Source: Acidobacteriota bacterium (GTDB lineage: Bacteria; Acidobacteriota; Polarisedimenticolia; J045). Taken from it: 40,351 nucleotides of DNA. Shown here one piece after another: positions 1-40,351 of this stretch. Both the position numbers and the translations under genes were made by a program. The notes beneath the pieces were generated by a model. It made no database searches, was not told the DNA's origin, and saw only the letters and a list, made by a program, of their open reading frames with translations. The stretch spans positions 1 through 40,351 of the forward strand of contig RFHH01000053.1 of NCBI GenBank assembly GCA_003696075.1, read 5' to 3'. Position 1 is the stretch's first letter; the number at the start of each line of letters is the position of its first letter.

Positions 1-414
1 CCTCGCATCGGCGAAATCCCCCAGGCCGAAGCGCTCGATGAGCGACTCGACGCGTTGCCGCACCCGGCTGCGCGGGAAGCCGTTGACGAGGGCGAAGAAC
101 TCGAGCGTCTCCCGGGCCGTCAGGCGCGGGTAGAGCGCGGTGGAGGAAGAATGGAAACCCAGCGACCGCCGTACGGCGACCGGCTCCTCGACGATGTCGT
201 GCCCCATCACGGTCGCCGTTCCGGAGGTCGGGCGGATGATGGTCGAGAGCATCCGCAAGGTGGTGGTCTTGCCGGCCCCGTTGGCTCCGAGGAGACCGAA
301 CACCTCGCCAGGACGACACTCGAAGTCGATGCCGTCCACCGCGCGGACTTCCCCTCGCGACTCGTCGTGGAAGACCTTGACCAGCCCCCGTGCGGCCACC
401 GGAATCTCAGCCAC
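1..414 (-). CDS. ABC transporter ATP-binding protein (NatA/CcmA-like), 3' end cut by window edge
   Basis: Only the N-terminal 138 residues lie in the window; the gene runs off the left edge. It is the nucleotide-binding subunit of an ABC-2 type exporter. The Walker A motif GANGAGKTT is visible near residue 45, followed by a Q-loop region (RRSLGFHSSSTALYPRLTA) typical of the NatA/CcmA family. The start is GTG at 414, with GGAGG 6 nt upstream, and it overlaps the stop of the upstream permease by 8 nt, so the two are translationally coupled. Signature motif, Walker B and the C-terminal end cannot be seen. The substrate is not evident. The pairing with a NatB-like permease suggests a sodium/drug-type exporter, but that is inference. 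Confidence 0.9.
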   Translation of the reverse strand, partial: MAEIPVAARGLVKVFHDESRGEVRAVDGIDFECRPGEVFGLLGANGAGKTTTLRMLSTIIRPTSGTATVMGHDIVEEPVAVRRSLGFHSSSTALYPRLTARETLEFFALVNGFPRSRVRQRVESLIERFGLGDFADAR

Positions 415-1675
415 GGCCCGCCTCCGTCGGCCGGCCGCGCCGCAGGACCCGGCGGAGGAGTGACGCCGGTGAGCGGCCCGGCGCCCCGAGCAGGAAATCC
501 TCGCGTCCGATGATCCGGGATGCGGCGAGGAGACACAGCGCGATCGCGGCTCCCTGGACGCCGACGGCGGCGGCGATCGCCGGCCAGGAGAAAACGCCGT
601 TGAGTGCGTCGCGGAGCATCAGCAGGACGCCCACCACCGGAACGGCGGCCCAGCGCAGGTCGAGCCGGATGTCCGGATCTTGAAGGAGGAGCAGCGGCAG
701 AACGGTCAGCAGATACAGGGGAACGACCATCGACTGACCCTCGCGGAATGTGCGGGCGGCCGAGGCGGCCAGCATCATCAGGGCAGCGAGCAGCAGGGCG
801 ACCGCCACGATGCCCGCCGCGAACAGGAGAACCGTCCCCGGAGACAGGCTGAAGCGGAAGTCGGCCGTCCGGGAGCCCAGAATCGGCGCGAGCATGAACC
901 TCATGCTCGCCACCATCGCGGCGACGTTGAGCAGGCCCGCGAGCGCGCCGAGGGTGGCGACGTGAAGGTACTTGGCGGCGGCGACCTGCCAGCGCGGGAC
1001 GGCCAGCGTCAGCGTCGTCTCCCACGTCGAGCGTTCGCGCTCGCCGGCGGTCGCGTCCACCGCCGGCGCCATCGTGCCGACGGCGACGATGATGACGACG
1101 AGCAGCGGCAGCATCATCCCCAGCAGGTACGCTCCCATCTGGCGGCCGGTCGCTGCGTTCCTCCGCTCCACGGCGAACAGCACCCAGTCGCGATCGGGCA
1201 CTCCTGCTCGCCGGGCCCGGTCGGCGGCATCGTCGGCGCGCAGGCGACCGACGATCTCCTCCAGTCGCGTCTTCGCCATGCGGCTGCGGTCGCGAGCGCC
1301 GTCGTACTCGAGGACCAGAGCCGGACTTCGTGCTCCCGGGGCCGGCGCACCGACCGAGAGAACCGCATCGACCCGGCCGGAGCGCAGCTGCTCTTGCGGG
1401 GTCCCGCCGCCTGCAACTTCGACGATCTCGAGGTCTTCCGCCGCCAGGATCCGCTCGCGCAAGGCGGGCAGCTTCCCGCCGTCCCGCAGGAGCACGCGTC
1501 CCCGGAGCCCTTCGACCTGCCCCTGAACGAAAGTCACCCCGGTGAAGATGAGCCAGATGAGCGTCGGGTAGAGGAAGATCGGTATCAGCACGCTGGAGAC
1601 CAGGATCGTCCGTTCGCGGAGGGAGCAGCGCAGCTCGCGCCGGTACAGGGCGAAAAGGGGCCGCCAGCGGTTCAT
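407..1675 (-). CDS. ABC-2 type transporter permease (NatB-like)
   Basis: 422-aa membrane subunit partnering the downstream ATPase. It has an N-terminal transmembrane helix (about residues 25-48), then a long extracytoplasmic domain of about 120-150 residues, then five or so hydrophobic segments in the C-terminal half beginning at MGAYLLGMMLPLLVVIIVAV. This is the COG1668/NatB layout. The cytoplasmic start MNRWRPLFALYRRELRCSLRER is typical of the family. The start codon sits only 6 nt after a TACAAT box, so the message may be leaderless; no Shine-Dalgarno is visible. The end overlaps the ATPase gene by 8 nt. Substrate unknown. Confidence 0.9.
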   Translation of the reverse strand: MNRWRPLFALYRRELRCSLRERTILVSSVLIPIFLYPTLIWLIFTGVTFVQGQVEGLRGRVLLRDGGKLPALRERILAAEDLEIVEVAGGGTPQEQLRSGRVDAVLSVGAPAPGARSPALVLEYDGARDRSRMAKTRLEEIVGRLRADDAADRARRAGVPDRDWVLFAVERRNAATGRQMGAYLLGMMLPLLVVIIVAVGTMAPAVDATAGERERSTWETTLTLAVPRWQVAAAKYLHVATLGALAGLLNVAAMVASMRFMLAPILGSRTADFRFSLSPGTVLLFAAGIVAVALLLAALMMLAASAARTFREGQSMVVPLYLLTVLPLLLLQDPDIRLDLRWAAVPVVGVLLMLRDALNGVFSWPAIAAAVGVQGAAIALCLLAASRIIGREDFLLGAPGRSPASLLRRVLRRGRPTEAGRG

Positions 1676-1681
1676 CGCGGG

Positions 1682-1687
1682 ATTGTA
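1682..1687 (-). promoter_or_regulatory. -10 box of the ABC permease-ATPase operon
   Basis: TACAAT on the minus strand ends 6 nt before the permease ATG at 1675. With the usual -10 to +1 distance, transcription would begin at or next to the start codon. No convincing -35 hexamer is seen 16-18 nt upstream. Confidence 0.45.
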
Positions 1688-1735
1688 CCGCGGTGCGCGA
1701 GGGCCGGAGCCCGCGATCCGGGGCCCGCGATCCCG

Positions 1736-1741
1736 TAGACT
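1736..1741 (+). promoter_or_regulatory. -10 box for the methyltransferase gene
   Basis: TAGACT lies 28 nt ahead of the ATG at 1770, in the 94-nt divergent gap with the ABC operon. No clear -35 partner. Confidence 0.35.
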
Positions 1742-1769
1742 CGTGCGGCGCGCCCGGGCGAGGAGGGCG

Positions 1770-2384
1770 ATGGGCTTCTATGGGGAAACGGTTCTCCCGC
1801 GGCTGATCCACTTCGTGCTCGGCCGCCGCGCCATCTCCCGGCTGCGGAGCCGCCGGCTCGCCGGGGTGCGGGGAGTCGTCGTCGAGATCGGTTTCGGCAG
1901 CGGACTGAGCCTCCCGCACTACACGCCGGCGGTCACCCGCCTGATCGGCATCGATCCCACCAGAGGCGCGCTCCGGCTCGCACGGGACGTCCTGGCGTCC
2001 GCGCGCTTCCCGGTCGCACTCGTCGCCGCGAGCGCCGAACACCTCCCGCTGGCGGACGGATCGGCCGACGCGGTGGTCAGCGCCTTCACGCTGTGCTCGA
2101 TCCCCGACGTCGACCGAGCCCTCGCCGAGGTCGGCCGGGTGCTCCGTCCCGGCGGGGAGCTCCACTTCGTCGAGCACGGTCTTTCCGACGAGCCCCGCAC
2201 GGCCCGCTGGCAAGAGCGGCTGACGCCCCTCCAGCGGCGTCTCGCGGGCGGATGCCGCCTCGACCGCGAGTTCGGGGGACTCGCGCGCCGGGCCGGCTTC
2301 GTTCTGGAGGAGCTGGAGCGCTTCCGTCTTCCCGGCCCCCGGATCCTCACCGAAATCTATGCGGGCATCGCGCGGCGCCCGTGA
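1770..2384 (+). CDS. Class I SAM-dependent methyltransferase
   Basis: 204-aa methyltransferase of the type-11/UbiE-like fold. Motif I is VVEIGFGSGLSLPHY (near residue 35), followed by the acidic loop GIDPTRGALRLAR, the AEHLPLADGSADAVVS motif and the VLRPGGELHFVEHG strand, in the order seen in small phospholipid/quinone-type methyltransferases. The N-terminal MGFYGETVLPRLIHFVL is a short hydrophobic, possibly membrane-associating helix that is common in METTL7/PmtA-like relatives. The start is ATG 1770 with GAGGAGG just upstream; a longer in-frame extension back to 1683 lacks family similarity. The radical SAM gene follows 73 nt later and may be linked, but its own -10 box lies between them. 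The acceptor substrate cannot be told. Confidence 0.85.
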   Translation: MGFYGETVLPRLIHFVLGRRAISRLRSRRLAGVRGVVVEIGFGSGLSLPHYTPAVTRLIGIDPTRGALRLARDVLASARFPVALVAASAEHLPLADGSADAVVSAFTLCSIPDVDRALAEVGRVLRPGGELHFVEHGLSDEPRTARWQERLTPLQRRLAGGCRLDREFGGLARRAGFVLEELERFRLPGPRILTEIYAGIARRP

Positions 2385-2405
2385 GTCGGCGGCCGGCCCC
2401 GCCGC

Positions 2406-2411
2406 TATACT
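2406..2411 (+). promoter_or_regulatory. -10 box ahead of the radical SAM gene
   Basis: TATACT in the 73-nt gap after the methyltransferase, about 46 nt before the ATG at 2458. No good -35. Confidence 0.4.
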
Positions 2412-2457
2412 GCGCCGGTCCGCGGCCGGCGGCGGCTGCGGGGGAGGGCGCTCGCGC

Positions 2458-3693
2458 ATGACCCCCGGCGGAAGGTGCCGGACCGAATCCCGCCCGCAGT
2501 TGTCGCTCAACGACGACCCGCGCCTGTCGCGCTACGTCGTCGTCGAGCGGGGACCGGATGGAACGCGGCGGCTTCGGCACACCGTCACGTGGAGCACGCT
2601 CCCGCCGGACGCGCCGGAGGAAGCGCTCCGCGCGGAATTCTTCCTCGCGGGTCAGGAAGAGGAGGCGCTCGAGCGGCGCCTCGCATCCGAACCGACGCGG
2701 ATCGCGCTCACCCTGGTCGTGACGTGGCGGTGCAATCTGCGCTGCACGCACTGCAGCGTGCTGCACCGGCTCGTGCGGCGTGAGGAACGCGGGCTCCGCC
2801 CGGGGGATTTCCGGGACTTCGTGGAGCGGTGGCGCCACCGGGTCGCCCCGCCGGAAGGTTTCACTCTCTCTCTGGTCGGCGGTGAGCCGCTCCTCGAGCC
2901 GGACCTGTGCAGCGAGGCGGTATCGGCGGTGAGGGGCGGGGGGACCGCCCGGTGCGACATCACGACGAACCTGGCGGTGATCCTGCAGCCGGCACACATC
3001 GAGCTCCTTTCCCGCCTCGACGCGATCGTCGTCAGCCTGGATGGACTGGAGGAAGCCCACAACGCCCAGCGCCGGCCCTACCGGGACGGCTTCGATCCGT
3101 TCCGCCGGACCTGGGAGAACCTGGAGAGGCTGGTGGCGGAAGGGCTCGCCGATCGGATCCACGTCCAGGGGGCGGTGCGCGACCCCTACGGCACGATCGA
3201 GCACTTCGAGAACTACCAGCGGGCGCTGATGGCGATCGGGATCCGCTGGGACCGGATCTCGTTCGGGGCGGTGCACCCGACCGTGCGAGATCCGGCCGTC
3301 CAGCGCACCTTCCTCCGGACGCTCCGCGACCCTCTCCCGCGGTGGCAGATGTGCTGCAAGTACCGTGGCGGCCGGTCCTTGACGGTCGGTCCCGACGGGG
3401 GCGTCTACTCCGACTTCTACGATTACGAGCGTCTCGGCAGTGTCGGCGATCCGCCGGAGGCGATCCTGGAACGGTTCCGGGCGCTCGCCCGCTCGATGCC
3501 GGCGCTCCGCGATCCGACATGCCGCGCCTGCCCGGTGCTCGGGTGCTGTTGGGGCGGCTGCACGAACGCCCGCCTCCTCGTGGGGGATCGGCCGAGCGAG
3601 CATTGCGGCCGGGAATCGCTGATCCGGACGGTGCGCCGCCTGGCCGAGGAGGGACGCCTCCCGGAACACGGCGCCCGACCGCGTTGCGGCTGA
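2458..3693 (+). CDS. Radical SAM / SPASM-like protein
   Basis: 411-aa radical SAM enzyme. The SAM-cluster motif CNLRCTHC (CX3CX2C; C92, C96, C99) is followed by the GGEPLLEPDL motif. The C-terminus carries Cys-rich SPASM-like sequence (CCKYRGG, then CRACPVLGCCWGGC and EHC) that would bind auxiliary iron-sulfur cluster(s). The about 85-residue N-terminal part is unlike the core and may bind a peptide substrate. Proteins of this build often modify ribosomal peptides or act as sulfatase-maturase relatives. No precursor peptide is seen nearby, so the substrate is unknown. ATG 2458 was chosen over an upstream in-frame ATG at 2359 because the -10-like box at 2406 and a GGGAGGG stretch (about 2441) precede it. 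Confidence 0.85.
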   Translation: MTPGGRCRTESRPQLSLNDDPRLSRYVVVERGPDGTRRLRHTVTWSTLPPDAPEEALRAEFFLAGQEEEALERRLASEPTRIALTLVVTWRCNLRCTHCSVLHRLVRREERGLRPGDFRDFVERWRHRVAPPEGFTLSLVGGEPLLEPDLCSEAVSAVRGGGTARCDITTNLAVILQPAHIELLSRLDAIVVSLDGLEEAHNAQRRPYRDGFDPFRRTWENLERLVAEGLADRIHVQGAVRDPYGTIEHFENYQRALMAIGIRWDRISFGAVHPTVRDPAVQRTFLRTLRDPLPRWQMCCKYRGGRSLTVGPDGGVYSDFYDYERLGSVGDPPEAILERFRALARSMPALRDPTCRACPVLGCCWGGCTNARLLVGDRPSEHCGRESLIRTVRRLAEEGRLPEHGARPRCG

Positions 3694-4139
3694 GCGGCAC
3701 GCCCGGCCCGCCCCTGGCGAGGCCGGCGGAGCCCGCCCCTCGTTCCGGGACGCGGATGCGGAGCCGAGCAGCCGCGCGAACGCGGCGGCGCCGGCGGGCG
3801 CCTCGGGCCACTTTGGGTCGGTGATCCATCCCGCCGACCGGGCGGAACGAGAGCCAGGCCGGGGCCGGAGAGCCCCGCCGGTCCCCGGCTCCGGGCCGGA
3901 CGGAAAGAGGCGCGCAGGGGCACGGGAAGGCGAACCTCCCATGGTGCGTTCCCGTGTCCGATCCACCGACCGCTCGTCGGTTGCGGCTCGATGGCCGCGA
4001 GATCGGCCCGATATCTGCATGTGGCGCCGAGTTGCGCGGCGTTTCGCACCGTCGGGGTGTACCGCCCGCCCGATCCGGACACCCCGCTGCCGTCGCCGCG
4101 CGGACCCGCGCGCTCCGGCGCCGGGTCCTCGGCCCGGCG
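3694..4139. other. Convergent intergenic region without a recognisable gene
   Basis: 446 nt between the radical SAM gene and the acyltransferase, which converge here. No coding frame looks real. It contains a perfect 8-bp inverted repeat CACGGGAA/TTCCCGTG (3921-3928 and 3949-3956, 20-nt loop). A stretch near 4044-4065 (GCACCGTCGGGGTGTACC) vaguely resembles the intergenic repeats near 21.6-21.85 kb. No T-tract terminator is seen. Confidence 0.5.
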
Positions 4140-5639
4140 TCAGCCACCCGGCCAGGGAAGGGGGGCTTCGTGAAGGAAGGCTTCCGGCCCCGACCCCGGC
4201 CCATCCGCCCAGTTCGCCTCGACGGGCTGACCGCAGGCGGTCGCCAGATCGGCGAGCCAGCGGGTGGGGTCACCCGGGAGACCCCGAAGGACCACGACCT
4301 GGCGCACCGGCCGGTGTCCGTTCTGGCCCGGTGCTCCGACCCGGGCGAGGGCTTCGGGTGGCTCCCCCAGCGCCCACCATTCGTCGCCGGGTGTCCACGT
4401 CGCCCGCAGCCGGGCCACGCTCGTCGCACCCACCGCCGTGGCCAGGTACAGCTCGAGCCGCGAGTCGATCTCGAGCCTCCGCGCGGTTCGGCGGGCGGGC
4501 GCCGCAGCCGGCTGCGCCCGGAGGCGCCGTCCCGGCGGCCGCGCCACCGCCGCCCGGCGCCGCCGTCGCAGGCGCCGGCGCGCGGAAGCGGCGGCGCGGG
4601 AGGCGGCGTGCCGGACCGGTGCCACCAGCCTCGCCACCGAGCGGCGCCGCGTCGCGCAGAGGGTGAGAAGCCGGGGGCGTTCCGGGCCGAGCTGGTCCTT
4701 CTGCGGTCCGCGGCCGGGCAGGTAATCGACGAGGGCCGGCGGACTCGCGGCGAACTCGCTCTCGAGTCCGCGCCACATCACGATCGTTCCCGCGCTGAGG
4801 GCAGCGAGCCTCCGGTCGTAGACGGTGGAATAGGCGACGGCGACCTCCCCGACGCGGAACCAGATGATGGCGGCGGCCGGCACACCTGCGACCCGGAGCA
4901 CGTGCAGCCGGGACCAACCGCGGCGGTCACCCCAAGCGAGCAGCGCCTCGCGGTGGCGGGCGGTGATTGGGTGGAGCGGCCCCTTCCACCCGCGCGCGTG
5001 GAGTTCGCGGTAAACGTGAAAGGCGGCGCTCGCCGGGCGCGCGCGACCGCCGAACGAATCGACCGCGAGGGGCCCGAGCCGAGCGGCCTTGTTGCTGAAG
5101 TTCTTCACCGTCCGCTCGTACTTGCGGAAGCGGCGCCTGAAGCGATCCCACGGCTCGCCGGCAGGAGCGAGACACTCCGCGGTTCCCGGGCGCAGCCGAA
5201 CCGAGAAGCCCGCCGCCTCGAGGGCCCGCGCGAGGAGGGGAGTGGCGGGATCGCGCTCGGGAAGGAGCGGAAGATCCAGCTCCCGGATCCCGGTCGAGGC
5301 CACCGCCTCGGCGAGCGCCTCCAGAACCTCGCGCCGGGGGCTCTCTCCGGCGAGCGCGGCCCGGACGCGCGGGCGGAAGTCGAGCCCGGCCGCTTCCCAC
5401 CGCCCGGACCGGCGGGCGACCAGGGGCAGCACGGCGACGAGCCGCTCCCCCTCGAAAACCGCCGGGAGCCGCAGCGCCGGTTCCACCTCCGGGGCGGCGT
5501 CCAGCCAGGCCCGAAGCCAGCTCCACGAGTCGTAGAGGTCGGCCTGCACACCCCGGGACGGCGGCAGAGCGTCCCAGGCGCGAGCGAGCGGGTCATCCGC
5601 TCCGGGCATCCTCTCGATGAGCCGCGCCGCGAGGTGCAC
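4140..5639 (-). CDS. GNAT-fold acyltransferase (CelD/BioF2-like) with Arg-rich C-terminal extension
   Basis: About 499 aa. The N-terminal 330 or so residues match the FemAB/CelD-like double-GNAT pattern. Recognisable are an initial WDALPPSRGVQADLYDSWSW-type segment, then RFRRRFRKYERTVKNFSNKAARLGP (helix before the second GNAT half), RELHARGWKGPLHP, and the AAIIWFRVGEVAVAYSTVYDRRLAALSAGTIV core where acyl-CoA would bind. After about residue 335 comes an extraordinary Arg/Ala-rich linker (RRRLRRRRR) and then a separate domain of about 100 residues of unknown kind. Relatives act on exopolysaccharide or peptidoglycan precursors, but the substrate here is not evident. The start is GTG 5639 with GGAGG 10 nt upstream; ATG 5609 is the alternative. 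Confidence 0.75.
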   Translation of the reverse strand: MHLAARLIERMPGADDPLARAWDALPPSRGVQADLYDSWSWLRAWLDAAPEVEPALRLPAVFEGERLVAVLPLVARRSGRWEAAGLDFRPRVRAALAGESPRREVLEALAEAVASTGIRELDLPLLPERDPATPLLARALEAAGFSVRLRPGTAECLAPAGEPWDRFRRRFRKYERTVKNFSNKAARLGPLAVDSFGGRARPASAAFHVYRELHARGWKGPLHPITARHREALLAWGDRRGWSRLHVLRVAGVPAAAIIWFRVGEVAVAYSTVYDRRLAALSAGTIVMWRGLESEFAASPPALVDYLPGRGPQKDQLGPERPRLLTLCATRRRSVARLVAPVRHAASRAAASARRRLRRRRRAAVARPPGRRLRAQPAAAPARRTARRLEIDSRLELYLATAVGATSVARLRATWTPGDEWWALGEPPEALARVGAPGQNGHRPVRQVVVLRGLPGDPTRWLADLATACGQPVEANWADGPGSGPEAFLHEAPLPWPGG

Positions 5640-5699
5640 GCCGCCGGGACCTCCGCGGGGGCGCCCCGCCGGGGCCCCGCCTCGCCTGCTCCCCGGAGG

Positions 5700-5729
5700 A
5701 CCGTAGGTCCGATCCCGGCACGCCCGCAA
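5700..5729 (-). promoter_or_regulatory. Possible promoter of the acyltransferase gene
   Basis: TTGCGG (5724-5729) and TACGGT (5700-5705) are separated by 18 nt on the minus strand, about 60 nt ahead of the GTG at 5639. Moderate match only. Confidence 0.3.
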
Positions 5730-5843
5730 CCGCCGCTCGTCCCGACCGGACGACCGCTGGCGGCCGAGGCGTTATGGTGGACCCGTCCGGCCCGTTATCA
5801 GGGCGGCGGGAGGCCACCGGCCGACCCGCGAGGAGAACACGCC

Positions 5844-6413
5844 ATGCCATCCCTCCGACCCAGCCCTCGATTCAGCGTCGCGGCCATCCTCGTGGCTCTC
5901 CTGGCGAGCGGCCTCGCGGCCGCCCAGGAGCGCTGGCTCCACGTCCGCATCGTGGACGCCTCCGACGACGCGACAGACGTGAAGATCAACCTTCCGCTGG
6001 AGACGGTGCGCGCCTTGCTTCCCGCTTTCCAGGAGGCGGTCCGGGAGGCATACCGTGAGGTCAGGAGCGATCTGGCGGAGCAGGGGGTGGACCTCGAGGC
6101 GATCCGCCAGGCGCTGCAGAACGTGCCCGACGGCGAGTTCGTCACCATCCAGAGTGCCGGGGAGAACGTCCGGATCGCGAAGGAGAAGGGTTTCCTCGTG
6201 GTGCGGGTGAACGAGGCGGACAAGGAGCGGGTCGACCTGAAGGTTCCGACCCGGGTCTTCGAGGTGCTCGTCGCCGCCGGGGACGACGAGAGCGTGGACC
6301 TCGCGGCGGCCCTCGACGCGCTTGCCGAGACCACCGGGCAGGATCTCGTCCAGGTGACCGACGGGGAGAGCCGCATCCGCATCTGGATCGATGAAAAGGA
6401 GACCGCCGACTGA
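5844..6413 (+). CDS. Secreted protein of unknown function
   Basis: 189 aa with a clear Sec signal peptide: basic n-region, hydrophobic FSVAAILVALLASGL, and a likely cleavage after AAA-Q (about residue 28). The mature part opens WLHVRIVDASDDATDVKINLPLETVRALLP. It reads as an acidic, mixed alpha/beta periplasmic protein, with a second half (NVRIAKEKGFLVVRVNEADKERVDLKVPTRVFEVLVA) that looks like a repeat of the same strand-loop-strand theme. I recall similar short secreted proteins in Acidobacteria, but no function is known to me. ATG 5844 has AGGAGA 7 nt upstream. A TATGGT box at 5773-5778 could be its -10. Confidence 0.75.
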   Translation: MPSLRPSPRFSVAAILVALLASGLAAAQERWLHVRIVDASDDATDVKINLPLETVRALLPAFQEAVREAYREVRSDLAEQGVDLEAIRQALQNVPDGEFVTIQSAGENVRIAKEKGFLVVRVNEADKERVDLKVPTRVFEVLVAAGDDESVDLAAALDALAETTGQDLVQVTDGESRIRIWIDEKETAD

Positions 6414-6421
6414 ACCGGGCG

Positions 6422-6449
6422 GCGGGCCGGGACGGCAGGCCCGGCCCGC
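6422..6449. terminator. GC hairpin between convergent genes
   Basis: A perfect 10-bp stem GCGGGCCGGG/CCCGGCCCGC with an 8-nt loop fills the 39-nt gap between the secreted protein and mscS, which converge. It has no T-tract on either strand, so it may end transcription poorly on its own or protect both 3' ends. Confidence 0.5.
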
Positions 6450-6452
6450 GGC

Positions 6453-7286
6453 TCAGGACACGGCAGCGCCCTTGAGGTGCACGTCGTGCTGAGGGTAGGG
6501 AATCGAGCACCCCGCCGCCTCCAGCTCTTCCTTGATCTTCCTCAGCAGGTCGAAGCGGAGCGGCCAGTAGTCCTCGCGGCGGCACCAGGGGCGGACGACG
6601 AGGTCCACGGAGGATTCCCCGAGCGCCGAGACCGCCACCACGGGGGCCGGATCCGACAGCACGCGAGGGTCCTCGCCGAGCACCCGCTCGACAGTCTCGA
6701 CGGCGGTCGACAGATCGTCGTCATAGGACACGCCGACGACGATCTCGAGCCGGCGCGTGTCGTCGGCCGTGTAGTTCCTGATGGTCGCGCCGAAGACCTG
6801 GGAGTTCGGGATCAGGACACGCACGTTGTCGGGGGTGTCCAGCACGGTCACGAACGGTCCGATCTCCCGGACGCTACCGGCGACGCCGCCGATTTCGACG
6901 AAATCGCCGACCTGGAAGGGCCGGAAAATCAGAAGCATCACCCCCGAGGCGAAGTGCGCGAGGGTTCCCTGAAGCGCCAGGCCCAAGGCCAGTCCCGCTG
7001 CGCCGAGCAGCGCCACGAGCGAAGCGGTTTGCACGCCGAACAGGCCGAGGACCGCGGTGACCACCAACGCCAGGAACCCGTAGTACGCGAGGTTGCATAG
7101 GAAGGGCGAGAGCGTCGGATCGATCCGGGACCGCTGGAGGCCGCGCTCGAGGGCGGACCGGATGGCGCGGGCGGCGATCCATCCGAGAAACAGGACGGCC
7201 AAGGCTCCCAGAGCCTTGAGTCCCCAGACGGACAGCATGGCCAGCAACGGCTCCGCCAACTGGGTGAAGCGGGTTGATCCAGGCAT
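6453..7286 (-). CDS. mscS: Small-conductance mechanosensitive channel MscS family
   Basis: 277 aa, close to the E. coli MscS length (286). It is an inner-membrane channel that opens under membrane tension to release solutes on hypo-osmotic shock. Three transmembrane segments are visible: residues about 12-40 (LLAMLSVWGLKALGALAVLF), about 65-90, and the pore-lining TM3, rich in Gly/Ala (LLGAAGLALGLALQGTLAHFASGV). After these come the hallmark beta-domain sequence FQVGDFVEIGGVAGSVREIG and the PNSQVFGATIRNY motif. The C-terminal alpha/beta vestibule domain is present (KIKEELEAAGCSIPYPQ). The start ATG 7286 has GGAGG 4 nt upstream. A TATGAT box at 7346-7351 is the likely -10. Confidence 0.95.
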   Translation of the reverse strand: MPGSTRFTQLAEPLLAMLSVWGLKALGALAVLFLGWIAARAIRSALERGLQRSRIDPTLSPFLCNLAYYGFLALVVTAVLGLFGVQTASLVALLGAAGLALGLALQGTLAHFASGVMLLIFRPFQVGDFVEIGGVAGSVREIGPFVTVLDTPDNVRVLIPNSQVFGATIRNYTADDTRRLEIVVGVSYDDDLSTAVETVERVLGEDPRVLSDPAPVVAVSALGESSVDLVVRPWCRREDYWPLRFDLLRKIKEELEAAGCSIPYPQHDVHLKGAAVS

Positions 7287-7345
7287 CGTTCCTCCGATCT
7301 TCGAGCGGACGGTGGAGCATCCGCCTGCGGTCGCGACTCGCGACG

Positions 7346-7351
7346 ATCATA
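7346..7351 (-). promoter_or_regulatory. -10 box of mscS
   Basis: TATGAT on the minus strand, about 60 nt ahead of the mscS ATG. It is immediately preceded by the GGAAGCACCTC motif (7353-7363), which may be an operator or activator site. Confidence 0.45.
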
Positions 7352-7712
7352 AGAGGTGCTTCCCCGATGGTGCGCTGTCGCGCCGGTGGGGCGCGGGGGC
7401 GGCCCGTCCCGTCTTGCCTCCCGCATCCGGGACGCGCGCGCCGATCGGCCCCTCCGCCACACGCCGGATCCGGCATTCTCCGGCACGACCCGAAGGCGAA
7501 AGACCCGCCGCTCGCGCTTCCGCGGCAACCGCCGCGCCTTCGAAGCCGCCCGCCGCTCCGAGCCGCCTTTCTGTCCCGACTCCCCCTGCCGCGCCCACCG
7601 CACCGGCGCCCGCTCCCGCGGCTGGTCGTCCCGCCGCCGCGGCGGTCCTGTCGGGAACCGTGCGAAGAGACGCCCGGCGCCGAAAACGCGCCGCGAAGGA
7701 AGCACCTCCGTC

Positions 7713-7721
7713 TGGTAAAAT
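7713..7721 (+). promoter_or_regulatory. Extended -10 promoter of the CYTH-MurU-AmgK operon
   Basis: TGGTAAAAT is an extended -10 (TGn-TAnnnT). It ends 7 nt before the ATG at 7729, so the transcript is probably leaderless or nearly so. A copy of GGAAGCACCTC lies 8 nt upstream of the -10 hexamer. Confidence 0.5.
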
Positions 7722-7728
7722 CAGCAAG

Positions 7729-8292
7729 ATGCGGGAAATCGAGGTGAAGGTCGAGGTCCGCGATGCCGATGCCGCGCGCGCCCGGCTCGGTGCAGCCGGG
7801 GCGGTGGCACGAACGCCACGGTACTTCGAGGACAACCGCGTCTACGACGACGAGAGCCGTTCGTTGGAGCGCAGCGGCCGCCTGCTCCGCCTGCGCTCGA
7901 TCGGCAACCGGCACATCCTCACCCTCAAGGAGACGCCCGATCCCGAGGAGGGGGCGGAGCGGTACAAGGTCCGCCTCGAGCACGAGACGACGGTGGGCGA
8001 TCCGCACGAAGCGGACCGGATTCTCCGCTCGCTCGGTTTTCTCGTCGCCTACCGGTACCAGAAATACCGGCAGAGTTACCGCTTGGGCGAGGTGACGGTG
8101 GAGCTGGACGAGACGCCGCTGGGCGTGTTTCTCGAGCTCGAGGGCCAACCGGTCGATATCGACGCTGCCGCCGAGCGGCTCGGTTTCGGCCCGTCGGACT
8201 ACATCACCAAGACCTACCGGATGCTTCACCGCGAGAGGAGCCGCTCGGAGACTCCCGGCGATCTCGTGTTCGAGGACCGGCCGCCGGCGTGA
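7729..8292 (+). CDS. CYTH-domain protein (class IV adenylyl cyclase / triphosphatase fold)
   Basis: 187 aa. The protein opens with the diagnostic ExExK motif (EIEVK, residues 3-7). It continues with the alternating charged strands of the triphosphate tunnel: RLRSIG, HILTLKE, ERYKVRLEHET, YRQSYRLGEVTVELDE and FLELEG. CYTH enzymes bind a triphosphate and divalent metal in a beta-barrel and act as adenylyl cyclase, thiamine triphosphatase or polyphosphatase; which applies here cannot be told. The start is ATG 7729, where similarity begins, and no Shine-Dalgarno is visible, consistent with a leaderless mRNA. The stop overlaps the next gene's GTG by 4 nt, so it is coupled to the MurU/AmgK-like pair, which is a curious partnership. 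Confidence 0.9.
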   Translation: MREIEVKVEVRDADAARARLGAAGAVARTPRYFEDNRVYDDESRSLERSGRLLRLRSIGNRHILTLKETPDPEEGAERYKVRLEHETTVGDPHEADRILRSLGFLVAYRYQKYRQSYRLGEVTVELDETPLGVFLELEGQPVDIDAAAERLGFGPSDYITKTYRMLHRERSRSETPGDLVFEDRPPA

Positions 8293-9311
8293 GCTTCGAA
8301 GGCGCGGCGATGGTCCTCGCGGCGGGGCGCGGCGTCCGGATGCGACCCCTGACGGACGCCCGGGCCAAGCCGACTCTGCCGGTGTTGGGCATGTCTCTGC
8401 TGGAGCGGATCGTGCGGTTCTTGGCGGCGGAAGGGATCCGGGCCGTCGCCGTCAACGCCCACCACGCCGCGGCGAGCGTGCGCGCGTGCCTCGACCGGTG
8501 CAGCGATCTGCCGGTCCAGCGAGAGCTGTTCGTGGAGCCCGAGCTGATGGGCTCCGGGGGAGCCTTCGTGGCGCCGCGCTCGCTCCTCGCCTGCTCCGAG
8601 AGCTTCCTCGTTCACAACGGCGACACGCTCGTGCGCGCGCCGGTGGAGGAACTGGCACACGCCGCGCAGCGGCCGGACACTCTCGGCGCCCTGCTCGTCC
8701 GGCCCGGCCGCGTTCCCGGGTATCGCCCCGTCCTCGTTCGCGACGGGCGGGTCGTGGGTCTGTCCGGCGACGCCGCGGCGCAGGTCGGCGAGCCGGCGAC
8801 CTACCTCGGGGTCGCGGTGTTCCGGAGGGCGGTTCTCGACGCCGTGCCGCCGGACCGGCCCTCCGAGCTGTTCGGCGACGTCCTTCTCCCGCTGGTCGCC
8901 CGGGGCATGAGGCTCGCGGCCGTTCCCTACCGCGGTCCGTGGCTCGAGTTCACCTCTCCCCCCGACTACCGCCGGAAGCTGGTGCGCCTCGTTCTGGAGT
9001 CGCGGGAACGTGGCTCCGCCGATCTTCCCGGCGGTCCGGCACCGTGCCGTCCGGTTCCCGAGGGGTGCTGCTTTTTCGGCGAGGGAGCTGTCGCCGCCGA
9101 TTCCCGTCTGGCCGGGGGGGTGGTCCTCGAGCGCGGGGCACGGGTGATCGGATCGAGCGTCTCCGACTCGGTTCTACTCGAGCAGGCGCAGGTGGGTCCA
9201 GGTTCGCGGCTCGAGCGCGCGGTGGTCGCGGCCGGCTCGCGGGTGTCCCCCGGAACCGTGGTTCGCGACACCGTGCACGGATCGGAGCCGGCCCGGGAGA
9301 AGGACCGGTGA
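8289..9311 (+). CDS. Sugar-1-phosphate nucleotidyltransferase, MurU-like, with left-handed beta-helix tail
   Basis: 340 aa. The N-terminal nucleotidyltransferase domain has the signature LAAGRGVRMRPLT..AKPTLPVLG (residues 10-34), and VHNGDTL carries the metal-binding Asp. Residues from about 260 (FFGEGAVAADSRLAGGVVLERGARVIG) form hexapeptide-like repeats of a left-handed beta-helix. Adjacent to an AmgK-like kinase, it probably makes UDP-MurNAc from MurNAc-1-phosphate, as in the Pseudomonas AmgK/MurU peptidoglycan salvage route. It is longer than P. putida MurU because of the helix tail, so a GDP-mannose or other NDP-sugar product is possible. GTG start, overlapping the CYTH stop by 4 nt; stop overlaps the next start by 4 nt. 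Confidence 0.85.
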   Translation: MSFEGAAMVLAAGRGVRMRPLTDARAKPTLPVLGMSLLERIVRFLAAEGIRAVAVNAHHAAASVRACLDRCSDLPVQRELFVEPELMGSGGAFVAPRSLLACSESFLVHNGDTLVRAPVEELAHAAQRPDTLGALLVRPGRVPGYRPVLVRDGRVVGLSGDAAAQVGEPATYLGVAVFRRAVLDAVPPDRPSELFGDVLLPLVARGMRLAAVPYRGPWLEFTSPPDYRRKLVRLVLESRERGSADLPGGPAPCRPVPEGCCFFGEGAVAADSRLAGGVVLERGARVIGSSVSDSVLLEQAQVGPGSRLERAVVAAGSRVSPGTVVRDTVHGSEPAREKDR

Positions 9312-10324
9312 CCACCGCCGACCGCCGCCAGCCCACCCTCGAGGCGCTCTGCCGCCGTTTCGGCGCCGAGCGTGCGGAGAGAATCGCACCCGATGCCTCG
9401 ACGCGCGCTTTCTACCGCCTCCATCGCCGCCACGGAACCGCCGTCCTGCTCGTCGACGAGCGGGGCGGACCGGCCGCCGCGGAACGCATGGTCCGGGCCC
9501 ATGGGCTGCTGGCGGGCATCGGCGTGCCTGTCCCGGCGCTGCTCGACCGAGAGGAATCGGCCGCCGCGCTGCTGTTCGAGGACGCCGGCTCGTGCCTTCT
9601 CGCGGAAGCCTGGCCGGAACTCCCTCCGGCGCGCCGGCGCGTTCTGTACGAGGAGCTGGCGGCCATCGCCGCCGCGATCGCCGTCGAGGGCACGGCCCGC
9701 CTGAGCCCCGGCGATCCGCTCGCCGAGCGGCCGCTCGGGCGCGAACGGCTCCGGATCGAGCTGGCGATGTTCGCCGTGCACGACGTGGCCGGCCGGAGGG
9801 GCGTCACCGACCGGGGGCTTCTCGGGGACCTGTCGCGGCTGCTCGACAGGATCGCGGCCGAGGCGGCCGCGTGCCCGCGCGAGTTCTCCCACCGTGACCT
9901 CCACTCCCGGAACGTCATGCTCGCGGCGGACGGCGGTTTGCGGATCCTCGACTTCCAGGACGCACTCCTCGCACCGAGGCACTACGATATCGCCTCGCTT
10001 CTCCTCGATCCCTATGTCGACCTCACCCCCGACGTGCGGGAGGCGGCGGCGGAACGCTACCGGAACGAACGAGGCTTCACGTTGGGGCTCGATGCGGACC
10101 CGCGGTTCCCCTGGGTGGGGCTGCAGCGAATGCTGAAGGCGATCGGCACCTACGCTTTCCAAGCCTCCCGCGCTCGACGGCCCCGTTTCCTCGCCCACAT
10201 TCCGCCGGCTGAACAGCGCGCGCTCGAGCTGTGTGACAGGCTGTCGGGGCCGATCGGCCGCCTCGCGAAGGATCTGCTCGAAAAGATCGGCTTCACTCGG
10301 AACCGAACGACACGTCGTGGGTGA
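9308..10324 (+). CDS. Aminoglycoside-phosphotransferase-fold kinase, AmgK-like
   Basis: 338-aa kinase of the APH fold. The catalytic loop FSHRDLHSRNVML and the metal-binding ILDFQDALLAPRHYDIASLL motif are intact. The N-terminal lobe has DASTRAFYRL followed by AVLLVDERGG and the hinge LLFEDAGSCLL. This motif set is that of AmgK, the anomeric MurNAc/GlcNAc kinase that produces MurNAc-1-phosphate for MurU, and the neighbour supports it. The start is GTG 9308, overlapping the preceding stop by 4 nt. The 3' end overlaps the convergent lipoprotein gene by 32 nt. Substrate assignment is by family and context only. Confidence 0.88.
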   Translation: MTTADRRQPTLEALCRRFGAERAERIAPDASTRAFYRLHRRHGTAVLLVDERGGPAAAERMVRAHGLLAGIGVPVPALLDREESAAALLFEDAGSCLLAEAWPELPPARRRVLYEELAAIAAAIAVEGTARLSPGDPLAERPLGRERLRIELAMFAVHDVAGRRGVTDRGLLGDLSRLLDRIAAEAAACPREFSHRDLHSRNVMLAADGGLRILDFQDALLAPRHYDIASLLLDPYVDLTPDVREAAAERYRNERGFTLGLDADPRFPWVGLQRMLKAIGTYAFQASRARRPRFLAHIPPAEQRALELCDRLSGPIGRLAKDLLEKIGFTRNRTTRRG

Positions 10325-10778
10325 TCTGCCATCCTGCCGCCCCGCGTGAGATCACCAGCATGGTGTATCCCGATCGCACGCCGGACGGGTCGTCCTCTCC
10401 GGTGCGCAGCGTCCAGCGCGCCACCACGACGACCGAGTTTCCTTCCGCTCCCGGGAATCGAATCTCGAGTGGCTCGAGTTCCAGGTGCCCCATCGCGCGC
10501 CGATCGGGGTAGCGGCGCCGGTAGCGGGCCTCCACGGCCGCGCGGCCCCGGGTGAGGCCTCCCGGGCCGAGAAACGAGGCGTCGTCGGCGTACGCCGCAC
10601 AGAAGGCGCCGATGTCCCCGGCGTTCCAGGCCGCCACCTGATCGGCGAGCAGGTGACGGACTTCCCGCTCCGCTGTCGGGGCCGGAGCGCCCGGCACGCC
10701 GTCACGCGCGCATGCCGACACGGCCACAAGAGCCAGCGCGAGCCATCCCGGGAACCACCGCCGTCTCACGGGTGACAC
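10293..10778 (-). CDS. Lipoprotein with SnoaL-like / DUF4440 domain
   Basis: 161 aa. The N-terminus has basic residues, a hydrophobic stretch (WFPGWLALALVAV) and a lipobox ending VSAC (Cys about 22), so it is probably lipidated and anchored in the envelope. The rest is an NTF2-like cone fold: LLADQVAAWNAGDIGAFCAAYADDASFLGPGG, then RYRRRYPD, and the final strands VVARWTLRTG and GWQITHDVSF. Such proteins are often annotated as nuclear-transport-factor-2-like enzymes or binding proteins of unknown ligand. GTG 10778 has GGAGG 4 nt upstream and overlaps the preceding methyltransferase-like gene by 13 nt. It is the last gene of a three-gene operon and converges with the AmgK-like gene (32-nt overlap). 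Confidence 0.8.
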   Translation of the reverse strand: MSPVRRRWFPGWLALALVAVSACARDGVPGAPAPTAEREVRHLLADQVAAWNAGDIGAFCAAYADDASFLGPGGLTRGRAAVEARYRRRYPDRRAMGHLELEPLEIRFPGAEGNSVVVVARWTLRTGEDDPSGVRSGYTMLVISRGAAGWQITHDVSFGSE

Positions 10779-11419
10779 GTCTCCTCCGCACCGGACGGCC
10801 GCGCCAGATCGACCAGTTCCGCGCGGTAGGTGCGGACCGCCAACGTCTGCCGATGGACGAGCCTCAGGTCGGTCGCCAGGTGGAGGGTTCGGAGCAGCGC
10901 CACCGGATCGATCGTTTCCGACGGTCCGGGCCAAGCGCTCAGCGAGAGAAGCGCCGAACCGATCCCGGGCACCCGCGAGGCGACGAGCAGCCGGCCGCCC
11001 CCCGCGTCTCCGAGTGCTCTCGCCAGGGACGGCCACCCCTCCCGGGGCAACTCCTCGAACAGCTCGACGGCCACCGCGGCGTCGATCCTTTCGGCGTCCC
11101 CGGAGAGGCGCCGCAACTCCCGGGCGGCGGCTTCCGCGTCCGGAAGGCCGGACGCGAGGAAGTCGACGGTTCTCACCGATGCTCCGGCGGCCTCGAGGAT
11201 GCGAGCGAGCGGGGCGAGGCCGATGCCGGCCGCCAGGATCGTGCGGTTCGCAACCGGCCGGAGGCGCTCGAGGATCGCCGCGAAGAGAAGCCGCCTTCCC
11301 TCGACCGCGTTCGCCTCGATCCAGCTCGCCGGGGTCTCGCGCCCGATCCGGCCCCAGGCGCGCAACCGCTCGTCCGGCTCGGGTCCGCGGGGGGAGGCGG
11401 TCGCTCCGGTCTCCGCCAT
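10766..11419 (-). CDS. Putative SAM-dependent methyltransferase
   Basis: 217 aa. The sequence RTILAAGIGLAPLARILEAAGASVRTVDF reads as a degenerate motif I (GxGxxxxxxA) and acidic loop, followed by ERIDAAVAVELFEELPREGWPSLARAL, the usual motif after it. The N-terminal RLRAWGRIGRETPASWIEANAVEGRRLLFAAIL vaguely recalls the region before motif I in Mg-protoporphyrin methyltransferases. That is a weak resemblance and I do not claim the function. ATG 11419 follows the 91-aa gene by 16 nt; Shine-Dalgarno is weak. It probably belongs to the same transcript as its two neighbours. Confidence 0.6.
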   Translation of the reverse strand: MAETGATASPRGPEPDERLRAWGRIGRETPASWIEANAVEGRRLLFAAILERLRPVANRTILAAGIGLAPLARILEAAGASVRTVDFLASGLPDAEAAARELRRLSGDAERIDAAVAVELFEELPREGWPSLARALGDAGGGRLLVASRVPGIGSALLSLSAWPGPSETIDPVALLRTLHLATDLRLVHRQTLAVRTYRAELVDLARPSGAEETCHP

Positions 11420-11435
11420 CGGTCCGGCGTCCCGA

Positions 11436-11711
11436 TCAGACGGGGGGCGGCAGAGTGCTTCCCGGCGGCTTGCCGCGCCCGCGCGGCGGGGGCTCCTCCG
11501 GGACGGGAGGTACGGTCCGCCCCTGACGCGCGAGCAGCTCCCGCGCGGCGTGGACCACGTCGGCATGCACGCCGTGAAGCGCCGCGACCGACTCCGGATG
11601 ACCCTGGAGGACGAACTCGACCCCCAGGCGGTGGTTGCGGGCGCGGTCGAGCAGCAGGCGCGCAGCGCTTTCGAGCTCCCGCGCGTTCCGCGGCCCCCAA
11701 TCGCCGGTCAC
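11436..11711 (-). CDS. Small conserved-looking protein, unknown function
   Basis: 91 aa, first gene of a three-gene minus-strand operon. The N-terminal two-thirds is helical and His-containing (ARELESAARLLLDRARNHRLGVEFVLQGHPESVAALHGVHADVV); the tail is Pro/Gly/Arg-rich. GTG 11711 has a strong GAGGAGG 5 nt upstream, and a -35/-10 promoter with ideal spacing lies about 50 nt before it, which supports a real gene. I recognise no family. A product nucleic-acid or cofactor role cannot be inferred. Confidence 0.6.
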   Translation of the reverse strand: MTGDWGPRNARELESAARLLLDRARNHRLGVEFVLQGHPESVAALHGVHADVVHAARELLARQGRTVPPVPEEPPPRGRGKPPGSTLPPPV

Positions 11712-11768
11712 CGAGACCTCCTCGCTCCGTCCGCCGGGGGGCGCACCCTCATCCCGAACGGCTGCCGC

Positions 11769-11797
11769 AATTTACGGCAACCACCCGGCCCGGTCAA
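11769..11797 (-). promoter_or_regulatory. Sigma-70-type promoter with palindromic -10 region
   Basis: TTGACC (11792-11797) and TAAATT (11769-11774) are separated by exactly 17 nt on the minus strand, driving the 91-aa gene operon. The -10 sits inside a 17-bp near-perfect palindrome TGCCGCAATTTACGGCA (11763-11779, one mismatch), which looks like a repressor operator. Confidence 0.65.
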
Positions 11798-11825
11798 CCG
11801 CCCGGATCGCACGGCGAGCTGGCGG

Positions 11826-11831
11826 TATATT
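11826..11831 (+). promoter_or_regulatory. -10 box of the HMGL-CBS operon
   Basis: TATATT on the plus strand, 34 nt ahead of ATG 11866. It diverges from the 11769-11797 promoter, with the two -35 regions overlapping or nearly so. Confidence 0.45.
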
Positions 11832-11865
11832 GGGGACCGCCCCCGAGCGGGCGCGGAGATCCCGA

Positions 11866-12861
11866 ATGGCCTTCCCCAAGCGAGTCATCTTCTGCGAGTG
11901 CTGGGCCCGCGACGGGCTCCAGTCGGTTCCGGTCTGGGTGCCGACGGATCGCAAGCTCGAGATGATCGAGAGGTTCGTCGACGCCGGGTTCCCGAAGATC
12001 GAGGTCACCTCCTTCTCGCATCCGAAACTGCTGCCGCAGTTCCGTGACGCCGAGGAGGTTCTCCGCCGGCTGCCGAGAACGGGCCGGGCCGCCGATGTCT
12101 CCTACGTCGTGCTCATGCCGAACGAGCGCGGATTCGACCGGTTCGAGCGGTGCGTCGAGGAGGGCTACGGGGCGCACGAGATCATCCTCATGATCTCCGC
12201 CAGCGAGGAACACAACCTCCGCAACTTCCGCATGCGCCATGAAGAGGCCTTCCGGGCGCACGAGCGCATCATGCGCCGGGCGCACCGGCTCGGCGTGCAT
12301 GTGATCGGCTGTGCGGGCACGGTCTACGGCTGCCCGATCATGGGGGACGTTTCGTTCGAAGCGGTGGCCAAGATCGTTCGCTTCTACCTCGACAACGGGG
12401 CGCGGACGATCATGCTCGGCGACACCACCGGGATGGCGAACCCCGTGCTCGTCAAGGAGCGCATCGGCCGGCTGATGGACACCTTCCCCGGCGCCCAGTT
12501 CATCGCGCACTTCCACGACACCCGGGGCACCGGCATCGCCAACACCGTGGCGGCCCTGGAGACGGGTGTGGTCTACGTGGACGGCTCCGTCGGGGCGATC
12601 GGCGGGCAGCCGGCGACCGGAGCGCCGAAGTACCATGTCGGCTACACGGGCAACATCTCGTCGGAAGACACGGTGGCGCTCCTGCACGAGATGGGAATCG
12701 AGACCGGTATCGACCTCGACAAGCTGATCGAGGCCGGCCGGCGGGCCGAGGAGATTCTCGGGATGAAGCTGCGCTCGGAAGTGGTGCGCTGCGGTCCGGT
12801 CAATCACGGTCCAGCGCCCGCCGAGAAGGGCGAGGGGGAACGTCTCGTGTTGCCCGAGTGA
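11866..12861 (+). CDS. HMG-CoA lyase-like (HMGL) family protein, catalytic Cys replaced
   Basis: 331 aa. A TIM-barrel aldolase of the HMGL-like superfamily: RDGLQ (15-19), [27 protein letters not shown] and the metal ligands in [13 protein letters not shown] (about 214-226) are all present. In true 3-hydroxy-3-methylglutaryl-CoA lyases the G-loop reads GGCPYA. Here it is GGQPAT (Q248) and is followed by an insertion of several residues. Without the active-site Cys, HMG-CoA cleavage is doubtful, and another aldol-type cleavage or condensation is possible. GGAG is 7 nt ahead of the ATG. It lies 38 nt upstream of cystathionine beta-synthase in an apparent operon. Confidence 0.85.
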
Positions 12862-12899
12862 CCGGCCCGGCGGACTGCGGCGGCCGCGGAGGCGAGGCG

Positions 12900-14267
12900 A
12901 TGCTCTACGACAACATTCTCGAGGCGATCGGAAAGACCCCGCTCGTGAAGCTCCACCGGGTGGGATCGCACCTGAAGTGCAACCTGTACGCGAAGTGCGA
13001 ATTCCTCAATCCGGGCGGTTCCGTGAAGGACCGCATCGGATATCGCATGGTTCTCGACGCGGAGCGGGAAGGGCGCATCAAGCCGGGCGATACCCTCATC
13101 GAGCCCACCAGCGGGAACACCGGGATCGGACTCGCCCTCGCCGGGGCGGTGCGCGGTTACCGGGTCATCATCACCATGCCGGAGAAGATGTCCCGGGAGA
13201 AGCAGGTGGTGCTCGAGGCGCTCGGGGCCGAGATCATCCGCACCCCGACCGAGGCCGCCCACGACAGTCCCGAGAGCCACATCATGGTCGCCCGGCGCCT
13301 TCAGGCGGAGCTGCCCAACGCCCACATCCTGGACCAGTACTCGAACCCGTCCAACCCGAATGCCCACTACGACACGACGGCCCAGGAAATCCTCGACGAC
13401 CTCGATGGCGAGGTCGACATGGTGGTGATCGGGGCCGGCACGGGGGGGACGATCACGGGGGTCGCTCGCCGGATCAAGGAGGTCCGCCCCCAGTGCATCA
13501 TCGTCGGCGCCGATCCGGTGGGCTCGATCCTCGCCGGCGGCGACTATGTCGCACCGTACAAGGTCGAGGGCATCGGGTACGACTTCATTCCCGAGGTGCT
13601 CGACCGCAGCTTGGTCGACGTCTGGGTGAAGACGACGGACCGGGCCTCGTTCCAGCTCGCACGGCGACTCATCCGCGAGGAAGGGCTTCTCGTCGGCGGG
13701 TCGAGCGGAGCGGCGATGTACGCCGCCCTCAAGCAGGCACCGCGCCTGCGCGCCGGCCAGAATTGCGTCGTTCTCATGCCGGACGGCGTGCGCAACTACA
13801 TGACCAAGTTCGTGGACGACAAGTGGATGCGCGACAACCGCTTCCTCGGGGTTTCCGACCAGCACGGGACGGTGGGGATGCTGGCGGCGGCGAAACCGAC
13901 ACAGGAGATCGTCACCGTCAACCATGGCGACCCGGCGCAGCGCGCCATCGAGCTGATGCGCGAGAACGGCGTGTCGCAGCTACCGGTGGTCGAGGAGGGC
14001 AAGCTGGTGGGGCTGCTAACCGAGGACGGGCTGCTCCAGTTCCTCGCGTCAGGGCAGGACGTCGAGACCGCGAGCGTCGACGACATCATGAACCGCTCGG
14101 TGCCGACGGTGGAGGAGGAGACGCCGATCACGGCGCTGCAGAGCCTGCTGCTTCAGTCGGGCAGCGTGGTCGTCGTCGACGCGGAGCGCAGGCCGGTCTC
14201 CATCCTGACGAAGATCGACCTGGTGGAGTGGATGGCGGCGCACCCGGCTCTCGAGGAAGCCGACTGA
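12900..14267 (+). CDS. cbs: Cystathionine beta-synthase with C-terminal CBS pair
   Basis: 455 aa. A PLP-dependent fold-type II enzyme joining serine and homocysteine to cystathionine (transsulfuration). The PLP Lys is K43 in NPGGSVKDR; the [10 protein letters not shown] substrate loop and [10 protein letters not shown] phosphate loop are present, and the [10 protein letters not shown] element ends the catalytic part. From about residue 335 there are two CBS domains ([51 protein letters not shown]), which usually bind adenosyl ligands. The length and layout match the actinobacterial/human enzyme minus the haem domain. ATG 12900 has GGAGG 7 nt upstream; an in-frame GTG at 12858 is less likely. 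A pure cysteine synthase is unlikely given the CBS pair. Confidence 0.92.
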
Positions 14268-14288
14268 TCCGCCGCCCCGGGAGGGACC

Positions 14289-14684
14289 ATGTCCCGCAGA
14301 ACCCTGGCGGCCGCAGCGGCCGTCTTCGTCCTCTGGGCGATGCTCGACTTCGTCATCCACGGGATGATCCTGCGCGGGGTCTACGAGCGCACAGAGCGCC
14401 TCTGGCGGCCCGAGGGCGAGATGCGGATGGGGTTGATGTACCTCGTGCTGGCTGTGGCCGCGCTTTGCTTCACCCTCGTCTACGAACGCTTCGTCGGCCG
14501 CCGGAACGTCCGAGTCGCCGTTCTCTACGGCCTGCTCTACGGCGTGGGCACCGGCGTCTCGATGGGATTCGGCACCTACTCCGTGATGCCCATCCCGCAG
14601 GTCCTGGCGGTGGGCTGGTTCGCCGGGGCGGTGGTCGAGGCGACGGCGGGCGGGCTCGTCCTGGGGCTCGTCATCCGGGAGTGA
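14289..14684 (+). CDS. Small four-helix membrane protein, unknown function
   Basis: 131 aa with four hydrophobic segments: residues about 5-28 (LAAAAAVFVLWAMLDFVIHGMIL), 48-65, 76-95 and 103-128. Charged loops lie between them (YERTERLWRPEGEMRMG). It begins 21 nt after cbs with a good GGGAGG, so it probably belongs to the same operon. No family recognised with certainty. The 3' end overlaps the convergent alr gene by 14 nt. Confidence 0.75.
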   Translation: MSRRTLAAAAAVFVLWAMLDFVIHGMILRGVYERTERLWRPEGEMRMGLMYLVLAVAALCFTLVYERFVGRRNVRVAVLYGLLYGVGTGVSMGFGTYSVMPIPQVLAVGWFAGAVVEATAGGLVLGLVIRE

Positions 14685-15900
14685 CCGTCCCCCTCACCGG
14701 GATTCGCGGAAGAGCGGGGTTCAGCCGGGAGAGGACCTCGTAGGCGATCGTTCCCGACCACTCGGCGAGGTCCCCCGCGCGGATCTCCTCCTCGCCCGAC
14801 CGGCCGATGAGGACGGCCGGCATGCCGGCCGCCGCCTCCGCGATGTCGGTGACGTCGGCCATCATCATGTTCATGCAGATCCGGCCGACGACCGGCGCGC
14901 GGCGCCCCGCCACCAGCACGTACGCTCGGTTCGACAGCGAGCGCGTGTACCCCTCGTAGTAGCCGACGGGAAGCACGGCGATCCGCGTGGCCCGCGTGGC
15001 GCGCCACGTGCGGCCGTAGCCGACGTAGCCGCCGGGCGGGACCGTCTTCACCTGGGCGATCACCGCCTTCCAGGCGAGCACCGGAACCAGCCGGAACCCG
15101 GAGAGACCGCGCTCGCGCGCGGAAACGAACGTCTCGCGCGACGGCCACTGCCCGTAGAGACCGATCCCCACCCTGACCATGTCGAAATGGGTTTCGGGGA
15201 AGAGGACCGCGGCCGCCGAACATGCGGCGTGACGGTACCGCGGCCGGATCCCCTCGGCCTCGAGCCGGCCCACCGCGTCGCGGAAGCGGGCCAGTTGCTC
15301 CATGGCGAAACGGTGATCGGTCGTGTCCTCGATGTCGGCGAAATGCGTGCTCAGCCCCTCGAGCCGAAGCTCGGGGGCAGAGGCGACCTCTCGCGCGAGT
15401 GCCAGCACGTCCTCCAACGGGAGTCCCTGGCGGTGCGTTCCCGTCTCCAGCTTCAGGTGAACCCGTGCGGGCTTCCCCGTCCGTCGCGCCGCCCGGCGCA
15501 GCCGCTCGAGCGCGGCCCCGTCGTAGACGGTCACCGCCAGATCGGCGGCGACGGCGTCCGGGAGATCCTGGGCCGGGACATGCTGGAGGATCAGCACGGG
15601 GACGCCGTCCCCGGCGATCCTCCGCGCGTCGAGGGCCTCGGCGAGGTTGCCGACGCCGAGCCACTCGGCACCCGCGTCCAGCACAGCCGGTACGACGAGT
15701 TCCGCCCCGTGGCCGTACGCGTTCGACTTGACCACCGCCATCAGGCGTGCGCCCGGCGCGAGCCGGGAGCGGAACGCGCGCACGTTGGCGGCGAGCGCGT
15801 CCAGATCGATCTCGAGCCAGCTCACCGTCCCGGCCGGCAGCCCCTTGGGACGTGCGGCGACCGTTTCGAGCTCCGTCGGTTGTGCCGTTTTCCGCGCCAC
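14671..15900 (-). CDS. alr: Alanine racemase
   Basis: 409 aa. A PLP-dependent racemase that makes D-alanine for peptidoglycan. The PLP Lys is in AVVKSNAYGHGAE (K58). SWLEIDLDALAANVRAFR opens the barrel, and HLKLETGTHRQGL, THFADIED and VRVGIGLYGQWPS follow. The C-terminal beta-domain contains PVGYYEGYTRSLSN with the second catalytic Tyr region and VGRICMNMMMADVTD. GTG 15900 is chosen because GGAGG lies 7 nt upstream and a TATGAT box ends about 19 nt ahead; an upstream in-frame start would lie before the promoter. It overlaps the convergent membrane-protein gene by 14 nt. Confidence 0.95.
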   Translation of the reverse strand: MARKTAQPTELETVAARPKGLPAGTVSWLEIDLDALAANVRAFRSRLAPGARLMAVVKSNAYGHGAELVVPAVLDAGAEWLGVGNLAEALDARRIAGDGVPVLILQHVPAQDLPDAVAADLAVTVYDGAALERLRRAARRTGKPARVHLKLETGTHRQGLPLEDVLALAREVASAPELRLEGLSTHFADIEDTTDHRFAMEQLARFRDAVGRLEAEGIRPRYRHAACSAAAVLFPETHFDMVRVGIGLYGQWPSRETFVSARERGLSGFRLVPVLAWKAVIAQVKTVPPGGYVGYGRTWRATRATRIAVLPVGYYEGYTRSLSNRAYVLVAGRRAPVVGRICMNMMMADVTDIAEAAAGMPAVLIGRSGEEEIRAGDLAEWSGTIAYEVLSRLNPALPRIPVRGTVTPG

Positions 15901-15919
15901 TCTACGACCTCCGCGGCCG

Positions 15920-15925
15920 ATCATA
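15920..15925 (-). promoter_or_regulatory. -10 box of alr
   Basis: TATGAT on the minus strand, placing transcription start about 13 nt before the GTG. This leaves a very short leader that just contains the GGAGG ribosome-binding site. Confidence 0.45.
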
Positions 15926-16195
15926 CCCGACGGGCCGCCGCCGCGACCCGTTCCCCTCGAGCGGCGCGCCGTCCCCCGCCCGGTGGCGGCGGCCCCGGCA
16001 GCCTTCGAGGGCAAAGGGCCATCTCGCGAACGGCGCCGCTCGGCTGCCGGAAGCCCTCGGCGTGCCCGACACCTCCGGGGTCCGGGCTCCCGGTCCGCGG
16101 CCGGAACGGTCGTGGGGAAACTGCTTCGGTGCCGCCACGGCGACCAGCTCGCGGCCGGGCTCGCCGCCCCGATCCGGGAAGTCGGTGGACCGCGC

Positions 16196-16201
16196 TATGC
16201 T
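16196..16201 (+). promoter_or_regulatory. -10 box of the MiaE-like gene
   Basis: TATGCT ends 6 nt ahead of the GTG at 16208. The transcript would start at the initiation codon (leaderless). A GGAG lies in the gap but is too close to the GTG to act as a normal Shine-Dalgarno. Confidence 0.4.
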
Positions 16202-16207
16202 GGAGCT

Positions 16208-16837
16208 GTGACGATCGAACGCGATGCAGGAAGCGACGACCCGCTCCGGGGCCTTCCGCTGGCGCAGCCGACGCCCCCGGAGTGGATCGATCGCGCCCTC
16301 GGCGACCTCGACGCGCTGCTCGCCGATCACGCGCACTGCGAGCTCAAGGCAGCATCGACGGCACTGGCGCTGATCGGACGCTATCCGCAGCATCCGTTCC
16401 TCGTCACGGCGATGATCGGGCTCGCCCACGAGGAGCTCCATCACTTCCGTCAGGTGCTCGAGCGGCTCGAGCGCCGCGGCGTTCCGCTCGGCCGACCGCC
16501 GGAAGACCGATACGTCCGGCGGCTGCGCCAGCTCGCGTGCGAAGAACCGGGGGGCCTGGGCGCGCTCCCCGACCAGCTCCTCGTCTGCGCCTTCGTCGAG
16601 GCCCGCTCTTGCGAGCGCTTCCGGCTGCTGGCGGCGGCGCTCGACGCCGACGCCGAGCACGGACTCGGCCGCTTCTACGCGCGCCTCGCAGCCGCGGAGG
16701 GCCGGCACTGGGAGCTGTTCCGCGATCTGGCGGTGCGGCTGTGCGGCGAGAGGCCGGTCGCGGCGCGGATCGAACGGCTTGCGAGGCTCGAATCCGAGCT
16801 GGTCCGCGCGCTCCCGCCCGCACCCCGGATGCACTGA
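16208..16837 (+). CDS. miaE: tRNA-(ms2io6A)-hydroxylase, MiaE-like
   Basis: 209 aa. A ferritin-like di-iron monooxygenase that hydroxylates the isopentenyl group of ms2i6A at tRNA position 37. The four-helix metal ligands are visible: HCELKAASTALALIGRYP, AHEELHHFRQVLERL, VEARSCERFRLLA and AEGRHWELFRDLA (EXXH-type pairs). The opening (PEWIDRALGDLDALLADHAHCE) matches MiaE proteins. GTG 16208 is where similarity begins; a longer frame extends upstream without support. No miaA/miaB is in the window. A general ferritin-like oxygenase with another substrate is possible but less likely. Confidence 0.85.
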   Translation: MTIERDAGSDDPLRGLPLAQPTPPEWIDRALGDLDALLADHAHCELKAASTALALIGRYPQHPFLVTAMIGLAHEELHHFRQVLERLERRGVPLGRPPEDRYVRRLRQLACEEPGGLGALPDQLLVCAFVEARSCERFRLLAAALDADAEHGLGRFYARLAAAEGRHWELFRDLAVRLCGERPVAARIERLARLESELVRALPPAPRMH

Positions 16838-17048
16838 GCGAGCCGCGGGGCATCACTCCGGCTCGAGGCGGCCGTCCCGATTCGGAATCCTGCGGGGGCG
16901 GTATCGGAGTCGCCGGGCCGCCTGCACAGGTGCCCGCGGCGGCGATCCCGGCGGAATCGGTGCGTTTCTGATCGGAGCCGGCCCAGGTGCGGTTCCGCTC
17001 CACATCCGCGCGGGCGTCGCAGACGCCGTCCAGCCCAGGCGCGGCGGT

Positions 17049-17067
17049 GCGCGCCGTCACGGCGCGC
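17049..17067. terminator. GC hairpin between convergent genes
   Basis: GCGCGCCG-TCA-CGGCGCGC, a perfect 8-bp stem with a 3-nt loop, in the 281-nt gap between the convergent miaE-like and ntrC-like genes. There is no T-tract, so intrinsic termination is uncertain. Confidence 0.4.
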
Positions 17068-17118
17068 GAGGCGCATGTCCTCCCCCGGGCCTCCGAGCGT
17101 CGCCTTCACCGCGCCGGC

Positions 17119-18564
17119 TCAGCTTCCGGTCGGCTGCAGGCCGTACTTGCGCAGCTTGCGGTAGAGCGTCGTCCGGCCGATCGCGAGGCGGCGCGCCGTG
17201 AGGCTCAGGTTGCCGCGGCACAGCTCGAGGCAGCGGACGATGTGACGGCGTTCCATCTCCTCGAGGGTCGGGATGCGGTCCCCGCCCGGCATGCCGGACG
17301 ACGAGGCCGCTCCCACCGGAACGCCGCGCCGGATCGCCGCCGACGGCGCGAGGCGGTCGCCACCGGCCGCTTGGACACGAGGCGGAAGATGCTCGGGAGC
17401 GATCGCAGCGGTGCCGGCAAGGACGATCGCGCGCCGGATCACGTTCTGCAGCTCCCGCACGTTTCCCGGCCAGTCGTACGCCTCGAGCATCTCCATCGCG
17501 GCCGGCGTGATGCCCCTCGGGCGCGGCTCCGCCGCCGAGAGCAGGATGTGCTCGGCCAGCAACGGAACGTCTTCCCGTCGCTGGCGCAGCGGGGGGATGG
17601 TGATCGGGTAGACGGCGACGCGATAGAAGAGGTCGGCGCGGAACCGCCCCTCTTGGACCTCTCGCTCGAGGTCGCGATTGGTGGCACAGATGATCCGCAC
17701 GTCGACCGGTCGCGGCGAGGACGAGCCCAGCCGGACGACCGCGCGGTCCTGGATGGCGCGCAGCAGCTTCGCCTGCAGTGCGGGGCTCATCTCGCCGATC
17801 TCGTCGAGGAACAGCGTTCCCCCATCCGCCGCCTCGAACCGGCCCGCGCGGTCCCGGTCGGCGCCGGTGAAAGCGCCCTTGACGTGACCGAAAAGCTCGC
17901 TCTCGAGAAGTGCGTCGGGCAGCGCCGCGCAGTTGACGGCGACGAAGGGAGCGTCCCGGCGCGGGCCTTCCCGGTGGATCGCGCGGGCGACCAGCTCTTT
18001 CCCCGTACCCGACTCCCCCTGGATCAGGACGGTGAGGTCCGTCGGGATCACCTTCTCGAGGAGCCGGGCGACTTCCCGAAGCCCGGAACGGATGCCGACG
18101 ATGTCGTCGAGGGAGGTCCGCGGACCGAGCGCCTGCCGGAGCAGTTCGACCTCGCGGGAGAGATCGTGCAGCTCCAGAGCGTTCCGCACGGCAATGGACA
18201 GGCGTTCCGTCTCGAAAGGCTTGGTGAGCAGGTCGCGGGCCCCCGCCTTCATCGCCTCCACGGCGCTGGCGATCGACGCTTGCCCGGTCAACACGATCAC
18301 CGGCACGTCCGGCCGCGTGGCCTGCATCTTCCGGAGGACCTCGAGACCGTTGATGTCCGGAAGCCGAAGGTCGAGCAGAACGAGGGAGGGCGACCGCCGC
18401 TCGAAGGCGACCAACGCCTCGCGGCCGGTGCCCGCCAGGACGGTCCGGTAACCGGCGCGGCCGAGGAGCGTCTCGAGCCAGCGGCGCACGCCTGGCTCGT
18501 CGTCGACCACGAGGATCAGCGGTTCCCCGGGCTGGTCCGCGGCGTTTGGCGATCGGTTCGGCAT
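17119..18564 (-). CDS. NtrC-family sigma-54-dependent response regulator
   Basis: 481 aa with the three NtrC parts. The receiver (about 16-130) is intact: acidic pair D21/D22, phosphoacceptor D65 (LLDLRLPD), T in VLTGQ and K115 in TKPF. The AAA+ domain has Walker A GESGTGKE (183-190), the sigma-54-contact loop GAFTGA (230-235), Walker B LFLDEIGE (251-258) and the WPGNVREL sensor-II motif. The Fis-type helix-turn-helix ends the protein ([22 protein letters not shown]). It activates sigma-54 promoters after phosphorylation by a histidine kinase. No kinase gene is adjacent; instead a PAS-only gene lies divergently behind a consensus sigma-54 promoter. ATG 18564 has AGGAG 7 nt upstream. Confidence 0.95.
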
Positions 18565-18631
18565 GCTCCCGCTCCTCATTTCCGGCGCTCGCGAGGGCAA
18601 ATATGGTGACCGGCGGACAGGTGTGCCATCC

Positions 18632-18672
18632 CGGGACGGTGCCCCGTCCCGAACCGGTGCGCCCGCACCGGT
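18632..18672. promoter_or_regulatory. Tandem palindromes, candidate enhancer sites for the NtrC-type activator
   Basis: Two perfect inverted repeats lie side by side: CGGGACGG-TGCC-CCGTCCCG (18632-18651) and ACCGGTGCG-CC-CGCACCGGT (18653-18672). They lie about 100-140 nt upstream of the predicted start of the sigma-54 promoter, the distance at which NtrC-type activators bind. They could instead form hairpins in a transcript; the assignment is inference. Confidence 0.5.
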
Positions 18673-18744
18673 GGCGGCCCTCCGGTGGACGCGTTTTTGC
18701 GTTCGAAATTGTTCGTTACATTCCGAAATCATCCGAGTCACCCC

Positions 18745-18761
18745 ATGGCACGGACGTTGCT
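18745..18761 (+). promoter_or_regulatory. Sigma-54 (-24/-12) promoter of the PAS-protein gene
   Basis: TGGCACGGACGTTGCT matches the consensus TGGCACG-N4-TTGCW at every defined position, with GG and GC 10 nt apart. Predicted +1 is near 18772. The leader to ATG 18867 is about 95 nt. Confidence 0.8.
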
Positions 18762-18866
18762 TCAGCTCGGGCGAAGCCGCCGTCCGGCCGCCCGCGTGTC
18801 AGCCCCAACATGCGGAGCGGTCGGGCGGCGGAGCAGCATCGGCTGACTGGGGCGGAACCGGGCGGG

Positions 18867-19661
18867 ATGCGAACCTTCCCCTTCCTTTCGACGGGACGCG
18901 ACGCGGAACGGGCCGCCCGGGAGGGGGAGGAGCTTCTTCCCGGGGTGCTTCTCGCCGAGCTGCCCGACCCGGTGGCCGCCGCCGACTCCGCAGCGCGGCT
19001 GCTGTGGGCCAACCCGGCCTTCGCCGCCTTCTTCGGCCGTGAGATCGATCCGGAGGCGCCGCCCGCGGTGGGCCAGCTCGCCGGCCCCTATGCCGACTCG
19101 ATGGAGGGGCTGCGGCTGACCGATCTCGTCCGGTGCGGCGAGGGCCGCACCGAGGTGACGCTGTTCGACGCCCAGGGTCTCTCGCACTGCTGCGAGGTGC
19201 GCGTCCGGGTGCTCGAGCCTCCCTGCGGCGCGGCCACACGGCTCCTCGTGGTCCGCGATCTGGAGCCTTTCCAAAAACGCAGCACGGAGCTCCTCGTGCG
19301 GGCGGAGGAGAGCCGAAGGGAACGCGCGATGCTGGAAGCGATGGCGAGGGTGCTCGACGTGGGCGTGGTCGCCGTCGACGACGCCGAGCGCGTGCTGATC
19401 GTCAACGAGCGGGCGCGCGAGGAGTTCGATCTCGACGGCCTTCGCGTCGAGGGGCAGGTTCTCGCCGATGTCCCGCTCCCGCTCGCCGTCCGCGGGGCGT
19501 GGCTCACCTTCATCGCCACCGGCGCGCCGCGCGAAGAGCGAAGGGTGCGCCTCCGCCGCGGCACGGAGACGCGCGACCTCACGGTCAAGTTCGTGCGCGT
19601 CCGGGGCCCGCACGACCGCCCGCTGGGAAGCGTCCTCGTCCTCGACCCGGCGGCGCGCTGA
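18867..19661 (+). CDS. Tandem PAS-domain protein without output domain
   Basis: 264 aa. Two PAS-like sensor domains: the first about residues 30-135 (ELPDPVAAADSAARLLWANPAFAAFF), the second about 155-260 (ARVLDVGVVAVDDAERVLIVNERAREEFDLDG). A short charged helix joins them (RSTELLVRAEESRRERAMLEAMA), probably coiled coil. No HisKA, HATPase, GGDEF, HTH or transmembrane segment is visible, so it is a soluble ligand- or redox-sensing module that must work through a partner. It is driven by a sigma-54 promoter and diverges from an NtrC-type activator, making it a candidate target and modulator of that regulator. Start ATG 18867 is the best guess; Shine-Dalgarno is poor, and ATG 18810 is an alternative. 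Confidence 0.75.
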   Translation: MRTFPFLSTGRDAERAAREGEELLPGVLLAELPDPVAAADSAARLLWANPAFAAFFGREIDPEAPPAVGQLAGPYADSMEGLRLTDLVRCGEGRTEVTLFDAQGLSHCCEVRVRVLEPPCGAATRLLVVRDLEPFQKRSTELLVRAEESRRERAMLEAMARVLDVGVVAVDDAERVLIVNERAREEFDLDGLRVEGQVLADVPLPLAVRGAWLTFIATGAPREERRVRLRRGTETRDLTVKFVRVRGPHDRPLGSVLVLDPAAR

Positions 19662-19672
19662 GCGCCCCCGCG

Positions 19673-19681
19673 TGCTAATCT
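19673..19681 (+). promoter_or_regulatory. Extended -10 promoter of the mutase gene
   Basis: TGCTAATCT is an extended -10 (TGn-TAnnnT), 25 nt ahead of the ATG at 19707. There is no recognisable -35, as is usual for extended -10 promoters. Confidence 0.45.
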
Positions 19682-19706
19682 GCCGGTCCTCCGAAGGGCC
19701 GGCGCC

Positions 19707-21374
19707 ATGGACGAGCGAGACCGGATAGCGAGCGAGAAGGCCCGCTGGGAACGCGAGCGGGTGGCGCCCGCCGTCTCCAAGGTCCCGGAGCGGCGGGAGC
19801 GTTTCGAGACCTCCTCTGGAATCCCCGTCGAGCGGCTCTACACCCCCGCCGACAGACCGGCGGGGGGCTACGCGGAGCGGCTCGGGTTCCCCGGAGAGCC
19901 GCCGTTCACCCGCGGCGTCCAGCCGACGATGTACCGGAGCCGTTTCTGGACGATGCGCCAGTATGCGGGGTTCGGGACGGCCGAGGAGTCCAACGCACGC
20001 TACCGCTATCTCCTCGAGCGCGGCCAATCGGGCCTCTCGGTGGCGTTCGACCTGCCGACACAGATGGGGCTCGACTCCGACAGCCCTTTGGCGCGGGGCG
20101 AGGTGGGCAAGGTCGGCGTCGCGATCGATAGTCTCGAGGACATGGAGGTGCTCCTGCGCGGCATACCCCTCGACCGCGTCAGCACCTCGATGACGATCAA
20201 TGCCACCGCCTCGATCCTGCTGGCGATGTACGTCGCGGTGGCGCGAAGACAGGGCGTTCCCCTGGACAAGCTGCGCGGGACCGTCCAGAACGACATCCTG
20301 AAGGAGTACATCGCCAGGGGAACGTATATCTTCCCTCCCCGCCCTTCGCTGCGTCTCGTGACCGACATCTTCGCCTGGTGTGCCGAGAACGTTCCGCAGT
20401 GGAACACGATCTCGATCTCCGGCTATCACATCCGCGAGGCCGGAGCCACGGCGGTGCAGGAAGTCGCGTTCACGCTCGCCAATGCGACGGCCTACGTCGG
20501 TGCGGCCCTGGAGGCGGGGTTGCCGCTGCAGCGGTTCGCCCCGCGGCTTTCCTTCTTCTTCAACGCCCAGATCGAGATCTTCGAGGAAGTGGCGAAGTTC
20601 CGCGCCGCCCGCCGCCTGTGGGCGAAGATCATGCGCGAGCGGTTCGGCGCCACCGACCCCGCCTGCTGCCGCCTGCGCTTCCACGCTCAGACGGCCGGAG
20701 CCTCGCTGACGGCGCAGCAGCCGGAGAACAACGTCGTTCGGACCGCCTACGAGGCACTCGCGGCGGTGCTCGGAGGGTGCCAGTCCCTTCACACCAACGC
20801 GCTCGACGAGGCGCTCGGTCTGCCGACCGAGCGCACGGCACTGCTGGCGCTCCGCACGCAGCAGGTTCTCGCGCACGAGACGGGGGTGGCGGATACGGTC
20901 GATCCCCTCGCCGGCTCCTACTTCGTGGAGAGCCTCACCGACGAGATCGAACGCCGCGCCTCCGAGCTGCTCGCGCGGATCGACGAGCTCGGCGGCGCCG
21001 TGGCCGCGATCGAGCGCGGCTTTCCGCAGCGGGAAATCGCGGACGCCGCGTACCGGCTGCAGCGCGCCATCGAGTCGGGAGACAGAGTGGTGGTCGGGGT
21101 CAATCGCTTCCGGGAGGGGGCGGAGCCCGACGTTCCGGTGCTGAAGGTACCGGAAGAGCTCGAGCAGCGGCAATGCGCACGCCTTGCCGAGGTGCGCCGG
21201 CGCCGCGATCCGGTGCGCTGGAGGCGCGCCATCGACGCGGTCCGCGACGCCGCCGCCGGCCACGGCAACCTGATGGAGCCGATCCTCGAGGCGGTCGAGG
21301 CGCACGCGACCGTGGGCGAGATCAGCACGGCGCTCGCCGACGTCTTCGGCCGCTACGACGGGCCGGCGTTCTGA
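19707..21374 (+). CDS. Methylmalonyl-CoA mutase, large (catalytic) subunit
   Basis: 555 aa, the barrel domain of an adenosylcobalamin acyl-CoA mutase (methylmalonyl-CoA to succinyl-CoA). Family blocks run in order: [126 protein letters not shown] and [16 protein letters not shown]. The Tyr in RQYAGF favours methylmalonyl-CoA over isobutyryl-CoA mutase, where Phe is usual. There is no B12-binding DxHxxG domain, so the cobalamin subunit must be a separate protein; none is in the window. The absence of that small subunit next door is a little unusual. Confidence 0.92.
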
Positions 21375-22152
21375 CGGCGGTAGCGGCGTCGTTCGTCCGC
21401 CGCGGCTCGCCTTTCCGCCCGCACGCGCAGGCGCTCCCTGCGCGGCCGGATCGCACGCACGCGCCAACGGTCACGGGAGGTGCTTCGCGGGCGGTGCGAT
21501 ACCGGCACGAGATCTCGAGAAGCGAACAGCTGCGATGCTGCCTTGGCCGGCGGGCCCACCGGGGTTGGCGGCTATCGCTGGCAGAACGGGCCGAATCGAA
21601 GAACGCACCCTCGGGAATTCACCGCACTCTCGTCGGAGTGCTGCCGGCCCCTCCCGGCCAAGCGAAAGCCCTCGGCCTCGCGCATGGGGATGAGGTTCTC
21701 CCCCGAGAACGCGAAGCTGCACCCTCGACGGTGCGAATCGGCACCTGGTTCGGCGGACAACGGGGATTTCGCCCGGATCCTGCCGGCCGGGACCGGCAGG
21801 CGCCCGCAGCCTCCGAGCCGTCCGCGGGTCGAAAGCGATTCTGCACCCTCGGGGATGCACCGGCCCAACCGGGACGATCCACGGAACCCCGAGGCGAAAC
21901 GCCGTCGATGGCGCAGGGTGCCCCGCGCACGGTTCCGAGCGCCCGAAGTGTCCTGGAACGAAGCTCCGCGGGGGGACCGCTGCCGCCTTGGCCTTGCGCA
22001 GGGCGGCCGAGAGGATGGCCCGGCAGCTCCGGAGGACCGTCCGGCCGCGAGAGAGCGGAGGATGGGCCGGAAGGACCGTAGTTCCCGCCCAGCGACCCGA
22101 TGCGGCGCCTTCTCCGTGGACTCGATGAAGAGTCCGGGCCGAGAGCGTGCGG
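21375..22152. other. Convergent intergenic region with repeated hairpin motifs
   Basis: 778 nt between the mutase and hemY, which converge. No reading frame looks like a real gene. It carries a repeat family (separate entry), a perfect hairpin CCTGCCGG/CCGGCAGG (21788-21809) and a copy of the GAAGCACCTCC motif (21476-21486, minus). Just after hemY there is a 6-bp hairpin GGACTC/GAGTCC (22118-22135). The content is less uniform than coding DNA and includes several A-rich patches. Confidence 0.5.
21592..21852 (-). repeat. Three spaced copies of a short intergenic repeat
   Basis: Read on the minus strand, three segments share CGAGGGTGC followed by a TTCG/TCGC-rich tail: 21830-21852 and 21704-21728 share CGAGGGTGCAG, while 21592-21614 has CGAGGGTGCG. 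Spacing is about 113-125 nt. A weaker relative is at about 21517-21537 (CGAGAAGCGAACAGCTGC on the plus strand, like the plus-strand form of the second copy). GGTGAATTCCCG next to the lowest copy also occurs at 37940-37951. Confidence 0.5.
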
Positions 22153-23565
22153 TCAGTCGGCGCGGGCCGTGACCGGGCGGGCCAGGGCCTCGAGGACGCG
22201 ATCGGCGGCGCGGAGCCCGGCGGCGGCGGCTTTCCCGAAGGCGATGCCGTGGAGACCGTTGCCGGCGAGCGCCAGCGCCGGCCAGCGCGAAAGCCGCTCT
22301 TCGATGCGGCGCACGCGATCGAGGTGGCCGAGCTCGTACTGCGGGATCGCGCGCGGCCAGCGCGTGATCGACACGAACACCGGTGTGGCCGTGATGCCGG
22401 CCAGGCGGCGCAGGTCCTCTCGCACCGTCGCCACCAGCGCGGCGTCGTCGGCGCCGGCGATCTCGGGATCGACGGCGCCGCCGAGCATGGCCCGCAAGAG
22501 AAGGTGGCGCTCCGGGCTGCGGCCGGGGAAGAGGTACGTGTCGAACAGGCAACCGAGGATGCGCAGCCCCTCCCCTCGTGGGACGAGCACGCCGAATCCG
22601 CGCGGTATGCCGGGCGCCGCATCGCCGTGGTAGCCGAGGGCCACGACGAGGACCGGGGGGCAGGTGATCCCGTCGAGTTCGCGGGCCGCCTCGGGCGAGA
22701 GCGGCCGGAGCAACGGCGCGGCGGCCCACGGCTCGGTCGCGACGACCACCGCGTCGGCGTCGCAGGCGCCGTCGCGCTCGAACCGGACGCGGAAACGCCC
22801 GTCCGCTGTCGCTTCGATCGCCGCCGCCGCAGCGCCGCAGTGCACCTCGAATCGGCCGCGCCGCGCCAGCGCGCGCGGAAGCGTTTGCATCCCCTCGCGA
22901 AACGACCACAGCGGGGCGGAGCTGCCGGCGGGGCCTCCGCGCGGACGTGCCGATCGTGACCTCTTGAGGGCGATCATTCCGCGGACGAGCGATCCGTGCT
23001 CGCGCTCGAGGGCCGCGAGCCGCGGGAACGCGGCCGGCAGCGAGAGGCGCCGCGCGTCTCCGGCGAAGACACCGAGCACCATCGGCGCGATCAGGCGGTC
23101 GGCCGCCTGTCGGCCGATGCGGCGCGCGGCGAAGGACCAGACCGACTCATCCGCCCCGTCGCGTCGCGCAGGAACGAGCGGTTCGAGCGCGATCCGCAAC
23201 AGGCCGGCCGGGCCGAGGATGCCGGAGCGCGCGAAGCGGATCGGGTTCGCCGAGACCTCGCGCATCGTCCCGCCGCGCACCACGAATCGGTGGGCTGCCG
23301 CCTCGTCGGCAGCGATCCTCTCGCTCTCGAGTCCGGCAGCGGCGACGAGCTCGTCCACCGCCGGCTCGTCGCCCATGAACGCGGTCGGTCCGGTTTCGAC
23401 GAGCCAGCCGTCCTGCCGGTGCGTACGCGCCTTGCCACCCGGCGCGGCGTCACGCTCGAACAGATGCACCTCGAGACCGCCGGGGACGCGGTCGGCCTGC
23501 GCGGCGGCCCGCCATGCCGCTGCAACACCCGAGATCCCACCTCCGATCACGACGAGCTTTTTCAT
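22153..23565 (-). CDS. hemY: Protoporphyrinogen/coproporphyrinogen oxidase (HemY type)
   Basis: 470 aa. An FAD-dependent oxidase catalysing the six-electron oxidation of protoporphyrinogen IX. The dinucleotide-binding motif VVIGGGISGVAAAW starts at residue 4, followed by HLFERDAAPGGKARTHR and GPTAFMGDEPAVDELVAAAGL, and ends with the FAD-closing motif LALAGNGLHGIAFGKAAAAG. Length fits HemY (about 460-480). Because hemN and ferrochelatase are present and hemQ is not seen, the classical protoporphyrin route is likely. The start could also be GTG 23577; neither has a clear Shine-Dalgarno. It lies 385 nt downstream of hemN on the same strand, perhaps with its own promoter. Confidence 0.92.
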   Translation of the reverse strand: MKKLVVIGGGISGVAAAWRAAAQADRVPGGLEVHLFERDAAPGGKARTHRQDGWLVETGPTAFMGDEPAVDELVAAAGLESERIAADEAAAHRFVVRGGTMREVSANPIRFARSGILGPAGLLRIALEPLVPARRDGADESVWSFAARRIGRQAADRLIAPMVLGVFAGDARRLSLPAAFPRLAALEREHGSLVRGMIALKRSRSARPRGGPAGSSAPLWSFREGMQTLPRALARRGRFEVHCGAAAAAIEATADGRFRVRFERDGACDADAVVVATEPWAAAPLLRPLSPEAARELDGITCPPVLVVALGYHGDAAPGIPRGFGVLVPRGEGLRILGCLFDTYLFPGRSPERHLLLRAMLGGAVDPEIAGADDAALVATVREDLRRLAGITATPVFVSITRWPRAIPQYELGHLDRVRRIEERLSRWPALALAGNGLHGIAFGKAAAAGLRAADRVLEALARPVTARAD

Positions 23566-23950
23566 GGCGGGATTCACCGAAAGGGCCGCCGGCGAAAGGC
23601 GCGACCCCTGGGGAGCGCCGGCGCGCGCGCGGCTCCCTCTTCCGTAGCCAGGCCGCTTCGGCCGCGGATGCGGCGGAAAGCGGGGGGCGATGCGGGGACG
23701 GTCCTCCCGCCCGCAGCCGGGCGCCTTGGGGCCCGGAAGTCATCAGAAGTCGGCGCTGCGGGAGGGATCCGCGGGCGATTCGCCGGATCCGGGAGGCAGG
23801 CTCCCCGGCTGCTGCAAGTTGCCCGGTTACGGCGGGCCCGCCGGCTACCCCGATCCTCCCGGCTACGACGCGCCCTCCGCCGTTCGGAGGTCCCCCCGCC
23901 GAAGGGGGGCCGGCGGCGATCGGCGCCGAAGCTGGAGCCAGGCATCGCGG
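23566..23950. other. Gap between hemN and hemY
   Basis: 385 nt without a convincing gene. It contains a strong hairpin at 23765-23790 (GGATCC...GGATCC with an inner GGCG/CGCC stem) and four consecutive 18-nt units (about 23807-23878). These units would encode a Gly-X-X-X-Pro hexad repeat (GYGGPA, GYPDPP, GYDAPS) on the plus strand. No terminator T-tract is seen. Confidence 0.45.
23765..23790 (-). promoter_or_regulatory. Strong hairpin between hemN and hemY
   Basis: GGATCC repeats at 23765-23770 and 23785-23790 pair as an inverted repeat, and GGCG-ATT-CGCC forms an inner stem. It has no T-tract, so it may stabilise or process the haem transcript rather than end it. Confidence 0.35.
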
Positions 23951-25378
23951 TCACACGGTCCGGCTGAAGACCGGGCGGTCGTCGGAGGCGTGGCGCTCTC
24001 GCCAATACCGGTCGAAGCACATGGCGAGGTTCCGGATGAACAGCTCGCCCGTCGGTGTGGCCTCGATGCGATCCGGCCCGATGGTGCACATCCCTTCGCG
24101 CTCGTGCTCGGCCAGCAGTGCCAGGTCGTCGCGGAAGTAGCTTCGGAAGTCGATTCCGTAGCGGCGCTCGATCACCCTCATGTCGACGGCGAAGTTGCAC
24201 ATGAGCTCGTGGATGACGTCGCGGCGGATCTCGTCGTCCTGTGTGCGCACGATGCCTCGCACCACCGGAAGGGTTCCCGCGTCCAGCAGCCGGCGGTATT
24301 CGGACAGCTTTTTCGCATTTTGGACGTAGGCGCCGCGGAGATCGCCGATGGCGGAGATCCCGAGCCCGATCACGTCGGGCGCGGGAACGACGGCGTAACC
24401 CTGGAAATTGCGCCGCAGTCGGCCCTCTCGCCGCGCCACGGCTAGCTCGTCCTCGGGCCGGGCGAAGTGGTCCATTCCGATCGGCTCGTATCCGGCGGCG
24501 AGGAAGCGCTCCCGCGCGATGCCGAACAGGCTGAACTTCGTCTCCCTGCCGGGAAGGCTGCCCTCCGGGAGCTTTTTCATGTGACCGCGCATCCATGGGA
24601 CGAAGGCGAAGGAGTAGACCGCGGCCCGGTCCGCCCCGAGGTCGATGACCGTCTCGACCGTCCTCTCGAATCCCTCGGGAGTCTGATAGGGGAGCCCGTA
24701 GATCAGATCGATGTTGATCCCGGAAAAACCCCTGGCCCGGGCGTGGTCGACGAGGCGCCGGGTCATCGCCACGCTCTGGACGCGCTCGACGGCCTCCTGG
24801 ACCTTGGGCGTGAAGTCCTGAACTCCCATCGAAATGCGGTTGAAGCCGAGATCGGCCAGGCGGTCGATGTGCTCGGTCGTCGTGACGCGCGGGTCGACCT
24901 CGACGGCCATCTCCGCCCCCTCGACCGGCGTGAATCGAGCAAGCAGCCGCTCGAGCATTTCCGCCAAGGTGGGCGGGTCGAAATAGGTGGGCGTGCCGCC
25001 TCCGAGATGCAACTGGGAGAACCGGCGGCGGTCCGGGAGGCGCTCGGCCACCATCTCGACCTCCCTCAGGAGCAGTTCGAGATAGGGGAGGGCCTTTTCC
25101 TTGTGCGGCGTGATGATCACGTGGCAGCCGCAAAACAGACAGCGGTGCCGGCAGAAGGGAAGGTGGACGTACAGCGACAACGGCTCGCCGGCGGCACGGT
25201 TCGCCTCGGCGAGACGGCGCTCGTACTCGTCCGCCCCCACGCCCTCGTGGAACTCGACAGCCGTCGGGTAGCTGGTGTAGCGGGGTCCCGGGCGATCGTA
25301 TTTCGCGAGCAGGGCGGCGGTCACCTCGCGCGCTGTCGGCCGCCCCGCGCTCCGCTCCGATCGGTTCTCGCGGTTCAT
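23951..25378 (-). CDS. hemN: Oxygen-independent coproporphyrinogen III oxidase
   Basis: 475 aa. A radical SAM enzyme converting coproporphyrinogen III to protoporphyrinogen IX without oxygen. The motif CRHRCLFCGC (CX3CX2CXC) is the true HemN signature and separates it from HemW. GPRYTSYPTAVEFHE at the N-terminus, HLGGGTPTYF, DPRVTT and FNRISMGVQDF follow, and the C-terminal HemN domain is present (VIHELMCNFAVD). ATG 25378 overlaps the hemE stop by 4 nt (ATGA), so it is translationally coupled. Confidence 0.97.
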   Translation of the reverse strand: MNRENRSERSAGRPTAREVTAALLAKYDRPGPRYTSYPTAVEFHEGVGADEYERRLAEANRAAGEPLSLYVHLPFCRHRCLFCGCHVIITPHKEKALPYLELLLREVEMVAERLPDRRRFSQLHLGGGTPTYFDPPTLAEMLERLLARFTPVEGAEMAVEVDPRVTTTEHIDRLADLGFNRISMGVQDFTPKVQEAVERVQSVAMTRRLVDHARARGFSGINIDLIYGLPYQTPEGFERTVETVIDLGADRAAVYSFAFVPWMRGHMKKLPEGSLPGRETKFSLFGIARERFLAAGYEPIGMDHFARPEDELAVARREGRLRRNFQGYAVVPAPDVIGLGISAIGDLRGAYVQNAKKLSEYRRLLDAGTLPVVRGIVRTQDDEIRRDVIHELMCNFAVDMRVIERRYGIDFRSYFRDDLALLAEHEREGMCTIGPDRIEATPTGELFIRNLAMCFDRYWRERHASDDRPVFSRTV

Positions 25379-26421
25379 CGAGCCTCCTCGCCCGCGGCCG
25401 CCGCTGCGTGCTCCGCGTGCACCGTCTCGACCAGAGCCTCCACGCTCTCCAGCGGGGCGTCGGGCGTGATCCCGTGACCGAGGTTGACGATGTGACCCCG
25501 TGCCGGAACCTCCCTCAAGAGGCGCTCGGTGGCGCGCCGGGTCGCCTCCGGCCCGGCGAGCAGGACGGCCGGGTCCAGGTTTCCCTGCACCGGCCGTTCC
25601 GGACCGAGCTTCCGGCGGAGTTCGGCGAGGTCGGTCATCCAGTCGACAGCGAGCGCCTCGCACGGCAGGGCGGAGCACGGCTCCACCAGGTGCGGCGCCT
25701 GATGGAGGAACAGGATCCGCGGGACGCCGGCCCGGCCGAGCGCCTCGAGCAGGGCCCGCAGCCGAGGCTCCACCAGTTCCCTCCACGTGCGCGGCGGCAG
25801 GATCCCCGCCCAAGAGTCGAAGATCTGGACCGCGTCCGCCCCCGCGGCAGCCTGCGCGATGGCGTACTCCGCCGCCAGCTCGGCGAGCACGTCGAGCAGC
25901 TCCCCCAGGGCCGCGGGATCGGCCGCCGCCATGGCGCGGAGCCGCGGGAACCCGCGCCGCCCCCGTCCCTCCACGAGATAGGCGGCGAGCGAGAGGGGGG
26001 CGCCGGCGAAGCCGAGCAGGGCGGCACGGCCCCCGAGCTCCTGCTTGACGATGCGCAAAGCCGCCTGGACTTCCGGAGCGATCTCTTCCCGCGGAGGAAC
26101 GCGCAGCGAACGGATCCGCGCCCGATCCCGCACGGGCTCGGCGATCACCGGACCGGGATCGAACCGGAACGAAACGCCCAGCGCGGCCAGCGGGCTCATC
26201 AGGTCGGCGAAGATGATGGCCGCATCGAATCCGAACCGTTCGATCGGCATCATCGTCACCTTCGCCGCCAGTTCGGCGTCGGCGACCAGTTCCTCGAAGG
26301 TGTACCGGGCCCGGAGTTCTCGATACTCAGGCAGGTAGCGTCCGGCCTGGCGCATGACCCAGACGGGCCGGCGCGGTGTCGGCTCGCTCCTCAGGGCTCT
26401 CATCAGCAGGTCATTCGTCAT
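25375..26421 (-). CDS. hemE: Uroporphyrinogen decarboxylase
   Basis: 348 aa. Removes four acetate carboxyls from uroporphyrinogen III to give coproporphyrinogen III. Signatures: PVWVMRQAGRYLPEYRE near the N-terminus, the catalytic Asp region IIFADLMSPLAALG, GFAGAPLSLAAYLVEG and GNLDPAVLLAGPE, then the C-terminal NLGHGITPDAPLESV. The start overlaps the response-regulator gene end by 11 nt, and the end overlaps hemN by 4 nt. The surrounding operon is discussed under the two-component genes. Confidence 0.98.
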   Translation of the reverse strand: MTNDLLMRALRSEPTPRRPVWVMRQAGRYLPEYRELRARYTFEELVADAELAAKVTMMPIERFGFDAAIIFADLMSPLAALGVSFRFDPGPVIAEPVRDRARIRSLRVPPREEIAPEVQAALRIVKQELGGRAALLGFAGAPLSLAAYLVEGRGRRGFPRLRAMAAADPAALGELLDVLAELAAEYAIAQAAAGADAVQIFDSWAGILPPRTWRELVEPRLRALLEALGRAGVPRILFLHQAPHLVEPCSALPCEALAVDWMTDLAELRRKLGPERPVQGNLDPAVLLAGPEATRRATERLLREVPARGHIVNLGHGITPDAPLESVEALVETVHAEHAAAAAGEEAR

Positions 26422-27139
26422 CGCGTCCCTCCGGCTCGCGCGTGAAGCGGTATCCGACGCCGCGCACCGTGTGGAAATGGACCGGGTTTTCGGGATCCCG
26501 TTCGAACCGTTTCCGGAGCCGGACGATGAAGTTGTCGATCGTCCGCGTGGAGGGGAACAGGTCGTATCCCCAGACCTTCTCGAGGATTTCCTCGCGGGAG
26601 ACGACCTCGCCCTCCTTTTCGGCGAGAGCCTTGAGGATCATCGCCTCCTTTTGGGTCAGCGTCTGCTCGCGGCCGTCCCACGAGCGCCCCTTGAAAGAAC
26701 GGAAATCGAAGGTGTTGCCGCCGAAAGCGAGCGTCGCCCCGCTGCTGGGCATGGCCTCGTACCAGCTCCGGCGCCGGATGATGGCCCTCACCCGCAGCAG
26801 CAGCTCCTTCAGATGGAACGGTTTCGGGAGATAGTCGTCGCCGCCCGCCTCGAGCCCGCGGATGCGGTCGTCGACGCTTCCCTTGGCGGTCAGGAACAGG
26901 ATCGGGCAGTCCCTCTCCGCGGCGCGGGCGCGCTCGCAGATGGTGAATCCATCGATCCCCGGGAGCATGACGTCGAGCAGGACGAGATCCCACGGCTCGG
27001 AGAGGATCCGCTGCAGTCCCTCGCGCCCGTCGTGGGCGACCTCCGCCGCGTAGCCCTCCGCGGCCAGGTTCTCGCGGATTCCCTCCGCGAGGTGGACCTC
27101 GTCTTCGATCACCAGGATCCGTGCCGTCGGCCGGCTCAC
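26411..27139 (-). CDS. OmpR/PhoB-family response regulator within the haem operon
   Basis: 242 aa. Receiver domain with IEDE acidic residues, phosphoacceptor D56 (LLDVMLPGIDG), FLTAKG and KPFH. The winged-helix DNA-binding domain has LTQKEAMILKALAEKEGEVVSREEILEKVWGY and RTIDNFIVRLRKRFE, ending GVGYRFTRE. GTG 27139 overlaps the kinase stop by 4 nt. It is encoded between hemL and hemE, so its most natural target is haem synthesis itself or a haem-linked respiratory function. OmpR-family regulators bind direct repeats with 11-bp period, and such a repeat exists upstream of hemA. Confidence 0.95.
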   Translation of the reverse strand: MSRPTARILVIEDEVHLAEGIRENLAAEGYAAEVAHDGREGLQRILSEPWDLVLLDVMLPGIDGFTICERARAAERDCPILFLTAKGSVDDRIRGLEAGGDDYLPKPFHLKELLLRVRAIIRRRSWYEAMPSSGATLAFGGNTFDFRSFKGRSWDGREQTLTQKEAMILKALAEKEGEVVSREEILEKVWGYDLFPSTRTIDNFIVRLRKRFERDPENPVHFHTVRGVGYRFTREPEGRDDE

Positions 27140-28236
27140 GATTCCCTCCCCGGCGGCAGTGGCCAGCGGACCGTGAAGGACGCCCCCTTCCCGGGACCGG
27201 CGCTGCGGGCCTGGATCGTTCCGCCGCCGATCTCGATGAAGCGCCGAACGAGGTACAGGCCGAGCCCCGAGCCGCGCGTGTGCCGCCTCAGCTCGTCGCC
27301 CGGCCGGTAGAACTTGTCGAAGATCCGCCCCAGCTCGTCCGCGGGTATGCCGATCCCGGTGTCGGCGACCTCGAGCTCCGCCGCGCCGGAGCGGGCGGTC
27401 GCGCGAAGCCGGACCCTCCCGCCGCCGGCTGCGGCGGTCGCCTTGACCGCGTTGTCGGTGAGATTCCGAACGACGGTCCGGGCCGCCGCCGGGTCGACCC
27501 ACGCCTCGACGTCCGCTTCGATTTCGCTCACCAGCTCCACTCCCTGGGCCGCGGCGGTCCGCGCCAGCTCGTCCAGCACGGCCTCCGCCGTGCGCCGCAA
27601 CGAAACCCGCTGCGGCTCGTACGGGATCCGGCCTTCCTCGATCCGCGTCGTGTCGAGGACGTTCGTCACCATCGTCTCCAGCCGCTGGAGTTCGTCCAAC
27701 ATGCGCTCCACGATCGCCCGGCGCTGCTCGGCGGGCGGATCGCGCATCGCGAGGGTCTCGGCCGAGAGCCGGAGGCTCGCGATCGGGCTCTTCAGCTCGT
27801 GCGAGACGGCGGCGAGAAAGTTCTCCTGCCGCCGCTTCAAGCGGAACTCCTCGCGCAGGGCGCGGCCGAGGACGCTCATTCCGGCGAAGAGCACGAGCAG
27901 GAAGAATCCCGCCTCCCACCCGTAGCGGTTCAGCCGGCGCCAGCGGTCGCGCCGGAGCCGCTCGCGGAGCGCCCGCGAGATCCGCGCCCGGGGAGCGGAC
28001 CGCTCCACGTCCAGGTTCGGAAACAACTCGGCCACCTGGTCCGCGGGGTAGCCGAGCTGGAGCATGACGTGCGCCGCCTGTGCCTGCTGGGAGAGAAGCT
28101 GCTCGTCGAATTCGGCGACGCGGCGGGTGTAGCGCGCCTCGTCCAGTACCCACCAGAGCACCTGGGCGCAGCAGACGACCAGCAACGCCAGGAATCCCAC
28201 CTGGAGAATCCGCACGTTGCGCCGCCGCGCCCGCAT
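27136..28236 (-). CDS. Membrane sensor histidine kinase within the haem operon
   Basis: 366 aa. Two transmembrane helices (residues about 10-31 and 107-124) flank a small extracytoplasmic sensor of about 75 residues (helical, with VAEFDEQLLSQQAQAAHVML). The cytoplasmic kinase has the H-box FLAAVSHELKSPIASLRLS (H146), the N-box VVRNLTDNAVKAT, the G1 box DTGIGIP, an F-box (FDKFYRP) and the G2 box GSGLGLYLV. No HAMP is obvious. The sensor is unlike anything I recognise; the signal could be oxygen, redox or haem-related, which is context inference. ATG 28236 follows GGGAGG by 4 nt and lies 10 nt after hemL. The gene overlaps the response regulator by 4 nt. Confidence 0.95.
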   Translation of the reverse strand: MRARRRNVRILQVGFLALLVVCCAQVLWWVLDEARYTRRVAEFDEQLLSQQAQAAHVMLQLGYPADQVAELFPNLDVERSAPRARISRALRERLRRDRWRRLNRYGWEAGFFLLVLFAGMSVLGRALREEFRLKRRQENFLAAVSHELKSPIASLRLSAETLAMRDPPAEQRRAIVERMLDELQRLETMVTNVLDTTRIEEGRIPYEPQRVSLRRTAEAVLDELARTAAAQGVELVSEIEADVEAWVDPAAARTVVRNLTDNAVKATAAAGGGRVRLRATARSGAAELEVADTGIGIPADELGRIFDKFYRPGDELRRHTRGSGLGLYLVRRFIEIGGGTIQARSAGPGKGASFTVRWPLPPGRES

Positions 28237-28246
28237 GCCGCCTCCC

Positions 28247-29548
28247 TCAGCCGGCGCTCGCCGCGGCGGCCAGCGCCCCGGGAAGGGCACCGGCCAACTT
28301 CTCCAGGTGGTGCCGATCGTGGGCGAGCGACAGGAAACCGACCTCGTAGGCGGAAGGGGCGAGCTGGATGCCTTGCTCCAGGAGGGCGTGGAAGAGGGCC
28401 CGGTAGCGGGCGGCCGCCTCGGGGGCGATCGCCTCGGCCGATCGCGGCGGATCCCCCTCCTGCAAACAAAGCCAGAAGATCGAGCCCACCCGCACGAGCC
28501 GGGCGGGCACCGGCGCGGCGGCGAGCACGGGCGCCAGCGCTTCGTCGAGAAGCCGTCCGAGTTCCTCCAGGCGCTCCCAGCCGCGCTCGCGCTCGAGAAC
28601 CCGGAGTGTGGCCAGTCCCGCCGCCATCGCCACCGGATTTCCCGACAACGTGCCCGCTTGGTAGACGTCCCCCTCGGGCGCCAGGCGCGCCATGATCTCC
28701 CGGCGGCCGCCGAAGGCGCCCACCGGAAGGCCGCCGCCGATCACCTTGCCGAACGTGGCGAGGTCGGGGGTCACGCCCGTGCGCTCGGCCGCGCCACCCG
28801 GTCCGACGCGGAAGCCGCTGATGACCTCGTCGAAGATGAGCAGGGCTCCCGCCCGCTCCGTCTCCTCGCGCAACGCGCGGAGAAAGTCGGCGCGCTGCAC
28901 CAGAAGGCCGTTGTTCGCCGGAATCGGCTCGACGATGACGGCTGCCACGTGCTCCCCCTCATCGCGCATCAGCGCGCGGAACCGCTCCTCGTCGTCGAGC
29001 GGGAGCACGCGGGTGAGGCGGGCGAAGGGCTCGGGGACACCGGCGGAGGATGGCGTGCCGAACGTGGCGAGGCCCGAGCCGGCGGAGACGAGCAGGTGGT
29101 CGGCGTGCCCGTGGTAGCAGCCGGAGAATTTCACCACCGGGTCCCGGCCGGTGAAGCCGCGCGCGAGGCGGATGGCGCTCATGGTGGCCTCGGTCCCGGA
29201 GGAGACGAAGCGCACCTGCTCGAGGCCCGGGTAGAGCCGCACGACGGTCTCCGCCAGCTCCACCTCGGCGCGGCACGGGGCGCCGAACGTCGTTCCCTCG
29301 CCGGCCGCGCGGCGCACCGCGTCGACCACCTCGGGATGGGCGTGGCCGAGGATCAGTGGTCCCCACGAGCCGACGAAATCGACGAAACGCCGCCCGTCCT
29401 CGTCCTCGACCTCCGCCCCCGCGCCCCGCCTGATGAAGGGGGGGATACCGCCGACGGCCCGGAAGGCCCGGACCGGTGAGTCGACACCGCCCGGTATCAC
29501 CCGCCGGGCGCGGTCGAACAGGTTACGGCTGTTCGGTCCGGCACTCAC
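28247..29548 (-). CDS. hemL: Glutamate-1-semialdehyde 2,1-aminomutase
   Basis: 433 aa. A PLP enzyme making 5-aminolevulinate from glutamate-1-semialdehyde (second C5-pathway step). PLP Lys is K268 in TFGKVIGGGLPVGAFGG. IPGGVDSPVRAF opens the protein; SSGTEATMSAIRLAR and the AGTLSGNPVAMAAGL motif are intact. The GTG start overlaps the hemB stop by 4 nt. Length matches the family (about 430). Confidence 0.97.
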   Translation of the reverse strand: MSAGPNSRNLFDRARRVIPGGVDSPVRAFRAVGGIPPFIRRGAGAEVEDEDGRRFVDFVGSWGPLILGHAHPEVVDAVRRAAGEGTTFGAPCRAEVELAETVVRLYPGLEQVRFVSSGTEATMSAIRLARGFTGRDPVVKFSGCYHGHADHLLVSAGSGLATFGTPSSAGVPEPFARLTRVLPLDDEERFRALMRDEGEHVAAVIVEPIPANNGLLVQRADFLRALREETERAGALLIFDEVISGFRVGPGGAAERTGVTPDLATFGKVIGGGLPVGAFGGRREIMARLAPEGDVYQAGTLSGNPVAMAAGLATLRVLERERGWERLEELGRLLDEALAPVLAAAPVPARLVRVGSIFWLCLQEGDPPRSAEAIAPEAAARYRALFHALLEQGIQLAPSAYEVGFLSLAHDRHHLEKLAGALPGALAAAASAG

Positions 29549-30561
29549 AGCCAACCCCCAGCGAGTGCGTCCCGCGCGTGGTAGGTGATGATCACATCGG
29601 CGCCGGCGCGTGCGATCGCCAGGAGGTTCTCCCGCACGATCGCAGCCTCGTCGAGCCAACCGCGGGCCGCCGCGGCCTTCACCTGAGAGTACTCCCCGGA
29701 CACGTTGTACGCGGCGAGCGGGAGGGTCGAGACCTCTCGGACGCGGCGGATGACGTCGAGATAGGCCAGGGCCGGTTTGACCATCAGCATGTCCGCGCCC
29801 TCCTCCTCGTCGAGCGCCGCTTCGCGCAGCGCTTCCCGCGCGTTCCTCGGGTCCATCTGGTACCCGCGGCGGTCGCCCTTGCCGGGCGCCGAGTCCGCGG
29901 CGTCGCGGAACGGCCCGTAGTAGGCGGAGGCGTACTTGACGGCGTAGGAGAGGATCCCCACGTTCGTGAAGCCGTTCGAGTCGAGAGCGTCCCGGATGGC
30001 GGCGACCCGGCCGTCCATCATGTCGGAGGGGGCCACCACGTCCGCGCCGGCCTCGGCGTGGGCGAGCGCCATCCGCGCGAGAGGCGCCAGGGTGGCGTCG
30101 TTGTCCACGTCGCCTCCCGACAGCACGCCGCAGTGCCCGTGGTCGGTGTAGGCGCACAGGCAGACGTCGGTGATGACCGTCAAATCGGCGCCGAACCGCT
30201 TCTTGAGCGCAGCGACGGCGCGCGGGACCGCGCCCTCGGGATCGGCGGCGTGATCGCCCGTCGGCGACTTCGCGCCCGGGCGTGCGATGCCGAACAGGAG
30301 CACCGTCCGGATCCCGAGCTCCAGGTCCTTCGCCACGCGCGCGAGGAGATCGTCGAGGCCGTACCTTTCGATCCCCGGCATGGACGGGATCTCCTCCGCA
30401 CCGCGATCGGCCGGGAGGACGAAGTGCGGCATCACCAGGCGGTCGGCGAACAGCCGCGTCTCGGCGCAGAGGTCGCGCAGGGCGGCGCTGCGGCGCAGGC
30501 GCCGCGGCCTGGAGCGGCCCGGCGTCGTCGTTTCCAATCCGGAGACTTTCAGTTCGGTCAT
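29545..30561 (-). CDS. hemB: Delta-aminolevulinic acid dehydratase (porphobilinogen synthase)
   Basis: 338 aa. Condenses two 5-aminolevulinates to porphobilinogen. The Zn-type Cys cluster is visible as DVCLCAYTDHGHCG. The two active-site lysines are in VKYASAYYGPFRDA and MVKPALAYLD. PSDMMDGRVAAIRDALD and GEYSQVKAAAARGW are also present. Start ATG overlaps hemD by 4 nt, stop overlaps hemL by 4 nt. Being Zn-type, it does not need the Mg-only motif of plant-type enzymes. Confidence 0.97.
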   Translation of the reverse strand: MTELKVSGLETTTPGRSRPRRLRRSAALRDLCAETRLFADRLVMPHFVLPADRGAEEIPSMPGIERYGLDDLLARVAKDLELGIRTVLLFGIARPGAKSPTGDHAADPEGAVPRAVAALKKRFGADLTVITDVCLCAYTDHGHCGVLSGGDVDNDATLAPLARMALAHAEAGADVVAPSDMMDGRVAAIRDALDSNGFTNVGILSYAVKYASAYYGPFRDAADSAPGKGDRRGYQMDPRNAREALREAALDEEEGADMLMVKPALAYLDVIRRVREVSTLPLAAYNVSGEYSQVKAAAARGWLDEAAIVRENLLAIARAGADVIITYHARDALAGGWL

Positions 30562-31289
30562 GGCACCACCTCCAGCAGGCCGTGGATTCCGGGACGGCGC
30601 GCCTCGGCGGCGACGCGGAGCCCGGCGTGACGCACGGCCTCGCTCGTGGTCGGGCCGATGGTGACGAGCGGCAGGCGCGCATCGACCTCGGCCTGGTTGA
30701 GGAGCCCGCGAACCGCGGAGGGGCTCGCGAGCAGCACGGCGTCCAGTTCGTCACGCCCCAGCCGGCGGCGTGGCGAGGCCGGCGGCGCCGGGCGGGAACG
30801 GTAGACCGCCACGCGCCGCACCTCCACGCCCTCGGGGGCGAGAATCTCCTCGATCTCCCTCCGGCCCCGGTCGGCCGCGGCCACGACGACCGGCGCCTTT
30901 TCCCGGGAAGCGCTCAGCGCTTGCCTGAGAGCGATGGCGAGGCCCCTTCCGGTGGCCTCGGGCGGAACGAGGTCGCACCGCCCGAAGCGCCGGCGGGCCG
31001 CGGCGGCGGTCGACGGACCGACGGCCGCAATCTTCACCGAAGGGGGAAGTTCGCCGCCGACCAGATCCGCCGCCGCCTCCGCTCCTCGCCGCGAGGCGAG
31101 GGCGAGCCAGGCGGCGCCGCGAAGCGCCCCGCGAAGCGCTGCCGCGGTATCCCTGTCGGTCAGCCGCTCCACCACCACGCACGGGAGGATCACCGGCCGT
31201 CCTCCCGCCCGCGCGATCTCGCGGGCCCACTCCGGCGCGTCCTCGGCGGCGCGCGTGACCAGCAGGCGCTTGCCGGAGAGGTCAATCAT
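30558..31289 (-). CDS. hemD: Uroporphyrinogen-III synthase
   Basis: 243 aa. Cyclises and inverts ring D of hydroxymethylbilane. Sequence is poorly conserved in this family. The N-terminal LLVTRAAEDAPEWAREIARAGGRPVILPC, the mid AAVGPSTAAAARR, the second-domain RREIEEILAPEGVEVRRVAVYRS and the DAVLLASPSAVRGLL element fit HemD, and its place between hemC and hemB supports it. ATG 31289 overlaps hemC by 8 nt. Confidence 0.92.
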   Translation of the reverse strand: MIDLSGKRLLVTRAAEDAPEWAREIARAGGRPVILPCVVVERLTDRDTAAALRGALRGAAWLALASRRGAEAAADLVGGELPPSVKIAAVGPSTAAAARRRFGRCDLVPPEATGRGLAIALRQALSASREKAPVVVAAADRGRREIEEILAPEGVEVRRVAVYRSRPAPPASPRRRLGRDELDAVLLASPSAVRGLLNQAEVDARLPLVTIGPTTSEAVRHAGLRVAAEARRPGIHGLLEVVP

Positions 31290-32208
31290 CGCCGCCCCCG
31301 CCGCCGGTGAGACGCCGGAAGACCTCGGCCGCCAGCGCATCCGGGTCTTCCCCTCGAGCCCGGGCGTCCACGATCCTCCCGCCGCGCTCGAGGCGGGCGA
31401 TCAGCTCCAGCGCCGTTTCGCCCGCCGGCCGGCAGTAGGCGCCGAACGGCACGCTGCAGCCCCCCTCGACCATCTCGAGGAGGCGCCGCTCGGCCCGGAC
31501 CGCGCGCCGCGCCGCCGGATCGTCGAGCGCTTCGCACGCCGTCCGGATCGCATCGTCGTCCGCGCGCGCCTGGACGGCGATCGCCCCCTGCGACGGCGCC
31601 GGAACGAAGCGCTCCGGGTCGAGCGGGACCACGCGGATGCCGTCCAAGGGGAGAGCGCCGGCCCCCTCGGCGCGCCGGAGCCGCTCGATCCCGGCCGCTG
31701 CCAGGACGATCGCGTCGAAATCTCCCTCGGCCAGCCGGCGGATCCTCGTCGGCAAGTTGCCGCGGAGGAGGGCGGTGGTGAGGTCCGGCCGCTCCGCCCG
31801 GATCCAGGCGCGTCGCCGCATCGAGGCGGTCCCGATGGTGGCCCCCGGCTTCAGCGGGAGCGTGCCTTCTCCCCCGGCGGCCGAGGCTTCCCTCACGAGG
31901 AGAAGGTCGCGCGGATCGACCCGCTCCGGAACGGCGACGATCGACAGCCCCGCCGGGCTTAGGGACGGCACGTCCTTGTAGGAATGCACGGCGATGTCGA
32001 CGCGGCCGTCGAGAAGCGCTCGCTCGAGCTCCACCACGAACACCCCTGCCGGACCGATCTCGGCGAACGGCGCATCCCGCCGCTGGTCGCCGCTCGTCCG
32101 GACGATCACGATCTCCGCCTCGTGTCCCGAGGCGGCGAGCCGGCGCGCGACATCCCGGGCCTGGGCCAGAGCGAGGCGCGATCCGCGGGTTCCCAGGCGG
32201 ATCTTCAT
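31282..32208 (-). CDS. hemC: Porphobilinogen deaminase (hydroxymethylbilane synthase)
   Basis: 308 aa. Polymerises four porphobilinogens. The dipyrromethane-cofactor Cys is in VEGGCSVPFGAYC. IRLGTRGSRLALAQA starts the protein; HSYKDVPS, the Arg-rich RRRAWIRAERPDL and PAPSQGAIAVQAR are the expected motifs. ATG 32208 overlaps hemA by 4 nt and has GGAGGAGGAGG just upstream. Confidence 0.98.
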   Translation of the reverse strand: MKIRLGTRGSRLALAQARDVARRLAASGHEAEIVIVRTSGDQRRDAPFAEIGPAGVFVVELERALLDGRVDIAVHSYKDVPSLSPAGLSIVAVPERVDPRDLLLVREASAAGGEGTLPLKPGATIGTASMRRRAWIRAERPDLTTALLRGNLPTRIRRLAEGDFDAIVLAAAGIERLRRAEGAGALPLDGIRVVPLDPERFVPAPSQGAIAVQARADDDAIRTACEALDDPAARRAVRAERRLLEMVEGGCSVPFGAYCRPAGETALELIARLERGGRIVDARARGEDPDALAAEVFRRLTGGGGGDD

Positions 32209-33551
32209 CCCTCCTCCTCCTCGCCGACCGGGATCAGGAACGCGGGGTGGCCGGCGGTGAGCTCTCGGACGTTCCGCAGGAGAGCTTCGTCTTCGGCGTG
32301 CGAGAAGAAGGCCTGAACCGCCTCGGGACCGATCTCGCGGGCGAGGCCGCGCAGGCCGTTCGTCGGCAGGTGCGCGAACCGCCGCGCCAGCGTTTCCGCC
32401 CAGCGGCGGAGCGGTTCGCGCATGTCCGGCTGGAGGTGCTTGAGGTCACGGCGGAACAGGCGCTCGACTCCTTCCAGGGCGGTCTGCCGGTATCGCCGCT
32501 GGACCGCGGCGATCCAGGGGGCGAGGAGGCGTTCCGCCAGCCTCCGGCGGAGGTCGAGCAGCGCCTCGTCCACCAGCTCGCGGGCCTCCGCCATCTCCTC
32601 CAACCGCCGCTCCCGGTTCCTCTCCGCCTCCGCGATGATCTCCGCCATGCCGACGCGCGGAACGCCGGCCAGGCGCGCGTCCTCCGGATCCACGTCGGGC
32701 GGCACCGCCATGTCGACCACGAGCGGTGCTTCGCCGGACGGCGTGCGCCCGGCCAGGCGCTCGAGCGCGGCGCGGTCGAGGACCGGGCCCGGCGCGCCGG
32801 TCGCGAGCAGCACCGCCTCCACCTCCGGGGGCGCCTCGCGGAAGCGGTCCAGGGGGAGGGGCGTGCCGCCGTGCTCTCCCGCCAGCGCCGCCGCTTTCGC
32901 GGGCGTGCGGTTCACGACGAAGAAGGGCACGCCGGCGTCGCTGAGCGCCTTCGCGCAGCGCCGCGTCATGTCGGACACCCCGACGAGGGCCACCGCCCCA
33001 CCCGTCCGGCTCAGCCGCGTCCGAAGATGCTCCATGGCGATCTCGGAGAGCGACGCCCGCCCGCAGCCGATCTGCGTGCTCCGGTGGACGAGCCCGGCGA
33101 CACGGAAAGCCTCTTCGAAGAGCAGCTCGAGGCGCGGTCCGACCAGACCCGCCCGGCGCGCCGTGTCGTAGGCGCGCCGCACCTGCCCCGCGATCTCCGT
33201 CTCGCCGACGCGGGCGGAGTCGAGCCCGGCGGTGACCAGGAGCAGATGCTCGGCCGCACCCTCCCCGGCCCACTCGTGAAAGGTCCGTTCCGCTTCCCCG
33301 GGCTCCGGGCGCCGCCCGGCGAGTTCGGTGAAGATGCGGGGGCGGTACGCGGCCAGCGGTGTGCGGCCGTCGCCGGCGAAGACGACCTCGACGCGGTTGC
33401 AGGTGGCGATGTAGACGGCCTCGTCCAGCCCCGCGCGCTCCGCGAGGCGCACGAGGGCAGCCTCCCTCTCCGCCTCGGGAACCGTGAACTGGGCGAGCCG
33501 CTCGGGCCCCCCCTTCCGCCACGTGACGCTCACGAGTCCGATCCGGTTCAT
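32205..33551 (-). CDS. hemA: Glutamyl-tRNA reductase
   Basis: 448 aa. First committed enzyme of the C5 pathway, reducing glutamyl-tRNA to glutamate-1-semialdehyde. The nucleophilic Cys is C51 in IATCNRVE. GLDSARVGETEIAGQVRRAYDTAR, IGCGRASLSEIA and the NADPH-binding AVALVGVSDMTRRC (a somewhat degenerate GxGxxx) follow, with the dimerisation helices at the end. ATG 33551 has GGGAG 6 nt upstream. It is the first gene of the operon and follows a long hairpin leader and a direct-repeat regulatory element. Confidence 0.97.
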   Translation of the reverse strand: MNRIGLVSVTWRKGGPERLAQFTVPEAEREAALVRLAERAGLDEAVYIATCNRVEVVFAGDGRTPLAAYRPRIFTELAGRRPEPGEAERTFHEWAGEGAAEHLLLVTAGLDSARVGETEIAGQVRRAYDTARRAGLVGPRLELLFEEAFRVAGLVHRSTQIGCGRASLSEIAMEHLRTRLSRTGGAVALVGVSDMTRRCAKALSDAGVPFFVVNRTPAKAAALAGEHGGTPLPLDRFREAPPEVEAVLLATGAPGPVLDRAALERLAGRTPSGEAPLVVDMAVPPDVDPEDARLAGVPRVGMAEIIAEAERNRERRLEEMAEARELVDEALLDLRRRLAERLLAPWIAAVQRRYRQTALEGVERLFRRDLKHLQPDMREPLRRWAETLARRFAHLPTNGLRGLAREIGPEAVQAFFSHAEDEALLRNVRELTAGHPAFLIPVGEEEEG

Positions 33552-33611
33552 CGGCGGCTCCCGCCGGGTCCACCCGGCGCGCTGCGGCTTTCGGCAGGTC
33601 GACTCGGGGAG

Positions 33612-33679
33612 GGCGAGCGGGGGGACGGTCCGGGGCACCCGCGGGCCGGTGGCGCCCCGGGCGCCGTCCCCCGCTCGCC
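33612..33679 (-). promoter_or_regulatory. 68-nt hairpin in the hemA leader
   Basis: The outer stem pairs 33612-33628 with 33664-33679 (16 bp with one bulged base in a run of G). Nested inside are CCGGGGC (630-636) with GCCCCGG (654-660), and a short CACC/GGTG stem. There is no T-tract after it in the hemA direction, so it is not a simple terminator. It lies between the direct repeats and the hemA start and would be in the 5' leader of the haem operon transcript. Confidence 0.6.
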
Positions 33680-33708
33680 TCACATGATGCGAGCAGAACG
33701 GTCGCGAT

Positions 33709-33726
33709 GTGTCACAGACGTGTCAC
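33709..33726 (-). promoter_or_regulatory. PhoB-box-like direct repeat upstream of hemA
   Basis: Two perfect 7-bp direct repeats GTGTCAC (33709-33715, 33720-33726) are separated by 4 nt, giving an 11-bp period. This is the architecture of OmpR/PhoB-family sites. On the hemA (minus) strand it reads GTGACAC-GTCT-GTGACAC. It may bind the response regulator encoded inside the haem operon, which is inference. No convincing -10 was found downstream. Confidence 0.55.
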
Positions 33727-33732
33727 CGCCCG

Positions 33733-33768
33733 AAAAAAAACCGGCGGCCGCGAGCGACCGGGCCGCGG
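33733..33768 (-). terminator. Terminator of hemH
   Basis: GCGGCC (33744-33749) pairs with GGCCGC (33761-33766), plus two more pairs past a bulge, followed on the minus strand by eight Ts (33733-33740). It lies 40-75 nt after the hemH stop, so hemH and the hemA operon are transcribed separately. Confidence 0.65.
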
Positions 33769-33809
33769 GGGGGAGGACGTGGCGCCCGGCGCCCTCCGCG
33801 GCAGCGCTC

Positions 33810-34802
33810 CTACGGCGGGACGGCCGGGGACGCGAGGGAGTCCAGCGCCGCCTCGGCGAGGTGCGCCAGCTCCTCGACGAAACGGGGGTGATCGGCGACC
33901 GCCGGCACGAGCGTCAACCGCCCTCCTCCCGCGGCCGCGTGGATGCGAGCGCCCCGCACGCCGATTTCCTCGATCGTCTCCAGTCCGTCGGTGAGGAAGC
34001 CGGGGCAGACCACCGCCACGTGCCCCGCGCCTTGCCGGCCGAGGTCGCGCAGAACCGCCTCCGTCGCCGGGGACAGCCATCGTCCCGGTCCGAACCGGGA
34101 CTGGTAGGCGATGTGCGCCCGCTCTTCCGGCCAGTCGAGCGCCCGGAGCAACGCCGCGAAGGTGCGCCGGCAGGCTTCGCTGTAGCGACCGCCTTCCCGC
34201 CGGTCCTGGCGGACCGGGAGTCCGTGAAAGGAGACGACCAGACGATCCGGCGATCCGCCGCTCGCGCGGAAGGCCTCGCGGCACCTGTCGGCGAGCGCTT
34301 CCACGTATCCGCTGGCGTCGCATGCCGGGACGGCGAACCGCAGCCGGTCCCGGGCTCCGATCCGGAGTGCCGTCTCCTCGGCCAGCTCGGCGATCGTGCC
34401 GGTCGTGGCGCGCGCCGGCTGCGGAAAGAGCGGCAGCACGACGGCGCTCCGCCCTCGGGCAAGAGCCGCCTCCAGGCGCTCGTCGACCCGACGGCGTCCG
34501 TATCGGTAGGCCGGCTCCACCGCGGCCCGCGCGCCGAGACGGGCGGCGAGGGCGCGGGCGATCCTGCGGGTGCCGACCTCGAGCGGAGATCCCTCGGCGC
34601 TCCAGATCGAGGCGTACTGGCGCGCGACGCGCTCCGGCCGGCGCCGGAGCACGATCAGCCTGAGCAGCGGAAGCCAGATCCATCGGGGGAGATCGACCAC
34701 GGAGGGGTCGCTCAGGAACTCGTCGAGGAAAGCGCGGACGGCCGCCTCCGTGGGGGCCTCCGGCGTGCCGAGGTTCACCAGCAAGACGTGAGCGCGCGGC
34801 AT
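33810..34802 (-). CDS. hemH: Ferrochelatase
   Basis: 330 aa. Inserts Fe2+ into protoporphyrin IX, the last haem step. LLVNLGTPEAPT opens the protein. FHGLPVRQDRREGGRYSEAC contains the metal-site His; AYQSRFGPGRWLSPATE and CPGFLTDGLETIEEIGV (with the conserved Glu) follow. ATG 34802 is chosen because family similarity starts there; the Shine-Dalgarno is weak and an upstream frame runs to 34931. It ends at a T8 terminator just before the hemA control region. Confidence 0.96.
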   Translation of the reverse strand: MPRAHVLLVNLGTPEAPTEAAVRAFLDEFLSDPSVVDLPRWIWLPLLRLIVLRRRPERVARQYASIWSAEGSPLEVGTRRIARALAARLGARAAVEPAYRYGRRRVDERLEAALARGRSAVVLPLFPQPARATTGTIAELAEETALRIGARDRLRFAVPACDASGYVEALADRCREAFRASGGSPDRLVVSFHGLPVRQDRREGGRYSEACRRTFAALLRALDWPEERAHIAYQSRFGPGRWLSPATEAVLRDLGRQGAGHVAVVCPGFLTDGLETIEEIGVRGARIHAAAGGGRLTLVPAVADHPRFVEELAHLAEAALDSLASPAVPP

Positions 34803-34970
34803 GCCGGCGAGCTTGCCCGGACGCCGTCCGCGCCGCAATGCCGCGGGTGGTGCGTCCGATCCGGCGGGCGTTCGCCTGCACCCCGGACGGTCCGGCTTCC
34901 CGGCGCCGCCGGGCCGCCCCGTGCTTGGCAAGGTCTTGAAAACAAAAGACTTGCTCTGGGACTGCGGGCG

Positions 34971-35000
34971 AAAAAAAGCGGGCGCCCGAACGGGCGCCCG
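34971..35000 (-). terminator. Intrinsic terminator after the H1-like gene
   Basis: A perfect 10-bp stem CGGGCGCCCG-AA-CGGGCGCCCG (34979-35000) followed on the minus strand by seven Ts (34971-34977). It lies about 40 nt after the stop at 35041. Confidence 0.85.
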
Positions 35001-35040
35001 GCTTTCCCTTGAGAGGGTTTATTTAGTGCGTCCTTTTGCG

Positions 35041-35247
35041 CTAGCGCGCGGTCTTCTTCGTCTTTCTTTTGGTGGTCTTGCGCTTGGTGGCCTTCCTCTT
35101 GGTGGCCTTGCGCTTGGTCGCCTTCTTGCGCTTGGTGGCCTTCCTCTTGGTGGCCTTCTTGCGCCTGGTCGCCTTCTTGCGCTTGGTGGCCTTGCGCTTC
35201 GTCGTCTTGCGCTTGGCCGCCTTGCGCGCCTTCTTGCGGGTGGCCAT
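35041..35247 (-). CDS. Histone-H1-like Lys/Arg-rich repeat protein
   Basis: 68 aa, nearly all Lys, Arg, Thr and Ala. After MATRKKARKAAKRK it runs as repeats of ATKRK / ATKRKK to the end (TTKRKTKKTAR). Such tails resemble histone H1-like proteins of bacteria (AlgP, Hc1/Hc2 types) that bind DNA non-specifically and compact it, or may bind RNA. No folded domain is present. ATG 35247 has GAGGAGG 9 nt upstream; a longer in-frame start at 35274 would come before it. It has its own TTGACA promoter, a structured 5' leader and a strong terminator, so it is a well-expressed single gene. The tandem DNA repeats may vary in number. Confidence 0.8.
   Translation of the reverse strand: MATRKKARKAAKRKTTKRKATKRKKATRRKKATKRKATKRKKATKRKATKRKATKRKTTKRKTKKTAR
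35065..35215 (-). repeat. Tandem coding repeats of the H1-like gene
   Basis: Repeated short units such as GCGCTTGGTGGCCTT (plus-strand reading) encode the KAT/KRK motif. They are slippage- and recombination-prone, so repeat number could differ between strains. Confidence 0.7.
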
Positions 35248-35321
35248 CGCTTCGGTCCTCCTCTTGCCGCGCATCCTGTCGATGCGGGCGTTCGTTCACG
35301 CGGGCGTCCCCGCGCGGTTCA

Positions 35322-35345
35322 CCGTGCGGATCTCTCCCCGCACGG
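35322..35345 (-). promoter_or_regulatory. Hairpin in the leader of the H1-like gene
   Basis: CCGTGCGG (35322-35329) pairs perfectly with CCGCACGG (35338-35345) across an 8-nt loop. It is inside the about 117-nt leader. Confidence 0.5.
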
Positions 35346-35370
35346 CGGGTGGTCGTACGACACCGTCCGA

Positions 35371-35400
35371 AATATGGTTGGTTAGTTTGTCGCTTGTCAA
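35371..35400 (-). promoter_or_regulatory. Sigma-70-type promoter of the H1-like gene
   Basis: A consensus TTGACA (35395-35400) and CATATT (35371-35376) with an 18-nt spacer on the minus strand. Start is expected near 35364. Confidence 0.65.
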
Positions 35401-35447
35401 GAGGTGTCGCGCTCGATCCGAACGATTTGAGACCGTTCGAAGACGAT

Positions 35448-36908
<1,461 letters not shown>

Positions 36909-36917
36909 GTCACCCGA

Positions 36918-36946
36918 AGAATAGGGCCGAATTGACCCAGAAACAA
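36918..36946 (-). promoter_or_regulatory. Sigma-70-type promoter of the activator gene
   Basis: TTGTTT (36941-36946) and TATTCT (36918-36923) with a 17-nt spacer on the minus strand; start expected near 36911, three nt before the GTG. Confidence 0.55.
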
Positions 36947-37025
36947 GAAAAAGGGGTGTAATTGGCCTATTTTCTGCTGCGGCCGGGCCCTGCCCAGGGC
37001 GGCCTCTGTTTGTAACTCGTTGCAA

Positions 37026-37059
37026 GTAAGGATCTTACGATTGAAAGCCCCTGCGGGGC
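37026..37059. promoter_or_regulatory. Small inverted repeats upstream of the second sigma-54 promoter
   Basis: GTAAG-GAT-CTTAC (37026-37038) and GCCCC-TGC-GGGGC (37047-37059) lie just upstream of the -24 box. They are close for enhancer sites, but the first is a candidate operator. Low certainty. Confidence 0.3.
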
Positions 37060-37062
37060 CCG

Positions 37063-37079
37063 CTGGCAAGAGGATTGCT
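37063..37079 (+). promoter_or_regulatory. Sigma-54 promoter of the 69-aa gene
   Basis: CTGGCAAGAGGATTGCT matches YTGGCACGRNNNTTGCW with one mismatch (A for C). GG and GC are 10 nt apart. Expected start is near 37090, giving a leader of about 37 nt to ATG 37127 that includes GGAG. Confidence 0.75.
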
Positions 37080-37126
37080 GGGCAAGGGGTGGCGAAACGC
37101 CCGACGAGGGCGGGACCGGAGACCGG

Positions 37127-37336
37127 ATGACCATGGCCAAGCGTTCCACCCGTAGCAAGAAGCCGGCTCGGCGGACGGCGGTGAAGAAGCCCGAGTTCGT
37201 CAACTTCAAGTGGGAGGGCGAGAGCTACACGCTCGACCTGACCCGGCAGCGCGTGTACCGCAATTGGATGGCGGTCGAGGCCCAGAAGAGCTTCGCCATC
37301 CTGGGTGCCTACAAGCAGCACGGACTGTCCGCCTGA
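37127..37336 (+). CDS. Small basic protein under sigma-54 control, unknown function
   Basis: 69 aa. A strongly basic N-terminus (AKRSTRSKKPARRTAVKKPE) is followed by a compact segment FVNFKWEGESYTLDLTRQRVYRNW then MAVEAQKSFAILGAYKQHG. The second part looks like a small beta-hairpin plus helix. The protein might bind nucleic acid through its tail, but I recognise no family. ATG 37127 has GGAG 5 nt upstream; ATG 37133 is the alternative. The sigma-54 promoter and the divergent activator tie it to that circuit. A hairpin follows 14 nt after the stop. Confidence 0.75.
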   Translation: MTMAKRSTRSKKPARRTAVKKPEFVNFKWEGESYTLDLTRQRVYRNWMAVEAQKSFAILGAYKQHGLSA

Positions 37337-37349
37337 CCGCTTCCGGGAG

Positions 37350-37374
37350 GCCCGCGCCGGCCGGTGGCGCGGGC
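37350..37374 (+). terminator. Hairpin after the 69-aa gene
   Basis: GCCCGCGCC (37350-37358) pairs with GGCGCGGGC (37366-37374), a perfect 9-bp stem with a 7-nt loop, 14 nt after the stop. There is no T-tract. Confidence 0.45.
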
Positions 37375-37632
37375 GGAAACACTCGAGGGAACAAGCGCCT
37401 GCCGGACGAGGCGAACCGTCCCGGAGGCGAGTCCGGTCGCGGAAACGGTGGCGGCCGAGCCGCGCGCGAGTTCCCGGTTCGAGTCGGCCCACGCGGGCCG
37501 GCCTGCTGCGTACGCGGCCTCCTGAATAGCGAGGTGCGATCCTGACGGTGCCGAACGGGCTCGAGTCCCGGAAGGATTCGGGCCGTCGCCGGCTGCCGGC
37601 AGTCCCGTCCGGTCCGAATCGCCCACTTCTTC

Positions 37633-37664
37633 TTTCGAATCCGACGACCTTTCGAATCCGACGA
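37633..37664. repeat. Two-copy 17-bp tandem repeat
   Basis: TTTCGAATCCGACGA occurs at 37633-37647 and 37650-37664 without a mismatch. A third, degenerate copy (TCCGAATC) precedes it around 37615. Confidence 0.6.
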
Positions 37665-38044
37665 GTCCGCCGCCGGCGCCCGGCGCCGATGATGTTTGGG
37701 GGAAGAAGCGCCGGTTCCTCGAGCGTCACACCCGGATCCCCCGACCGCTTGCGGCCGCGCGGAGAGCGAGGTGTCGGCGCCGGTGACCGATTCCCGGAGG
37801 CCCGGCGATTTCGAGCGACGGGGCCGGCCGGTTCCTGCAGGGAACACACGAGACCGCGCCGCCGGGAGCGGTCCTGCGGCGGGATCCCCGACCTGGCGAC
37901 ACCACCCCGCCTCCGGGGCGAACCGCCCGATGCGTGCCGGTGAATTCCCGCGCGGTGATCGCGATGCCGAACGGCGTTGCCGTATCCGCCCGCTGCCGGC
38001 GCCCCCGGCATCTCCGGCGGAGACGGGAGGCGGCTCTGCCGGCG

Positions 38045-38076
38045 AAAAAGGCGCGGCCCCTCGAGGGAGCCGCGCC
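38045..38076 (-). terminator. Intrinsic terminator of glnA
   Basis: GGCGCGGC (38050-38057) pairs with GCCGCGCC (38069-38076), with an extra CCTC/GAGG inner stem, followed by five Ts on the minus strand (38045-38049). It lies just after the glnA stop at 38082. Confidence 0.85.
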
Positions 38077-38081
38077 CGGTC

Positions 38082-39410
38082 TCAGAACGTCTGGAGGTAA
38101 CGCTCGACCTCCCAGGGATGCACGATCGTGATGTACTCCTGCCACTCGCGAAGCTTCCCCTCGATGAAGTGGGTGGCGATGTGCTCCCCGAGGGCGTCGA
38201 GGATCACCTTGTCCTTCTGGAGGGCCCGGACGGCCGCGTAGAGATCGGGTGGCAGGTTGTCGATCTTGAGCCGCTTCTTCTCCCGGTCGCTCATCCGGAA
38301 GATGTCCTTGTTGACCGGCGGACCGGGATCGAGGTTCCGCTCGATGCCGTCGAGGCCCGCCCGCAGCATGACGCCGAAGGCGAGGTACGGATTGCACGAG
38401 GGATCCGGCATCCGCACCTCGACGCGGGTCGCGACACCGCGCCGCGCGGGCACGCGGGCCAGCGGGCTTCGGTTCCGCTCCGACCAGGCGATGTTGGTGG
38501 GCGCCTCGTAGCCGGGCACGAGGCGCTTGAAGGAGTTGACCGTCGGATTGGTCACGGCGCAAATGGCCTTGGCGTGGTCGAGGATGCCCCCGATGTACGA
38601 CAAGGCGATCCGGGAGAGACCGTACTCGCCCTCCGGATCGTCGAAGGCGTTCCGCCCCTCCCGGTCGAACAGCGACTGGTGGACGTGCATCCCCGACCCG
38701 TTCTCGCCGAAGAGAGGTTTCGGCATGAACGTGGCGTGGAGGCCGAACTTCAGGGCGACCTTGCGCACGACGTGCCGGAAGACCAACAGGTTGTCGGCGG
38801 TCGTGAGGGCGTCGGCGTACTTGAAGTCGATCTCGTGCTGGCCGGGGGCGACCTCGTGGTGCGCGGCCTCGACCTCGAAGCCCATCTGCTCCAGGATGTT
38901 GACGATCTCGCGCCGGGCATCCTCGCCGGCGTCCACCGGGGCCAGATCGAAGTAGGCGCCGCGGTCGTGGGTGCGCGTGGTCGCGGTCCCCTCGGCGGTG
39001 CGATGGAAGAGGAAGAACTCGGCCTCCGGTCCCATCATCGACTCGAACCCCATCGCCCGCGCCCGCTCCAATGTCCGCCGGAGCGCGTACCGGGGATCCC
39101 CGGCAAAGGGGCTGCCGTCAGGATTCGCCACATCGCAGATCAGCATCGCCACGCGGTCGGTTCCCTCCTGCGGGAACACCCGGAGCGAGTCGAGATCGGG
39201 CTTCAGGAGCATGTCCGACTCCTGGATGCGGACGAAGCCCTCGATCGACGAGCCATCGAAGAGGATCTCGCCGGCCAGCGCCTTGTCGAACTGGCTGTCC
39301 GGCACCTCGACGTTCTTGATCACGCCGTGGATATCGGAGAAGACGAGCCGCAGAAAGCGGACCTTCTCCTCCGCCAGGATGTCGCGCACCTCTTTCTCGG
39401 TTCTCGGCAT
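38082..39410 (-). CDS. glnA: Glutamine synthetase, type I (GSI-alpha)
   Basis: 442 aa. Makes glutamine from glutamate, ammonia and ATP. N-terminal beta-grasp contains FSDIHGVIKNVEVP; DGSSIEGF, MGPEAEFFLF, VAPGQHEIDFKY, MPKPLFGENGSGMHVHQSL and NPTVNSFKRLVPGYEAP carry the metal and substrate sites. Length and the lack of the NLYDLP adenylylation Tyr motif place it with GSI-alpha (Bacillus/archaeal type), not the adenylylated GSI-beta (about 468 aa). Control is therefore probably by feedback or transcription. ATG 39410 has GGAGG 5 nt upstream. Confidence 0.97.
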   Translation of the reverse strand: MPRTEKEVRDILAEEKVRFLRLVFSDIHGVIKNVEVPDSQFDKALAGEILFDGSSIEGFVRIQESDMLLKPDLDSLRVFPQEGTDRVAMLICDVANPDGSPFAGDPRYALRRTLERARAMGFESMMGPEAEFFLFHRTAEGTATTRTHDRGAYFDLAPVDAGEDARREIVNILEQMGFEVEAAHHEVAPGQHEIDFKYADALTTADNLLVFRHVVRKVALKFGLHATFMPKPLFGENGSGMHVHQSLFDREGRNAFDDPEGEYGLSRIALSYIGGILDHAKAICAVTNPTVNSFKRLVPGYEAPTNIAWSERNRSPLARVPARRGVATRVEVRMPDPSCNPYLAFGVMLRAGLDGIERNLDPGPPVNKDIFRMSDREKKRLKIDNLPPDLYAAVRALQKDKVILDALGEHIATHFIEGKLREWQEYITIVHPWEVERYLQTF

Positions 39411-39451
39411 GTCGGCCTCCGCCCGGGTGGCCCCGGCACAAGGAAGGGCGC

Positions 39452-39480
39452 AGCTTAGGACCGGGCCGCCGTTCCGTCAA
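39452..39480 (-). promoter_or_regulatory. Sigma-70-type promoter of glnA
   Basis: TTGACG (39475-39480) and TAAGCT (39452-39457) with a 17-nt spacer on the minus strand. Start expected near 39445, a leader of about 35 nt. Confidence 0.65.
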
Positions 39481-39582
39481 CAGGATGAACGAAAAAAATT
39501 GACGAAATGGGCGATTTTCTGGTTCAGTTTGCAGGAAAACCCACGAAATTCAGCGAGATGTCCATCGAAAACCGGCGATTCG

Positions 39583-40293
39583 TCAAGATTGAGAGTTCAT
39601 GCCGTCGACCAGCCCCAGGAGCGAGTGCGGTTCGCTGAGGTCGGTCAGGACGATCTCCGCGCCGCAGCCTTCCAGCTCGTCCCGCGGAGTCCACCCGCTC
39701 GCCACGGCCACCGCCCGGGCGCCGGCCGCGCGGGCGGCCCGGACGTCCCGCGGCGTGTCCCCCACCACCAGGACCCGCCGCGGCGGGATTCCCAGCGCCC
39801 CGATCCGGCGCACCGCCGCTCGCGCGATGTCCCGCCGATCGAGCCCGTCCTCGCCGAAGCCGCCCGGCCGGTCGGCCAGGTGGTCCAGGCCGAACGGGGC
39901 GAGCTTGATCCGTGCGGCACGCCGGAAGTTGCCGGTGAGCAGCCCGACCGAGATCTGCCGGCGAGCCTCGAGTTGCGCGAGCAGGGCGCCGACCCCGGGC
40001 AGCAGCCGCCGTTCCGCCGCCCGCATCTCTTCTTCCAGGAATCGGACGTAGGCCTCGAGGAGCTCGGGGAACCGCTCGCCGGGCCGCCGCCCGAGGGCGG
40101 TCGCCAGCGCGAGCGTGATCCCCCGGTCGGTCGCCCCGCGAAAGTCGATCGCCGCGAGGGCCTCACCGGCCGCCCTCTCGGGGACGGCGAAGGCGACGCT
40201 CGCGGCGCGCGCGAGAGCGCGGCGGCCCGCCCCGCGCGCGTCGATGAGCGTGCCGTCCACGTCGAAAAGAACCGCCGCTCGAAGTGCCCCCAT
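39583..40293 (-). CDS. HAD-family phosphatase (Gph/phosphoglycolate-phosphatase-like)
   Basis: 236 aa. Motif I FDVDGTLID has the nucleophile Asp, motif II is LLTGN, a Lys lies in RAARIKLAPFGLD, and motif IV is VVGDTPRDVRAARAAGA. The helical cap follows motif I (RALARAASVAFAVPERAAGEA). HAD hydrolases of this subgroup act on phosphoglycolate or other small phosphates; the substrate is not determined. ATG 40293 is where the family begins (MGALRAAVLFDVDG). It is upstream of glnA on the same strand. An A/T-rich 39490-39580 stretch separates them, with a weak stem and a T7 run (minus) that might terminate it. Confidence 0.85.
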   Translation of the reverse strand: MGALRAAVLFDVDGTLIDARGAGRRALARAASVAFAVPERAAGEALAAIDFRGATDRGITLALATALGRRPGERFPELLEAYVRFLEEEMRAAERRLLPGVGALLAQLEARRQISVGLLTGNFRRAARIKLAPFGLDHLADRPGGFGEDGLDRRDIARAAVRRIGALGIPPRRVLVVGDTPRDVRAARAAGARAVAVASGWTPRDELEGCGAEIVLTDLSEPHSLLGLVDGMNSQS

Positions 40294-40351
40294 CGCTCTC
40301 AGGGTATCGGCGCGCGGCACGGGGCGCCGCCCGTGGGGGGTTGCCCTCGGC

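Follow-up and report, generated by a model that had tools for sequence, protein, structure and literature searches.

The window analysed here, a 40-kb stretch of DNA that makes up a whole contig of a 3.29-Mb, 98.6% complete genome (G000), carries a divergent gene pair: an NtrC-type response regulator and, transcribed away from it, a gene for a protein with two PAS domains, separated by a predicted sigma-54 promoter and candidate activator sites (UAS; Table 1). A methylmalonyl-CoA mutase gene follows the PAS gene on the same strand. The locus was compared with those of other members of the same family (G001 to G011; G-numbers denote genomes throughout), and the basis throughout is draft genomes, several of them fragmented. 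G000 encodes one rpoN gene.

Table 1. Features of the PAS/NtrC locus and its surroundings (window positions).
Feature	Position	Strand	Remarks
NtrC-type response regulator: receiver, sigma-54 AAA+ with GAFTGA, Fis-type HTH	17119..18564	-	
AATATG block, possible -10 of the regulator's own promoter	18600..18605	-	CATATT on the - strand
UAS1, 17-bp dyad TGTGCCA-TCC-CGGGACG, candidate NtrC binding site	18622..18638	.	10/10 loci
UAS2, weaker dyad	18645..18661	.	23 bp beyond UAS1; second dyad at 22-25 bp in relatives
Predicted sigma-54 promoter ATGGCACGGACGTTGCT of the PAS gene	18745..18761	+	consensus match and conservation; predicted start about 18773
Strong 5' hairpin of the predicted PAS mRNA	18777..18831	+	z -3.2; spans alternative start codon 18810
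PAS-PAS protein, 264 aa, transmitter-less histidine kinase orthologue	18867..19661	+	likely start ATG 18867, alternative 18810
PAS_8 Pfam match within PAS domain 1	18954..19055	+	
PAS domain 2	19326..19643	+	Pfam; reading frame stops just past PAS2
Methylmalonyl-CoA mutase gene (PF01642)	19707..21374	+	45 bp downstream of the PAS gene; possibly co-transcribed
Nearest kinase, PhoR-like	27136-28290	-	adjoins a PhoB-like regulator

The receiver, sigma-54 AAA+ and Fis-type helix-turn-helix domains of the regulator all score above the Pfam gathering cut-offs, and the phospho-acceptor aspartate and the GAFTGA loop are both intact. By domains and key residues the protein fits an NtrC-type sigma-54 response regulator, in agreement with an earlier note on this DNA that had called it a full NtrC. 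Orthologues in nine family genomes are 56-63% identical to it; named genomes yielded general NtrC relatives alone (38-51% identity). Among curated models the regulator matches AtoC and NtrC best and the PAS protein AtoS, in each case below cut-off, and the match of the regulator to TIGR02915 (PEP_resp_reg; 419 bits, cut-off 502.6) is below cut-off too. Retention of the aspartate suggests that phosphorylation probably still matters in G000. The orthologue in G001 (L068, from 8974) reads LMLLV where the others have LVLLD or similar, a change of Asp to Val that leaves its receiver without the phospho-acceptor; the same genome also has a broken PAS gene.

No kinase gene adjoins the regulator, as the note had also stated. 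The PhoR-like kinase nearest to it was rejected as its partner, being paired with its own PhoB-like regulator. Elsewhere in the window a second NtrC-like regulator and a glutamine synthetase gene adjoin (35448-37025 and 38082-39410, both on the - strand), and a sigma-54-like site at 37064-37079 (+) lies between them, facing away from both.

The sequence TGGCACGGACGTTGCT at 18746-18761 (+) agrees with TGGCACG-N4-TTGCW without a mismatch, and the full consensus match claimed previously is therefore correct, its quoted start being off by one base. Taken alone the sequence proves little, because the exact pattern occurs twice in the G000 genome and a reversed control pattern is equally frequent (2 matches), and the match was rejected as stand-alone evidence. 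Conservation of the PAS/NtrC pair, which had been proposed as a check, is more informative: in each of the ten family genomes where NtrC is divergent, a -24/-12 element faces the orthologous gene in the orientation seen here, and promoter and two activator dyads are kept in 10/10 pair loci, spread over nine genera. This conservation confirms, at the level of comparative sequence analysis, that the predicted site is real. The combined UAS and sigma-54 pattern was found at two places in G000, the PAS promoter and a site on contig C116, and its reversed control at none. The 5' hairpin of the predicted PAS transcript is absent from the relatives and was rejected as a conserved riboregulator.

Both the position and the sequence of UAS1 are kept in 10/10 loci (leave-one-out profile score 11.9), and nearly all loci have the first dyad in the form YGTGCCA-N3-YGRRACR. 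The two 17-bp dyads are 22-25 bp apart and lie 129 and 106 bp upstream of the -12 element in G000; in the relatives these distances are mostly near 138 and 115 bp. UAS2 is weak in G000, with a profile score of -1.6. Closer to the regulator, the AATAT within the AATATG block is invariant in 10/10 loci; its reading as a -10 element was made by eye and is under the promoter-scan threshold.

By Pfam the PAS protein has two PAS regions and lacks an output domain, just as the earlier note had read it; HisKA with its phospho-acceptor histidine is absent by both Pfam and alignment, and HATPase_c is likewise absent. A PDB sequence search gave no significant match, and a single-sequence structure prediction reached a pLDDT of 41. 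Homologues were found in 11 of the 12 family genomes, and outside the family there are weak matches only, mostly to the second PAS region. The orthologues in G002, G003, G007 and G008 are complete cytosolic PAS-PAS-HisKA-HATPase kinases with the HisKA histidine present, encoded divergently from the orthologous NtrC, and that of G010 ends at a contig edge after an intact H-box. Alignment of the G000 protein to these kinases extends to the final strand of PAS2, where the protein ends. Judged by this alignment, the protein is what remains of the former kinase of NtrC itself: the sensor half, the transmitter having been cleanly lost. No transmitter remnant was found downstream of the reading frame, and the best transmitter matches elsewhere in G000 are 33-37% identical, no closer than ordinary paralogues; a split or relocated transmitter was accordingly rejected. 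In G001, from a sister genus and grouped with G000 as its sister by the NtrC tree (support 99/98), the gene stops at the equivalent point and again has the mutase as its neighbour, which makes an assembly artefact an unlikely cause of the truncation. The PAS1 region of the G001 copy contains frameshifts and stops.

Transmitters have eroded in other ways across the family: G005 keeps HisKA and has no HATPase; G009, which groups with the intact G002, has no HisKA; and G011 has no H-box, with no adjacent NtrC found on its short contig. In G004 the motif reads HQLRTP, as against HELRTP in its congener G010. The types of erosion differ among G000/G001, G005, G009 and G011, these groups are separate in the NtrC tree, and at least three independent erosions are needed to account for the pattern as reconstructed here. 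From the single-domain losses it follows that the kinase end has degenerated more than once, with sensor, promoter and regulator retained.

For the G004/G010 pair, omega is 0.12 for PAS, 0.29 for HisKA and 0.13 for NtrC. Four-fold sites between G000 and G001 are near saturation (identity 0.43 in NtrC and 0.47 in the mutase, against 0.38 and 0.40 expected); PAS2 is identical at 0.57 of first and 0.64 of second codon positions, where 0.34 and 0.26 are expected. These codon-position tests favour selection on PAS2 after transmitter loss: if, as we assume, the truncation preceded the G000/G001 split, selection would have acted on the truncated protein. G000 also keeps 22 invariant columns. Its PAS branch is twice the median length, its NtrC branch being ordinary, which indicates that constraint on the protein changed or loosened.

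The conserved promoter and dyads lend good support to a predicted loop in which NtrC acts through the sigma-54 promoter on expression of the sensor. This was the part of the earlier interpretation that stood. Its further proposal, that the PAS protein is an added soluble sensor feeding back on a kinase elsewhere, overlooks that the protein derives from NtrC's former kinase, and we found no positive evidence for it. We propose instead that the locus is a sigma-54-autoregulated NtrC/sensor pair that has lost its transmitter, and that the PAS-PAS protein modulates NtrC by contact, a reading to which we give a probability of about 0.5. According to this model, NtrC would bind the tandem dyads and activate the sigma-54 promoter, the output of which would be the PAS-PAS protein and perhaps the mutase too; because the start region of ntrC is nearby, NtrC bound to the dyads may in addition dampen its own transcription. 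The PAS-PAS protein would sense a cytosolic signal and modulate NtrC, closing a feedback loop. Having no transmitter it cannot pass phosphate and would most likely work by protein contact, and since NtrC retains its aspartate, it would be activated by a different kinase or by a small phosphodonor. Occupancy of the dyads by NtrC, direct PAS-NtrC contact and the sign of the feedback are all inferred; contact is suggested by the loss of the transmitter, the recurrence of such losses and the continued constraint on the sensor. With the kinase half gone and the control DNA coupling the two genes kept, regulation of the switch may no longer depend on the usual transfer of phosphate. Counting against the contact model are the fast PAS branch of G000, the broken G001 copy, the intact G000 aspartate and the weak UAS2.

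The main rival is that the PAS gene became functionless once the transmitter was lost, promoter and reading frame being fossils. The frameshifts and stops in G001 and the long G000 branch are what such decay would leave, and chance reading frames of great length are common at this G+C content. However, PAS2 shows codon-position constraint despite a saturated synonymous distance, the invariant columns are retained, UAS and promoter are intact, and the G001 lesions, seen on one contig of a 74% complete genome, could be sequencing errors; we consider decay somewhat unlikely. A modulator of some other kinase, acting through mixed dimers or competition and thereby setting NtrC phosphorylation, would fit the intact receiver and the conserved linker between the PAS domains, and such a kinase might be among the 38 HATPase matches of the genome. 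Against this, the sequence offers no candidate beyond the paralogues described above, and HisKA, the dimerising region of kinases, is missing from the PAS protein, which makes this explanation clearly unlikely.

It is also conceivable that the mutase is the real cargo of the promoter and the PAS stub a leader for read-through. No terminator was found in the 45-bp same-strand gap, the adjacency is shared with G001, and directly 3' of the mutase the + strand has no additional gene matched by Pfam. But in other relatives the promoter drives the sensor with no mutase found on the examined stretch, PAS2 is constrained as a sequence, and the mutase may have a promoter of its own; we regard this as very improbable. 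The contact model, then, remains our preferred reading of the G000 locus. Its extension to the family, namely that kinases were repeatedly and independently converted to phosphotransfer-free partners with promoter, UAS and PAS domains kept, one lineage becoming Asp-less, and with a regulon of small proteins, is offered tentatively, the odds being moderately against it.

The possible regulon comes from the C116 site, which precedes a gene for a 97-aa protein starting MSRKLKVEELESRIAPS (L224, from 1501; G000:C116:7977-8267), itself directly 3' of a PqqD-M50-HlyD exporter-like gene; some genes for its relatives likewise lie directly behind such a gene. The small-protein family (L224-L239) comprises proteins of 67-104 aa that begin M[SK]RKLKVxELExRIAPS and have no Pfam match. 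Relatives were found in 11/12 family genomes at a loose cut-off and in 9/12 at E <= 0.001, as against 0/29 other genomes of the class searched at E <= 0.001, so in this sample the small proteins appear to be known from G000's family alone. A strong sigma-54 promoter precedes 13 of the 16 genes. With a UAS profile built from the pair loci, the own genome being left out, a UAS-like dyad was found at 8/11 small-protein promoters in genomes with an orthologous NtrC (p 0.0006-0.027), and at 0/2 in genomes in which the search for an orthologous NtrC gave none (combined p 0.38). Fisher's combined p over all 11 promoters is 3e-10, a value that is indicative because the profile was made after inspection from the same loci and related genomes do not supply independent promoters. 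The best p at any other sigma-54-like site of G000, the C116 promoter excluded, is 0.03. There is thus statistical support for UAS sites marking the sigma-54 promoters of the small proteins, and NtrC may be the activator there, other activators with similar sites being possible. Further UAS and sigma-54 matches in the family (L197, L199, L202, L209) are single cases, inseparable from chance: L202 (G005:C73:16788-16918) precedes a FliN-then-FliO-like pair, recognised by eye, and may be a further target or chance, and a match in G002 precedes a secreted-looking protein.

NtrBC and AtoSC are two-component systems in which a PAS kinase is coupled to a sigma-54 response regulator. The system described here resembles them in regulator architecture and in the PAS-PAS-HisKA-HATPase partner of the family relatives, and differs in that the G000 partner has no HisKA or HATPase, the genes are divergent, the sensor is apparently sigma-54 driven and the UAS is specific to the family. 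NifL, a kinase-derived tandem-PAS protein beside the sigma-54 activator NifA, acts without phosphotransfer, contacting NifA through its H and GHKL domains; a PAS2-NifA contact is not known (PMC9866876). The G000 protein shares the tandem PAS domains by Pfam and is without H and GHKL domains, and NifA has a GAF domain where NtrC has a receiver; the analogy is functional only. The small-protein promoters of the family are reminiscent of PrsK/PrsR, whose NtrC-like regulator is associated with an upstream motif and -24/-12 promoters before many single-gene exported (PEP-CTERM) proteins (PMC1569441). However, PrsK is a kinase with transmembrane segments that usually stands in tandem with PrsR, and the family's proteins are short, have no Pfam match and accompany an NtrC below the PEP_resp_reg cut-off.

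In our literature searches no paper stood out on this kind of transmitter-domain loss, and we came across no description of the small-protein motif. If the proposed reading is true, the family would hold a graded natural series of complete kinases, half-lost transmitters and a PAS-only protein around one conserved regulator and promoter. By exchanging these variants in a single reporter, one could test directly how a kinase becomes a partner of a sigma-54 activator that no longer acts as an enzyme, and the orthologous NtrC would be a candidate for the activator of a small-protein family that has not been described.
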